A stretch of DNA of 64,000 nucleotides from Arthonia radiata (lineage: Eukaryota > Ascomycota > Arthoniomycetes > Arthoniales > Arthoniaceae). Below the pieces are notes generated by a model. That model was not told where the DNA came from and did not search any database. It worked only from the letters and a program-made list of their open reading frames with translations. The stretch covers positions 868,001 through 932,000 of the forward strand of contig PSQN01000004.1 in the NCBI GenBank assembly GCA_002989075.1. Direction: 5' to 3'. Within the stretch, counting starts at the first letter, position 1, and each line of letters opens with the position of its first letter. The position numbers and the translations under genes were made by a program. Of this stretch, positions 1-64,000 are shown in pieces.

Positions 1-81
1 GCCACAAAGATTCGTCTCGGCAGTGCTGGGGGTCTGCGGGGCCTGGAGGCGGCCGCATGCCGTATTGGTGCCTTTCGTGGC

Positions 82-3000
82 ATGCGCGACAGCGTCCTAC
101 TCGACGGTGGCTACGGTGTTGTCAGTAGCGCAGAGGAGTTTGACAAGCTTCTCGATGACGTCGCAACGGGATGGGAGACTCATGAGTGCTATGCCATTTA
201 CTACACGATAATCGCCCGCCGCCCAATTTTAAGCTTCACGGCTCCGCCGAGGACGCTCAGCATCCCCGAGATATTCGATTTCCATGCCAAACACAACGGC
301 GATCTCTCTTTCTTCCGTTACGCCGAGGACGATCTGGTGCATCACATTTCGTACTCGACTCTCGCAGCCGCTACTCAACGTGGCGCCGAACTCGTCTCTG
401 CCGCTGCTGGTGAAGGTGACTTCCCAGTCGCAGTGCTTGCAATCGCCGGTGAGTAGAGTTGGGAGTCACACAATCCTCCTGAATCGCTGCTGAGTGCTGA
501 TGGTTTCTTGCCCAGATTCTATTACCTTCATTACCACCATGCTCAGTTTCTTTAGGGCCGGAGTCCAGGTGCGTGTCAGTCCCTCCGCTCTCTAACCCGG
601 GCTTACCTTCTTTGCCGCAGGGTTTCTTCATCTCGCCTCGCAACTCTGCTTCTACCGTCTCTTACCTTCTCCAAAAGACCAGCTCAAAGCAAATCTTGGT
701 CAGCAGAGATGAGGGCATGCAGCAGCTCGCTGAAGCCGCCATCGAACAGGAAAAGCTCGCCGTCTCTATCAAGCCGATGCCCACCTACGAGCAGCTCTAC
801 AAAACCCCTGAAGAAACCTTGTTGCCGCTCCCTAAGAGCTACGAACCCGACTCGGTCGCTTTGATCCTTCACTCATCCGGCTCGACCAACTTCCCCAAGC
901 CGATTCCGCTCACTCATCGTAGCCTCGTCGAGTGGGGACGCGGAGCTCATGGGGAGCGTAATTTTGAAGGAGAAGTTCTCGGAGGTCACAGCTTGGCCTA
1001 TTTCCATGCCATGGGAGTGTGAGTACAGTCCAGCTGGTGTGCATCTCGAGACCTTAATTGATATCCCCTCGGCAACACAGCATCGCCCCTCTCTGGTGTG
1101 CCTGCTCCGGAATGCAGCTCGCTATCTTCCCACCAGTCAGTCCGCCGATCCGTCCGACGCCCGAAAATGTATACGACGGCATTGTTGCCTCGCGTTCTTC
1201 CTACGTCTTCTGCGTCCCTAGCCACATCGAGCGTTGGGCCGCTATGCCAGAAACGCACGTGCATTTGGCGAAGCAGATCAAGGCTCTTGCCTACTGCGGT
1301 GCCCCGCTTGGCGCTGATGTCGGCAATCTTCTCTCTTCCAAGGGCGTCAACCTCCAGCCCTACTTTGCGTCTACCGAGACAGGCGGCATGTCACTTTTCC
1401 TTCCTGAGCATCGGTCTGTGCCGCAAAACCGCGGATGGGCTTACTTTCGTATGGCACCTCACTGCAATTTTCGCATCATCCAACGCTCCAACGAGTCTGG
1501 TGAGCAAGAAGACGGTCTTTCAGAACTCGTGTTTCTCAAGGGTCCGCACCACACACCCTCTGTGTTCAACACCACCTACGAAGGCGAGCCGGCGTATACG
1601 ACAGGTGACATGGTTGTGTGGCAAATGGTGGGTGGTGTACAGTGCTTCCGCTTTCATGGCCGAAACGACGATCAGCTGCTGCTCTCGACCGGAGAGAAGA
1701 CGAACCCCATTCCGATTGAGAAAATACTTCTGAAAGACGACAATATCGACTTTGTCGTCCTTTTTGGGGATGGCAAGCAGCAAAATGGGGCCCTGATTCA
1801 GCCATCGGCAAGTCATCGCGCGTCTGAGCAAGCGGCCGGTCTGCTCTCCGACAACGAACAGCTGGCTCGCTTCCGGCAAACAATTTCGCCCGCTCTCGCT
1901 GCAGCCAACAAGTTTGCTCCATCACACAGTGTCATCTTCCCTGAGCTAGTTCTCATCACCGGTCGCCCCTTCCAGCTTACCGGCAAAGGCACTGTGCGCC
2001 GTCGCTACGCTCTCAACGAGTTTGCCGAGCAGATCGAGCAGGCTTACGCCGAGGTAGAGCGCTCCACGCTTCCTGACCTTCGCGGACCTGGCGTCGGAGC
2101 CTGGACGATCAACAATACCGTAGACTTTGTCTCCACTGTTGTTCGCACTGTCGTCAGTCAGGAAGTGCCAATCGATGGAGACATTTTTGATCACGGTGCG
2201 GACAGTCTGCAGGCGACGTGGATTCGTAACACTATTCTTCGCGTTCTTCGCGAGGCCAGCTTCAAGACACACACTATTCCGTCTGACTTCGTAAGTGTAT
2301 TACTGACTTCTCCCGAACGTCTCCCTTTTCTGATCGTTGACTTCCGTAGGTTTTCCAGTTTCCAGCCATCCAGCAGCTCGCGGCCTTCCTCTTCGGCTTC
2401 AGTCTCGCCAGCAGTTCGAATCCCTCGTCACTTAACGAGTCTACAGAGGCTGAGCAGACGCAGGCCCTCGTCTGGCCGGAGCTCGGACGGGTGGGAGAGA
2501 CCATTGTCAAGCTTCGTGAGGGAGAGAGTCCGCTCATCATCATCCACGGCGCCGGCGGCACGATACACGCCTTTCCCCCTTTGCAGGAAAAGTTTCGATC
2601 CGGACTGTGGGCCATCCAAGGTACGTAGAAACGACAATACCGCCCTCCCTCACGTGGACGAACTCAGCACTGATCAATCTTCTTCTGTACCAGTCACCCC
2701 CGACACCCCTCTCGACTCGATGGATAATCTGGTCTCCTTCTACTACGGTGCCATAAAGCGGGAGCAGCCTCACGGTCCCTATCGGCTCTCAGCCTTCTCA
2801 GCAACCTCGATCGTCGCCGTAGCTATCGCCAAGCGCCTCGAAGAGGAAGGATCAGTCGTCGCTCAGCTCGCCCTACTTGATCACGTGCCCGGATTTTACG
2901 CGTGCCCCTTCTATGGCGTCAATAAAAACATCCTTGCGGACTCAGTGCAGCTGCACAATTTCCATCGCATCTGCTGCGAAGGCATCTGCGACTTGCTGCG

Positions 3001-3538
3001 ACGCGATGGTGGAGGGCGGGTGTCGAGACGGCATCAGCTCGCTCAGGAACTCGTGAGTGTGACGTAAGCTGTCTGCGTAAGATTATTAGACTGACTTTTC
3101 CCTTCGTATAGTCCGATGCCTTCGAGGGCAAGCCCGATGTGCCCGAATTCTCAAAGACCTATTGGCGTACTGTCGAGCATTTTCTCAATCTTATGGTTAG
3201 CGCCCTTCTTTAAGCGGCACGTTGTTTTCATCGCTAATAATATCACCTAGGTCGAGTTCATGCTCCGCGAAGATTTTAACGGTGTGACCGCCACCGCAGT
3301 TAGCCCGGCCCTGTTTTCATTCACGAAATGGCAACATACCTTCAAAGCCCCTGTGTCTGTCTACTTAGCGGCAGACGGCATGAAAAAGAGTATTCCCGAG
3401 TCCTTCCAAGCTGAGTGGGCAGACCTAGGCGCCCATAGGAGCTGGCCAGACGCGAGAATATACGAGATCCCGGGCGGACATTTCGACATCCTTGGAGACA
3501 ATCGACTCATTGACCTGTTGCAGAGTGAGTGGAAGTGA
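82..3538 (+). CDS. NRPS-like synthetase, A-T-TE architecture (5' end may lie outside window)
   Basis: Eight exons fit in phase: 82-448, 516-568, 621-1018, 1081-2290, 2350-2620, 2694-3052, 3112-3195, 3251-3538, giving about 1009 residues. The adenylation domain shows the phosphate-loop motif SSGSTNFPKPIPLTH, the ASTETGG core, YTTGD, and the A10 lysine in LTGKGTVRRR. A carrier domain follows, with the phosphopantetheine serine in DHGADSLQ. The C-terminal part is a thioesterase-type alpha/beta hydrolase: HGAGG oxyanion region, nucleophile elbow LSAFSATS, LLDHVPG, and a late histidine in PGGHFD. By family it should activate a carboxylic acid as an adenylate, load it on the carrier arm and release it by TE action; the substrate cannot be read here. 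The elbow departs from GxSxG (glycines replaced by Ala/Thr) but keeps the serine. The frame is open to base 1, so the ATG at 82 is only the first available start. No condensation domain is seen. Confidence 0.85.
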
Positions 3539-4020
3539 TGCAGCAATTTCTAGAGGTTTCTCAAATCTTGGAATGTGCAGGGGAAACAGATCCGCATGGC
3601 TTTCACGACTGTAAGCGAAGCAAACCATTGTTTGAGTGACAGGTCGATTCGGGCAACGGCGTGCTGTATGAGTCGCGAGTCAGCTTCACTTTTGCACGAT
3701 CTGGGTCTCACGACAGTGATGCGGTGCGGCCTGATATAGGCTTGCAAGTCGTCATGAAGACACTGTGATGGGCACCGGTAAATACTTGATTTGCCAGCGC
3801 GCAGATGAGGTCGCCAACATCATGAGCATCTTTTCGCTTCGCACATATGCCTCTGTACCGATTAAAGGCTAGCATGAGGCTCAACTTGAGACTATAGCAT
3901 GAAGAGGTGTTAGAGTCCATGAGAGCTCTCACCACCACGCGTCCACAAACGCGTCGTACTGCCAAGACATGACGTCACAGCTCCGTTCGAAAGCTCGACT
4001 TTTGATACCGAGCCGGACGA
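3539..4020. other. Intergenic region between NRPS-like gene and thioesterase gene
   Basis: About 480 bases without a convincing reading frame. It must hold the 3' end of the NRPS-like gene and the promoter of the downstream thioesterase. No repeat or RNA gene was seen. Confidence 0.5.
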
Positions 4021-4908
4021 ATGAGCTCTTCAGCCCAGATACCTGTTCGAATGTCCAGATCGAAGCTCTCACGCGTACGCGCTGCGACACAGCAGTTTCA
4101 GCGTCCACGAGCTGCGTCCCCTGCTTGCAATTTAGCACGCACGGCATCCACCACTTCACAAAACCCGACTCCCGATCCCCGCTGGCTCCACACCTTCCGA
4201 GCACGTCTCGGAAAATGCATCAACTTCGGTCTTACACCACCGCAAGCTGATCGCATCGGCTACCTCACACAAGAAGTGGCACATGACTGGCGTGCCCTCC
4301 TCGCTGGCGCCGAGGGATACCTCACCTCTCCGTCCCATGCAGGCCTGCTCCGTCATGCCGTTCAATGGGGTGAGCAAGACAGCATGGGCCATGTGAACAA
4401 CGTGGTCTATAATCGATGGGCGGAGTCTGCGCGCGTGAATTGGGTCGGTAACTACGCTCGCAGTCTCGACCGCGAGCATGCGCAGCAATGGCGGGAGCTG
4501 GCCACGCCGACAGGCAAGGGCATGATCTTGAGAAGTATCCGGACGGACTTCAAGTTCCCGATGCGATATCCGGATTGTGTGAGCGTATTCCACAAGCTTG
4601 CGAGCGAGGCGACCGAAGAGAGTGATGCGTTCGTGTTGGACGTGATGATCCTGTCGGAGAAGGAGAGGCGGGTGAGCGCGCGGTGTGTGGAGGACATTGT
4701 GTTGTATAATTATCAGACGGGTAAGAAGGCGAAGATGGGGGAGCTGCCGTTCATGCTGAAGGCGTTTGAGGAAACGCTGAGGCTTCAGGAGGAGGAGTCG
4801 CACAGGCGGGTTGAGCAGCGCCATAGGTTGGATGATGCACTGAGCGAAGTGGAGAAGGAGAGCTGGGGCCGTCCAGATGCGAAAGAGCATTTCGGCAGCG
4901 CCGGCTGA
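4021..4908 (+). CDS. Hot-dog fold acyl-CoA thioesterase-like protein, probably mitochondrial
   Basis: Single exon, 295 residues. The first 60 residues are rich in Arg, Ser and Ala and nearly free of acids, like a mitochondrial presequence. The hot-dog core starts near residue 120 with WGEQDSMGHVNNVVYNRW, the classic 4HBT-type segment with the catalytic-type Asp and the G-H-V-N-N turn. The C-terminus (after about residue 230) is charged and probably helical. The family hydrolyses acyl-CoA thioesters; the substrate is not visible. The stop codon lies 5 bases from the stop of the convergent enoyl-CoA hydratase gene, so the transcripts probably overlap. Other starts (Met11) are possible. Confidence 0.82.
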   Translation: MSSSAQIPVRMSRSKLSRVRAATQQFQRPRAASPACNLARTASTTSQNPTPDPRWLHTFRARLGKCINFGLTPPQADRIGYLTQEVAHDWRALLAGAEGYLTSPSHAGLLRHAVQWGEQDSMGHVNNVVYNRWAESARVNWVGNYARSLDREHAQQWRELATPTGKGMILRSIRTDFKFPMRYPDCVSVFHKLASEATEESDAFVLDVMILSEKERRVSARCVEDIVLYNYQTGKKAKMGELPFMLKAFEETLRLQEEESHRRVEQRHRLDDALSEVEKESWGRPDAKEHFGSAG

Positions 4909-4913
4909 AGCCT

Positions 4914-6070
4914 TCATCGGCCCTTAAACACCGGCGGCCTCTTCCCCTTAAAAGCAGCCAACGCCTCATTCCGATCCTCAGTCCCAATCACACCATCATA
5001 CGCCAGCGCCTCAGCCTCAGGACTACCACCGTCCTGCGTAGCCTCAACAATCGCTCTCGTAGAAAGCGGCGCCCGCAACGCGATGTTCGCCGCAAGCTTT
5101 AGCGCCTGCTTGAAAGTTGCGTTTCTCGCCTCGGCAGGCTCATGCTCGACGATGCCATTCGCAAGTCCGTAGCTGAGTGCTTCAATAGCACCGATCCGGC
5201 GCGTCGTTAGCATGAGCTCGAGAGCGCGCGTCTTGCCGATCAACGCTGGTAGGCGGTGCGTGCCGCCTGCGCCGGGCATGATGCCGAGGTTGGCTTCTGG
5301 TAGACCTATGTTGACGGATTGGGAGACGACGCGGAGATGAGCGCAGAGAGCTAGCTCGAGACCTCCGCCTAGAGCGACACCGTGCACTGCTGCAATGGTT
5401 GGGACGGGCAGAGTGGCCAGGCGGTGAAATGTGCTGCGTAGTTTGTAGAGGAAAGCGTTGGCTCTACGTGTCGTTAGCAGGTCGGATAGTACCTAGAAAG
5501 CCAAATGAATAGGCCTTACTCGTCCCGGCTCATATCCGCTCGCTCCTTGAGGTTGGCGCCCGCACAAAAGGCCTTCTCAGCTGCACTTCGCATGATGAGC
5601 ACTCTCGTCTCAGCAAGCTTCGGATTTGCGTGGATCTCTTCGACCTCTTCGCTGAGCTCTTCGATCATCTGTTTGCTTAATGCATTGAGCGTCCGCAGCT
5701 CGTTTAGCGTGATGACTTTGATGAAACCAGTGTTTGGAGCCTTGTAAGTATCCACGATGAGCGAGTTTCGTGCGTTGGTATGAGCTGGCTTTTGTAATGC
5801 AGGATGGGTGCCCTTAGAGTATTGCTCGACGTCGTCTTCCGTCATTGAGCGGTCATTTGATGATGCGGTGAATTGTCTTGCGGTTGATATTGATGCATTT
5901 GGTATCGATGAACGTGCGATAATCTGTTGTCTCGATTGACTCTGAGGAAGTCTTCTGGGAACATTTGTAACCGTGGAAAAGGAGCATGTATATCTAGAGC
6001 TTACAGGCCGCATGCCTGATGATCTCAAAGCCTTGCAAGTGCTCAAGGTGGGCTTTTTACTCAACATCAT
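4914..6070 (-). CDS. Mitochondrial enoyl-CoA hydratase/isomerase family protein (AUH-like)
   Basis: Two exons: 6070-5520 and 5463-4914, with a 56-nt intron that has a TGCTAACG branch site; the join restores the phase across EANAFLYKLR. The protein is about 341 residues. The N-terminus (about 85 residues) is Arg/Ser-rich and suits mitochondrial import. The crotonase core includes AFCAGANLKERADMS and AAVHGVALGGGLELALCAH, which together form the oxyanion hole. Near residue 230, LPEANLGIMPGAGGTHRLP contains the position of a catalytic glutamate. The ending RPPVFKGR is typical of AUH/EchA-type proteins. The likely role is hydration of an enoyl-CoA in amino-acid or fatty-acid breakdown; methylglutaconyl-CoA hydratase is the closest guess, not proven. 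Confidence 0.9.
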
Positions 6071-6372
6071 GATCGCGGGCTTTCAAAGACTTACAGTGCT
6101 CCTATCATGAGAATTGGTAAACAAGAAGGGATGAAAGAGACGGGATGGACATTTGGTCGAAATAGGCAGGTCAGGGACACCAGTCTGAGTATCGTAATAC
6201 TCGACCAGCACGTGAATAGCTTGTGCTGGAGTGTCACATATTTTAACCTTGCACATCTCACTGCCCCTTTCCGCGCGACGACGACGATAATATACTTGCT
6301 GCAAATACTTGGCCAAAGCTTTCATGCATATGAAAATGAAATCGCAGACTAAACACGAGGATCTAAACATGC
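6071..6372. other. Short intergenic region
   Basis: About 300 bases between two minus-strand genes. It holds the promoter of the hydratase gene and the 3' end of the epimerase gene. No further gene is supported. Confidence 0.5.
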
Positions 6373-7425
6373 TCACTCCTTCCAAGCAACATACCGACTC
6401 CGACTCCCGTACAACTTTCCTTTCTTCAAGAGTACCATACCCCTCCACTCGTCTCTGTTCACACAATCCACGTACCGACTCGGCTCAATCGCGATACCAC
6501 ATCTCGGGCCTCGAGGCTCGCCTTTCAATCCATGTTGATCACCCCCACCAAGCCCTGCTGGCGCATCACCCTTCGTAGCAGGCACATCCGTGCCATCACC
6601 CGTATAAAACTGGAAGGCAGGCTCACTGCTGCTAATCTCAAGCTTGATGCCCGTGTCAGGCGCCTTAAGAGTGACCAGACGCTTTAGCTCGCGATTACGA
6701 GTGTCTAAGGGCACACCAGAGGCGTTGTGATCAAGGATCATGCAGTGATCCACCTCCGGTCCAGCATCGGTGAACTTCATCTCCTCGTTGGGTCCTTGCA
6801 GTCCAGGAAACGGTTCGATCTTGCCCGTCGGGATCTGGTCCTTGTCCACAGGTAAGTGATCAACAGTGGCGAAGTCCACGAGCAGACCGTCAATAGTCGC
6901 CTTGTTGCTCGGATTGAAGTACGCATGGTTGGTCACAGCGACGACAGTCTCTTCGACCTCATTGCCCGTGAGCTCGACTTCGTATTCCGCGTCCAACTGT
7001 ATGGCGTCCGCGCCTTTGCTTGACAGCGGCTCGATTGTGTACCAGACTCGAGTCTCTACGGTGCCGGGGAAGCCTTCCTCGCCGTCGGGACTGGTGTAGG
7101 TCCAGAGCTGGGCTTGCTTGCCGTGACGGGTCGTCTCCTGAGGACCGTTCCACATGCGTTTGCCCCAGCCTTCCTTACCGCCATGTAGACAGTTGGTTCC
7201 GTTGTTGGCGAAAAGCGGGTAGTCCTTGCCGTTGAGGTTGCGGATCTTCGCACCACCGATGCGGTTGCTCACGCGGCCGATAGTCTCGCTAAAGTAGGGA
7301 GCATTGTGGGACTTGAATAGACTGCCGGACGAGAAGGTCTGGAGGATGTTTTGCCCACCGACGATGAAGGACGAGATGAGAGCGCCTTGAGGCTCGATGG
7401 TGATCTTGCTTGTTGAAGATGCCAT
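6373..7425 (-). CDS. Aldose 1-epimerase (galactose mutarotase) family protein
   Basis: Single exon, 350 residues, a normal length for the family. Landmarks in order are GRVSNRIGGAKIRNLNGK near residue 50, NCLHGGKEGWGKRMW (substrate-binding His), TNHAYFNPSN near residue 165 (catalytic His), and CGIAIEPSRYVD near the C-terminus (catalytic Glu). These mark the beta-sandwich mutarotase fold, which interconverts alpha and beta anomers of aldohexoses. There is no signal peptide, so it should be cytosolic. The neighbours give no pathway clue. It could also be a hexose-6-phosphate mutarotase-like member, but the conserved His/His/Glu set is present either way. Confidence 0.92.
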   Translation of the reverse strand: MASSTSKITIEPQGALISSFIVGGQNILQTFSSGSLFKSHNAPYFSETIGRVSNRIGGAKIRNLNGKDYPLFANNGTNCLHGGKEGWGKRMWNGPQETTRHGKQAQLWTYTSPDGEEGFPGTVETRVWYTIEPLSSKGADAIQLDAEYEVELTGNEVEETVVAVTNHAYFNPSNKATIDGLLVDFATVDHLPVDKDQIPTGKIEPFPGLQGPNEEMKFTDAGPEVDHCMILDHNASGVPLDTRNRELKRLVTLKAPDTGIKLEISSSEPAFQFYTGDGTDVPATKGDAPAGLGGGDQHGLKGEPRGPRCGIAIEPSRYVDCVNRDEWRGMVLLKKGKLYGSRSRYVAWKE

Positions 7426-8772
7426 GACTCGGGATTCCAGATGGTACTAATTTCGTGCTGGCTCGCGGTCAGATGAGATTGATGTTCGTTAGACGATCTG
7501 GTTTCGAAATACAAGCGTTTGCAGTGCTTGAAGCTAGCCCCACCGTTCGGGTGGTGTTCGGGCGATCAACGTGTGGGGATGCAGGTACCGGCAAGTGCCG
7601 GCATGTGGCCTTCTGGACTACATAGAGCTCTTGCGAAGCGGCAACCTTTCAACCTCAGGTCGCACTTCGCAGTCAAAACCTATGGTTATGAGGGAGAGGT
7701 GTTCTTACCTCGAACTTGATCCGACAAGGCATATATCCGCCACGACGATGTTACCGGCAAATCAAAGCGTCCACCACGTGGCAAATTAAGACGGAAAGTA
7801 AGTTTAGAGCTTCGCAGCTGCAGGCTTTCCGCATGCAAGGACAGACTAGAGCTCATCTCCGACCCCGTGGACCAGAGAAAGAACGTCGAGAGTAGTGATG
7901 GCGCAGCACCCCGTGCACGTCTAGTGGCAACGAGCCGCGATCGCCCCTTCCGGTGCTTCCGGTGCAGATAGACTCTCCCATTCAACGTTTTGCCAGGCTG
8001 TCGGTCTAGTATAATCTGAAACAAGGGATACAATACCAACTTGACGGCGTGTTCCATCAATGGCCGAGGCAGTTTTGATTCGTTTTCAATGCGGACCGAA
8101 AACGAAAAACATCTGAGCATTCGATCACTCGCGTGGTTGGATCCATATTCAATTTGCGGTCGTCCTTCTCCATTGAGGATAGATATGCGGCTTGAAATCG
8201 TTGAGATCTAGCAATATAACCGGGGCTGCACTCTCGAAACTGCTGCTTCCGGTTTGTGACCAATAACAGATTTGAAGCCTGTTCCGAATATTCCGCGCAC
8301 TGAGGCGACGGACGGCTGGCATTGAGGAAAACAGGCACAGAGGAGAAAATCCCTATGGAGAGATCCCTTCGATCGGGTCGCCGCGGGAACATCAAGCACC
8401 GTGCAGTGACGTTCAGGGGTGATGTGGATGATCCGGATTGCAGATGTCTCGGATATTGGCTCACACTGGCCCGCGGAAGGCGGCGGGCTGGGGAGCACTA
8501 TACTTGCAGGGGAATTTGTGGGCTGCTGCAACAGTAGCGCATACGTTAGCATCGACACCGACCGCACGAAAGAAGGAAGGAATTGATGAAGCGGTCAAGT
8601 AAATGTTGCTTCTGAAATTCCACAATGGGGCGCGCCAGCGCTTTGTCCCAGCAATTGTAGTTAATGGACTCTTAGTCTCTTACGCTATCCAAAAATGCAG
8701 CTGTACATATTCTTCGTTAAACAAAAACGCCGACCAAGCAATGCGTGAGATGACTTGCAAGAAGGGGCAATC
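7426..8772. other. Intergenic region, 1.3 kb
   Basis: Only short overlapping frames occur, with no family signature and no splice pattern that joins them. It probably contains the epimerase promoter and the 3' UTR of the Zn2Cys6 gene. No repeat or RNA gene was recognised. Confidence 0.45.
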
Positions 8773-9894
8773 TTACCGCTGCCGACGCTCCTGCTCACGT
8801 AAGTACTCCGCCCAAGCTTCCGCTGAATGTAGATAAGCGTCTTGGCTTGAAGGCAGCATAAGAGCGGCTGGATCGACAGTAGAGTATCGCTGCTCTGCTT
8901 GGGGTTGGGGTTGGGGCTGGTCTTGCGGCCACTGTTGTGGTTGATAAGTTGGCGGCCAATAGCCATAGGAAAGGGTGGGCTCGCTCTGTACCTGAGCTAG
9001 TGGCGTTTGTTGCCATGAGCCGGGTAAAGTTTCCGTCGTCGATCCACCATACACAGAAGATGGCGCGCTAGCGTTACCTGGCATGAAGCCTCCCGGTGCT
9101 GACGTGACAGCGGGTGACGGATGCCGCTGCCGAGCTACCGCTTGCGCCGACATTGGCTGGAATGGTTGGGAACGGAAGGGTTGGGAAGGTGACCATGTCT
9201 GTGATCTGCTTTGTTGAAAAGGAAATCCAGTAGGGGCTTCAGACTCCGGGGACAGTCGGGAAGGGGTTGGCTCGGCGGAGACCGCCTGCGAGGTCATAGC
9301 AGATGCGGATGATCCTGACACGGCTTCTGCCTGACATCTTTCCAAGAGAGCGTCCAGATCCTCCTCAAATTGGAAAGTGGAGTCCCGATGCTGGCGCGAA
9401 GGGAAATCACTAAGGACGCCTAGATTTTCAAGTATCGTATGTACCGAGGGCTCATCACCAGAAAGTGCTTGGGAAAATTCAGTCATAGAGTAAGATTTCC
9501 TGAGAGCTCTGACTAGCAGTTGTTGCTGTTCCTCGAGATACTCAATGTAGCTACGTATATCAGCGTGAGCGTGTTGGCAAACACGTGGAGCAACGGAAAA
9601 CTTACCCAGGTGGTATTCGACGTTCTGTGGTAGCCTTCCGCTCTCCGTAACGGCATACGGAGTTCTCGATGGAGCAGCGGGAGCACGGCATTTGGCCGTC
9701 ACACTGCATGGTTAGTCACATGTGCGGATAGGTTGAGCTGAATAGGAGGGGAAACATACCTTAATCTTTTTCAGTCGGCAGCGATCACACGCTTTCGTGA
9801 CCCGCTTGCGAGCTTCGCCCTCTTGCGGGGATAGTTCACCTGACGCCGTGGTCGGGCCCGAAGCTGAGGTGATTGAAGCTCTTGGGGGCGTCAT
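8773..9894 (-). CDS. Zn2Cys6 (fungal binuclear cluster) transcription factor
   Basis: Three exons: 9894-9760, 9703-9606, 9550-8773, with two introns of about 56 nt; the first has a CTAAC branch site. The product is about 336 residues. The Zn cluster is split by intron 1: KACDRCRLKKIK in exon 1 continues as CDGQMPCSRC and SVCRYG in exon 2, completing the six cysteines. Exon 3 opens with YIEYLEEQQQLLVRAL, a short heptad-type linker/dimerisation helix. The rest is Ser/Pro/Gln-rich, apparently disordered, and has no fungal_trans middle-homology region. A short factor with one cluster and a low-complexity tail resembles developmental regulators of the fluffy type, but this is only a resemblance. 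Its targets are unknown. Confidence 0.88.
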
Positions 9895-12245
9895 GATGGA
9901 ACGCTGCGAATGACGGCAGGTGGAAGAGCAAGTCTGTATTGAGAAACAACAACACTAAAGGTCATGCGATCACAGGCCTCCACAAGGATCTAGGAATTTC
10001 CTGAATCTACGATGTGAGAGGATATGATGAGGAATCTATACTGTGAGAGGTCGTGTAATGGACGGGGGTTTTACCACATGTATAGAGAAGTAAGGCTGAG
10101 CAAGTAGCTAAGATGTAGTGGTGTCCTGACTAGTGGAGGATAGGCAGCCACACGGATCAAGGTGCTTTGATGCAGAAAAGGAAAGGAAGCCACAGCGTGA
10201 GCCGCTCCTCTAATAAGCACTTGCCACAGCATACAGTATACATCGCTCTTGCATTGGCGTGTCAACATGAGAGAACAGTCATCGTCACCTTCGAGATCAT
10301 ACGGGCTCATGCGACTTTAGCAGGGGCCTGACGTCTAGAAGGTGAGTCTTTTCGGACGTCGGCGAGAAGGTGGTCGGTAGGGCGCGGTCTGAAGTGGTGG
10401 ATGGAAGTAGATAGATTTGCTTGGGTAAAGGTGAGCAATTCTCGTCCGAATAAGAGCGATCCGCGCGCAGATCCATATCAGGAGCGTGAGAGGATAGAAT
10501 AGGAGCGCTCGGACCTTGACGGTGGTGGACGGACACTGATGCTTTAACGCGTGCGGCGCTTGTCCTATTTCAGACTGGGTCCGTGCACGACAGTGTCGTC
10601 ATCCCCTGGAGCTGAGCAACACTTGCTCGTCCGTCTGACGTTCTTGCTTAGCAACTCTACACAATTAGGAATCACTCCCTCTTGAGCTCGCTAAGCTCGT
10701 CCGGACAAATTCTACGGTCGCCATACGTGAGCTCGCGAACTCTGAGTCACCGCTCTCGCGCTGGTGCGGCAAAGATAAGTATGCCGTAGGTCCCGATGTC
10801 GCATGCACGCAAAACGCCCTGCACCAGCCAAGTGCCGTAGGACCCCGCGACAGGCTGCTGGGGAAAGCCTGATGGAATTAAGCCGCTCCGTCCGAGTGCC
10901 TTCGGAGCCGCATGCATGCAATGGCCGTCTCGATAACAAGATCCGTGTCGTTGGCTCTTGGAGCCGCACCAGAATCGTGATTCTGCCATGCAGTAGCAAC
11001 AGCAGGGGCTGTGTGCAGATATACATTAGCGCGGAACCGCCGGATACGCTTAGGTCAGTCTCATGAGTAAGCAGAAAGACGGTGTAATTCGTTTCTTCTA
11101 AAATCCTGAATCTCCATCTGCTTTTTGGTTTGCCCCTGAAGCGGTATCTCCTCGCGAGTATGGCTCGGTGCCGGGGTCTACGCGAGCACCAAAGGCGACC
11201 ACATTCCCCGCATGTTTATTCGTTGATACTCAGCTCGGATGCGCCGATGCTCCTGCTCGATGCGCGTCTTCACTCGACCGCTTCCGAAGGCTGCAAAGCG
11301 GAAGGCTAGATTTCCGCGGGTGCACCAGAGCTCATGCAATGTCGGCACTGACCAGGACTGGTACCACGTCTAGACTTCGTGCAAGGCCACAATGCTGACG
11401 AAGCTTGGTGGCAAAGGGCGTTAAAGGCGATTTGGAAACGTTGACTGCAATAGGATGTATCACCGGCTATAGGGCTATGGTAATTATGACTTGTCTTAAT
11501 TTACAACACTAACATAAAAGATGTGCAGCAAGCACGCTATTAAGATCGTCGAGCGTCTCGGCAGTACACTCAGGTCAATACAGAGGAACGCCAAGGCAAT
11601 GCAAGAGTCACACGTGTCTCACCCCGAGTGCCACCTTCACCTGCAGCGGGTAAGCGGTGCGTGCCGCAGATGATCCAAGAGAAAGCGTTGTGTAAATGCG
11701 GGGATCTGTCATCAGCATCCAGGTACCGGCATCTGTTATGCGCCACAGAAAGTGCATTTTACGGAGCTTGGACTTCTGATATAGGGGTTGTTTGTTGGTG
11801 TGTGGATCCTTACTCATATGCATGATTAATAATCACGATACTCAACCTCACTCGATACTGCTCGAGTTCTTGACCATATGCTCGCTTCCCAGCCGCGATC
11901 GTTGAGACCACAATGGCTGGGTTTTGGGGAACAGGAAGAGGAGTGAGGTGTTCAGCGTGTCATACGCGTCTTCTCTAACTCAACCACGATATCTGTCTAC
12001 AAAAGCGTGAATCAAAAGCTTTCCGTATCAAAACCTGTAGTCGCCGTCAACGACTTCAACGCACTCATAATACTCCAAAGGAAATCGCAACCCAGACTCC
12101 CTTACGGCTGCGCCAAGCCCGTGTCGTCATGCGGGAAGTCGTCGAAAATCGTCTTCATAGATGCTACACACTGCGCCAACAGACTTGGGTCGAATCTCAT
12201 ACAGCCGTCAACGGACACGTGATTCTTCCTAAAGAATGGCTAGTG
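9895..12245. other. Long intergenic region, 2.35 kb
   Basis: This is the longest gene-free stretch in the window. It lies upstream of the Zn2Cys6 factor and downstream of CCR4. Reading frames are short, on both strands and without family signals. A long regulated 5' region of the transcription factor, with leader introns or a non-coding transcript, is possible but not shown. Confidence 0.45.
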
Positions 12246-14300
12246 CTAGATATTAGTCGCCTTGTCCCGATCTTGCCGCTCTTTCCTTTGCTTGAGTGCA
12301 AACTTCGCATGCAGTGCGATGTGGTCGCTAGGAAAGTGAACGTTTGGAAAGCCCGGCACGCGCTTCAGGTACTCGTCGTCGATATCGCCGAGCAGTTCTA
12401 ATACCTGGAAGTATTGAGTTGCATACCATATGTAGTCCACGACCCCGACGAAGCCTGGTGTGTAGTTGGTGAACTTCAACTCCCCGATGCTGCCGTAAGC
12501 TGACTTGAGTTGGAACGGGTGCGCCATGCCTTGTTTCGTGAAGTTGCCGTAGTGGTAATTCTTCAACTCTGGATGGTCGGGCGGAAGCGAACCGTTGTTC
12601 AGCAGCTGATGTACACCCGAATTTGGAAGGGAGTTATAATCACCGCAGACGATCAGAGGTAATGAAGCGCCGTTCGAGTACTCCTGCGATGGGCCGGGAG
12701 GTATTGGTGCGTCGAGAACTTCGCCCTCAGCTCTCGAGTGCGCAAAAAGTTGTTTGTCAGTGCAAGGCGGATGCTTTGCCCAATGCTCAGCCAGCCTGGA
12801 CACTTCGTCCATAAGCACAGCACTTTGGATTATCTTGACGTCCGCGAACTGAGGGTCCCAGTGTAGATGTGCGTTGACGATGATGACACGAGCCCCACTC
12901 TGCCGCTCTTCGAGGAAAGCCACAACCGCGATGTTGTCCTTTGGCATATATCGGTTGAAGATGTCCTGCTCGCCCTTCATATCCGGTCGCCGAATCGCAG
13001 TGCTAACGAGATCAATCAGCTGCTTATCCAAACAAACAAACTTGCTGTGCTTGTAAAAGATGGCACATCCATCCACTGCTTTTGACTCCTCCTCTCTCAT
13101 TGTTTTTGACTTTTGTTTCGGCCAGAAGACGCCTCGATAATCCTTGACGGCTAATTGCGGTCTGAAGTATTCGTGGAAGCTTTCTGTATCAACTTCTTGC
13201 AAGCTCAGCACATCTGGCTCTCGCGCCTCAAGCTCGTCCAGAATTAGCTGCCGTCGATGATGCCAGTCCAAAGCAACTTGAGGTGAGTATCCGTAAAGGT
13301 TTCGAGTCGCCATCTTGTCGCAGAGAATATTGTATGTCATTACGCTCATCGTGTCAGTCGGCGCAGCAGCACCTTTAGCTTTAATTTCGCTGATGATGCA
13401 CGTCTCCCGGTCTTCTATCTCAGGCGCTTGGGTATGCTCTCGGAACGTCGAGATGAGGGTTTTGGTGCCACTTTCCATCATGATGCTCTTTACTTCTTCA
13501 TCCAATGGATTTCCCTCGATGCCTAGCATGTCGAGCTGGTACAGATACCCAAGCTCGTAGGGTAGTTCCGTGAGGCGGTTGTCAAAAAGCAGCAAGGCTT
13601 TCAGACCAACGAGCATACCCATCTCGACGGGCAATGTCTGAAGGTCGTTTCCGGATAGGTCGAGATGTTGCAGACTCCGCAGCTTGCCAATTTCCGGCGG
13701 AAGGTATGACAGCTTGTTTCCATTCAGGTGCAGGGCTGTAAGGAAAGGGTATGAAAAGAGCTGCGGCGCGAGCGCCCTAAGGCCTTGCCCTCCCATGTCC
13801 AGTTCACTCCATTGCTGCTGGTTGTCACTCGTGGCTATTGAGGCCCGGTGCCTTTCTTCCTGAAGCTTGTCGCCATCTTTCTTGCTGTTTTCAGGTAACC
13901 CAACTGCGGCACCTTTCGTGACATTGGCTGTCCGCGCGTGATAATGACCGCCGTGAGCGTCTCTAGATTGCGCGTATGCTTCGAGTTGCTTTGCCCAGTG
14001 CTCGGTAGAGGGCCGACTTGCGCCATTAGTCAGATGACTCGGGGTGCCATTGCGGAGTTGATTGGCGTTGAAATGCGGCGTCGCGTTCGCGAAAGCGGGT
14101 GTGGACGAGTTATGCTGGTGGCTCACAAAATTCCCGTGGTGCCCGTTGTGATCCTGTTGGTTTCGGTGTCCTTGACTGGAGTGCTGGCCAGAGTTTTGGT
14201 AAGGTTTCGAGTTCATGTGCATGCCCCCATAGCGTGTTTGTGAGTGGCCACCGTTCATGAAAACATTGTGGCCTTGTTGTTGATGACCTTGTCCGTACAT
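12246..14300 (-). CDS. CCR4: CCR4-type poly(A) 3'-exonuclease of the CCR4-NOT complex
   Basis: Single exon, 684 residues. The N-terminal 150 residues are Gln/Asn/His/Gly-rich. Leucine-rich repeats follow at about residues 185-285 (FLTALHLNGNKLSYLPPEIG and the next repeats), the part that binds the NOT1/CAF1 scaffold. The endonuclease/exonuclease/phosphatase domain starts near residue 320 with MSVMTYNILCDKMAT. It carries LSLQEVD (metal-binding Glu), VNAHLHWDP, CGDYNSLPNSGV and a final SDHIALHAKF. This is the standard catalytic set for Mg-dependent mRNA deadenylation in the cytoplasm. Length and domain order match fungal Ccr4. It is divergent from RPN11 across about 1.1 kb. Confidence 0.96.
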   Translation of the reverse strand: MYGQGHQQQGHNVFMNGGHSQTRYGGMHMNSKPYQNSGQHSSQGHRNQQDHNGHHGNFVSHQHNSSTPAFANATPHFNANQLRNGTPSHLTNGASRPSTEHWAKQLEAYAQSRDAHGGHYHARTANVTKGAAVGLPENSKKDGDKLQEERHRASIATSDNQQQWSELDMGGQGLRALAPQLFSYPFLTALHLNGNKLSYLPPEIGKLRSLQHLDLSGNDLQTLPVEMGMLVGLKALLLFDNRLTELPYELGYLYQLDMLGIEGNPLDEEVKSIMMESGTKTLISTFREHTQAPEIEDRETCIISEIKAKGAAAPTDTMSVMTYNILCDKMATRNLYGYSPQVALDWHHRRQLILDELEAREPDVLSLQEVDTESFHEYFRPQLAVKDYRGVFWPKQKSKTMREEESKAVDGCAIFYKHSKFVCLDKQLIDLVSTAIRRPDMKGEQDIFNRYMPKDNIAVVAFLEERQSGARVIIVNAHLHWDPQFADVKIIQSAVLMDEVSRLAEHWAKHPPCTDKQLFAHSRAEGEVLDAPIPPGPSQEYSNGASLPLIVCGDYNSLPNSGVHQLLNNGSLPPDHPELKNYHYGNFTKQGMAHPFQLKSAYGSIGELKFTNYTPGFVGVVDYIWYATQYFQVLELLGDIDDEYLKRVPGFPNVHFPSDHIALHAKFALKQRKERQDRDKATNI

Positions 14301-15373
14301 CGTCTAGGGCGTCACTGGATATGTCTGCGGCGACGTCGCGCAGATGACTAGCCAATTGCGAAGAGCAGTCACAACGAGTCGAGATGACAGTTAGTCGATG
14401 CTTGTGAGTTACAATCGCAACCGTGATAAGCAGGCTGGTGGAGGCGGGGCCTGCCGAGTGTCAAAGATTGGTAAAAGCTGTCGTGGAGGAGTGCTAGAGG
14501 GATTCGAAGCTCTTCTTCTTTTGCACATTGGGCTTGAGTACGAGCAAGCCTCAAGGCTCGGCGAGACTGCCGTGACAGCAGTTCTGCTCCACTTGGGGCG
14601 GATGGATAGACGTGTGTGGATCGGGATGAATTCAGCTGTTGAAAGCTCTTGCTCTGCGCAAAGAATCTGAAAGACGACTGTTTGAGGGTGGTGCGATGCT
14701 AGCTGGTCTTTCGTGGTGTATAATGCGCGCCGGCGGGTTTGTACGTAGCGGTTGAGGTGCGGGTAGCCGTCGTGCGACACTGATAAGAGACCCCGCGGTG
14801 AAGCCACCTTTTCACGGCGATAGCGTTCGTGGGGGAAATGAGCAGATGAAGAATAGAAGTATGCTGGTATGGGCGAAGGAGAATCAACGTGAATGTCGTG
14901 ATGTGGCATGAATTGAGACTGAAGCAAGCGCTCGATGCAGGCGCCCTACGAGGTGGAAAGCTTGGCACTCGAGGGCGCTTCCGCGGATTGATGCTCATCT
15001 TGGCCACAAATGCCCAGGTATGGAGTGCCACAAATCTCCAACGTACACCCGCTATACCGAAAGACATTCTGGTTCCGACCAGACGAAATGGCCTTCATTC
15101 ACTTGCATCAACGACATCAAGGTCGCTCCCACCGATTCACCTCGCATTGACAAGATTACACACCCCTATCACCTCCAGACCCAACGCGCAGCTTTCATTG
15201 TGCATCTAAAAGCTTGTCGCACACCGCGTCATCAGCTCCGCTTGCGTATTCGCTTTCTACCTCAGCACCTGAGCCACTGAGTTCCTCCACGGCCAAGCTG
15301 GTCCTACAAAAACCTTCCCCTTGATAGCATCTTTCTAGCCAGCACATACTTCGCAACTCCCGCCCTAGGAACA
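14301..15373. other. Divergent promoter region between CCR4 and RPN11
   Basis: About 1.07 kb between two divergent housekeeping genes, presumably carrying both promoters and leaders. Frames up to about 170 codons occur on the minus strand but show no family motif. An exact yeast-type PACE box near RPN11 was looked for and not found. Confidence 0.45.
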
Positions 15374-16602
15374 ATGGATAGATTACGGGGCATGCTGTCG
15401 TCGGCGCAAGGTGGGAGTGGTTTCGGAGGACAATCTGGGGTAGGTTCGAGCATCGCAGCCCGGAACCCCAGCTATCCTGCCAAGGAAGCCATCTGATGGC
15501 TTGCTCACGAGCTCACTTGCAACAGGACACTGCCCTCGTCGATAACTCAGAGACTGTCTACATCTCATCACTCGCATTACTGAAGATGCTACGGCACGGC
15601 CGCGCCGGAGTACCGATGGAGGTCATGGGGCTGATGCTTGGAGAGTTCGTTGATGACTACACCGTCCGCGTTGTTGATGTATTTGCGATGCCTCAGAGCG
15701 GTACCGGTGTTAGTGTAGAAGCCGTGGATCCAGTATTTCAGACCAAGATGATGGACATGCTGCGGCAGACTGGCCGGTGAGTCAAGTGTCGGATGCTGAG
15801 CTCGACGCGAGGAGGGAAGCTAACACGTGCGCAACAGACAAGAAACCGTTGTGGGCTGGTATCATTCACACCCTGGCTTCGGCTGCTGGCTTTCCTCTGT
15901 CGATATAAATACTCAACAATCCTTCGAGCAGTTAACGCCGCGCGCCGTTGCCGTAGTGGTGGATCCGATTCAGTCAGTGAAAGGCAAGGTGGTGATTGAC
16001 GCATTCCGTCTCATCAACCCGCAGACCCTCATGATGGGCCACGAGCCGCGACAAACCACCTCAAATATTGGTCATCTCAACAAACCTTCAATACAGGCGC
16101 TCATTCATGGCCTTAATCGGCATTACTACAGCATAGGCATCAACTACCGGAAGAGCGGCCTGGAAGAGAACATGCTGATGAATCTGCACAAGCAGGTCTG
16201 GACAGAGTCTCTGACGATGGCAGACTTCCACAGCGAAGGTGAGCGTAACGGTGAGCGATTAAAGCGGCTGGTGTCTCTCGCGGAGGGGTACGAGAAGCGA
16301 GTCAAGGAGGAGAATGAGTTGACGAAAGAACAATTGAAAACACGCTATGTGGGTCGTGTTGATCCGAAGAAGCGTAAGAGTGCCCACGTCAATTGCTCCA
16401 GAATCGTGTACTAACAATTAGCTCTGCAGATATCGAGGACGTCGGTCAACAACTGATCGAAGACAACATCGTTTCGGTCTCGCGTCAGATGATCGACAAG
16501 GAGGCCTCAGCGCCCAACTCGCGACTGGAAGCGAATGGTACCACAAACGGGCACAGCAACGGCCATACAAACGGCGCAATGGACGTCGACGGAGAATTGT
16601 GA
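15374..16602 (+). CDS. RPN11: 26S proteasome regulatory subunit RPN11 (JAMM deubiquitinase)
   Basis: Four exons: 15374-15439, 15526-15776, 15838-16373, 16430-16602, joining in phase to 341 residues. The MPN domain starts at about residue 25. The metalloprotease motif [14 protein letters not shown] gives the zinc ligands His, His and Asp, and [11 protein letters not shown] carries the upstream catalytic Glu region. The protein removes ubiquitin chains from substrates at the proteasome lid. The C-terminus continues as VDPKKHIEDV after the last intron, matching the family. It ends in an acidic, Asn/Gly/His-rich tail of about 35 residues that yeast Rpn11 does not have to this extent. Confidence 0.97.
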
Positions 16603-17030
16603 ACGTTGCATCGCGTCGCAGCCTCTACAGTTTACAGTATACGGACGAAGTCTTCCGAAAGATTGCCGAGCGAGGCATTTGCAGACTCGTAAGCACGTCT
16701 TTGGCAAGCGAAGCGACTTCGTGTTCATCTTCATCCTTCTTCGTAATCTGCGTCGTTAGCCACAAGAACGAAAAGGCTACGATGCGCTATCGGAAGCAAG
16801 CTGCGAGCTTCGGCACTCCGAGCTACTAGGTCCTCGGTCGTCCGTCGAGAAGACCCGAGGAGCCCAAGGTGACGTCCCTTTCGAGCTTCAAACACGTGCA
16901 GGTCTGACTGCACGATCTCAATCCATCTCAAGCAAGAAATTGTTGCCGCGGTTTTCAATATTTACTTACAGTAACTACGCAAGGAGTGAAGAAGCACCTA
17001 GTGGCAGTAAAGGCTTCTGCAACGGACTTC
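16603..17030. other. Intergenic region downstream of RPN11
   Basis: About 430 bases. It holds the RPN11 3' end and the promoter of the hydrolase gene. No independent gene is seen. Confidence 0.45.
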
Positions 17031-18239
17031 ATGCTTTTCCCAACGAGTTTTGAAACTTTCGACCTACAAGTCCCACCAAACATCAGCATCAACGGTGTGA
17101 AGGGCGGTGCAGGTCCGCCGCTCTTACTGCTGCACGGCTTTCCTCGTTCGTAACTCAAGCCTTTCCCTGATTCACTTTGTGCGCGCATCTTCCCTTTGCC
17201 GTATCTCCTCAAAAAGTCGTTCCAAGCATATCGGCAAGATGGACATATGGCAGAAGTGCCGTATCCAGTCTCCATCCTTCCCTGTCATCATTCCCAATGC
17301 CCACGGTTCTGACCTCTGTCTTCTTCAGAAACCAAGGAAATCTGGAACAAGGTCGCTGGCCCGCTCTCCGAGCACTACACAGTAATATGTCTCGACCTGC
17401 GTGGCTACGGAAAATCCTCAAAGCCGCAAGCCGACAAAAACGACCCGGATGATCACTCTCAATACACCAAGAGCGCCATGGCCGGCGACATGGTCGAGGC
17501 GATGAAGCAGCTTGGCTTCGAGCGTTTTTACCTCGTGGGACACGACCGTGCGTACCACCTCCCTTACCCCCGTGACCATCTCAGATCCAACAGTCGTGGC
17601 AATCACAAGGGAGGAGTTTGTTGTGATCATAACGATCATGCTAACGACCCAGGCGGCGCCCGCGTCGCCCACGCCCTCGCCACGCACCACCCCGCCGCAG
17701 TCTCCAAACTGGTGATCCTCGACATCTGCCCCACGCTCGCGCACTACGACCAGACCTCTCAAATCTTCGCTACCGCTTACTGGCACTGGTTCTTCCTCAT
17801 CCAGCCCGCGCCCTTCCCCGAAGACGCCATCACCGCCGCCCCGGAAGTCTTCGCAACAAAGCAGATGGGCTCGCAGCGGCTAGGTGGCGGAAAGCACCTG
17901 ATGGGGCAGCAGGCGTGGCAGATCTATGAGAACCAGTTCCGAGATTGGAAGACGGTGCATAGTATGTGTCAGGATTACCGGGCCGCGGCGAAGGAGGATT
18001 TGGAGGAGCAGAGGGAAGATCTGGAGAAGGGGAGGAGGGTTCAGTGTCCGACTAGGGTGCTTTGGGGAAAGAAGGGCGTGATCGAGATGTTGTATGATGC
18101 GAAGAAGGAGTGGGGCAGGGTGGTCCAGGAGGGGATGCTGGATTTGGAGGGGTCGAGGGCGTTGGAGGCGGGACATTATTTGCCTGAGGAGGTGCCCGGG
18201 GAGGTGGTGGAGAATGTTACGGAGTTTATGAGGGATTGA
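17031..18239 (+). CDS. Alpha/beta hydrolase, haloacetate dehalogenase/epoxide hydrolase family
   Basis: Three exons: 17031-17145, 17329-17547, 17653-18239, giving 306 residues. The start ATG follows a purine-rich leader and directly opens the family N-terminus (MLFPTSFETF). Landmarks are LLLLHGFP (oxyanion HGxP), CLDLRGYGKSSKP, and the nucleophile elbow LVGHDRGAR with Asp as nucleophile, formed across intron 2. A late catalytic His lies in EAGHYLPEE. Asp at the elbow points to dehalogenase or epoxide-hydrolase chemistry rather than esterase. Intron 1 is 183 nt and has the donor GTTCGT, which is weak. No signal peptide is present. The substrate is unknown. Confidence 0.88.
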
Positions 18240-19332
18240 GGGATTGTCTTTGGAAACTTCGTGCTAATGGCCTGCATTATCATGTAGATGCGAAGATATC
18301 AGAATCAGGCTGTCGCCACTCTTGATTCATCTGACAGTATATAGCAGGCTTGAACTTCTCCGTCCACTGCGATAGCCTCTCTCCCAGCACGCCGTACACC
18401 TGCAGGTGCGCAGGTAGCTTTCCCTCTTTTAACGTCCGCGGCTTAATTATTGCAGTGTCTCACGCAAGCGTGCAATTGGCCGCATACTCCTACCCTCGAA
18501 AGGTTTTTTTGATGCCTTCGCTGAACTCTAACTGCACCAAAAAATAATCTCTTCGTAAGCATTGAAATATCTCTTCCCGCGTGCCTTCAAAATTCTTGTG
18601 AGTCTGAGCAGCTTTCACGGCACCTCCTGCCTGCCCTTGACAATGACTTTTGCAATATGCGCCGCCGCTCTACTGTATTGGCTTCCATCGCAGACATCTT
18701 GCTCAAACGCTCTTGCTGCGACTCAGCGTTGGACGTCGCACATCCGTCTCGCTCCGGCGACTCCATCTCACTCGCAGTGAAAGCCCTCCCTCTGCCAGCC
18801 CACCTTCCCACTTTTACTTCATTGCAGTCACCGTGCGTCACGTTGTTCGTCCAGCCTATGCTCAGAGACTGTCTCTCGCGTCCCAGGTTTCAACAGGAAA
18901 AGCAGCTCTCTCGTGTCTCCATGCTTCGCGCGGCTGCAGCCTTGAGATATCAAACGCTCCGTAGTAGGCGTTCGTCCCTCGTGCTGCTGCAGCCGTAAAG
19001 TAGCATTATATACCGTGTACCAATTCCCTGCGGCTTGTTTTCTGATCGGCTGAGAGGTGATTTCAGCATCTTGCAAGCATAGCAACAGAGATGAGAAGAA
19101 GGACATCATTTTCCAACATCCATCGCAAAAAGTGGTCCAAGCTCAACCTCCAACACCTCCATCCGAACTCTCCACCACCATATCAAAACATTTCCCAACC
19201 CCCTTCACACTATTAAAGCAGGCCTCGAACCTGAAACTTCTCTAGACGCCACGGGGTCGCCATACAACCCCCACAGGCCACGCCGCAAACCCTTCTCACA
19301 CACCCAAACAACGCGGAACAGCGTCATCCACA
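18240..19332. other. Intergenic region, 1.1 kb
   Basis: Only short unsupported frames occur (the longest plus-strand one is about 113 codons near 18.7 kb, with no motif). The end is very C-rich and precedes the small mitochondrial protein gene. Confidence 0.45.
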
Positions 19333-20114
19333 ATGACCACCCTACAACGCACCTTCCGCACCCTCACACGCACCCCCACACGCACCCCCTTCGCCCTCTC
19401 ACTCCCCATGGCCACGACCAGCACATTCCGCCGCACACTCACATCCACCACCCCACGACTCGCTGATGCAGCACCCGTGCGCAAACCCGTGGGCGCGTTC
19501 CGAGGCGGCATGCTGGGGTTCTTTGCGGGCAGCACGTTAGCCGGCGCGGGGGTTTATTATTATATTTTGGATGAGTATCGGTGAGTTATTGCCTCTATAT
19601 TTCTGTGTGGTTGGGTGGAGTTGAGGGTTTGTGAACGAGGTAGAAGAGGGGCAGGAGGGTGAGATGGGCAGAGGGGCAGAAGAGTTGGATGGTTTGGAGA
19701 TGTGGAGGCGTGGAAGTGGACGCGGGATGGTTATAGGGGGATTGGAGAAGAGGGAATGAACGGAGAGGGAGTACAAGAACGGAGAGGGAGTACAAGAACG
19801 GAGAGGGAGTACAAGAACGGAGAGGGAGTACAAGAACGGAGAGGGAGTACAAGAACGGAGAGGGAGTACAAGAACGGAGAGGGAGTACAAGAACGGAGAG
19901 GGAGTACAAGAACGGAGAGGGAGTACAAGAACGGAGAGGGGAGAGGAGATTGAATGTTTGGGAGAAGAAGTAACAGGCTAACAGACACAACAGGGTATCC
20001 AACCAAGTGCTAAGTGAAGACATCTACTCGCTACAGGCGGCGGTGCAGAGGACGGAGACGTATGTGCGTGCACTAGAGGAGCGGGTGGCGCAGATGGGGA
20101 GGGAGAAGAAGTAG
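19333..20114 (+). CDS. Small mitochondrial membrane protein with coiled-coil tail, fungal conserved type
   Basis: Two exons: 19333-19580 and 19994-20114, giving 122 residues. The first 45 residues are Arg/Thr-rich with almost no acids, like a mitochondrial presequence. A glycine-rich transmembrane segment follows (GGMLGFFAGSTLAGAGVYYY, about residues 57-76). After the splice comes a helical, heptad-like tail (VLSEDIYSLQAAVQRTETYV and on). This layout occurs in small inner-membrane proteins of filamentous fungi; I do not know a function. The 413-nt intron is long for this genome and contains a 19-bp minisatellite. The join (CG plus G) keeps the frame and gives DEYRVSNQVL. Confidence 0.75.
19757..19941 (+). 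repeat. 19-bp minisatellite inside an intron
   Basis: About 9.7 nearly perfect head-to-tail copies of the unit gtacaagaacggagaggga. The core gtacaag recurs at 19771, 19790, 19809, 19828, 19847, 19866, 19885, 19904 and 19923, exactly 19 apart. Because 19 is not a multiple of 3, all frames stay open and produce long artificial reading frames on both strands. Confidence 0.98.
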
Positions 20115-20413
20115 CTGGAAAGTAGCTGGAAAGATTGATGGAGACGGGCCGTTGAGGGCGAAGCGAAAAGACACCTGCGCGAATGGGGAGGATATGAAAG
20201 GGAGGGAGCTGTACGATAGGGATACCCAGCGGTAGGACAGGTGCAGGACGTCGAAGAAGGCAAGGATTCATGAGTCTAGTCGTATGATACCTCTTTGACT
20301 CCAGATACCCGTCTCATTCCAACACCAGATATTCCCATACCCTTCCGTCAGGAGATGGGGATACCTCACCCAGTGCGCCGTTCGCTATGCATTCCACATC
20401 ATCACACTCATCT

Positions 20414-22138
20414 TCACTTCAAATCGCAGCCCACACACCGTTTGTTTCTCCGGTGATCACCAGAATAATGATCGATCTCCGGCTCATGGCTCGGCCCATC
20501 CGATTCCCCTCCGTGCCCCAACTTCATGCCCTGCAGCTTCTTCGTCGCCTCCTCCATCTCATGCGCCACGCTCAGATAATCCCGCAAAAACTTCCCAATA
20601 TCCGTGTTCTCCACATTCCCCATCAACTCCTTCGCCGCTTCATGATCGCTGGAATAGACATTGACATCAGCCGCACTATGGCCATGCGTACTCCAACCCG
20701 TCTGCGCCCGCCGCGATATCATATCCGCGAAGAAGTAAGGCGAGTGCGCCGGGTCGTGCACCAGCTCGCTGATCTCGTCTTCACTGGCGTCGTGGATGCC
20801 CAGGTGCTCGGGTAGCGCTTGTCTTACGTATCTTTCTCTTTCGCTGTCGTCGCGGTGGTAGAAGCGCCCGTATTCATGCGTCACAAACTCGACGCTGTGG
20901 CTCGCATTTGCAAGAACGCCAGGGTACCACGCATATTTCGGGTACTCAAAGCGCTCCATTTGCATCGCCGTGCTCAAGCCGCCCGTCTCGTGATCTGATG
21001 TCGCGACGAGCAGACCTTGCGTCTTGTCCTTCTCCAGAAAGTCAAGCACAGCCTGGAACGCCTTGTCGTACGCCTGCACCTCGTGGACCTGCGCCGCGGG
21101 ATCATTCGCGTGGCCTGCGTGGTCGATTCTGCTCCCTTCGATCATGAGGAAGAAGCCTTGGTCTGAGTTGCGCGTCGCTTCCGAGAGGGTTGTGAGCGCC
21201 TGTCGCGCCATTTCTACAAGCGCGGGGTATGTGTTCTTTTGGGACCTTCTATCGATTTCGTAAGGGATGTCATCGTCCGCGAAGAGACCGAGGAGAGGGA
21301 GACGCGCGCCTTTGGCTAGGCCGTCGAAACTCTTCCGGTCTTCGATGTAGCTGAAGCCGCGGTCGCGGGCGACTTGGGTGAGGTCCTTATCGTCGGCCCT
21401 GCATGAGCTGGATGAGGTGTTCGGGAGAAAATGGCAGCGGCCGGCTCCTAGCATGAGGTCGACTGTGCGACCAAGAGGATAGTCGCCCAGGAGCTGCTCT
21501 GCTATGCGGTCTTCTTCCGAGCGGACGTTGACGTGGCTGGCGAAGCACGCGGGCGTTGCGTCCGTGAGACGCGTGGTGACCACCAGACCGGTCATGTAGC
21601 CAGCTGCTTTTGCAGCTTCCATGACGCTGCCGCATGGTGTGTGGTCCGGAAGTACAGAGATAGCTCCGTTGTAGCTCTTTGCGCCACATGAGAAGGCGGT
21701 CGCGCCTGCCGCAGAATCCGTGATCAAGCTTGACGAAGACCGCGTTCTTGACTGGCCGATTGTGTATTTGTCCAGCACGAGGCCATCTCCTTCGTCCAGA
21801 CCCTGCTCATACTGCAGGAAGCTTCTCGTCAAGCTCAAGCTGGTAGGCCCCATCCCATCTGAGACCATGAAGATCAGATTTCTCTTGCCCTCTGGTCGCG
21901 CTCCGCCCGAGCCCTTTCCTCGAGTCGATACGTCCCAGATCACCGCGAAGATCACAGCGACGACTGTAGCGACCAGCGCCCAGCCGAACAGCGCGATCTC
22001 GCGCCATTGTCGTCGCTTCTCGGCGGAGAGTGTTTTCCTTCGCCCGGTGAGGAGCTCCTCTTCTTCTGCTAGATCCTGCTCGGAGGAGCGGTCTTGGGAA
22101 TTGTCGCGTGCGAGGAGAGGGTGGTCTTGTCTCGACAT
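20414..22138 (-). CDS. PHO8: Vacuolar alkaline phosphatase (PHO8 type)
   Basis: Single exon, 574 residues. A cytosolic N-terminus with an acidic EEEELL stretch is followed by one membrane anchor at about residues 47-69 (EIALFGWALVATVVAVIFAV), a type II topology as in Pho8. The catalytic core shows FMVSDGMGPTSLS (metal Asp), LITDSAAGATAFSCG (phosphoserine nucleophile), SRIDHAGHANDP, TSDHETGGLS and STHGHSAADVNVY (metal-binding His residues). The enzyme removes phosphate from small esters and phosphopeptides in the vacuole lumen. It is divergent from the aminotransferase gene by about 320 bases. Confidence 0.95.
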   Translation of the reverse strand: MSRQDHPLLARDNSQDRSSEQDLAEEEELLTGRRKTLSAEKRRQWREIALFGWALVATVVAVIFAVIWDVSTRGKGSGGARPEGKRNLIFMVSDGMGPTSLSLTRSFLQYEQGLDEGDGLVLDKYTIGQSRTRSSSSLITDSAAGATAFSCGAKSYNGAISVLPDHTPCGSVMEAAKAAGYMTGLVVTTRLTDATPACFASHVNVRSEEDRIAEQLLGDYPLGRTVDLMLGAGRCHFLPNTSSSSCRADDKDLTQVARDRGFSYIEDRKSFDGLAKGARLPLLGLFADDDIPYEIDRRSQKNTYPALVEMARQALTTLSEATRNSDQGFFLMIEGSRIDHAGHANDPAAQVHEVQAYDKAFQAVLDFLEKDKTQGLLVATSDHETGGLSTAMQMERFEYPKYAWYPGVLANASHSVEFVTHEYGRFYHRDDSERERYVRQALPEHLGIHDASEDEISELVHDPAHSPYFFADMISRRAQTGWSTHGHSAADVNVYSSDHEAAKELMGNVENTDIGKFLRDYLSVAHEMEEATKKLQGMKLGHGGESDGPSHEPEIDHYSGDHRRNKRCVGCDLK

Positions 22139-22455
22139 TGTGTATAGTTGGTGCGAAGGGAGTGAAACAACCCGGATCTGGGTGATTCTGTCAATGGTTC
22201 ACATCATTCTGATTGGGTCCCAACAGTCACATGGCTATTCATACAAAGGGATAGCTGTCACATGCCAAGATAGAGCCCATACCAACAGGGTAGACTCAAA
22301 AATGTCTCGGTCTTCAATTTTCCGAGCAATGACGAGGTAATGCACAAGGTGGAGCATCAATGTAGTATAGAAAATGGGACGCAGGTCATGGGATAGAAGG
22401 TGTACAAAGGCTGTTGGAAGGCAGGTAGATTGCTAGTAGCTCGATTACTTGAACG
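22139..22455. promoter_or_regulatory. Bidirectional promoter region of PHO8 and aminotransferase
   Basis: About 317 bases separate two divergent start codons, so both promoters must lie here. No specific operator was identified. Confidence 0.4.
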
Positions 22456-23777
22456 ATGGCTACACAAAGCTTCGATGTAGCCACAGCGCGCAACCATTTC
22501 CCAGCCCTTCAGCGACCCCAGATCTTCTTTGATAATGCTGGTGGATCTCAAACCCTAGAAACTGTAGTCGAGTCGTGAGTGTTGTCCACTGGAGTAATGT
22601 TTGCGAGCCAACGTTTATAGCATTCGCAAGTATCTCCTTACCACGAATGTCCAGCTCGGCGCCACTTATTCCTCGTCCGTCGACTCAACCGGGCTGTATG
22701 ATAAGGGCTGCAAGGCGGGCGCTGCGTACATTAATGCGCAGCCCGATGAAGTAGTGTTTGGATCATCGACGACTCAGCTCTTTCGCAATCTTTCGTCAGC
22801 GTTGCGACCACACTTTCCGAAGGGCTCGGAAATCGTCTGCTCATCCCTCGATCATGAAGCTAACATCGCTTCTTGGGTGACTCTTGCGGAGGACATGGGC
22901 TTGACGTTGAAATGGTGGAAGGGAAATGCGGATCCCTCGAATCCGCAGCTAACGCCAGACTCTCTGGAACCTTTGCTGACTGAGAACACCCGCCTCGTGT
23001 CATGCACGCACACCTCCAATATTCTTGGCTCGATCACACCGATTAGACAAATCTCTGATCTGATCCATGCGAAATGTCCACATGGCCTTCTTTGCGTAGA
23101 CGCTGTGGCTTATGCGCCGCACAGGCCGATCGACGTGAAAGAACTTGGTGTGGATCTCTATGCGTTCTCGTGGTACAAAGTAGGTGACCTCCTATTCGGC
23201 GAACCCCGATAACGTTTGTTGCTGCTGACGCGAACTTTAGGTGTACGGACCGCACATCGCGCAGCTTTTTGTGAAAAGAGAGGTTCAGGACAAATGTATG
23301 CGCAGTCTTGGCCACTACTTCAAGACCGGACAGACTTTGGAGGATAAGGTAGGTTTAGCTGGGGCTTCTTATGAGCTGGTCGCAGCAGTACCGCAAGTCG
23401 TCGACTACCTTTCCAAACAGGACTGGGAACAAATGGTTGCTCACGAGGAGGAAATCCAGGAAGCTCTCCTGCAATACCTCCGGAGCAAGCCAGATACTTA
23501 CCGCATACTCGGTGTACCAACGAAAGATTTGGACAAGCGTGTGCCTGTGATTAGTTTTCGAGTCAAGGATAGAAGTTCAAAGGACGTCGTTGAACAAGTC
23601 GAGAAGAAGACCGACTACGGCTTTCGATGGGGTCATTTCTACTCGAAGCGACTGTGTGACAATATCCTGGGGTTGGACGATGAAGGCGTTGTGAGAGTCA
23701 GCATGACACATTACAACACCGTTGGCGAAGTCGAAGGGTTGGTCAAGGCCATCGACGAGGTCTGCAGTCCACATTAG
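22456..23777 (+). CDS. PLP-dependent class V aminotransferase, cysteine desulfurase-like
   Basis: Three exons: 22456-22574, 22621-23179, 23241-23777, giving 404 residues. Exon 1 begins MATQSFDVATARNHFPAL and contains IFFDNAGGSQ, the fold's usual N-terminal motif. The core has SSLDHEANIASW (PLP-stacking region), THTSNILGSITPI, CVDAVAYAPH (Asp that binds the pyridine nitrogen) and AFSWYKVYGPHIA. The Lys in the last motif is the PLP Schiff-base residue, split from VYG by intron 2. The family includes Csd/SufS-type desulfurases and isopenicillin N epimerase-like lyases; no conserved active-site Cys loop is obvious. The substrate is unknown. A cytosolic location is likely. Confidence 0.9.
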
Positions 23778-23846
23778 CTTCATTTCAAGTCGTCCATCCT
23801 GTTCGAGGCCTTTTTGTTGCATCTTGTGGGCCATGTTGTTGCTGTT

Positions 23847-24701
23847 TCAAGCCCAGAACTTGGCGCAGTTGGTCTCTTCGTGACCCTTTTGGCACTCGAG
23901 ACTGCAGACTCTCGTACCGCACTTCATGCAGCGCACACGACCCCAGTAGCCGCAGATCTCACAAAAAGTCCGAGGAGGTGCGGTGGTGGTACTTGGCTGC
24001 GCACGTGCAGCATTGTAGCTTAGAGGCGGTGCCGACAGCAACGTCTCAATCTCCTCAGCTGAAGGTATTTTCGGGACCTCAACCTTGAGGAGTGGATGGA
24101 CTTCCTGTTGTAAACTTGTCCCACCCCCTAAAGCACTTGGCTGTGCAAAATCTTGCGGTGCGTCGGACATTTCGACATCATCTTGAGCTGAAACGGATTG
24201 CCTCGCAGCGGCTGCTCTCTTGGATTTGCCGGCGGTTTGCTTGGCTGCTTGTCTGGCGGCAGTCTCCTCTTCTTTGAGCGCAATGGCAGCCTCTTCATCT
24301 GCAAGGTGATTTGCGAACGTCTTCTGCGACAATAGGATCTTTTTGACACCAGGAGTCATATGATTACGCAAACCTGCAACCATAAGAGTCAGTAAAATGT
24401 CGACCATAAAGCACAGGGAATGCTGACCTCGCGCAGCAACATCCTTAGCCCTATTTGGAACTACTATTTGGACATCTCTGTGATTTTCACGATCTAGCGA
24501 CGCAAGATGCTGGTCGATCTTGTGTTGCTGGCGTGCGGATATCTCATTGCCAGAAGTCGCGTTGATCTTCTTGCGGTTTCGAGATCCTGATGGTACGATA
24601 GCTGCTTTTGAAGGATCTGCAATTGATGCTTCGGGCACCAGCGCCCAACCAGGGGCTTTGCTGCCCGCTTTTGCGGTCGGCAGCTCTTCAATGAGTGGCA
24701 T
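23847..24701 (-). CDS. VPS71: HIT-type zinc-finger protein, Vps71/Swc6-like SWR1 complex subunit
   Basis: Two exons: 24701-24428 and 24373-23847. The segment VKKILLSQKTFANHLADEEA, just after the splice, is characteristic of the Vps71/ZNHIT1 family. The C-terminus is a zf-HIT finger with CEICGYWGRVRCMKCG, then TRVCSLECQKGH and a final Cys (NCAKFWA). The protein should belong to the SWR1 complex that exchanges H2A for H2A.Z at promoters. The 54-nt intron has no stop and keeps the frame, so retention would add 18 mostly hydrophobic residues. The spliced protein is about 266 residues. It is divergent from the acyl-protein thioesterase gene. Confidence 0.9.
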   Translation of the reverse strand: MPLIEELPTAKAGSKAPGWALVPEASIADPSKAAIVPSGSRNRKKINATSGNEISARQQHKIDQHLASLDRENHRDVQIVVPNRAKDVAARGQHSLCFMVDILLTLMVAGLRNHMTPGVKKILLSQKTFANHLADEEAAIALKEEETAARQAAKQTAGKSKRAAAARQSVSAQDDVEMSDAPQDFAQPSALGGGTSLQQEVHPLLKVEVPKIPSAEEIETLLSAPPLSYNAARAQPSTTTAPPRTFCEICGYWGRVRCMKCGTRVCSLECQKGHEETNCAKFWA

Positions 24702-24955
24702 TTCTTGAGCGGGGATTTAGAAAGCACGCACGCAGGTAAGGTCGGACGCGTCGAGATGAGAGAAAAGGCTCGGGGCCAGCACGAGGCTCGTGCTAGATTA
24801 GCGTCAGGGGACGGCCCGCAGAATCCAGATTGCTGGGATGACGCTCTGGAATCGAAGCCTCCATTGCACCGAGGTGCATCTTATACCATCACTCAGCTTC
24901 AAGCATATATAATTCGACTAGAAGGTTCAGGGGCTGGATTCTCGCAAATCAAGTC
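24702..24955. promoter_or_regulatory. Bidirectional promoter region of VPS71 and acyl-protein thioesterase
   Basis: 254 bases between divergent start codons. A TATATAA element lies at about 24905, roughly 50 bases before the plus-strand start. Confidence 0.4.
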
Positions 24956-25833
24956 ATGGCTACGCAGTTGCGGCAGGCGCCTATTGTGGTACCTCCTTCA
25001 TCACCTCCAGAATCTCCTGAGAAAGGAGCAACCTTCATCTTCTTGCATGGACTTGGAGACGACGGCGCTGCGCTCGAGAGTGAGTAGCTACAGTCTAGTC
25101 CACGGGCTACTGCCTACTCATTACCGCCGTAGATCTCGCGCAGCATTTTCAACGCGCCGGCAAACTGCCTTACTTGACATGGATATTCCCCACAGCTCTC
25201 GAGAACCGCGACGCTATGCAAAATGCGTGGTGTAAGTACTGTTATCCACACAATATGTTCTGAAGCCGCTTTGTGCCTCAGAAAACAATGTGCTGATATT
25301 CTGATACCAAAGTCTATCCTACGCCTCTTACACCGTTTCCCAGGCAGCGACCGGAGCTAGATGACCCAGAGGATGAACAAGGAATGATACAGACAGTTTC
25401 GTATATTAGCGCGCTGATTGATGAGCAGGTAGCAAAGGGCGTCCCGCTTGAGCGCATAGTTGTTGGCGGTTTCTCCCAGGGCTGTGCTATCTCGTTGCTG
25501 ATCGGACTTGCATCTAAATTTTCTGGCAAGCTTGGCGGTATATGCGGCCTTGCGGGATTTCTGCCTCTGGCTGATCGAATAGCGGGTCTTCGTAAAGAAG
25601 CCGGCGTGGGTGCAGAAGTTGGGAGTACGCCGGTTTTCCTCATGCGTGGAGGTCGGGACATGCTTGTGCCCAAGCGCTATTACCGAATGTGTCTTGAGAA
25701 GCTCCGAGACCTTGGTATTAAAGATGAATTGTTAAAAGCGCAAGAGTACGAAGGGCTTGGGCATACGCTATCCGGAGCCGTTATTCGAGACATGTGCGCA
25801 TGGCTGGAGAAGGTCGTTTCGGCTCAAGAGTGA
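24956..25833 (+). CDS. Acyl-protein thioesterase 1 / lysophospholipase-type carboxylesterase
   Basis: Three exons: 24956-25079, 25133-25231, 25313-25833, giving 247 residues, close to the family's usual 230-240. Landmarks are FIFLHGLGDDGAALE (oxyanion), TWIFPTALENRD, GGFSQGCAISL with the nucleophile Ser, GGRDMLVP with the Asp, and EGLGHTLSG with the His. The family removes palmitate from cytosolic and membrane-associated proteins and also cleaves lysophospholipids. There is no signal peptide. In the middle, YPTPLTPFPRQRPELDDPED corresponds to the family's lid region (usually WFD) and is somewhat altered. Confidence 0.94.
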
Positions 25834-25860
25834 AAAGTTCGCTTCAATCGACTGCAATTT

Positions 25861-27106
25861 TTAAGCTGCAAGAGCGATCGAACGTGGAGTTGTGTTGATC
25901 AGGTTCTCCACGAGGTTGTCGAGCTCGTCAGGCATGATGCCCGGACCAGGGGCGCCTATACACACTGACTGGAACGCAAGACGTTGAACGAGATTGCTCG
26001 TAGATACCCGCACGAACGACGTGCTGGGCTCCGCATCGAGATGGCGACTAGTGTCAGGTCCGATAGCAGCAGAGCGAGACTGGAACGGGTCAGCGCTTGT
26101 CCTCGATGAATTTGAGAAGCTCAATGCAATAGACTTGCCTCGTCTGGGGTGCTTTCGGACGAGAAGTAGTCCGAAAAAGATTGCATTTCACCCGGAAGGG
26201 GACCTTCCAGACTTTGCAAACCAAAAGGCAGCATGCTCGTACCGGCCGTCTTGTAGTAGTCAAAATAGAAATCGTTTGTCGAAGTGTGAGCAGCAATTGG
26301 AGGATCCTCTGGAACCATGTCGACCTTCAGCAAGACTTCATCGCCTTCAGGTGTAATTATGGCACCTCGTTTCTTGAGGTGATCCTCAACGCCTGCTGCG
26401 TCAAGCATTTGCGTATAGCCCGGCCATCGTGGGTTGTCCAAGCTCTTACGAGCAAAGCGAGGACCGATCCATTGATTATTCAGGTTGCTACACCACCAGC
26501 TCATGGTATCTCGCAGGTAATTCAGAGTCCGCTCTTCGCCGCTCTTCACAGCATCCAAAGCCAGCCGGTACTGGAAGATACGGTGAGCTAGGCGGAGGGA
26601 CGATATGTCTCGAGTAGAGACTATCTGGAGGGCCAACGTTGCGCAGTAACTGAACAGTTGGAAGCTGAACGATGAAAGTGGCTCGATCCCGGACAGGTCC
26701 AGCCAGCCGGCGCCAGAGTTTATTGGCAGACTATCCGGCACCAGCAACATATCTTGGTATGGACTTGGCTGCAGACTGGACAAGCGACGAAAGTCAGACA
26801 TAGCTGACCTCAGTTGAAAGGCCAGGAGGGTGTTCTGGACTGTGGAGCCAAGTATCTTCGCTTCGAGCTCGTTGAAATGTGTTTCGAAGTTGGTAACTCG
26901 TCGTTGCAGAGTTGAGACTTCATCGTCAAGATTCTCTACTCGCTTGCTTTGCCGATCTCTATGGCGTCTCTGCGCTATGCGCATCCGCAGTCGTCTTTTC
27001 TTGATGCTCAGTCAGCATCTCAAGTGTGAGATCACCTGATCATTCTCACCTGAAGTCGTAGTAGTTCTGCATCACTGCGGCTGTCTGAGTCATTGGCTGC
27101 AGGCAT
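25861..27106 (-). CDS. bZIP transcription factor with DUF3425-type C-terminal region
   Basis: Three exons: 27106-27050, 26999-26139, 26079-25861, giving 378 residues. The basic region is built across intron 1: LLRLQ joins KRRLRMRIAQRRHRDRQ, which matches the xxxAQRRxRxR pattern. It is followed by a short heptad region (VENLDDEVSTLQRRVTNFET). The C-terminal half (FSFQLFSYCATLALQIV through WWCSNLNNQWIGPRFA) resembles DUF3425, found behind bZIP domains only in filamentous fungi. Intron 2 appears to use a GC-AG donor (GAG|GCAAGT), with branch GCTGAC and phase kept. The alternative without this intron ends at 26121 with ASLLH. A nuclear DNA-binding regulator is inferred; target genes are unknown. 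Confidence 0.82.
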
Positions 27107-27514
27107 GTTCTGCAGTTGGACTTTCACCGATGCGACACTGTCAAATGTGATACGACTCCAAGACGACTTCGAGCTCGGGTCGCGGACGTTTGGATGGGAA
27201 ACGACAAACTGGAATGATACGCGCAGTGGGAATTTAGTCAACACTGCTGACTGGGTGAGATCTGCCAAGCGCCTCGGTGGTTGACTAAACACGGCACGAA
27301 TGGCCCCTGTCGCCCCCATGCAGTCTTCAACATAGGGCTAAGCGCGTGCGCCTTTCCTTACATAGCGATGGTGGTGGTGGATAGGCAGAAAGAAATGTTG
27401 TCGTGAAGCTTGACAGCCGATCCACACGTCAAGGCGGTTTGCCGGCGACTTAGTGAACTCACAAGTCCATCTGCGACAAGTGCAGGGCTCACACTGTGTG
27501 CGCAGGCATGCTAA
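27107..27514. other. Intergenic region between bZIP and acyl-CoA thioesterase genes
   Basis: About 400 bases upstream of the bZIP start and downstream of the thioesterase stop. A frame continues upstream from the bZIP start but shows no family motif; it is probably leader sequence. Confidence 0.4.
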
Positions 27515-28682
27515 TCACATCTTTGCCTGAATAATTGCTTTCGTCGGTCGAGGTCGAAGAATACTTTGCTGGCTCATGTGCGCGATGCATTTCTCCTGAT
27601 GATTCCAGACTGTGCACGATGAGAACGTGCGACCATTGCCGCCACTGTGAGTCTTGAGCTCCTTGAGATTCCAGTCATTGAGGTCGATGTCATTCACCAT
27701 GACTCTGAGCGAGAATCTGATATGTTTGTCAGCGCCGTCGCCTCTGCTCTTAGAGGGTGGAGATAATGAAGCTCACTCAAGCGTGGAACAAGCACCAACA
27801 TCATCCAAATACATGTGGCTATGCGTTAGAGGCATGAAAGCCACCGCTGCGTCAGTGATGAGCCCAAGAGCGCCGAGATTTTCGGCCTGAGTGTTGAGGG
27901 GGTGGCGGGAGCGAAACCATTCGGCAGTAATACGATCGACGAGGGGACGCGAGTCCTGAGACGTCTTTGCCGTCTTTACCATGCCATAAAGCGTCTGCGC
28001 AAAGAAACTGTCCTTGCATTGTCTCGACTCCCACAGTCGACCGGCGAGCGAGAATGCTCGAGCATGAGCTTGAGCCTGTTCATGGGTTATGTGGCCTTGC
28101 TGCACAAAGTCCTCTCGTATGTCATCTAGGGCCATTGAATTTTCAACGGAGCTCAAACTCTGTGATGGCGGAGTCGAATACTCAAGGACGGATTGCGGTT
28201 CCCTGGTTTGAAAGTCTGCAATGACTACCATGCAACTTCGTAACGTGCCATTGTTTTGACGTTGAGATACCTCAACTTGACGCGTGGCGAATGATTTCGT
28301 GTCTCTGTACCTCGTGACCCTTAGAATATATTTGCGATCTGTGAGTGAAGGGCCCAAAAAGATTCCTGTATCCTGTCAGAATAAGCGCAAAGTATTTGCT
28401 AAGATGTCGCAATACCTTGCGCAGAGAACAGATGAAGATTGTCTGGCACAGTCTCTACAGCTGCTCGAATGGCAGTACCGATTGTACACCCGCCATATGC
28501 GATGGGTTGGTTGTTGCCCCTGCACGCGACTGTGAGCATGTCTTCACCATCTTTACACAGGTTCGTGGCCCAAGGAACACATACATGCGCTCAGGATTGA
28601 AACGAGACTGGTAGATATCACTGCCATCTTCAGATCCTTCTTTCCTCTCGATCTCAGTCTGTTCTGCCAAAGATGAAGCCAT
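27515..28682 (-). CDS. TesB-type acyl-CoA thioesterase (double hot-dog)
   Basis: Four exons: 28682-28585, 28519-28416, 28365-27777, 27716-27515, giving 330 residues. Every join keeps phase and restores the family pattern: SRFNPERM joins GNNQPIAYGGCTIGTAIRAA, then SAQ joins GIFLGPSLTDRKYILRV. The second hot-dog ends SLRVMVNDIDLNDWNLKE and GRTFSSCTVWNHQEKCIAH, followed by MSQQSILRPR, the usual TesB C-terminal block. The enzyme hydrolyses medium and long acyl-CoAs, often in peroxisomes; the C-terminus QAKM is not a canonical PTS1. An in-frame Met upstream at 28796 is possible, but the motif content starts here. Confidence 0.88.
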
Positions 28683-29246
28683 GTTCCAGATGCATGAGAT
28701 TAGCGAAATGTAAATCAACGAGGTGTGATGGCCACAGAAGTGGTCAGAGAACAAGGAGTCGAAGGGAGACGCTGAAGGTGGCTTTTGGAACAACACAGTC
28801 TAGCCACAAACACATCTTGAAGAGTCAACAATGACTAAACAAGCAGGCTGACCCATCATTCGACGAGCATTGGTGTTGAGTGATGGCTTTCACGTGCCTC
28901 GGTGGCTTTGGTCGGCGTCGATAGAGGCAGCCAACTTCTCGCCTCATAGCGATGTGTCTTACCATATAAAGCTAGCGTATCTGTCTGACCTCGATATGAC
29001 CGATGTGTTTACGGATGGCTGAAAATTGTTGACTTGCTTCTTGCACACAATCGCTTCCTACTGCCTATTCCTCGGCCAGCCCGTCGGAAGGCTGTTAGGC
29101 AGACAAATATGGTCAGAAGTGGGCACATTCCGCGACCATAGCGTCCTTAGCAGTAATGATAAGCTTCAACGCATGTGCCTGTCGCTCTTGTTTCCCTGTA
29201 TAGACCTTGCTTTTCTGCATCTTGTTTACGTCGAGATCCGCCAGCA
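28683..29246. promoter_or_regulatory. Divergent intergenic region between thioesterase and PaxU-like genes
   Basis: About 560 bases between divergent starts. No coding signal is seen; it should contain both promoters. Confidence 0.4.
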
Positions 29247-30305
29247 ATGACGACCGCATCCGGTTCGTTGATCAAAGACTTCAAGCCATTAAGCCCCAAC
29301 ACCTCCATTTACAAAGCCATCGGGAAGCGTGACAGCAGCAGCACAGACCAGCCAGGTCTTATTGTGCTTTGCAGTTGGGGATGGGCTTTAAGGCGATACA
29401 TTGAGAAATATACCGCAGGCTACCAGGCGCTGTTTCCGGCGAGCGATATCCTCTTGGTTGAGTCAGAGAAGGTATGCGCATCAAGAACCTAGCTCTGTCG
29501 CAGGGAAGTGAGTGTTGACAGGGCGAAAGGCTGATTTTGTCTGGCGCACGAGAGCAAGCCAGCGAAAGCGCCTTACAAAGGCAGTCGGCGTGATCAATGC
29601 GGCTCTATCTGGATGCAATCTTGACGCACCATCCGCGTCGTCGTCTCCGGTGCTGTTAGTCGCGATGGTGAGGCACCCTGGGCCCAGTCTGAACGCTGAA
29701 CTGTATTGACATCTTTCACAGTCGGACGGTGGATGTAATAGCGGCATGAATCTTGCCGTTCTTCTGCAGCAGGCGCTCCACATCCAAGCGATGCCAATCC
29801 GAGCGCTCGTCCTCGACTCGTGCCCGAACGTGCCGCACTACAGTCGTGCACATAGTGGGTTCACCCAGAACCTTCCGACCAACCCCGTAGTGCACTTTCT
29901 TGGATCAGTCCTCGTTCACGTCTGGCTACTTCTGCTAGTGCTCTTTGGCATCATGGGTAGCCATAGTCAGTTCAACGTGAACTACGATGCGATCAACTCT
30001 GATTGTTTCATTGCGAGTGCTGTGCCAAGGACCTACATCTTCTCGAAAGCTGACAAACTCACTGGTTCCGAGAACGTGTACAATCATGCTGGGCTGGCTG
30101 AGGCTGCGGGCTATTCTGTCAAGCTCGTGGAATTCAAGCGCTCCGCCCATTGCGCGCATCTGATGGAGGACCGTGAAAAGTACTGGGATGCCGTGCAGGG
30201 TGAGTTCTCATACCAGGAAATCTGATCTGGAAATGGCTTGTTGCTAACATCTTTCGCCCAGAGGTCTGGCAGCGAGGTCGGATTCAGACGGAAGCCGTAA
30301 AGTGA
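29247..30305 (+). CDS. PaxU/TMEM53-like alpha/beta hydrolase-fold protein (DUF829)
   Basis: Four exons: 29247-29471, 29530-29667, 29722-30199, 30262-30305, giving 294 residues. The N-terminal part LIVLCSWGWALRRYIEKYTAGY with DILLVESEK matches the DUF829 pattern. SDGGCNSGMNLAVLLQQAL corresponds to the region after the nucleophile position, where the serine-like motif is weak (SDGG). RALVLDSCPN follows. A hydrophobic stretch at about residues 195-215 (SVLVHVWLLLLVLFGIMG) could be a membrane segment. TYIFSKADKL and KRSAHCAHLMEDREKYW complete the domain, including the usual late His. Fungal members include PaxU of indole-diterpene clusters, but no such cluster is present here. The first intron ends in AAAG, a less usual acceptor. 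Confidence 0.83.
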
Positions 30306-30653
30306 AAGCACCCTCAAGTGGAAGTCATGGCGCCTCACTTCTGGCTGTTTGCATGAGGTTGCCCAAGCTTGCCTCAAAGACAAGCTACTACCTGTCACCT
30401 GAGTTCTTTCAGAGAAGAAGCACTTTAAGTTCTCAAAAACGAGCTTCGCGTTGCTAGGGAATGCGCCTGCACATAAACAATCGCTCAGTCCCGCCTGCCC
30501 AAAGCGACACAACCACGTACTTCTCTAAATAACTGACAGCGCAAGTGAGCGGCGCCATTCTCGATAATTCTTTCTTCGCAGCGCAAGCTAACACAATCAT
30601 CTCACAGTATCTTTGAAGCATCTTTTAGTTGGATAATTGGCTTCCCCGCTATC
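30306..30653. other. Intergenic region
   Basis: About 350 bases between two plus-strand genes. No coding signal; it presumably holds the promoter of the SMP-30 family gene. Confidence 0.4.
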
Positions 30654-31711
30654 GTGCATGCCATGTCTACTCAGCCAACATCCATCTCCTACCGGGAACA
30701 AGAGTTCCTGGCTATCTCAGGATCCCAGCCGCGCTTTGAAGTCGCCTTGTCCAATGATAACATTGCCTTTGCACATGGAGCCGGCATTTACTTCCCTCAT
30801 GAGGATTGCGTTCTTGTAACAAGCAACATCACCAGCCTCGACCCAGCCAACCCTGAGAGGAAGAGCGTGATCATCACAGAGTGCAAGCGTGGGAAGGATG
30901 GCCAATGGGCAGGTAACGACATCCCAGTGGACATCTGCTTTCCCGACGGCTGCGCAAGCTATCGAAAGGGCTTGATTTTTGCACAGCGGGGAAACTTCGA
31001 GAACCCAAGCGCACTTGTCTTCATCCCTTCCTTGCCACCTTACACGCCTACGGTCTTGCTCGACAGCTTCAATGGCCGCAAATTCAACTCAGTCAGCGAG
31101 GTAGCCGTACACCCCAGCGACGGCTCGATATGGTTTACCGATCCAGCATACGGCTACGAGCAGGGTCTTCGGCCACATCCAGAGCTCCCATGCCAGGTCT
31201 ATCGCTTCGATGAGACTGGCGACGTGCGCGCCATGGCCGATTCCTTCGACATGCCAAAAAGCCTCTGCTGGTCTCCGGATGGAGGGACCCTCTACGTGAC
31301 GGATACCGGCAAGATGCGCGGCGATGAATCTGTTGACGATATGAGACGATCTACGATGTACGTTTACTTTCTCATGCGTCTTGGGCAGATGACTGACAAT
31401 GTGTTAGATATGCGTTTGATGTCGACATCCGTCGCGCCTCGCCTTTCTTGATCAATCGTCGGCTCTTTGCATTCGTGGAAAGTGGTGTGCCGAACGCAGT
31501 CAAATGCGATGCAGTAGGGAACGTCTACAGTGGGCATGCAGATGGACTCAGCGTCTGGAATGCTGGAGGCCTCCTTCTGGGCAAATTCAAGATTGATGGC
31601 GGCGTCTCACAGTTCTGTTTCGGACGCAAAGGCGAGTTGCTGTTGCTTAACGAGCATCGGCTGATCGTTTTGACTATCAGCAAGGATGTTGAGGGCATGG
31701 CCAAGGGATAA
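30654..31711 (+). CDS. SMP-30/gluconolactonase-like beta-propeller protein
   Basis: Two exons: 30654-31357 and 31408-31711, giving 335 residues; a second Met at 30663 is equally likely as the start. The six-bladed propeller is indicated by HPSDGSIWFTDPAYGYEQG near residue 160, where Asn/Asp residues usually bind the metal. Further along are SLCWSPDGGTLYVTDTG, GVPNAVKCDAVGNVYSGHAD and a final blade with GGVSQFCFGRKGELLLLNE. Family members open lactone rings of sugars or drug-like compounds. No signal peptide was seen, so it is probably cytosolic. It could act in sugar-acid catabolism; nothing nearby settles this. Confidence 0.88.
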
Positions 31712-33817
31712 GAATGATCTGGTCAATGGAAGCGGCTGGTTGGTAAGCCAAGGGGCCTCGAGTTGTCGATGCAACGTCTCACTGGACTTGTACAAGGACA
31801 ACGAAGGGCTTCGTCAATCGTCTAATCGCAGGGATACCTAAGTATCTAAATCGGTTGGACTGCGTGCCTTAAGTATGTTCAGGCAACAGTTTCTCCAAAA
31901 ATCACGCATTCAGGTCTCCATTCTCGATGACACATCCGCTCAATATATAGTTGACGCGGATGTCGATTTTCGCTTGTTGTCCCCCATCTCGAGAGCCCTA
32001 ACACAGCTATCGCTCTGGACCCAAACGGGACGGAACAATGCAGTTACGTATTCAACAGTAAGACATTCGGCAACATAGCTGATGCTTCGCTCTCGCCATC
32101 TTACTGAATTTGCCTTTTTTTTGTTGCGGACGAGCTTCATTCGTTGTAGGCGTACTATGATAACTCTCCGCGACTGCTGATCCAGCGTTGGGATACGTAC
32201 ATGGTCAAAATTTCAATGTACTACTAGATTCGTAGTCTTACTGATGCCTTATACAATACTTTGTTGTGTTATCTTTCTAGCAGTGTTCAACGAGGGGTGC
32301 TAAACCTAATTACGGACTACTGCGCATCTCAGGATAACTTGCCGCCCCATTGTCATCGCCGATTAGCAGACTCAGCGCAGCGTCAGCAGAAATGAAAGTC
32401 CGAGTGTTTCTAGCTACGCCAGCTTCTTAGGCATGCTGCAACAGTCGTAGCTGTTCACCTAATGCAACACATCTGCTCTACATAGGAGTATGGTGAGTTC
32501 AGTCGCCATATATACTTCCCGCCGGCAACCTATCCTGATGTGCGCAGTAGGCTGTTTTAGGTCTGAGACTGCCAAGAGCATTTAGAGTCGCATCAATTTC
32601 TCACTGAAAAGCTTCTCCCAACTCCTACACTCCACTCCTTCAGATCGTTCGACGAACGTTATGTGACTGTGGGACCCTACTAGATTGCCCATGCCTTGGT
32701 ACTCTACTTCCAACTGGCAAGCTCACGGAAGGCCGCCGTGCTACAAGGCTGAGGCTGCAACAGCAAACTTTTGACCTGCGACAATAATGAGCGGCTTGCG
32801 ATCCTTTGCTTCCCTTGGATCAACTGGCGAAATTGCAGATGGTCGAGCAGTCGCTTCGCAAGAATCCTCTTCGGAGTTAGTGAGAACATACTAAGCGAAG
32901 CGAACATTGGTATACGGTGAAAGCTTAGACGCTTTTTCGCCATCACCCACTTGCTTGCTTCTTCTTCTTCTTCTACTACCACCACTACGCTATATCATTC
33001 CCTTGAGACTTGATCTGCGTTGAAAGAGCACGGAGGGAGTCTCACAGAGTAGGAATGCTCGCTTTCTTTACGTGAATCTGGTGTCCGAAGCGATCTTACA
33101 CCAGCCACGTAAAGAGCGGCGCAAATAGAACGGGCGTCAATGGGGATACTGTCATCCACACATTTAACGTCCGCCACATCCAAATGATGGTTTTCAGATG
33201 TTCAGCCCGAAACAGGACAGCTTACTTACTGCATGGAACCCGAAGCGGATCATGCTGTGCAGATAATTCGCACTTTAAGCGGCTACTTTTGACCGGTATT
33301 CAGGCTCCGGACTGCGTCAATTGATCAATTTCCAACATCTTCCCGAGCACCAGTTCATAACACCAACAGATGAGCAGCAAGCCTTGTTCACCTTCCGGTC
33401 TCAAGAGCCTTACGGCTTTGCGTGCTTCACCCGCGCGGTTGTGCCAAACCTCGACCGACTTTCCAAGGCTCAAACGACCGAGTCGTTCACCACCCTTCGC
33501 GCGGTCTGCATACACCATGGTCTGGTTTCTCTGGTCAATGCGTCCTCCTGCTGGAAGTGGCCAAAGGAACCGATGTTGAAACAAGAGGTCAATAGTACTG
33601 TGAAAAGCTTAGACGTGTATATCTTCTTGCCTCCACCCACCGTCAACATGTTGTTTTGACAGCGATCGCCTCATCCTCAGCTCTTCGTTCGTTTGCAATA
33701 GCTTCTAATTCTAATCTCATTCATTCTTTGATCCAGTCTATCAACAAGTCGTTCGTTCCTCTATTCATTCTTTCATCCCCTTCCGGATCATTACTGCTGA
33801 GCAGTACCCGGTCAACT
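31712..33817. other. Intergenic region, 2.1 kb
   Basis: No supported gene. Frames of about 90-112 codons occur (for example plus strand 33321-33659) but lack motifs. A short (CTT)n tract lies near 32960. The right end must contain the promoter of the secreted Ser/Thr-rich protein. Confidence 0.45.
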
Positions 33818-35222
33818 ATGCACACCTCCATTGTTCTGGCTCTTGCCAGCAGGTAAGTGCAAGGAACGTATTGTCTAGATGACAAATACAACATACTGAC
33901 GAGACGTAGCGCGCTCGTCGCTGCGATCCCACAGCGATACAGCAGCAATAACAACAACGCCAATACACGCAACAATTACGGGGCACCTCAATCCTCGGCC
34001 GCAGCACCGGCCCCTTATGCCACGAGTGCAGCTCGCCCATCAGCCTACAGCTCAGCAGCAGCGCCAGCGCCAGCTCCATACTCGTCTGCAGCCGCCCCAG
34101 TCTGCAGCCAGTCCATTATCACGAAGAACTCCTCAATGCCTGTAACTTCCTCGAGCGCCGTGGCTGATGTGGTAGGTCACAGATTGTCTAGATAAAGATG
34201 TCGATGGCCAAATATGCTCACTACAAACACAGGTCACGTACACCATCACCACCAGTTCTACGTCCATCTCGACAGGTTCAACCACCTCTATGGTACCTTA
34301 CACCACGACCACGCCAAGCGTAACCCAGGTACCTAGCGAGTACGCTTGTCCAATCACCACCAACTCTGTCAGCACGTCCTGCAGTACAGCAATCTCAACC
34401 CCCTGCTCCGAGTCCACATACACTTCTTGCTCGACTATCGTTGATTATGGCTCCACCACAACCAGCGACGTGACCTTGACGTCCACAGCGACCGCTTACA
34501 TCACCTCTACAACCGATATTCCAATCACCGTCCCGCAGACCATTTCCAAAATGTGCACGACTAGCAAACCATCTACTGTCATGCTCCCCTGCACCACCCA
34601 ATCGCCTTCAATCTGTCCAATCTCCAAAACTGTGACAATCCCCTCGTCCATCGTCACAAGCAGCACGAACACGCACTATGTTCCTGTGACTTCCAACTCT
34701 CCCACTTACAGCCTGATCACTACGTCCATCTGCTCCACCGCCGCGCCGGTGCCAACTTACTCAGCAGCCCCAATTCCTTCGACAAATTCTACATACTCAG
34801 CGGCCCCAGTTCCTACGTACTCAGCAGCTCCAGTTCCTACGTACTCAGCGGCCCCAGTTCCTACGTACTCAGCAGCTCCAGTTCCCACGTATTCTGCGGC
34901 AGCTCCTGTCTCATCTAACACGATTGGCTACGGAGGCAACACTGCGCCGGCCGCCAGCAGCTACCAGGCTCAGCCCACTCAAGCCGCACAATCTGGTGGC
35001 TACGGGCAAGCACCGGGGGGTCAGGCGCCAGGAGGATATGGGCAGCAGCCTGCTAATGGGTATAACGCCCCCAGCAATCAAGCACCGGGCAATAACTATG
35101 GCAGCCCGAACAACGCTGCACCTGGCGGATATGGGGGTGGTAACCAAGGCGCTGGTGGATATAGTGGCGGCGGCTACGGCGGTGGTGGTCGCGGTGGCGG
35201 CGGCAGAGGGTATGTGGTTTAG
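33818..35222 (+). CDS. Secreted Ser/Thr/Ala-rich cell-surface protein with octapeptide repeats
   Basis: Three exons: 33818-33852, 33910-34171, 34233-35222, giving 428 residues. The signal peptide (MHTSIVLALASSALVAA) is formed across intron 1. An Ala/Ser/Pro/Asn-rich segment follows, then about 150 residues of Thr/Ser-rich sequence with regularly spaced cysteines (YACPITTNSVSTSC, TPCSESTYTSCST). Next come tandem octapeptides YSAAPVPT and a Gly/Gln/Asn-rich tail ending GGGGRGYVV. Dense Ser/Thr suggests heavy O-mannosylation and a cell-wall or extracellular location. There is no hydrophobic C-terminal segment, so a GPI anchor is unlikely. No enzymatic domain is recognised. Confidence 0.8.
34794..34901 (+). 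repeat. 24-bp coding tandem repeat (YSAAPVPT)
   Basis: Four in-frame copies start at 34794, 34818, 34842 and 34866, with a partial fifth at 34890. A degenerate copy lies upstream near 34758. Copies differ mainly at third codon positions (GCG/GCA, GCC/GCT), which suggests an older expansion kept under selection for the peptide. Confidence 0.92.
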
Positions 35223-36091
35223 GCTGTCGAAGCAGTTCTGAGCGCGAGCCGCTCTGGCTGAAGAGGTTCACTTTTAAGTTCTATGGCGGCTTGGACGTTT
35301 CTGTTCAGACCGTCCCTGCCCGGTTTACTTTATCTAATTAAGGCTAATCAATTGCTATCTTGCCTTCTATGAACTCTAATTTTATGCTTAAGGGACGTTA
35401 TCTGGCTGCCATGGACACGGATGGAGTCTGAAACCCAAAATTCGGCCTTTGGAAAGGAGGCTGGCGCCATAGCTTGGTATAGCCTCCTGAAACACGAATG
35501 TCAACATTACCAGAATATGAGACGCAATATCTGTTGATAATGTGACGCTCCGAGGGTGCTCTGCATCGTCGAACTGGCATCGACATGTGTCTATAATATC
35601 AAGCACGTGTAGGAGATAAGTAATGTTGAACGACCTGGGGCGGGAGCACGCGCTGGGAGGGCGTGATGCTCTGCGAAAGCGGAGCAGAAAGTGCTGCTGC
35701 CCACATCCTTCGTCGAGCCGACGCTGCTAGTGCGCGATATCCGCGGCTTCCCATGGTGAGGTGTGATATGCAGGTCAGAGGAAACGACTCTTGCATTGAT
35801 TGGGGAGGTGGTGCCGCCAAGGCTGCGTATAGACACAAATCGCTCAATTGGGTTAATATACCATGCACGAGAAGAGGACACAGTATGCTTCTACCACCGC
35901 AAGGCTGTCAGAACATCGTAACCACTGGCTGACAAACGCTCAGACACCACCCGCCCTTCCCTATCTCCGAATCCTACAAAGACCACGCCCGGGCCAGCTC
36001 TCAATGAGTCCTCCCTGAATTTTTTGTTGCTTCACCACATCGATTTCTAGACTATCACCTTAGGCCACTGTGACGAGAGAAGACCACCAAC
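35223..36091. other. Intergenic region upstream of PDI
   Basis: About 870 bases without a supported gene. It contains the promoter of the PDI gene. No clear unfolded-protein-response element was found by eye. Confidence 0.4.
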
Positions 36092-37892
36092 ATGCCTTCC
36101 CTCCGCAGTGCTGCGCTCGCAGCTTTTGCTGCTGTTGCGGCGTCGGCAGCAAGTGATGTTACACAGCTTCAAGCAGACACCTTCGAGCCATTCGTCAAGG
36201 AGCATGACCTCGTCCTCGCGGAATTCTTCGCGCCGTGGTGCGGCCACTGCAAGGCTCTGGCGCCAGAGTACGAGGAGGCCGCAACCGCGTTGAAGGACAA
36301 GTCGATCATGCTGGCCAAGGTCGATTGCACAGAAGAAGCAGACCTGTGCCAGGAGTATGGCGTCGAGGGATACCCGACTTTGAAGGTCTTCAGAGGACCT
36401 GAAAATAACATACCATATGGCGGTCAGCGGAAAGCACCTGCGTAAGTATCCCTTTAGCCTGCTGGATCCAGAACCATCTAAACCTGTGAGGGAGCTGTTC
36501 CAGGTGTCTAGATGCTGACACATCAATAGCATCATCTCCTACATGACCAAGCAAGCCCTACCCGCCGTCTCCACAATCACGAAAGACTCAATCGAAGACT
36601 TCAAGACGGCCGACAAGGTCGTCCTAGTCGCCTACTACGACGCAAAAGACAAGACCTCTAACGAGACCTTCTCCGCCGTTGCGGACACAATGCGCGACAA
36701 CTACCTCTTTGGCGCGACCTCCGACCCCGAGCTCGCCAAGGAAGCCGGCGTCAAGACCCCGGCGATCGTGCTACACAAGCAATTCGACGAGGGCAAGAAC
36801 ACATTTGAAGGCAAGAAATTCGACAAGGACGCCATCGAGGCGTTCGCAAAGTCCAGCGCTACACCGCTGGTCGGCGAGGTCGGCCCAGAGACGTACGCGG
36901 ATTACATGGCCGTACGTTCGCACCTTTCAACCTCTGATCCCACCTGCTAACACATTTCAGGCCAAAATCCCGCTAGGCTACATCTTCGCCGAAACGCCCG
37001 AAGAGCGCGAAAAACTCTCCGCGGACCTCAAATCCGTCGCCCAGAAGCACAAAGGCGTCATCAACCTCGCCACCATCGACGCCAAAGCCTTCGGGCAGCA
37101 CGGCCAGAACCTGAACCTCGAGGTCGGCAAGTGGCCCGCCTTCGCCATCCAGGACATGGTCAAGCAGATGAAGTTTCCGCTCGACCAGAAGACCAAGTTG
37201 ACCGCCAAGAACGTGCAGAAATTCGTGGACGACTTCGTGGCCGGCAAGCTCGAGCCGAGCGTCAAGAGCGAGCCGGTGCCGAAGAGCCAGGATGGACCTG
37301 TGACCATTGTGGTGGCGAAGAATTACAGAGACGTCGTTCTGAACGATAAGCAGGATGTGTTGTTGGAGTTTTATGCGCCGTGGTGTGGTGTGAGTAGCCT
37401 TACCTTACCTGCTACCTCGTCTTACGCTTCGCACGCATACTGACACGAGCACAGCACTGCAAAGCCCTCTCCCCAAAGTACGACGAGCTAGGCGAACTCT
37501 TCGCCAACACCGGCGCGACCATCGCCAAGATCGACGCCACCGCCAACGACGTCCCCGAGGAGATCGGCGGCTTCCCCACTATCAAGCTCTACCCCGCCGG
37601 CAAGAAAGACAGCCCGATCGACTACAACGGCGAGCGCACGGTGCAGGACCTGGCGCAGTTCGTCAAGGAGAATGGGTCGAATAAGGTGGACTATAAGCTT
37701 GCGGACGTGGACGATGAGGATGAGGGAGTGGAGAGTCAGACGAAGGCTGGAGCGAGTGAGACGATGCAGCATCAGGCGCCGGCGGCGAGTAAGGCCAAGG
37801 GGGCTGCGAAGGCGGCGGGGGAGGCGGCGCAGAAGATTATGGAGGCGGGGACGGGTGGGGATGATGATCAGGATGATCATGATGAGTTGTAG
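36092..37892 (+). CDS. PDI1: Protein disulfide-isomerase, ER lumen
   Basis: Four exons: 36092-36441, 36530-36911, 36961-37389, 37455-37892, giving 532 residues. A signal peptide (MPSLRSAALAAFAAVAASAA) leads into the a domain with FFAPWCGHCKAL at about residue 50. The non-catalytic b and b' domains follow, then the a' domain with FYAPWCG/HCKAL. An acidic C-terminal extension ends in HDEL, the ER retrieval signal. The enzyme forms and rearranges disulfides in secretory proteins. Intron 3 falls between the Gly and His codons of the second CGHC site. Length and a-b-b'-a' order are standard for fungal PDI. Confidence 0.97.
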
Positions 37893-38277
37893 AGCATGCT
37901 TGTGTGCGCGAGGCATAAGATAGGTTGAGCGGTGGAGGTGGTGGTGCGATGATGCTTATGTTCACGTTTGGGGTGGGCTTACTTGGGAAAACGTCATGAC
38001 CAGTGTCAATGTATGCAGGTGGCGTGTTGGCGCTTATGAATTGAGTGCTTTGTCATTTGACCAGGAGGTTTCTGACTTCTCGCTACAACGTGTGAAGGGC
38101 GCCATTGAGTGAGTAGCTACTGCATTACGAATATATCACCTCGCAGAAGCCTAGTAGCTATCGCGCGCTGCGCGGTTATACAACAGCCGTTCGCAGGCAC
38201 CTGTATCATCCCAACTCGGCTCTCTAACAGCCACGCCTCCGATTAGCGTTCCCAGTCAGCCTGTTGACCTGCCCAGA
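37893..38277. other. Convergent intergenic region
   Basis: About 385 bases between the PDI stop and the stop of the S28 peptidase gene; it holds both 3' ends. Nothing else was seen. Confidence 0.4.
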
Positions 38278-41200
38278 TCAAGACACAGAATACTCTCCCA
38301 CCCAATCCACAATCTGCTGCACCTCCCTATCAATCACCGCTTTGGCGCCTGCATTCACATCACCATTGCGCGTCACTGTAGTTTTATGTCAGCACGGATC
38401 TGTGTGATCGCACATTTCGGCCCTCATGGGTTTGCTCTTCGACAGCAGCGGCAACCCAGAGTCAGCCTCGCCAGCAGCAAAACACGCCAAAGCGGGCAGC
38501 ACCCGCTATAGCCGCCGCCATGCGACCGTACGGTCTGGAAAGATGATCTCTTCAAACCGCATGGCGGCGGTGCGCAAATCCGCTTTCATCGCTCAAGACC
38601 GGACGCTGCTCAAAAACTCGAGAAGGAACTCACCCATATCGCTTCCATGAAACCCGCCCGGGACGACATTCACAGGCACTTGCGCGGTACTCTGCAGCGG
38701 CCCGCCCGGTCTGGAGTCACTGCTCGTGCTGGCCTAGAAACAAGACGTCAACCAGCATAGCCTCTTCTGGAGTCCATCCATGCTTGAACCGAAGCGATTT
38801 CGGGCAGCGCCACCGCGTTGCCTGCCAAGCAGTACATTTGGAGGTACAAAACGGAATACGTGGATGCTCCAAGGCTTACCTCACGCCACGGATCAAACTC
38901 GCCATTCGTGTAGATCAGGCGCGTTGTATTGGTGATATCCCAGCCTAGGCAAAAGTTAACAAATGTATTCACAGCCGCTACGATGATCGCTTGAGCCTGG
39001 AAGAAGGGTGCAAAAAGACTCGCGCCGGCCCTTGGACATCACAGTGAACTGGCTGGCGCAGATTAGTGAATGTAAGAAAAGCTGGGACATACCGCCAGTA
39101 TAGGCATTTACGCCAGCTTCGTTGAGACCGCGATTGTACCCAAACGTGAAGCCGTCCTCTGCCGGCTGGAAATAGAGGTCGCATTGGCGTTGCCAGTACT
39201 CGGGGGTCACGAGCCGAGACACGATGCTGGGCTGTCCTGCTGGCGCACCATCCTGCCAAAAGCCGAAGGGCTCGTTGCAGAGCATCCTGAGAGAAGCAGT
39301 GAGCTCAAAGATATCTGTTAGCGAGAGGCTTGAGGAATTTACCACTGCCATTGGCGATCGATGGTGTTTGTAACTGTTCTATCAGTGAACAGCGGGCTCT
39401 GAGGATTGTAGGTGTCGAAACACGAGACGTCACGGGGATCAGTAAAGTAGTCGTACGTGCTGGCGCAGAAATCCGGTATGAGGGTGTCATTGACCCACTG
39501 AAGAGAGCTGATCAGCTTGCTGCCATTTACGTTTGAGTAGCGGTACACACGACTTACTGTAGCATAACCAGCAAGCGCCTTCTCCAGTCCTACACCTTCG
39601 GCACCCGGAAGGGGCACTGTCGTGTTCGGATTAACATTCTCGATGGCATCACACCATTCGTAGAACCCATCACCGCCATAGAATTGGTTGCTTTGCCTGC
39701 GCGCTTCATGTCAGCATACGGCATACTGCGCAGCAACTGCTTCAGCGACAACGCAATCTCAAGAGCATCCATTGCAGCAGCCCCAGCGCCGAGCTGGCAG
39801 AGACCGCTACAAAAAGAAGAGAAGAACCTGGGAAACGCTGCAAGACGTACCCTAGATGCCAGCATTAGCACAATCATGCTCTAAGGACAGGAGTCAGCAT
39901 CATACAAAGCCAAGGCGCCCATTCGATGGCAGCTCCAAAGTCATCGTTATGCTCTAGCTCTCCGAGACCAAAGCTATCCTTGAGCGCTTGCTGCTCCTCT
40001 GTAGTGCCGGTTGTGAACACTGAATCGATGTGACCGATTACCAGCGAGACGTCCGTAGAGCAGTTCGTGGGCATGCCGAGCTGGACTGGGGCGAAATATG
40101 ACCTGAGTGTTTCCAGTGTCAGCATGTGGTTTCAAAAGGTCCGGAAACAAATGCTAAGAGGGCGCGCTGAGCGATGGCGCTGCTGTCAAAGAGCAGATGC
40201 ACTGTCAGCGTATCTTGAGAGCATCGAACTGTTCTCAACGCCAGAGTAGTGCTGCACTTTCGGGCTCAGGCACGCCCTGCACACGCTCTAAAGGTGCTGC
40301 TTTCCAAGAATACGGTTCCGACCAGACACAAGCTTTGATACTGCTGCCGCTGGTGAAAGCTGGAGCAACGGCAAGCTGCGAAGTACGCAGTGCTGCTACG
40401 TAGAGACTGGACAAGGGCAGCCTCGGTCAAGAGCCAGCTCATGGCCGAAACCATGTCCCAATCTTGCTTCTGATGAGCTGCGCTGGCTTAAAGGTAAGGT
40501 TCAACGTTCGAGCCTCTACCATGCTCAGGCTCGACCGAAGCCGCACCTTTGAAGAGCAGCCATACTCGTCGTGCTAGATCATTGCGATGCTGCTTTTGAG
40601 CAACTCCGCCATCTTGCCTTTCACACCACAAATTAACGTGCAAGAAGGCTGAGAGCGGACACTGACCAATAATCATACACCGCCTGCACCGGTGCACTAC
40701 TCGCAATATATGCCCAAAACGTACCTGGCTGCACAGAGGCTGTCCAGGCCGCCAGAGCACCGCTATAAGAGGCGCCCATGAGAATCCATGGAGCGACATC
40801 AGCTTTGCTAGAGCCCGTAGGATCGAAGGGTAAGTCGACGGTGTTCGCGAAGTTCGTGAGATCGGATATCGAGTTCGCAAGCGTCAGATAGCGCAAGTTC
40901 GATGTTGTGAGGTCGGCATACGGCGAGCTCTTGCCCCAGTAGCGGTGTTCAAGGACTATCACCGCAGCACCAATGCGTTGCGCGATCACGCCTGTTGTGC
41001 GGTTGACACCTGCGTCGCTTGTCAGCACGTACGCCTGTCAAGTGAAGGTCTTTGACCGCCGCCTCGGGTGCTCAGATGCTGGCGCTGCTTCCATGCGGGG
41101 TGCTAGACGGATGATAACTTATATCGCAGCTGCTCTAAGTCTCACACAGCTCGCCGCAGCTGCCCTAAGCACCCGCCTAGAGGGACACACAACCAAACTC

Positions 41201-41745
41201 ACCAAGATAACTCGTATAAGGCGCCGCCTCCACTTCACCAGGCGTAAACAGCACCTACCCATCCTCATTAGCCCATCGCTCCTTCCCAAGCCCCCCTACT
41301 CCCCTACCCGATCCCCACACGCGCCTTCCCCATCAGATCATGAACAAACTCACAACCGGGCCCCCAGGACTCCAAAACTCATCATTCCAATAATAAAACT
41401 GCTCGAAAGTCCCTAAAGCGGTGTTGTCATGGTCGATAAACTGGCTGAACGTGGCATTGCCCATGCGCGCTGGGGCAGCACCATTGCGTCCTGGGAGGCG
41501 GAAGTTGTTACGAAGTTGGATTGCGCCGTCGATTCTGGGGGTGTTAGCAGATGCGATGGATGGAAGGTGCTTGGTTGCGGTGTTGAAGGGGTGGGGTGGA
41601 TGGCGTGGGTTGATGTGGGTGTGTTTCGAGGGGGAGGGTGTGGTTGTGGGGATGATGTAGGTCGCTTTGTGAAGGTGAGTTGGACGTACTTGAGCGCAGC
41701 ACTACATATGGCGAGCGCAGCCAGCAGTAGTATTGGGAGCACCAT
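38278..41745 (-). CDS. Secreted S28 family prolyl endopeptidase/Pro-X carboxypeptidase
   Basis: A multi-exon gene. Exons joined with confidence: 41745-41690, 41534-41354, 41254-41203, 41009-40667, 40102 to about 39918, then about 39705 to 38880 with further short introns, 38733-38634 and 38375-38278. The signal peptide is MVLPILLLAALAICSA. S28 landmarks are FSQFIDHDNTALGTFEQFYY, VLFTPGEVEAAPYTSYL and EHRYWGKSSPY. The catalytic Ser lies in MGASYSGALAAW, the Asp in YTNGEFDPWRE, and the His in PGGFHGSDM. The order resembles Aspergillus acid prolyl endoproteases, which cleave after proline outside the cell. The join near 39.7-39.9 kb (between APWL and NQFYGGDGFYEW) is unresolved by one base. Several introns are long (564, 258 and 146 nt). 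Confidence 0.85.
38512..38570. repeat. Inverted repeat able to form a hairpin, inside the last S28 intron
   Basis: Two perfect 13-nt arms, ccgccgccatgcg at 38512-38524 and its reverse complement at 38558-38570, are separated by a 33-nt loop. The loop contains the small palindrome ccgtacgg. It sits in the 258-nt intron inferred between GFHGSDM and the C-terminal exon. Confidence 0.8.
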
Positions 41746-42410
41746 GATAGTGGTTGGTTTGGGTGTTCAAGGGCCGCGGTGATTGTTTTCGTGCGTTCTC
41801 AGGAGCGCTGCCTGGGTCTTGTAAAGCTATGGATTTTCAACCTGCATAGAAGAGGCTGTGAGATCATCGGGACATATTAGCGTATACTCTCCATTATGCC
41901 TTCCTACAATATCAGCTCGTCTAGGGAGGTAGGTGCCATATCAGCACCCTTGACCTCGGTGCGTGACCTCCTGCACGCGCGTGCAACGTCATTGCACAAA
42001 GCGAAGGCATTACCCAGTAAGTCTCAACACTTCAGCATCGAAGCAGACAGTAGCGCGTGGAGCGACGTTCCTCAAGCGCGCTGGAATGCTACAGTAAGGT
42101 CAGGCGCGCCTTCCCGATTAGGCCAAATCCGTGCATGTCTTAAGTAGGCGCAGATCAGCTGTGAATGTTAGCGGCAGATCACAGAGATAGTGTGCTTATC
42201 TTCCTGTCAGGATGTTTGTATTTGTGTATAAGTACATTGCTACATCATTCAGCTTGGGTATACCCTCTTGCCTTCATTGGGAATCTACTTGCCGTCAGTC
42301 TTTGAGGATACATCCAGTACGTATCATTAGAAATCTTTCCCTGTACGCCTCGCTAAACGCAATGTGAAAAACGACTAAACGCCTGCATCCAAATATCGTC
42401 AACGGTTTGG
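41746..42410. other. Intergenic region between S28 peptidase and MED14
   Basis: About 665 bases upstream of the peptidase gene and downstream of MED14. No coding signal was seen. Confidence 0.4.
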
Positions 42411-45400
42411 TCAGTCTATGACCACCACCTCCGCACCCTGCTTACCGCCCCTGTTTTGCTTGGGAGCATTGCGGTTGTTTTGCTGTTGGTTCGCTTGCTG
42501 GTTTTGCTGTTGACCTGGTGGGTGCTGCTGGCGTTGTCCCTGCTGTCCTTGCTGCTGCGCTGGTGGGCGCGCTTGCGACGGCGGACCTGGACGGCTGCCG
42601 CTTTGTTGAGAGAGACCTGGCTGCTTCACCGGCGGGCGCCCACCGCTCACAGCTGGCTTCACACCACCATCAGCCTCCAACGCTGCAGCATCTATCTTCT
42701 GTATGATCTCGTCGATAGCACTGGGCTTCGCAATGATCCCATTACGTGTGCCGCGCCAGCGTTGTCCGTCTGTCGCGCAGAGCTTCATGAATGCCTGCAA
42801 GAAGTGCCGACTCCGATCGAAGTTGATAGCGTGTTGAGGCAAGCCGCTCGCTTGCAATGCCCAGTATGCCTGACCTCGATTTTGTACTGCATTGATGCGG
42901 ATATCTGCAGCAAGCAGTACAAACTCTATTCTGAAGGACGACAGGTCTCGAGTAAACGTTCTGACACGGGTGGCGCGAGGATCCGAGGCGCCAAGAGCGT
43001 CGAGGGCGCGAACGAGCGGAAGTGTGAGGATCAAGGTGCGAAGGAGAATTCCAAAGGCAGACGCTGGGCTGTCGCGTATTGTGCTGAACAGCTCGTTCAG
43101 ACGATGCATGATGCGACTCGACGAGCTGAACGGAGGCATCAACTGCTCCAACCGTGGGATCCCACTCTTAGTAAAGGCCACACGCGCTAGAGAGTCGTCG
43201 CCAGCATATTTGAAGGTGACGCCATCCAGGCGAGCAGAGTCCCAGCGCAGCTGATGTCGCCACAGCATATTCAGGACCATGCCCAGCTGTTCAAGCGCCC
43301 TAATGCTTGACGTAACGCGGTCAACAGGCTCAACAGACCCAATATCAGTGGCGATGGTGAACGAGAAGAGGCCGTCAGCTGCGAATGAGAGCCCGCCGCC
43401 TTCGATGCCGCTGAGGGCGCCAGATTGCGCAACAGACTTGCGTAGCCGACCCTTTGCGACGAAGCTGAGCGCGCGAGCACCTCTCTCCGAGTCTTGAAAT
43501 CCGCAGAGAATCAGTATCACTCTATTGCTCGCCAGAACAGAGGAATTGCCGATTCTATCGTGGCTGCGCAGAAGTGCCCCAATGTCGAAGGCAATGTGAG
43601 CAGCACCAGAAGTAGACGCAACGGTGCCTTGGGCAATGCTGGCACCCATGTCCATTTGTCTAAGCCGCCGCTGCAGTACCTCGCGTGATATCCTGGCTAC
43701 CGCAATCTCTTCAAGCTTTTCAGCAGCCCAGTCTGGCCCTTGTTTGAGCGCAGCGTCCAGGTTGAGTCCATCAAGGCGGTACTTCTCATTCATATGCACC
43801 ATCTTGTTATGCTGCGTCATCCGGACGACCCAGACAGTCTCAAGATTGTTATGCGCTGCAAATGCGATGTACCAATTTGATGGCCTCCAGTACTTCTTTC
43901 TTACGTATATCACTTCAATCGTATCTCTACCGAAACCCTTCTTAATGGAGTCTCTGGTCGCGCCTGGGGGATCTTCGAGAATGAATTCAGCATGATCGAT
44001 GTGCTGTCGAATCCTGTCCAATGCCTCATGTGCAAGCCAGTGCTCAATGATGTTAGCCCACTGCGCATTTGCACTGTCAGCCGCGTTCAAATCGTTCTCG
44101 AAGCGAGCGGCAGCCGAAGTCGCCGGCTGAAGCACGAATCTGCCGCTAATGGGCTCCACCAGAACCGATACATTTCGTCGCGACTGCAGTGACAAGTGCA
44201 GAGCGCATTCGGACGGTTCAATGTCGGACTTGAAAAGTACAGGTGATAAGGTTGAGCTAAGAGACTTGGACGACTGATCGAATGATTGCTTGACAGCCAG
44301 GAGAAGACCGGAGGTATGGTGAGCGATGACGGATTTCAAAATTTGCTCAAGAGTATCAACCGCGGGATCCACTGTTAACGGCGTTTGAGTATCTTTGCCA
44401 TTGCGCATCCATTTCAGTGTGAGCTTCGAAGGCCAGTAGCCATCTTGGGCTTGCACGCGAGCTGGTGTGCCACGCTTTGCGCCAATTTGGATCCAGGACT
44501 TCTTCCCTGTGCGATCGCACCAATACTGCACAACCAAGGAGCGGTTGAGTTGATCAATCTTCAAGAAGCCTGCCCACGCCGCTCTGTTGAGACCAACACC
44601 CTGCTGCCGGAGCACGCTGATCTTAAGCGTTATACAGAACTCATGCAGTACCTCAAAACATCCTCGCAAGCCATGCGTCGATAGCGCTCCGTTCACGCGC
44701 TGCTCGATGGACATTGCGAGATTGCCCGTTGGAATATCATGAACAGATGAGAAGAGCAGCCGAAAGTCGACAAACCAGAATTGAGAAGCAGGGTCCTCAT
44801 CGGCAATGATCAAGTCAACTTCAAACTCATTAGGCACTTTGAACGTGACTTTTCCATCGCAGATTTTGTAGTCTTGAAGATACTTTGGCAAGTCTTCGTG
44901 TAGATTCAGGCGGATGTGAAGCAGCACGTCCAGTTTACGTATGGTGTCGAGTATCTTGGAAGCTTGAAGAGGCTTTGATGGGAGATAGTTCAGATCAGGA
45001 AATGGTGATTGTTGGTGACCTTGCAAAATGTCCAATGCGGTGTTAATATCGGGACCGGGTATTACTGTGCTGGAAGCACCACGCTTTACCAGCCCAAAGT
45101 CGTCCCAAGCCTGATCAATCGCGCGCAGCTGCGTGCTGATCCACCAATTAACGTCGATCAAGCGGGAAACTTCAGGTGCTCGTCGACTCCACTGCAGGAT
45201 GACAAGTAGCTGTAGAAATTTCTGCCGCTGCTGATGCGCCCAGTCCAACCATCGGAGTCGTCTCGTGACGCTCGCTTGAGGACTGCCGCTTGACGCAGCT
45301 CCGGCAGAAGCACCGTTGACTTGTGGAGGGTCGCCGAGATTGGAGAGCCCGGATATCACATCGTTCAGGCTGTTGAAGCATTCTTGCGATACGCGACCGA

Positions 45401-45710
45401 AAAGCTCTGACAGCGGGTGAAATGCTTGCGTGATGTGTTCGATCTCCGGGGGTAGTTGTCTTAGCGGGGAAACCTCGTTTTCACGCAGCTTCGCATAATC
45501 TTCATGCGAAACGCCATTCATCACAGGTTGAGGTAAGGCGCTTGCGGCATTGCTATTCTCGGGCGCCACATCCATCGTTCGCGCAGGACTGGGAGCATTG
45601 TTTGGTGTTGCGGCGAGCTCTTGCGGGGCTTTGTGTTTGACAGGTGATGGACGATGCTCTTGTTTGCCGCTCGGCTCCGCCATAGACCGCTCTTGCTGGT
45701 TCTTCGACAC
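42411..45710 (-). CDS. MED14: Mediator of RNA polymerase II transcription subunit 14 (Rgr1)
   Basis: Single exon, 1099 residues. A disordered N-terminus of about 70 residues precedes the MED14 domain (EVSPLRQLPPEIEHITQAFH, then SRRAPEVSRLIDVNWWISTQL). In the family this domain starts the scaffold connecting the Mediator head, middle and tail. The long central part is mixed alpha/beta without catalytic motifs, as expected. The last 75 residues are Gln/Pro/Gly-rich (QARPPAQQQGQQGQRQQ) and end basic then EVVVID. The role is nuclear, linking activators to polymerase II. The tail is a low-complexity addition. A second start at Met10 is possible. Confidence 0.94.
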   Translation of the reverse strand: MSKNQQERSMAEPSGKQEHRPSPVKHKAPQELAATPNNAPSPARTMDVAPENSNAASALPQPVMNGVSHEDYAKLRENEVSPLRQLPPEIEHITQAFHPLSELFGRVSQECFNSLNDVISGLSNLGDPPQVNGASAGAASSGSPQASVTRRLRWLDWAHQQRQKFLQLLVILQWSRRAPEVSRLIDVNWWISTQLRAIDQAWDDFGLVKRGASSTVIPGPDINTALDILQGHQQSPFPDLNYLPSKPLQASKILDTIRKLDVLLHIRLNLHEDLPKYLQDYKICDGKVTFKVPNEFEVDLIIADEDPASQFWFVDFRLLFSSVHDIPTGNLAMSIEQRVNGALSTHGLRGCFEVLHEFCITLKISVLRQQGVGLNRAAWAGFLKIDQLNRSLVVQYWCDRTGKKSWIQIGAKRGTPARVQAQDGYWPSKLTLKWMRNGKDTQTPLTVDPAVDTLEQILKSVIAHHTSGLLLAVKQSFDQSSKSLSSTLSPVLFKSDIEPSECALHLSLQSRRNVSVLVEPISGRFVLQPATSAAARFENDLNAADSANAQWANIIEHWLAHEALDRIRQHIDHAEFILEDPPGATRDSIKKGFGRDTIEVIYVRKKYWRPSNWYIAFAAHNNLETVWVVRMTQHNKMVHMNEKYRLDGLNLDAALKQGPDWAAEKLEEIAVARISREVLQRRLRQMDMGASIAQGTVASTSGAAHIAFDIGALLRSHDRIGNSSVLASNRVILILCGFQDSERGARALSFVAKGRLRKSVAQSGALSGIEGGGLSFAADGLFSFTIATDIGSVEPVDRVTSSIRALEQLGMVLNMLWRHQLRWDSARLDGVTFKYAGDDSLARVAFTKSGIPRLEQLMPPFSSSSRIMHRLNELFSTIRDSPASAFGILLRTLILTLPLVRALDALGASDPRATRVRTFTRDLSSFRIEFVLLAADIRINAVQNRGQAYWALQASGLPQHAINFDRSRHFLQAFMKLCATDGQRWRGTRNGIIAKPSAIDEIIQKIDAAALEADGGVKPAVSGGRPPVKQPGLSQQSGSRPGPPSQARPPAQQQGQQGQRQQHPPGQQQNQQANQQQNNRNAPKQNRGGKQGAEVVVID

Positions 45711-47291
45711 TTCTTGACCCCCGCTCCCCGCAGCTCCTCCCCCCAGCGCGCCAGGCTGTGTTGAGGATATGGTGAACGCGAGGCCAGTTGAAGTGTATGC
45801 TGCATTAAATAACCTGCGCTTATGGCATGGAAGGAGCCTTCTTTATCCTGGCGGTAGCGCAAGCAAGCGGGCAATCGCTCGGTGGATGCTGTGACGGTCG
45901 AAGAGTCCTGCCAAAAGCTGCGTGTCCGCACCTGCCTTTGTGGAGTCGAGTACTGGATTGTGATCGCGGATAGGAGGCTGCTCGATTGCGGAGGGAGATT
46001 GTGGAATGCTTGTGACGCAGCGCTGAGATCAGAGCGACGCTAGTCTCCCGAGCCAGTGAGGACGAGGTGACGGCAAGAGGCGCGATTGCGCATTCAATGG
46101 TTGCACCGGAGGTGATTAGTCGAATGTGATAATTGACAATGGTGGCAGAGTGGTGGGTGGGGGGTGAAGGGCGTACGGGAACGCGAGAAAGGTGTGAGTG
46201 AATTGGAAGAGGACGAGCGAGGCACAAAGTCACAGAATGCCCCGATCTTCACTAAGCTTTGCGCTAATGCACTAGTGCCAGAATTAGGCGCGGTCACCAC
46301 CACATCCCTGCCCTCCATTGATCCATTTTGGACCTATCAAAGTCTGTGAAATCATAAGAATAGAGAGCATACTGAACGCTGATATGCTCACAATACCAGC
46401 ATAGCTACCATCATCGTGGTAGGTAACAGGGCCGCATCAGAGGCATCGTCGAGACCCTGTGCAACGCCAGACGGAACCGACCGCTGGGCCCACCTCTCAA
46501 CCAGCATGCGACCTGCTCCTGTCTTTGCAATAACGACCCAGTCCTAGCCTACTTCGTCCGATCTACTGGCAACAATTTCCTGTGTCGACACTTCCACTGG
46601 CGGGCCAACCAACCCGAGGAAGAGTGATTGTTCAAGTGTTTCAATCTTCAATTCATTCATCATTGGGACCTAGGAAGAGACGGTTCGTCTTCCACGTGGT
46701 TTTAGCAGCTCTCCCGTTGACGATCCTCTCAATCAATCAACGCGCCATCTCACTGGTCCCTGCTTCTATCAATTGCTAATTCTGTTATTGTGGAACGTCT
46801 GCATCCGCGCATTGCACATTATTCAATTACATGGTTTGCGAGGGCCTACTAGCTTCGCAAAGAGCCTCATCTGTCCATCGTGTGTTGGCTTCTGGCAGAT
46901 GGTCAACCCCAGACCTCAAACATTGTGGATCAAATCTTGTCATCATGTTGACAACGCGAGATATAGAACGTATCGCGAGCCACGCGCTGCGTTGAAGAAT
47001 CGACAGTCTTCCAGAAGAGTCCAGTATTAATTGTTAAAGAGTGCATGGGAGATTGGGCGGCATTGTCTGCGGGCCCCGGGGATGTGATTGGTGCGGCAGA
47101 TGTCACCTGGACGAGTCAGACTAGTGCGCAGGGCGGCAAGGCTGTGGCTGTCTTGCGGCGCGTCTCCGTGACCAGCTGTCTCCTTCCTTCGCCGTTGCAG
47201 ACTCGACGTCTACAGCCATGGCGAACCTGCCTTCCACCGTTTGATGATCACAGCAACCGCCTTGAAAGGGTAGCGTACCCACAGTTCCATC
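45711..47291. promoter_or_regulatory. Divergent intergenic region of MED14 and ATG22
   Basis: About 1.6 kb between divergent starts. Only short frames occur, with no family motif. It must include both promoters; the size leaves room for a non-coding transcript, but nothing in the sequence shows one. Confidence 0.45.
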
Positions 47292-49474
47292 ATGAAGCCC
47301 CACTACGAGGCTGAAGACACCAGCCCAACCACCACCCGCGAACTCTGGGGTTGGTATGCTTATGGCTTCGCTGCCGAAGTCTTCGTGGTTTGTGGCATGG
47401 GTGAGTCGAATTCTGTCCGGAACAAGGCTGAGATCTGAGCGCCTACTGTCCGCGATCATGCTCATCGATGTTAGGCTCGTTCATTCCCATCACTCTCGAG
47501 CAACTAGCCCGCGAAAGAGGTGTCCTTGCATCTGACCACGCTACGCCTTGCACCGACGTTTCGATTTCCAAACAAGGCGGCAATGCTCAATGCGTGGTGT
47601 CCATTCTCGGTGCAGAAATCAACTCTGCATCATTCGCAATGGTAAGTCTACAGCCTCCACACTGTCATTTCTGTTGTTCCTTCACGGCCTCTCAGTCATT
47701 GAAACAGAGACGCTGTCTGAATACGCCCATTCTGAAAGCTCGACGCACTCGCGTGGTGCTCTCGCAGATGCATTGTGCTGACACGTATTGTTCTAGGTCA
47801 GTGTACAGCCCTCACACCGGTTGTTGTGTTGTTTTCTGAGGGGCTTTTAGTCGTTCGCATGGGGACGATGTCTGACCAAGCCCGTTATGAAAGCAAAACA
47901 AACTCGTGTGTTTGCTCTCCAAGAACGCGTTGTGCTGACACGCAGCACTCTAGTACAGTTTTTCGATCAGCGTGATGCTTCAGGCGTTGCTGATCATCTC
48001 AATGTCGGGAGCCGCCGACCATGGCAGCTACAGAAAATCACTGCTCCTCATCTTCGCATTTCTTGGCGCTGCATTTACAATGGCATTCTTACCGGTGACA
48101 GCTGATGTATTTATCCTTGGCGCCTTTTCCGCGATTATATCCAACACGTGTTTTGGAGCCTCGTACGTGTTACTGAACTCTTTTCTACCCCTTTTGGTGA
48201 GGAGACACCCCGACGTACAACTTCAACGGCCGCCCCACATCATCAGAACCGGGCCCAGTCAAGATCAAGATGGCGACCTGCACGAGGCTGACCTCCTGGA
48301 CTCTTCAACTTCTGCACTCCTTGCCACAGATGATATAGAAGAAGACGACGGTGAAGACATGCTACCTCACGAAGACCCAAAGAAAGCGTCACAGATGACT
48401 TCGAGACTCTCAGCCAATGGTATAGGTATCGGATACATTGCGGCATTCGCTTTTCAGATTTTCGCTATGGGCCTTGTTTCTGCAATGGGTGGCACACTCT
48501 TCTCCCTGAGAGTCGTGCTCTTTTTCGTAGGCCTGTGGTGGTTTCTGTTCACGATACCAGCTGCCCTCTGGCTTCGTGACCGTCCCGGCCCACCCTTGCG
48601 GCTTGACACAGACATTGCTGGTCATCGCCGACTCTGGCTCGCGTATGTTGCACATTCTTGGAAATCCCTGGGAAAGACAATCGCGCGAGCTCGTCAACTC
48701 AAGGATGTGCTGCTGTTCTTGTGTGCTTGGTTTCTACTGAGCGACGCAATGGCCACGGTGTCCGGAACCGCAGTCCTGTTCGCCAAAACAACCCTCGAAA
48801 TGAAGCCCACAGCGCTGGCATTCATCAACGTTGTAAGTTCCCAATGTGCCGTTTGAGCTTCACATGGCTTTCGCGTCCCGCTTGCGTCCCGAGTCAAAGT
48901 TAGACACAAACCATTGACACATTCATTCCAGGTAGTCATGCTCTCTGGCGTTGGGGGCGCGTTCGCTTGGAGAATCGTCGAGCGTGCTTACGGTCTGTCC
49001 GCGATGCAGACAATTCTCACCTGTTTGGTGTTGTTCGCGACGATCCCCATTTATGCGCTGTTAGGCTTCATCGACAGCTTCCCGCTTGGCCTCAAAAATC
49101 CATGGGAGATGTATCCCGTCGCTCTGGTCTATGGGCTCGTTCTCGGAGGGCTTTCAAGCTACTGCCGAAGCGTCTTTGGCTTGCTGATCCCCCCTGGCAG
49201 CGAGGCCGCGTTCTATGCACTATACGCCATCACAGACAAGGGAAGCTCCGTCCTCGGTCCAGCAGTCGTTGGAGCGATTACAGATCGTTATGGAGAGATT
49301 AGACCGTCTTTCCTGTTTCTGACAGTGCTCATCATCACGCCAGGCTTCATTCTTGCTTGGGTCAATGTCGAGCGCGGCCGATCCGAGGGCACAAAGCTTG
49401 CAGGCGTCGTTGGCAACCACCATCGTGCGGAGGATGCTCACAATGGCTTGGACCAGCAGATCAGAATCGACTAA
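47292..49474 (+). CDS. ATG22: Atg22-type vacuolar amino acid effluxer, autophagy-related
   Basis: Four exons: 47292-47400, 47475-47641, 47954-48832, 48932-49474, giving 565 residues. The N-terminus [19 protein letters not shown] with [16 protein letters not shown] is typical of Atg22. [20 protein letters not shown] and ADHGSYRKS follow, then [19 protein letters not shown], a long acidic cytosolic loop and about eight more membrane helices (MFS-like). The final cytosolic tail is hydrophilic. The protein exports amino acids from the vacuole after autophagic breakdown. Intron 2 (312 nt) consists of two homologous tandem units (separate entries); the splice to TAC AGT TTT keeps phase and restores SFAM-YSFSISV. 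Confidence 0.95.
47642..47796 (+). repeat. Intron unit A of a tandem intron pair in ATG22
   Basis: A 155-nt unit with its own donor (gtaagtctacag), a branch-like gtgctgacac near the end, and a terminal ttctag. It is directly followed by homologous unit B. By eye alignment the two are about 65 percent identical across their length. Confidence 0.85.
47797..47953 (+). repeat. Intron unit B of a tandem intron pair in ATG22
   Basis: A 157-nt unit opening with gtcagtgtacag and closing with gtgctgacac then cactctag, the same landmarks as unit A. The coding sequence resumes at 47954. No base lies between A and B, so they are either one composite intron or two introns with a zero-length exon between them. 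Confidence 0.85.
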
Positions 49475-49690
49475 ATACAGTGACCACATATACCCAAGCG
49501 CAGAGCTTATGAGCCCGGTCCAGGGATTTGTCTGAACCTTCAGCAACGCTAGGGCGGCACAGTCTTGGCCAGTATACTTTTGGAAGCCTTGGGAGACCTC
49601 GCATTGCGCATTGCGCATTGGTGGGGCATAGGCGCCTTATATTCGCGGACTCATGGCGACCGCGTAATGCTTCATACGCCACGCACGCCA

Positions 49691-50395
49691 CTACGCATCG
49701 TCGATCGAAGCTACTCTGGTCCAGATGGCCGTCTCCTTGTGGGTTTCCGAATTCACAGTCACAATCTCTGTGACATTTCGATTCGCCTTCAAAATTGGAT
49801 ACTCATATTTCAAGAAGACGCTTCGCTCCTCCTTCAATCCGCTCAGCTTCATATCCTTCTGCAGCAACACCCTCACCTTACCCCTCGCCATGTCTGCAAA
49901 GACTTCCGACATCGCAAACCAAAACTTATCCGCCATCTTCTGTCGACCGTCCGGAGTCTCATCTGCGACGCCGTACACGAGCTGCAGCCAGTAGTTGTAT
50001 TTGCAGATGGTCCCGAACGCGAGCTGCCTGCAGTCCGCCAAGACCTGGGGACGGCCACCTTGCGATGCCTGGTACGCTTTGATTGAGGGCCAAGGTTCTT
50101 TCAGCCCGCTATGGAAGAGGCTTGCGTTCGGTGCTGGCTGTTTGAAGAGTTGGCGTAATATGCGCTTGTTGGGGCCGTTGATGGAGAGGATGTGGTACAT
50201 GGAGCGCAGGTCTGCATGCGCTGACGGACCTTGCGGATTTGCTTGGACGCGCACGATTGTCGACATCTGCTCAGAGCCTTCGTCTTCGCTCTCCTCCCCG
50301 TACTGAAGTTGATCCTCTGGCACTACGTTGTCTGGCTTATCGCGCTTGCACGACAAGAGCGCTGGTTCTATCGCTGCTCGCCAGAATTGCGACAT
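49691..50395 (-). CDS. Hypothetical protein, 234 residues
   Basis: Single exon with no recognised family. The start MSQFWRAAIEPAL is followed by an acidic low-complexity stretch (YGEESEDEGSEQMS) and a compact 190-residue domain. That domain holds MYHILSINGPNKRILRQLF, a Cys/Trp/Tyr-rich segment (FGTICKYNYWLQLVYGVADE) and a C-terminal beta-like region ending VASIDDA. There is no signal peptide or membrane segment. The length and mixed composition look like a genuine protein, and codon use resembles neighbouring genes. It lies convergent to ATG22 with 216 bases between stops. Function unknown. Confidence 0.6.
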   Translation of the reverse strand: MSQFWRAAIEPALLSCKRDKPDNVVPEDQLQYGEESEDEGSEQMSTIVRVQANPQGPSAHADLRSMYHILSINGPNKRILRQLFKQPAPNASLFHSGLKEPWPSIKAYQASQGGRPQVLADCRQLAFGTICKYNYWLQLVYGVADETPDGRQKMADKFWFAMSEVFADMARGKVRVLLQKDMKLSGLKEERSVFLKYEYPILKANRNVTEIVTVNSETHKETAIWTRVASIDDA

Positions 50396-51354
50396 GGCGA
50401 ATGTTACGGCGCTTTGAGGGCGGGACTCAGGTCGTGGAAAGTTCTAATGTCGCGCTCTTCACCACACGGTTTGTTTACCTTCAACAACAGGCAGACTGCA
50501 ATAGCTGGATACTCAGTTCCACACTCCCACCGTTCCACGCGAGTCCTTCACTCATCAAAGTTATAGCAGGCGCGTCGTCGAAAGGCTCTTGTTTGCATGT
50601 CAGAGCGACAGTTTACCCGATCAAATTTTTCGAGGCGTGGCAGTAGATGGAAGTGTCTGAGCAGCGGGGAAAGTCCCACGCAGCGCAAGAGTCACTTGTT
50701 GGGGTTCCGTTGATGACGTCCGGACTGTGTCAGTATGGCGTCTCTGAGACCCATCTGATCTACGTCCGGGGAAGCAATCGCACTTGAAGCTGCTCGGCGT
50801 CGCCCATCATGTCGTGATGAATCCGCTTTGCAACTTTAGCGGCGCTTGCGATACTGCCACAGCAGGTGTTGGAGGCTGGAAGCATACCGTGACAATTGGC
50901 GCTTATGGTTGCTTGTATGGACGACGTGGTTGTAGTGATATTAATTCTGGTCGACTTGTCGGTACGGACGAGCACCTGGTCCTTTTGTTGTTGTTGGTGT
51001 GGGGCTTGGACATGCATCATGGTTCAAATATGGACGTATAGCTGCACGCTCACGCGCTTTGGGTGTTGTTCACTCGGATGGAACAGAGAGCACCATAGCG
51101 AAACCTGAAGCAGACAAGTCTCTCATGACACTCAAGCTTGCTCTCATCTCTAATGTTTGTGCTTCTGAACGCGTGTGACCGTGCCAGAGCTCGGTGCTGC
51201 GCTTTGCCACGGCATTCAGGTAGCTTCAAGGTGTTCTCACATACTAGACCAGCGAGTGCCACCCACCTAAACAAGTCACGCCTAAACAACACACCAGAAC
51301 GTGATCAATACTTCAAGTCTGTCAACACACTACCCCCCACCCCACCCCACCATC
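50396..51354. other. Intergenic region, 0.96 kb
   Basis: No supported gene. The right end is extremely C-rich (many ccccac and cctcc runs), matching the compositional strand bias of the MICOS gene's 3' end. Confidence 0.4.
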
Positions 51355-52208
51355 TCACTTCCCCTGCCTAACCCAGACCTCCATCCTCCTCCTCGCCTCC
51401 ACCATCATCCCCTCCCCCCGCTCCCTCGCCTCAGCCCCCTGTCGCCTCCCCATCTCCCAATAACCCCCCACCCGCTCCCCCACCTCCCGCCTCACCCTCC
51501 TCACCTCCGGAAACCGTCCCTCATACCGCTCATACAAGCCCCCCACATTCCGCATCGTAATCGGCAGCGCCGCGTACGCCGCCGTCACCCCGAATGCTGT
51601 CGGCACCGCTGTCCGCAGGATAATCCCTCGGTTCCGGCTGACGATTGACCCGGCGAGCGTGGCGACGAGCGCGTAGATCGTACCGGGCAATACCGCCTCA
51701 TTGGCGTCCGCGGGCGGCGCGAGCGAGCGCAGCGTGTGCGTGAAGTCCTGCTCCGCGGCGAAGGCGCGTGCGAGAAAGGCGTTTAGGGATTTTTCGGCGG
51801 AGAGGGAAAGATGGTAGGTTGAGAGGCGGGCGTGGCGGATTTGGGAGGCGAGGCGGTCGGTTGGTGTGGGGCTTTGAGGGGTTGGTGTGCTGGTGTCGGA
51901 GGGTGCGGAGGGTGTGGAGGGAGCGGTTGGCCGGGATGCGGGCGGTGGTGTGGGATCGTCGTAGATTGGTTTGCGGGATTTGCGCTGCCGGGGGTGTTAG
52001 TGTTGGGATGCTAGGAAAGGGAGTGGAGGTGGAGCTCACGGTCGTGTCTGGCTGCTCTTCAGCGAAGGCTGGACGTGGTCGAAGGATAAGGGCGGAGGTG
52101 AATGCGCCGGCTGCTATGGGCGCGACCACGCGCTGGATAATGTTAGCTTGGTTGTGTGATGAGACGTGTGCGGATTCTTACCGGCCTCAGGGCGGCTCTC
52201 ATAGGCAT
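51355..52208 (-). CDS. MICOS complex subunit, MIC26/MIC27 (apolipoprotein O) family
   Basis: Three exons: 52208-52182, 52132-52040, 51984-51355, giving 249 residues. The N-terminus (MPMRAALRPRVVAPIAAGAF) is basic and hydrophobic, suited to mitochondrial import. A Pro/Ser/Thr linker follows. The apolipoprotein O-like domain begins around RLASQIRHARLSTYHLSLSA. Two glycine-containing hydrophobic segments come next (GTIYALVATLAGSIVSRNRG and IILRTAVPTAFGVTAAYAAL), then a charged helical tail. The family sits in the inner membrane and helps shape crista junctions. The gene is divergent from the mitochondrial intermediate peptidase gene, with 141 bases between starts. Confidence 0.88.
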
Positions 52209-52349
52209 TGCAGTAGGTATTGTGTGAAGTGAATGGTCAATGGGACAAGCAAAGGCCTTTTCCACTGGAGCTGCTCGAAAGGGGCAAAGCGCGCTTTTCG
52301 GCCGAGATGCTCTTTCCCAGCAGCGACCGTAATCGTTTTGATATCAACA
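52209..52349. promoter_or_regulatory. Short bidirectional promoter between two mitochondrial genes
   Basis: Only 141 bases separate the MICOS subunit start and the intermediate peptidase start. Both products are nuclear-encoded mitochondrial proteins. No known regulatory motif was identified. Confidence 0.45.
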
Positions 52350-54785
52350 ATGCTAAAGAGGGTGACGCAGAAACCATGCATATGCGCGCGATGTCTTCGG
52401 CAGCAGCAGCTACAAGTCAAAGGACGGCGCGGCTTTCTCAGTCAGGCCGCAGCGGCGCCGGCGACCGTCCTCGACAAGCACCCATTCGCCTCTCACACAG
52501 CTCCGAGTGCGACGAAAGATGACGAGACCTTGCGCCGGGTGTTCGACTCACCTGGCTTTTGGAAGGACTTCTCTACGAATGCGTCACGACAGGTTCAAGG
52601 GCGGAAGACTGGACTCTTGCAGAACAAGTACTTAACGGATCCGCAAGGGTTCCAAGACTACGCGCGAGACGGACGGAAGAAGTGCCAGAGGATAGTCAGC
52701 ACGATACTTGCTGCGAGCACGACCGAGGAATACCGCAATATCGTAAAGCTTCTCGACAGGCTCAGCGATCAGCTTTGCCGAGTCATTGACTTGGTGGACT
52801 TCATCCGCAATGTCCATCCGAGTACGCAGATACAACATGCGGCGGCGTTTGCGCATAGCAGGATGTATGAATATATGAACGTGCTGAACACCACACCGGG
52901 ATTGCACAAGCAGCTGGAGAAGGCCTGTGCAACACCGGAGGTCACTAGCCAATGGAGCGAGGAAGAGAAGGTTACGGCGCGGATATTGCTCAAGGACTTC
53001 CAGCAGTCTGCGATCGATGGGCCTGAGGAGCATCGAGAGCGCTTCGTCAAGGTGTCGAATGAGGTTGTGGACCTGGGTGTCGAGCTTAATGACAGTATGG
53101 CGCCGGAACAAATGAGCATTAAGTTTCCGAGCAGTAGATTAAAGGGTATGGATCCTGTGGCTGTGAAGGGACGGACGAGCTGGGGCACGACGACTTTGCC
53201 TACGTATGGCTCTGACGCGAGGTTGGCTATGTCGACAGTTGCAGATCCAGAAGTGCGACGGGAGATATATATGGCTATGCGTACAGCTTCTAAGTCAAGC
53301 GTCGACAACGTTGAGAGGCTCGTACAGGCTCGGGCTGAGCTTGCAAAACTGTCAGGACATGAGTCCTTCGCGCACATGGCGCTTGGTGATAAGATGTCGA
53401 AGACGCCAGAAGCGGTCAACAGCTTCTTGCGAGCAATGGCTACAGACAACAAGTCTCACACAAGCGCCGATCTGGCCGAGATATTAGAACTTAAGAAGTC
53501 CAACGCACAACGCCAGAACATCCCGTCCCAGATCAATGCCTGGGACCGCGACTATTACAGCACGCAACTGCGTACCCGTCTCTTCGCCGACACCCGCCCA
53601 CCCGACAACCTCTCCGCCTACTTCTCCCTCGGCACAGTCATGCAAGGCCTCTCGCGCCTCTTCACCCGCCTCTACGGCGTCCGCCTCGTTACCCGCGAGC
53701 CTAGCCTCGGCGAAACCTGGAATCACGACGTCCGCCGCCTCGACGTGTACGACGAGCGCGACGGCCACATCGCCGTCATCTACTGCGACCTCTTCGAGCG
53801 CGCCAACAAGTCCCCCAACCCCGCACACTTTACCTTGCGGTGCTCGCGCGAGATCTCGCGTTCAGAGATTGACGATGCCGCTGCATCCGGCGCTGTTTCC
53901 CCTAACCCGTCTTTTGACGATATACGTAACGTCCTGAACGACGGCATGGCGCTGAACATCGACCCCGACACCTCCGCGCTGAAACAACTCCCCACCATCG
54001 CATTCATCTGCGACTTCCCCCGTCCCTCCGCTTCCTCGAACACACCCACCCTCCTCACATTCCGCCAATTCACAACCCTCTTCCACGAAATGGGCCACTG
54101 TCTGCACTCAATCCTCGGCCGTACATCCCTTCAGAACGTCGCAGGCACACGCTGCGCCACCGACTTCGCCGAGCTCCCCAGTATACTGATGGAGCACTTC
54201 GCCGTCGACCCCTCAGTCCTGGGCCTTTACGCCCGCCACTGGGAGAGTGACAAACCCCTCGACCCCTCCCTAATCGCGCGGGAACTGGAGCGGAACCGCC
54301 GGTTCCGCGCGGGCGCGGAGACGGAGTCCCAGATCTTGCTGTCGGTCCTGGATCAGGCGCTGCACTCACCGTCCGTTCCCCCTTTGGCCAGTGCAACACC
54401 AAACTGGGATTCCACAGCCGTCTACCACGCCGTGCATAACGATCCCACTTTCGCTTCTGTCCCGGAGCCGGCGGGCACAGCGTGGCACGGGTTCTTCGGG
54501 CATCTGTACCAATATGGGGCTGTGTATTACAGTTATCTGTTTGATCGCGCGATTGCGGGAAAGGTGTGGGAGGATGTGTTTAGTGGTGGGCGGGCGCTGG
54601 AGAGGGGGCAGGGGGAAAGGTATAAGGAGGGTGTGTTGAAATGGGGTGGGGGGCGGGATCCGTGGAGGTGTGTGGGTGATGTGTTGGGGAAGAGGTATGC
54701 GTGGATGGAAGAGGGGGGCGAGGGGGCGATGAGGGAGGTGGGACGGTGGGGCGCCGGGGGGTTGGGGGATGGGGTGGGGCTGTAG
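52350..54785 (+). CDS. OCT1: Mitochondrial intermediate peptidase (M3 family, Oct1)
   Basis: Single exon, 811 residues from the ATG at 52350. The reading frame is open 117 bases further upstream, but this start gives an Arg/Gln-rich presequence (MLKRVTQKPCICARCLRQQQ). The N-terminal helical region includes FDSPGFWKDFS, a typical Oct1 segment. The zinc protease motif is FHEMGHCLHS (HExxH), near residue 580, with the third ligand expected in ATDFAELPSILMEHF. FLGHLYQYGAVYYSYLFDR-type sequence near the C-terminus is also family-specific. The enzyme removes an octapeptide from precursors already cut by the matrix processing peptidase. The last 40 residues are Gly/Trp/Arg-rich. Confidence 0.95.
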   Translation: MLKRVTQKPCICARCLRQQQLQVKGRRGFLSQAAAAPATVLDKHPFASHTAPSATKDDETLRRVFDSPGFWKDFSTNASRQVQGRKTGLLQNKYLTDPQGFQDYARDGRKKCQRIVSTILAASTTEEYRNIVKLLDRLSDQLCRVIDLVDFIRNVHPSTQIQHAAAFAHSRMYEYMNVLNTTPGLHKQLEKACATPEVTSQWSEEEKVTARILLKDFQQSAIDGPEEHRERFVKVSNEVVDLGVELNDSMAPEQMSIKFPSSRLKGMDPVAVKGRTSWGTTTLPTYGSDARLAMSTVADPEVRREIYMAMRTASKSSVDNVERLVQARAELAKLSGHESFAHMALGDKMSKTPEAVNSFLRAMATDNKSHTSADLAEILELKKSNAQRQNIPSQINAWDRDYYSTQLRTRLFADTRPPDNLSAYFSLGTVMQGLSRLFTRLYGVRLVTREPSLGETWNHDVRRLDVYDERDGHIAVIYCDLFERANKSPNPAHFTLRCSREISRSEIDDAAASGAVSPNPSFDDIRNVLNDGMALNIDPDTSALKQLPTIAFICDFPRPSASSNTPTLLTFRQFTTLFHEMGHCLHSILGRTSLQNVAGTRCATDFAELPSILMEHFAVDPSVLGLYARHWESDKPLDPSLIARELERNRRFRAGAETESQILLSVLDQALHSPSVPPLASATPNWDSTAVYHAVHNDPTFASVPEPAGTAWHGFFGHLYQYGAVYYSYLFDRAIAGKVWEDVFSGGRALERGQGERYKEGVLKWGGGRDPWRCVGDVLGKRYAWMEEGGEGAMREVGRWGAGGLGDGVGL

Positions 54786-55150
54786 AGGAGGTGGAGTGGA
54801 CGCGTCGATGGTTAGCATGGGTCTGTGTGTGTGTGGTTCTGTACAGGCTTCTTGTGAGTGTACAGAAAGATGGGTGATTTTTGCACATTGTATGGAGCAA
54901 TAGACTCGTACGAGAGATGCAGCCCGATCTATAAAGCTTATTGCACATATACGCCGCCGTGGCTGCTTAGCTGCAATGCAAGCGTCCGACTGCAGGATCG
55001 TGCTGACTCACGCAGGAAGCTCTGAAACATATAGGATCTGCATAATACGCACGTTAAGGAAACTTTCATCTGACGTGTCTGAACAACGCCTTTCAACTTT
55101 CAGTCATATCCAGCTCGCTCCATTGATTCCTTACTAAACATCTACACATC
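54786..55150. other. Intergenic region
   Basis: About 365 bases between two plus-strand genes. A GT-rich run near 54820 (gtctgtgtgtgtgtgg) is the only visible low-complexity feature. Confidence 0.4.
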
Positions 55151-55889
55151 ATGGCCACGCTCTGGCACCCCACCGCCCGCACACCCAACCTCTTCCTCCG
55201 GCCCGTGAGCACTGACGATTTCGAACCCGTCTCAATAGTCCGGCGACATCCCCAGGCCGGCAAATACTTGTGAGCTCGCCCAGCTACGCCCTCTGACATC
55301 TGTCCATGCCATCGTACAGCTCCCCGAACCGTGATATCTCTCCACTGCTCACTAGATATTCCCAAGGAACATGGTCGACGAAGCCGCCGCGCCCGCCTGG
55401 TTTGCAGCTCGTTGCTGGCCCCATCGCTTTTATTTCGTCGTGCTGCTCGTCGACGGATCAACGCCGCGCGAGTCTTGGCCGGTGATAGGATCCGTCGGCT
55501 GTTCCCGCGGCGCGCCGATGGTTGGGTATAGTTTGAATCCTGCCTACCACGGGCGCGGGCACGGGACGGAGATGTTAAAGGGGTTTCTGGAGCTGTATTG
55601 GCGGTTTGTACCAAGCGTGCGGGATGCCGGCGAGGATGTCGAGGAGGGTGAAGGGGGTGTGAGTGGATCAGAGGTCAGGAAAGGTGTCGAAGAGCCGTGG
55701 CCGGAGCTGGGTGCGTTTGATTATGTGAAGGCGGAGGTGGACGCGAATAATATTGGTAGCGCGCGCGTGCTGGAGAAGAATGGGTTTAAGGTCGTGGGGA
55801 GACGGCCGAAGACGGAGCATGAGCTGCCGAGGGACGGTGGGGACGCGGTGATGTATCAGCTTGAGCGGCCATCGGAAAGCGTGGAGTGA
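55151..55889 (+). CDS. GNAT-family N-acetyltransferase (RimJ/RimL-like)
   Basis: Two exons, 55151-55269 and 55367-55889, give 213 residues. The opening MATLWHPTARTPNLFLRPVS is the usual start of RimJ/RimL-like acetyltransferases. The acetyl-CoA site is GYSLNPAYHGRGHGTEMLKG (motif A), followed by EVDANNIGSARVLEKNGFKV (motif B). An acidic insertion (EDVEEGEGG) lies between them. The acceptor I use (CCCAAG|GAAC) is not a YAG site. The better-looking acceptor at 55319 puts the frame out, so the first junction is uncertain. The acetylated substrate is unknown. Confidence 0.75.
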
Positions 55890-56031
55890 GGGTGATTGCA
55901 GGCGAGCCTCGCTTGCTCACATAAGTCTGAAGCAGGTTTTGTGAGTGTGCCTTATCGAGCTCAAGCGCAGGCGTTACGCCTCACGTAGATGTTGTGTGTG
56001 CGACTGTGAGTATACGGCTTTCAAATGTTCT

Positions 56032-57063
56032 TCAGGGCTCTTCCTTTGATGCCTCGTCTGGCTTGGAATCTGATTTTAACGGCGTGCCGGCCCTGGGAGG
56101 CCCACCCTTTGGGGGAGGCGCAACAGCACTACCTCCAGGCTTCGGGCTGGTTCCATAGTCTTGCTCCCTGCTCTTTGCCTCACCCTCTGCAAAGAACGCG
56201 TCCAGATCCGCTTTTCCATGATGTTGTGGTCGCGACCTCTTCGCACCTCCTGTTGACGGGCCGCTCATGGGTGGTGCACTCGTCTGCATCTCGGCAGGCA
56301 CAATAAACTGTGGGGTTGACGCTGATGCTGGCGTCGTCTGCTCTGGTCCCGGCTCGCCGTCTGTGCTGAGTCTAACGGCTTCGAACATGGTTTCGCCAGG
56401 ACCCGGCGGAGGCTCGTCGAGCGGTGCAGGAATGCGGTGGAGTGCGCCGTAACCAAGTGTGCAGCCCAATGCTCCTGCTCCGCCCCAGTTGCGTGATGGC
56501 TGGATAGTGACGAGGCGTGTTACGTTGTAGTCATGATTGTATACGTATAGGCGCAGCGGCCGCGTGAGGAAGTCCTCGACCAACTCTCCAAGCCCGGACT
56601 CTCCTCTTAGCAGGCCTTCTGGACTGCCAATGATGTAGTCGCCGTATGGCAGTAGGCCGGCCATATCAGCCGGCGAGTTAGCGGCAACATCCAAGATATG
56701 CCATATGTCTTCAGCTGTTGCTATTTGCGCCCATTGCAAGGAAAGACCAAGAGAAGCCGCATCCTTGGGTACTGTAGCGTAGGTAGAGCGTAGCCTTTGC
56801 CCTTTCGCGCTCCAAAGACCGAGGTTCACGCTGTTGCCGGCGAGATTCTTGATCTCTTGCTGTAAAAGGTTCGGATCCGGGTTATCAATGTTACGACCAT
56901 TGATGCCAATAATGAAGTCAAACCAGGGCTCAATGGGCAGCTCGTTGTTGCTGTTGCGGAGGACTTGAAAGCCGAAAGCACTGCGAGAAATGCCGCTGTT
57001 AGCTGCCTGAGGCTCGGACTCTGAGTCCAGCCGGGATATGAAGCGATTGAGAGCACCAAACAT
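56032..57063 (-). CDS. GRASP family Golgi-stacking protein (Grh1/GRASP55-65-like)
   Basis: Single exon, 343 residues from ATG 57063. The frame is open 60 bases further upstream, but MFGALNRFISRLDSE is the natural family start. Two PDZ-like domains: the first holds FGFQVLRNSNNELPIEPWFD and FIIGINGRNID, the second LSLQWAQIATAEDIWHILDV, ANSPADMAGLLPYGDYIIGS and LGCTLGYGALHRIP. The C-terminal 110 residues are Pro/Gly/Ser-rich and disordered. The protein tethers early Golgi or ER exit sites and acts in unconventional secretion. Gly2 is replaced by Phe, so N-myristoylation is not expected, as in yeast Grh1. Confidence 0.93.
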   Translation of the reverse strand: MFGALNRFISRLDSESEPQAANSGISRSAFGFQVLRNSNNELPIEPWFDFIIGINGRNIDNPDPNLLQQEIKNLAGNSVNLGLWSAKGQRLRSTYATVPKDAASLGLSLQWAQIATAEDIWHILDVAANSPADMAGLLPYGDYIIGSPEGLLRGESGLGELVEDFLTRPLRLYVYNHDYNVTRLVTIQPSRNWGGAGALGCTLGYGALHRIPAPLDEPPPGPGETMFEAVRLSTDGEPGPEQTTPASASTPQFIVPAEMQTSAPPMSGPSTGGAKRSRPQHHGKADLDAFFAEGEAKSREQDYGTSPKPGGSAVAPPPKGGPPRAGTPLKSDSKPDEASKEEP

Positions 57064-57287
57064 ATTGTTCTCGTGTAGCAAAGGGAAGAATACTTGCCAG
57101 CGCACTCTCGAGCTTGCCAACAAGTCGTCTCGTTCTCGTTCTCATTCGTGCCAAGAGCTCGCTAGGCTAGCACGAACTTGCTTTGATACACCAACATGTC
57201 ACCTGACAAGACAACAGCCTTCACTGCAACGATGGACTGATATATAATTGAGATCAGGAGATTGCTGATCGCTGCGCATTCCAAAAC
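57064..57287. promoter_or_regulatory. Bidirectional promoter region of GRASP and TGS1
   Basis: 224 bases between divergent start codons. A TATATAAT stretch lies near 57240, about 48 bases before the TGS1 start. Confidence 0.4.
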
Positions 57288-58155
57288 ATGGCCTCAACAG
57301 CGGAGCCACCGCCTGGTGTCGTCCAATACACCTCCGCTAAAGACGTGCCAGAAGACCGCAAGAAGTGAGTCAATTTCACAGCCTTCAAGAGACCGATCGC
57401 TGAACTGCACTAGATACTGGGCACAGCGCCGTGACATGTTCCACAGATTTGATGAAGGCATTTGGATGACAGACAGCGCCTGGTTCGAAGTCACAAGCGA
57501 GCCTGTCGCAAAGTAAGTAGGCATCTACAACTCTCGACTTCTCTGGCTCACCCAGGCCAGTAAGATCGCCTCAGAGATAGCCACTTACGCCCCGCAAGAA
57601 AAGACAGTGCTCATCGATGCGTTCTGCGGCGTAGGCGGCAACTCAATAGCTTTCGCGCGCTCTGGTCGATGGAAAGCCATCTGGGCCGTTGAGAAAGACG
57701 ACGCTACCATCAAATGCGCTAGGCACAACGCAAAGATATATGGTGTCTCACCGCAGATTATGTTCATCAAGGGTGATGTCTTCACGGTCTTGAAAAGCCA
57801 GCTCAAGGAGCAAGCCAAGAAGGGTGTTATCTTTGCCAGTCCTCCATGGGGCGGGCCTGGCTACACTGACAGTGATGTCTTTGACTTGCACAAGATGAGC
57901 CCGTACGGTTTGGAAGAGCTGTATGGGGCGTGCAAGACTGCTTCACCAGATGTGGCGTTATTCTTGCCCAGAAACTCGGATCTTGAGCAGATCGCGCAGC
58001 TGGCGAAGAAAGATGAGAGGTTTGACGTCGTGCATTACGCGCTATGGGGATCCAGCAAGGTCTGTCGAAATCCAATCCTGATCTGGGACCACTTTATAAT
58101 TTGCTGACACTAGCAGGCGATATGCTTCTACAGTGGTGCGTTGGCCTCAGGTTAG
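57288..58155 (+). CDS. TGS1: Trimethylguanosine synthase (RNA cap methyltransferase)
   Basis: Four exons: 57288-57364, 57414-57512, 57561-58059, 58117-58155, giving 237 residues. YWAQRRDMFHRFDEGIWMTD and SWF-type sequence form the N-terminal cap of the catalytic domain. LIDAFCGVGGNSIAFA is SAM-binding motif I. The catalytic motif is FASPPWGGPGY. The end KAICFYSGALASG follows intron 3. The enzyme converts m7G caps of snRNAs and snoRNAs to m2,2,7G in the nucleus or nucleolus. After the TAG stop the same frame stays open for 61 codons (described among the findings). Confidence 0.93.
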
Positions 58156-58578
58156 GGACCTGTGCATACCGATCGCAACCGTTACAAGTACTATCGAACT
58201 TATTACAACGATGGTCCCGATGCCTCCACACGACCGTCTGGCAAAGCTGTGAAGAGGCTCAAAGAAGAGATACCAAGCGGCCCAGCCTTGCCACGAAGAT
58301 TTCCGCACAAGGTGTGGAAGGCCACCAAGCCACACACAGGCTGAGGTACAACTTAAGGTAGGACACTGGATCGTCTCACGAATCGCTCGAGGAAGTGAAG
58401 CCGGCTGAAATTCTGCAGGGAGGTGATAAGGTAGGATGAGTATGAGCAAAGACATGGCTTCGAAAAGGTAAGCTTGAATCACAGACCACATCATGCATTG
58501 TTGTTCTCATTCTGTTCAAACTTGCTTCCGTCTTCGCTAGCTATGATGCTCAAATCCATGCGCTTCTCGCATCGAGCA
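58156..58578. other. Convergent region holding an in-frame extension of TGS1
   Basis: Directly after the TGS1 TAG the frame is open to a TGA at about 58342-58344. It encodes a Lys/Arg/Tyr-rich stretch (HTDRNRYKYYRTYYNDGPD and onward). The rest, up to the zinc-finger gene, is 3' sequence. Confidence 0.4.
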
Positions 58579-59392
58579 TCAGATACGCTGCCCGTACAAC
58601 GTCTCCTCAGTCCAGCCCAAATTACGCCTCAGCTGCCGCAAAAGCCCCCACACCGCCTGTCTTCCGCCAAAGTACCACTCATCGCATGCCGGCGACTCAA
58701 TATGCTGCAGAAAAGCGCTTATGCGGGGAAATCTGCGACCGCAGGTTGGGCATTTGAGCGGAAAGGCATCGGAATCGTCGCCATAGTTCTTCCATGGACC
58801 GCGGCACTTGCTGATATTCGATAAGATCACGTGGTCATTGATATCGGCTCTACATCGCGTCCCAGCTTCCAGATGAATGAACATTCCTGACGACGACTTG
58901 AAGCGCGCATAGCAGCCCCAACATTCGTGATCGGCTGGTTGGTGGACGATTTGATGCTCGAAGATTGTTAGCATGCAGAAGGGCTACACAGAAAGGAGGG
59001 CGGCACTCACAGCTTCCAGATTATGCTGGTTGTCGAAGCTCGTGTTGCATTGAGAACAGATGTTGTGAACATCTTCCATGTGCTGCGTCGTTTTTGTTCA
59101 GCAGAGAACCCCAGTAACCTTTATCATGACAGGCGCCATTAGCGGAGTCCAGAGGAAAACACACCTCAATCTCCTCGTCCTGGTCGTGAAGATACTCGTC
59201 GCATAGCTCGCACTTGCCGTGACACTCGTAAGCGTGATACTGCAGGGCGGAGGACGTAGGCAGATCATCGTCGCAGTCGTCGCAGATGTGATGCGCCTGG
59301 GAGTCCTGAAGGTGCTGCTGGAGTGCGCGCGCAGTCCTGAAACTGCGCTCACAGCGATAGCAGTAAGGCATGTCGGTAAGCAAGTTTGGCAA
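58579..59392 (-). CDS. Six-finger C2H2/C2HC protein, array copy 1
   Basis: Three exons: 59392-59165 (228 nt), 59082-59011 (72 nt), 58956-58579 (378 nt), giving 225 residues. Joined, the protein has six finger-like units. Four are C2H2 (YCYRCERSFRTARALQQH, ICDDCDDDLPTSSALQYH, CELC across the first splice to HMEDVH, ICSQCNTSFDNQHNLEAH). Two are C2HC (CWGCYARFKSSSGMFIH ending in C, CPTCGRRFPRISAFLQH with IESPAC). Each has 12 residues between the second Cys and the first His. A basic helix ends the protein (LLRQLRRNLGWTEE). Nucleic-acid binding is inferred only from the fingers. The same exon pattern recurs in copies 2 and 3. Confidence 0.78.
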
Positions 59393-60271
59393 GATTTACA
59401 AGTTTTGCAAGTCGTCTCTCAATTGTCCAAAAGAAAAGACGCCTTGACTGCCTCTTTGGTGTCTTAAAACTCTCATAACGTGGCAGGGTCCTGAAAAGGT
59501 GAGACGGACAAGGTGAAGGTAGAATGCCCGCCTGTTTGCTTCGAGACCTTCAGATTGCCTGTTTCTCCCTTTATTTCGGCCTATTTCCGTGCATGTCATA
59601 ACAGGTTGCCGACCGCGAGGCCCAAACTCATAATCAGAATGCTCGAAATGCTGGGCTATTGCGCAACGGGATGTGCCAGATTTCGAGCGTATACGCAAAG
59701 GCATCTCAATGCCTAGGATGACCGTAGAGATGCTGAAGAGCTTGTGTGATTACACATTCTTAGAATGACGATCTCGTTTGTGCTACACAAAGGCTCTGCT
59801 GACGGCTCTGAGCATTGCTCGGCAAGCTATGCTAACACGCAGGCTATGCAGTTTGGCGGTGACACAACATCAAGTTGTAGGCATGGGTCTGAAACAATAG
59901 ACTCTCAGCAGCAGGAATAATGAGGTAATGTAGAAAACTTGCGCGTCAAACGAACCAAAATGGTGTATTTGGGGTCGTTCATGAGCTTGAGACAAGTCCG
60001 GAGGTCTGAGCTACTGTGCCGGCTTTGCCAACCCTTGCGACGAACGATATCGTCCGCAGAAGGAGGCAGCCGAGCAAAAGGCTGTGTTAAATGCACTTGA
60101 TGCAGTATTGCTGCCGCTTTCGTTCACTAGGCCGTCTCCTAATCGTTAATCGCCTCTGGCGAGATGTAGATCCCACATGTTGTGGCCTTATGGCAAACGC
60201 AAACGAAAGTATATCAGTCGGTGATAGCGCTTTCGAATCCGCTCTCGACCATATTTATCCAGAGTGCGAAC
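59393..60271. other. Intergenic region between zinc-finger copies 1 and 2
   Basis: About 880 bases. No full paralog or clear remnant was found by eye. It must carry the promoter of copy 1. Confidence 0.4.
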
Positions 60272-61132
60272 TCACACCCACACTTTCCGCGGTTTCAGAT
60301 TGGGCTCGCTACCTTCAGCTGGAGCATCGGCTAGCCATACCGAACCGATATGCCCCTCGTATACAACACTTTGCCTCTGGATTGGCACCAAATTCTGCGT
60401 TATCCGACGTAACAGATACAATACTGTCCGCTGACCATTTTCATAGCTTTCTCCGCATGACGGAGACTCGATATGTTGCAACAATGCACTGAGGCATTGG
60501 AACTTTCCATTGCAAGTTGGACAAGCCAAAGGCTTCTGGCATCTGCTAGGTGAGTGATTTTTCCATGGTCCTTCATATTGCGAGATCTGGTCTAAGATGA
60601 AGGTCTGACCACGACCAGCGGGACAAGATTTGCTGGCTTCAAGATGAACGCACAAGCCTGCTGGTGATCGAAAGACCTTGTCACACTGCCCACACGGCTC
60701 GTCGGGTAATTGGTGTACAACAAGATGCTAGACAAGTTAAACTGACGATTTATCCCCCAAGAGCGTGGGAGCTACTCACTGCCGTCAAATTCGCTGAGCT
60801 GGCGAAGCGCCGTGCGCAATGCAAACACATGGTGTGCTCCACAAAGAGGTGCTGTGTTGACCCTCATTAGTGTTCGTAGATGGATCTTGGATCACAAGAC
60901 TCACATCGTCAATGTCTTCAGCGCCATAATCTAGCTTGCAAAACTCACAAAAGCCGTGATCTAGTCTACTGTGAGTGACCAACGCAGGAAAATCCGGGAA
61001 GTCTTGATGACAATGACCGCAGAGATGATGAGCGGTCGACTGCTCTTGATGCCAACGCAGAAGTCGCGCGTTTGAGAATGTCAATTGGCACCGTCCACAT
61101 TCCGCCTGCGGTTGCCCTAGGCACCATGACAT
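60272..61132 (-). CDS. Six-finger C2H2/C2HC protein, array copy 2
   Basis: Three exons: 61132-60905 (228 nt), 60851-60780 (72 nt), 60727-60272 (456 nt), giving 251 residues. The fingers align one to one with copy 1: ECGRCQLTFSNARLLRWH, LCGHCHQDFPDFPALVTH, FCEFC across the splice to HLFVEH, MCLHCARRFASSANLTA then H, CGQCDKVFRSPAGLCVHLEA and CPTCNGKFQCLSALLQH with IESPSC. The first two exons match copy 1 exactly in length and phase. The C-terminus is longer by about 25 residues (SVWLADAPAEGSEPNLKPRK), and the tail helix is more divergent. Function unknown; a nuclear DNA- or RNA-binding role is a guess from the fingers. Confidence 0.78.
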
Positions 61133-61921
61133 TGTCTCCTAATGCTGTCTATCTTTGCGCTGGCGGAGACCAGCCAAAGTCGTCGTCTGCTCTACCAAGT
61201 CACCATAGCCTGCTCTTTTACGGAGTTCGTTAAGCTCGCCCGCCAAAGTCGGAATCTCAAGATCGTGGATGGTCACAAGAGTTTTTCTCGACGCCTGCAC
61301 ACTGGGATGGAATACCTATTCACTGGCAGGGGTGTGAAACGCCAAGGAACTAGTTTCTGCGTCGAAGACAGGTGGCAAAGACCACGCGGGTTGTTGGCCT
61401 TAGCACAGCGAGTCTGACGAGCGAGGTCTTAGTGTATACAAAATGATGGGATGGAGCAATATTCGCATCTGTGTTGAAGCAGAGTCATTGCGTTATGTGA
61501 ATGGGTTCGTTTTGGCTGAGCTACAGGGGTAGGACGAACGTTTATTTTCCTTCATACCTAGTACAGGCGACGTTCAATAGTAGAACCGACGCTTTCGTCG
61601 GCCCTGCAACGGTCGCTCTGCCGGGGCTTGAGGACGCTCGTGGCAGTATAGTACGTCGCTCCGCGGCCGCATGGGCAGATTGCGGGCATCTTGAGTATGA
61701 TCTGGATCCCAAAGTATTCCCCAATGACCTCCACGCAAGATGATGAGGATGCGTCGCTGGTAGAACAGACCGTCGTACTTGAGTTGTTGCCATCGCAGGT
61801 CCTTCTGTCGCGGGGATCCGTTCTCGTGTGACCTGGAATGGTGCGGGAAGCTGTCGAAATCATCCGGGGTTGGACATCTAGGTCGCTCACAGGAACCCCA
61901 TCGTACGCTCGCCCGTCCTTC
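61133..61921. other. Intergenic region upstream of zinc-finger copy 2
   Basis: About 790 bases with only short frames and no recognised motif. It includes the copy 2 promoter and the 3' end of the 2EXR/F-box-like gene. Confidence 0.4.
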
Positions 61922-63010
61922 TCATTGACGAACGTCCTTTTTGAGCTTATTAGGGTCCATGGCGCGCCAGACAGCCCATCTCTCAACAAGCTTTGCAAGG
62001 AAATCGGATCGTGTGCTTTCCGATAAGGAGCTTGCCGCAGAAACCAGGACACACTCGTAGCTGTGTTTCCACTGGATGAAACGCTGGTCTCGGATGTGAG
62101 CAGCTATTCGTCCAGGCACATGGTCATGAAGTCGATCAATACATAGGTCGTAGTATTGTTGCTGGCCCAATGTGCCTAGCAGGCTTGGCCAATGGGAAGA
62201 TTGGTCGGTTGTCTCATCAGGAGCCAGGTCCATGAGCAATATTGTTTCTGAAATAAATGCAATAGATGACTGGTGCTCACGCATAACTGACAGTGCCGAA
62301 ATGGTTGTTGACGACGCTTGCAGGGTAATGGTAGTGCTTGGTGACGCCTGCTTCAAACGCCCAAAAGGTGTAAGTAGAAGCTGAAGAATTCCAGCGTGAA
62401 GCTTCATCCATTTACTTGGCAGAGTGATCCATTCACCATCTTTGTGCCATTCACCCATGGCCTGGATGTTGACACGAGCTGGAGGCCTGCTCGCAAGAAC
62501 ATCGGCTAGGAGCTTTGCTCCTCTCCAGGACATCATGAACGTTCCGGGTTCTGAGCCGTTAGGCGGATGGAGCTTGATCGCAACAGATTTCCAGCGATGA
62601 TGCGGGATGCGCCGGTATGCTTGACCGCATCTTGTGGTACCTGCAGGTCCTATTAAAGGAGGTAAATTGACTCTTCCATGATGCGGATGTGATGCCTGGA
62701 CCTGGATGTCCGGATGATATCCCCGAGGTGCGTGACTATTGTGGATTGCGAAATCGTGAGAACAAACAAACGTGAGGTCCCAGTCACGGTACATGAGACG
62801 AGTAGCTTCTGCATGTATGGCACAGCTTGTGCGGAGTAGTGCGAGGCTGTTACAAGCTGATGCTGCTTCGGACCGTGATCCACGAAGGCGGTAGCGTGGA
62901 TTCTCCGAGCCTAGGTTCCAATGCATGAAGTGCTCATAAATAGAGTCTCGCACTTCAAGGGGAAGGCGCTCGAGGTTGCCAAGCGAATGCGACGCTGATG
63001 CTGACCCCAT
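61922..63010 (-). CDS. 2EXR/F-box-like fungal protein
   Basis: Single exon, 362 residues. The N-terminus LERLPLEVRDSIYEHFMHW matches the LPxEIRxxIYxxx pattern of 2EXR and F-box-like proteins, which are very numerous in filamentous fungi. After it, LALLRTSCAIHAEATRLMYR follows the usual 'old protein, outlier residue, Y/W' layout of this group. The remaining 250 residues have no recognised domain. There is no signal peptide or membrane helix. If it is an F-box protein it would recruit substrates to an SCF ubiquitin ligase, but this has not been shown for 2EXR proteins. It sits between zinc-finger copies 2 and 3 on the same strand. Confidence 0.68.
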   Translation of the reverse strand: MGSASASHSLGNLERLPLEVRDSIYEHFMHWNLGSENPRYRLRGSRSEAASACNSLALLRTSCAIHAEATRLMYRDWDLTFVCSHDFAIHNSHAPRGYHPDIQVQASHPHHGRVNLPPLIGPAGTTRCGQAYRRIPHHRWKSVAIKLHPPNGSEPGTFMMSWRGAKLLADVLASRPPARVNIQAMGEWHKDGEWITLPSKWMKLHAGILQLLLTPFGRLKQASPSTTITLQASSTTISALSVMREHQSSIAFISETILLMDLAPDETTDQSSHWPSLLGTLGQQQYYDLCIDRLHDHVPGRIAAHIRDQRFIQWKHSYECVLVSAASSLSESTRSDFLAKLVERWAVWRAMDPNKLKKDVRQ

Positions 63011-63451
63011 GGCCGTTGATGAAGTTGCTAGAGGTTTACTACCGCTGTAAGCACGTCCGTGTTGGATTTATGGCCGTAATTGCTAGCCAGATATGATGGG
63101 GTACACAGCCTTGCTTCGGAAGGCGCAGCTGGTGTCTTCAAACACGTCAATCACCCAGCCGTCGCTCCTTCCTATATTGTGTCGCAAAACGTGCTTGCAA
63201 ATCGGGTACCGGTTGATTTCCGCTGTTATCTCGCTCGGCGCAAGACGGCGTCTTGGTGTGTGATGGGATTGAGCTGACGTTCGAGCAGATTGTGGACGAA
63301 CACGGACGCGTGGCTTTGATCTAACAGAATTGCCTTGTGCTCAGACAGACACGGGCCATCGCCAGAGTCCGAAAACACGACCTAGCAACACTCGGTACTG
63401 TTACGGCTCACATCGAAGCCGCGATCCAGAAATGCGTTCACTCTTCTGCAG
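63011..63451. other. Intergenic region
   Basis: About 440 bases between the 2EXR/F-box-like gene and zinc-finger copy 3. No gene supported. Confidence 0.4.
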
Positions 63452-63953
63452 CTACACCCAACGACCATAAAGCTGCTGCTCAGGCCAATGCAGATTGCGT
63501 CTGAGCTGCCGCAGCATACCCCAGACTGCCTCTCGCCCACCGCTGTAGCCTTCTGCACATGAAGGCGACTCTATGTGCTGCAGAAAGGAGCTAACGTAGA
63601 GAAACACTGTATTGCAATTCGGACACTCGAAAGGCCAACCGCCGCTGGTGTCTGAGTAGTTACGCCAAGGCCTGTTGCACCTGAGTACGTTGTCCAGAAT
63701 GACACGACGATTGATGTATACATTGTTGCATTGCGTGCCAGCTTCGAGGAGTAGGAACATCGCCGACGGCGTCCTGAACTTTGTATAGCATTGCCAGCAC
63801 TCGAGATCTGCCGTTTGGTGCACTACACGGTGCTGATCGCTCATGAGCTTGCAGGTTCCCTCGTCAACGTGTCTGACATACCGCTGCTAAGTTTGCTGGC
63901 GTGTCAAAGAACCTGTTGCAATCAAGACACATGTCGTGCTCATTCTCCATGTG
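63452..63953 (-). CDS. Six-finger C2H2/C2HC protein, array copy 3 (5' exon beyond the window)
   Basis: Two exons are visible: 63953-63882 (72 nt, as in the other copies) and 63832-63452 (381 nt). The first exon lies mostly or wholly past the right edge. Visible fingers are HMENEH (end of finger 3), MCLDCNRFFDTPANLAA then HRVVH (finger 4), CWQCYTKFRTPSAMF with a changed ligand (finger 5) and CPNCNTVFLYVSSFLQH with IESPSC (finger 6). The tail GMLRQLRRNLHWPEQQLYG is close to copy 1, so copies 1 and 3 are the nearer pair. In finger 5 the His is replaced by Leu (LLLEAGTQC against IHLEAGTRC), so this finger has probably lost zinc binding. Confidence 0.72.
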
Positions 63954-64000
63954 CTGTACAAGCCGTCTTCAGTCCAGTGATCTGGTTGTCCGGAACGCTC

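Follow-up and report, generated by a model that had tools for sequence, protein, structure and literature searches.

Intron 2 of ATG22 in Arthonia radiata consists of two similar units lying side by side, which raises the question of whether one ancestral intron was duplicated in place or whether two elements of separate history were joined and then copied together. In the window (the whole stretch of 64,000 nt that was analysed, positions 868,001 to 932,000 of contig PSQN01000004.1), the composite intron, recognised by homology and by its genome matches, occupies 47642..47953 on the + strand and is 312 nt long. It is made of unit A (47642..47796, +; 155 nt) and unit B (47797..47953, +; 157 nt), which follow each other head to tail with no base between them, exactly as an earlier sequence-only reading had placed them. 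Unit A, an introner-like element, carries the outer donor GTAAGT and the inner acceptor CTAG; unit B, an introner-like element of a separate subclade, carries the inner donor GTCAGT and the outer acceptor CTAG; each contains a branch-like GTGCTGAC. The shared ends described in the same reading are also there, with GTGCTGACAC near the end of both units and CTAG terminating each. Its by-eye estimate of 65% identity was right about the likeness but a little low: the computed value is 72% (110 of 153 aligned positions), or 69% over the 159 columns of the global alignment with gaps, and the alignment scored 116, whereas 1000 dinucleotide shuffles of unit B averaged -2.5 (sd 10) and went no higher than 34.

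The flanking exons (47475..47641 and 47954..48832, both +, with boundaries read from the sequence) join in phase 0 (SFAM^YSFSISV), as had been claimed, with 70 and 140 aa open within 420 nt on either side; the remaining phases are less open (35/50 and 44/7 aa). On the Pfam ATG22 profile, the upstream exon covers positions 24-74 and the downstream exon positions 75-329. Since these positions are contiguous across the exons and phase 0 has the longest open frames, the whole 312 nt is intronic by homology, and on the same ground it is absent from the mature ATG22 message.

A dispersed family of introner-like elements

The genome searched was the window's own assembly (33.5 Mb, 16 contigs), in which places are given below as contig and position. 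The 312-nt composite had at least 41 matches, at least 36 of which cover about one unit or less, and the genome-wide search with each unit that had been proposed earlier returned further copies at other positions. A consensus unit of about 157 nt, which starts with GTAAGTCTACAGCC and finishes with GTGCTGACACGTAGCGCTCTAG, had at least 46 matches at no fewer than 41 sites, at least five of them pairs; units A and B are 86% and 79% identical to it. A pair share of 5 in 41 sites is the least biased estimate, since three of the stacks described below (C15:327324, C2:1497836 and the C10 array) came from junction searches. If introners are taken as full-length similar introns at many unrelated positions, in a family of five or more, these unit matches are such a family.

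Unit ends mostly coincide with splice sites. Among the 40 units that were taken for single copies and whose start was readable (a set that includes C9:2191861, later recognised as the second unit of a mixed pair), the donor is GTAAGT in 25, AG stands immediately upstream of 20, and AG is found at the model end in 31, with G as the next base after 15 of those 31. These counts upstream and downstream amount to the AG/GY insertion preference by which fungal elements are more narrowly recognised. Removal as an intron in the sense orientation is indicated by the contiguous ATG22 profile and by open frames of at least 40 aa on both sides and in one phase in 8 of the 13 stacks (the one on C7 lying outside this scoring). 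Single copies lie within open frames in 20 of 39 cases in sense and 13 of 39 in antisense, a weak contrast in which the sense count could choose among acceptors. By these sequence comparisons, the units are introner-like elements in the broad sense, and the link that the sequence-only reading had named as a possibility is borne out, with both units belonging to the dispersed family.

The stable fold reported for fungal introner-like elements has no clear counterpart here, with z scores of -0.85 for the window composite, 0.77 for unit A and 0.88 for another copy, and a weak consensus structure. The mean z of the units is -0.48 (5 of 57 below -2) and that of the consensus 0.1. The three-hairpin consensus structure pairs 82.9% of cells versus 34-46% when slid, with modest covariation; such high pairing is expected of any structure taken from the consensus.

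The window also holds a probable single intron of a second family at 38734-38879 on the - strand (GTAAGCCTTGGAGC...CTAG), apparently inside another gene.

Other pairs, stacks and an array

At least four other places match all or nearly all of the composite, at 84, 79, 75 and 74% identity. Two of them are C13:2111094-2111406 (84%, query 1-312), hosted by a gene with an ANCHR-like B-box, and C6:472044-472352 (79%, query 1-308), which is outside any open frame and whose outer acceptor is gone. Further genome matches, known by their coordinates, are C6:86624, C4:253567, C13:722934, C5:1423568 and C13:515498. The flanks of six pairs (500-1500 nt a side) gave no blastn match to each other at E 0.01, and gene duplication as the origin of the pairs in the window, at C13:2111094 and at C6:472044 was rejected on this lack of matching flanks.

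Stacking occurs repeatedly in this genome: thirteen two-unit stacks were read from the sequence, seven of the first family, three mixed and three of the second family. The first-family stacks are the window composite and those at C13:2111094, C6:472044, C13:750218, C10:1143037, C15:327324 and C2:1497836, the last with a truncated first unit. Mixed stacks lie at C9:2191861-2192157, at C3:1363492-1363802 (a first-family unit and then an abutting diverged unit of another kind, with frames of 64 and 70 aa) and at C7:402851-403135, where the first unit is cut short and which may be a stack of three. The second-family stacks are at C15:1954078 (units meeting exactly as CTAG|GTAAGT, between open stretches of 199 and 114 aa), C1:4024393 and C12:1748000. 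The iterated second-family model, whose last round went from 32 to 82 matches and mixed the families, served to locate neighbouring places, after which the sequence of each cited pair was read; the units of the C10 array are known as model matches. Since pairs of two different introner families exist, stacking needs no duplication.

The array at C10:1219250-1222121 holds 16 unit matches of two or more families, all in one orientation. Four belong to the first family and twelve to the drifted second-family model, with spacings of mostly 14-32 nt between these twelve. Its region is self-similar over 3.4 kb, adjoins DNA of 20% G+C and contains a piece that resembles an exon of aldo-keto reductases, with no Pfam match. 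The first-family units of the array score 50-88 bits, below nearly all dispersed copies.

Some looser arrangements were also seen. At C12:577266, a single introner is followed by GCGAAGTCTACAG, which is like a unit start and could be a remnant or chance. Two first-family introners in one orientation lie 89 nt apart at C4:1038497-1038896, and another two 93 nt apart at C14:267082-267442, in both cases possibly around a short exon.

Origin and removal of the composite

The sequence-only reading had taken the intron for a tandem duplication of an entire intron, and two units that stand head to tail and are 72% identical do resemble the product of a local duplication of one ancestral ATG22 intron. 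However, both have closer relatives outside the pair (84.5% for A and 86.6% for B, versus 71.9% between them), and in unit trees of 48 and 60 units (matches C6:86626, C1:2427400 and C3:1364787 left off) forcing A and B together as sisters was 48 log units worse (p-AU 0.003). On the nearest-relative identities and this sister test, local duplication is rejected; the membership of both units in a dispersed family and the relatives of the whole pair at other loci tell against it as well, and we regard it as highly improbable. The same sister test gave p 0.021 for the pair at C13:2111094 and was not significant for those at C6 (p 0.119), C13:750218 (p 0.144) and C10:1143037 (p 0.12). It is also conceivable that A-type units landed in front of B-type units separately at three loci, so that the pair never moved. 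Pairs of different families fit such independent stacking, as do the stacks at C13:750218 and C10:1143037, whose first units are 93.6% alike (10 differences) and whose second units are 72.9% alike (42 differences; Fisher 7e-7). Joint spreading of these two pairs was dropped on the 10 versus 42 differences, and from their sequences they look to have been stacked separately, although their second units as one clade were not rejected (AU p 0.292). The first units of the window, C13:2111094 and C6:472044 are in keeping with independent stacking too: they form a weak clade (75/67, or 91/81 with one single copy added) and by raw identity are not mutual nearest relatives, window A being nearest to a single copy (84.5%) and 81.9% identical to the first unit of C13:2111094.

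The second units of these three pairs form one clade with support of 99/97. With the second unit of C13:2111094 as query (at least 34 matches), the other two were found at 88 and 85%, whereas other near-full-length matches reached at most 76% among the matches listed, which argues against separate landings; for the second unit of C6 itself, a single copy (86.0%) is a closer match than either of the other second units (82.7 and 81.4%). Rare letters point the same way in the first units as well. In an alignment of 53 units, with groups named after the tree was seen, the three first units share four rare letters (reached by 1 of 3000 random triplets) and the three second units seven (0 of 3000), while the six mixed A/B triplets share 0-1 and random triplets fewer than 0.1 on average. 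In mean identity, 2.8% of random triplets are at least as similar as the three first units, and 0.7% are at least as similar as the three second units. With this evidence on both sides, we think independent stacking unlikely. The similar divergence of first and second units between the three pairs (28 v 21, 31 v 29 and 28 v 27) was dropped as evidence; it says little, since most unrelated comparisons show likeness too (13 of 15, p over 0.05). The idea that every first unit, or every second unit, belongs to one group was likewise dropped (the best tree requires 4 and 5 changes, respectively), although one origin for either set is still compatible with the starred branches.

How the pair leaves the transcript bears on how it could move. 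In the six first-family pairs with both units complete, the outer donor is GTAAGT in all six and the inner donor in two (one-sided Fisher 0.03, for copies that are not independent and three of which may share descent). The inner junction lacks GT or AG in 5 of the 13 stacks (C13:2111094, where it is GC, which can work, C6, C1, C12 and C7), an outer site is damaged in at least two (C6 and C2), and taken over all 13 stacks the inner sites show no clear excess of damage over the outer ones. At C12:1748000, the inner donor is lost (ATAAGC), with 165 and 94 aa open on the two sides; provided that the gene is intact, this stack must be removable in one step. The inner sites of C13:750218 are strong, and stepwise removal would be expected there. 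In the window, the inner junction CTAG|GTCAGT looks usable from its sequence. It retains AG and GT, and each unit has its own branch-like CTGAC, so the composite could be removed in two steps, A first and then B through a zero-length exon, as in recursive splicing. The broken inner sites of C12:1748000 and C1:4024393 and the contrast between outer and inner GTAAGT speak against this, and we give two-step removal somewhat less than an even chance; it concerns splicing only and is compatible with the other readings.

We hold it moderately probable that one introner inserted beside another and that the pair was then copied as one element. The positions of introners in this genome are biased towards AG|G. 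Where a resident introner follows an exon whose last bases are AG, the boundary reads AG|GT and would itself be a preferred site, on which a second introner could land exactly; exact abutment and the pairs from two different families support this step. The outer splice sites would then remove the pair as one intron, in line with the loss of inner sites in some pairs, including one that is flanked by long open frames. Finally, the pair of about 312 nt would have been copied as one into three or more loci whose flanks are unrelated, ATG22 among them, as the unit phylogeny and the shared rare letters indicate. The likely carrier would be the excised 312-nt RNA, acting through reverse splicing or at a repaired break. 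The ATG22 composite is thus read as probably a mobile pair of two introners, and the comparison suggests that stacked introners can spread as a single unit.

The pair may instead spread as DNA, through template switching, gap repair or a circular DNA intermediate, with arrays as the source. This concerns the carrier only and is otherwise compatible with the joining and joint copying of two introners. The 16-match array, in one orientation and beside AT-rich DNA, could seed copies of one or two units; on the other hand, the ends of copies coincide with splice sites, the AG|G bias suits a splicing-like reaction, and the low-scoring first-family units of the array are ill-suited to a recent source. 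We consider spread as DNA doubtful. Returning to the joining and joint copying of two introners, a broader and more tentative reading is that resident introners serve as landing sites (AG|GT), that arrays grow unit by unit, starting as pairs in functional genes and reaching the 16-match array, and that a pair released as one lariat is a larger mobile intron. If so, the make-up of pairs would be a record of splicing, as a pair would spread intact only when removed in one step, and introner mobility would be linked to spliced RNA.

Comparison with known systems

Fungal introner-like elements are described, as here, as full-length similar introns at many gene positions (PMC4457414), and the AG/GY insertion preference that PMC8469720 ascribes to van der Burgt et al. 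is common to them and to the present units. Collemare et al. 2015 report two introner-like elements in one gene, 145-626 bp apart (PMC4457414), whereas the units here abut exactly and have relatives as a pair elsewhere. In the DNA-transposon introners described by Gozashti et al. 2022 (PMC9860276), the splice site co-opted from the target duplication varies between copies; here both ends are conserved (25 of the 40 units have the donor GTAAGT and 31 have AG at the model end), and assignment to that type was not retained. Recursive splicing at zero-length exons, as described in PMC5126111 and PMC2773006, involves an AG|GT junction without exon bases, as here, but in long introns and in one case in an animal, while here two dispersed units are joined.

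In the open-access literature searched, mostly by listing entries, no description of introner pairs that abut, or of introner arrays, was found. The origin of new introns is an old open question, and a composite introner that moves as one, beside pairs that apparently do not, makes it possible to ask directly if excised RNA is the mobile form. The stacking of units at splice boundaries would account for long or recursive introns built from short ones, and the C10 array is a place for studying introner growth free of coding constraint.

The stwintrons are closest in behaviour. The [D1,2] sister stwintrons of Hypoxylaceae and Xylariaceae are reported to propagate (PMC8469720, PMC12403724, PMC9024468), so that there, too, a two-intron complex is copied as one into new positions (PMC12403724, PMC8469720); their removal as one intron is reported as occasional missplicing (PMC12403724). 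In structure the two differ: in the [D1,2] type, as described, the inner intron sits between G1 and U2 of the outer donor, while here whole homologous units abut. Stwintron identity was rejected for the ATG22 pair because neither unit breaks up the donor, branch point or acceptor of the other, the donor of B lying whole after the acceptor of A. PMC12403724 also remarks that intron RNA could insert within an existing intron, which is relevant to stacking. Among the systems described in these sources, none comes closer than the spread of [D1,2] stwintrons in Xylariales.
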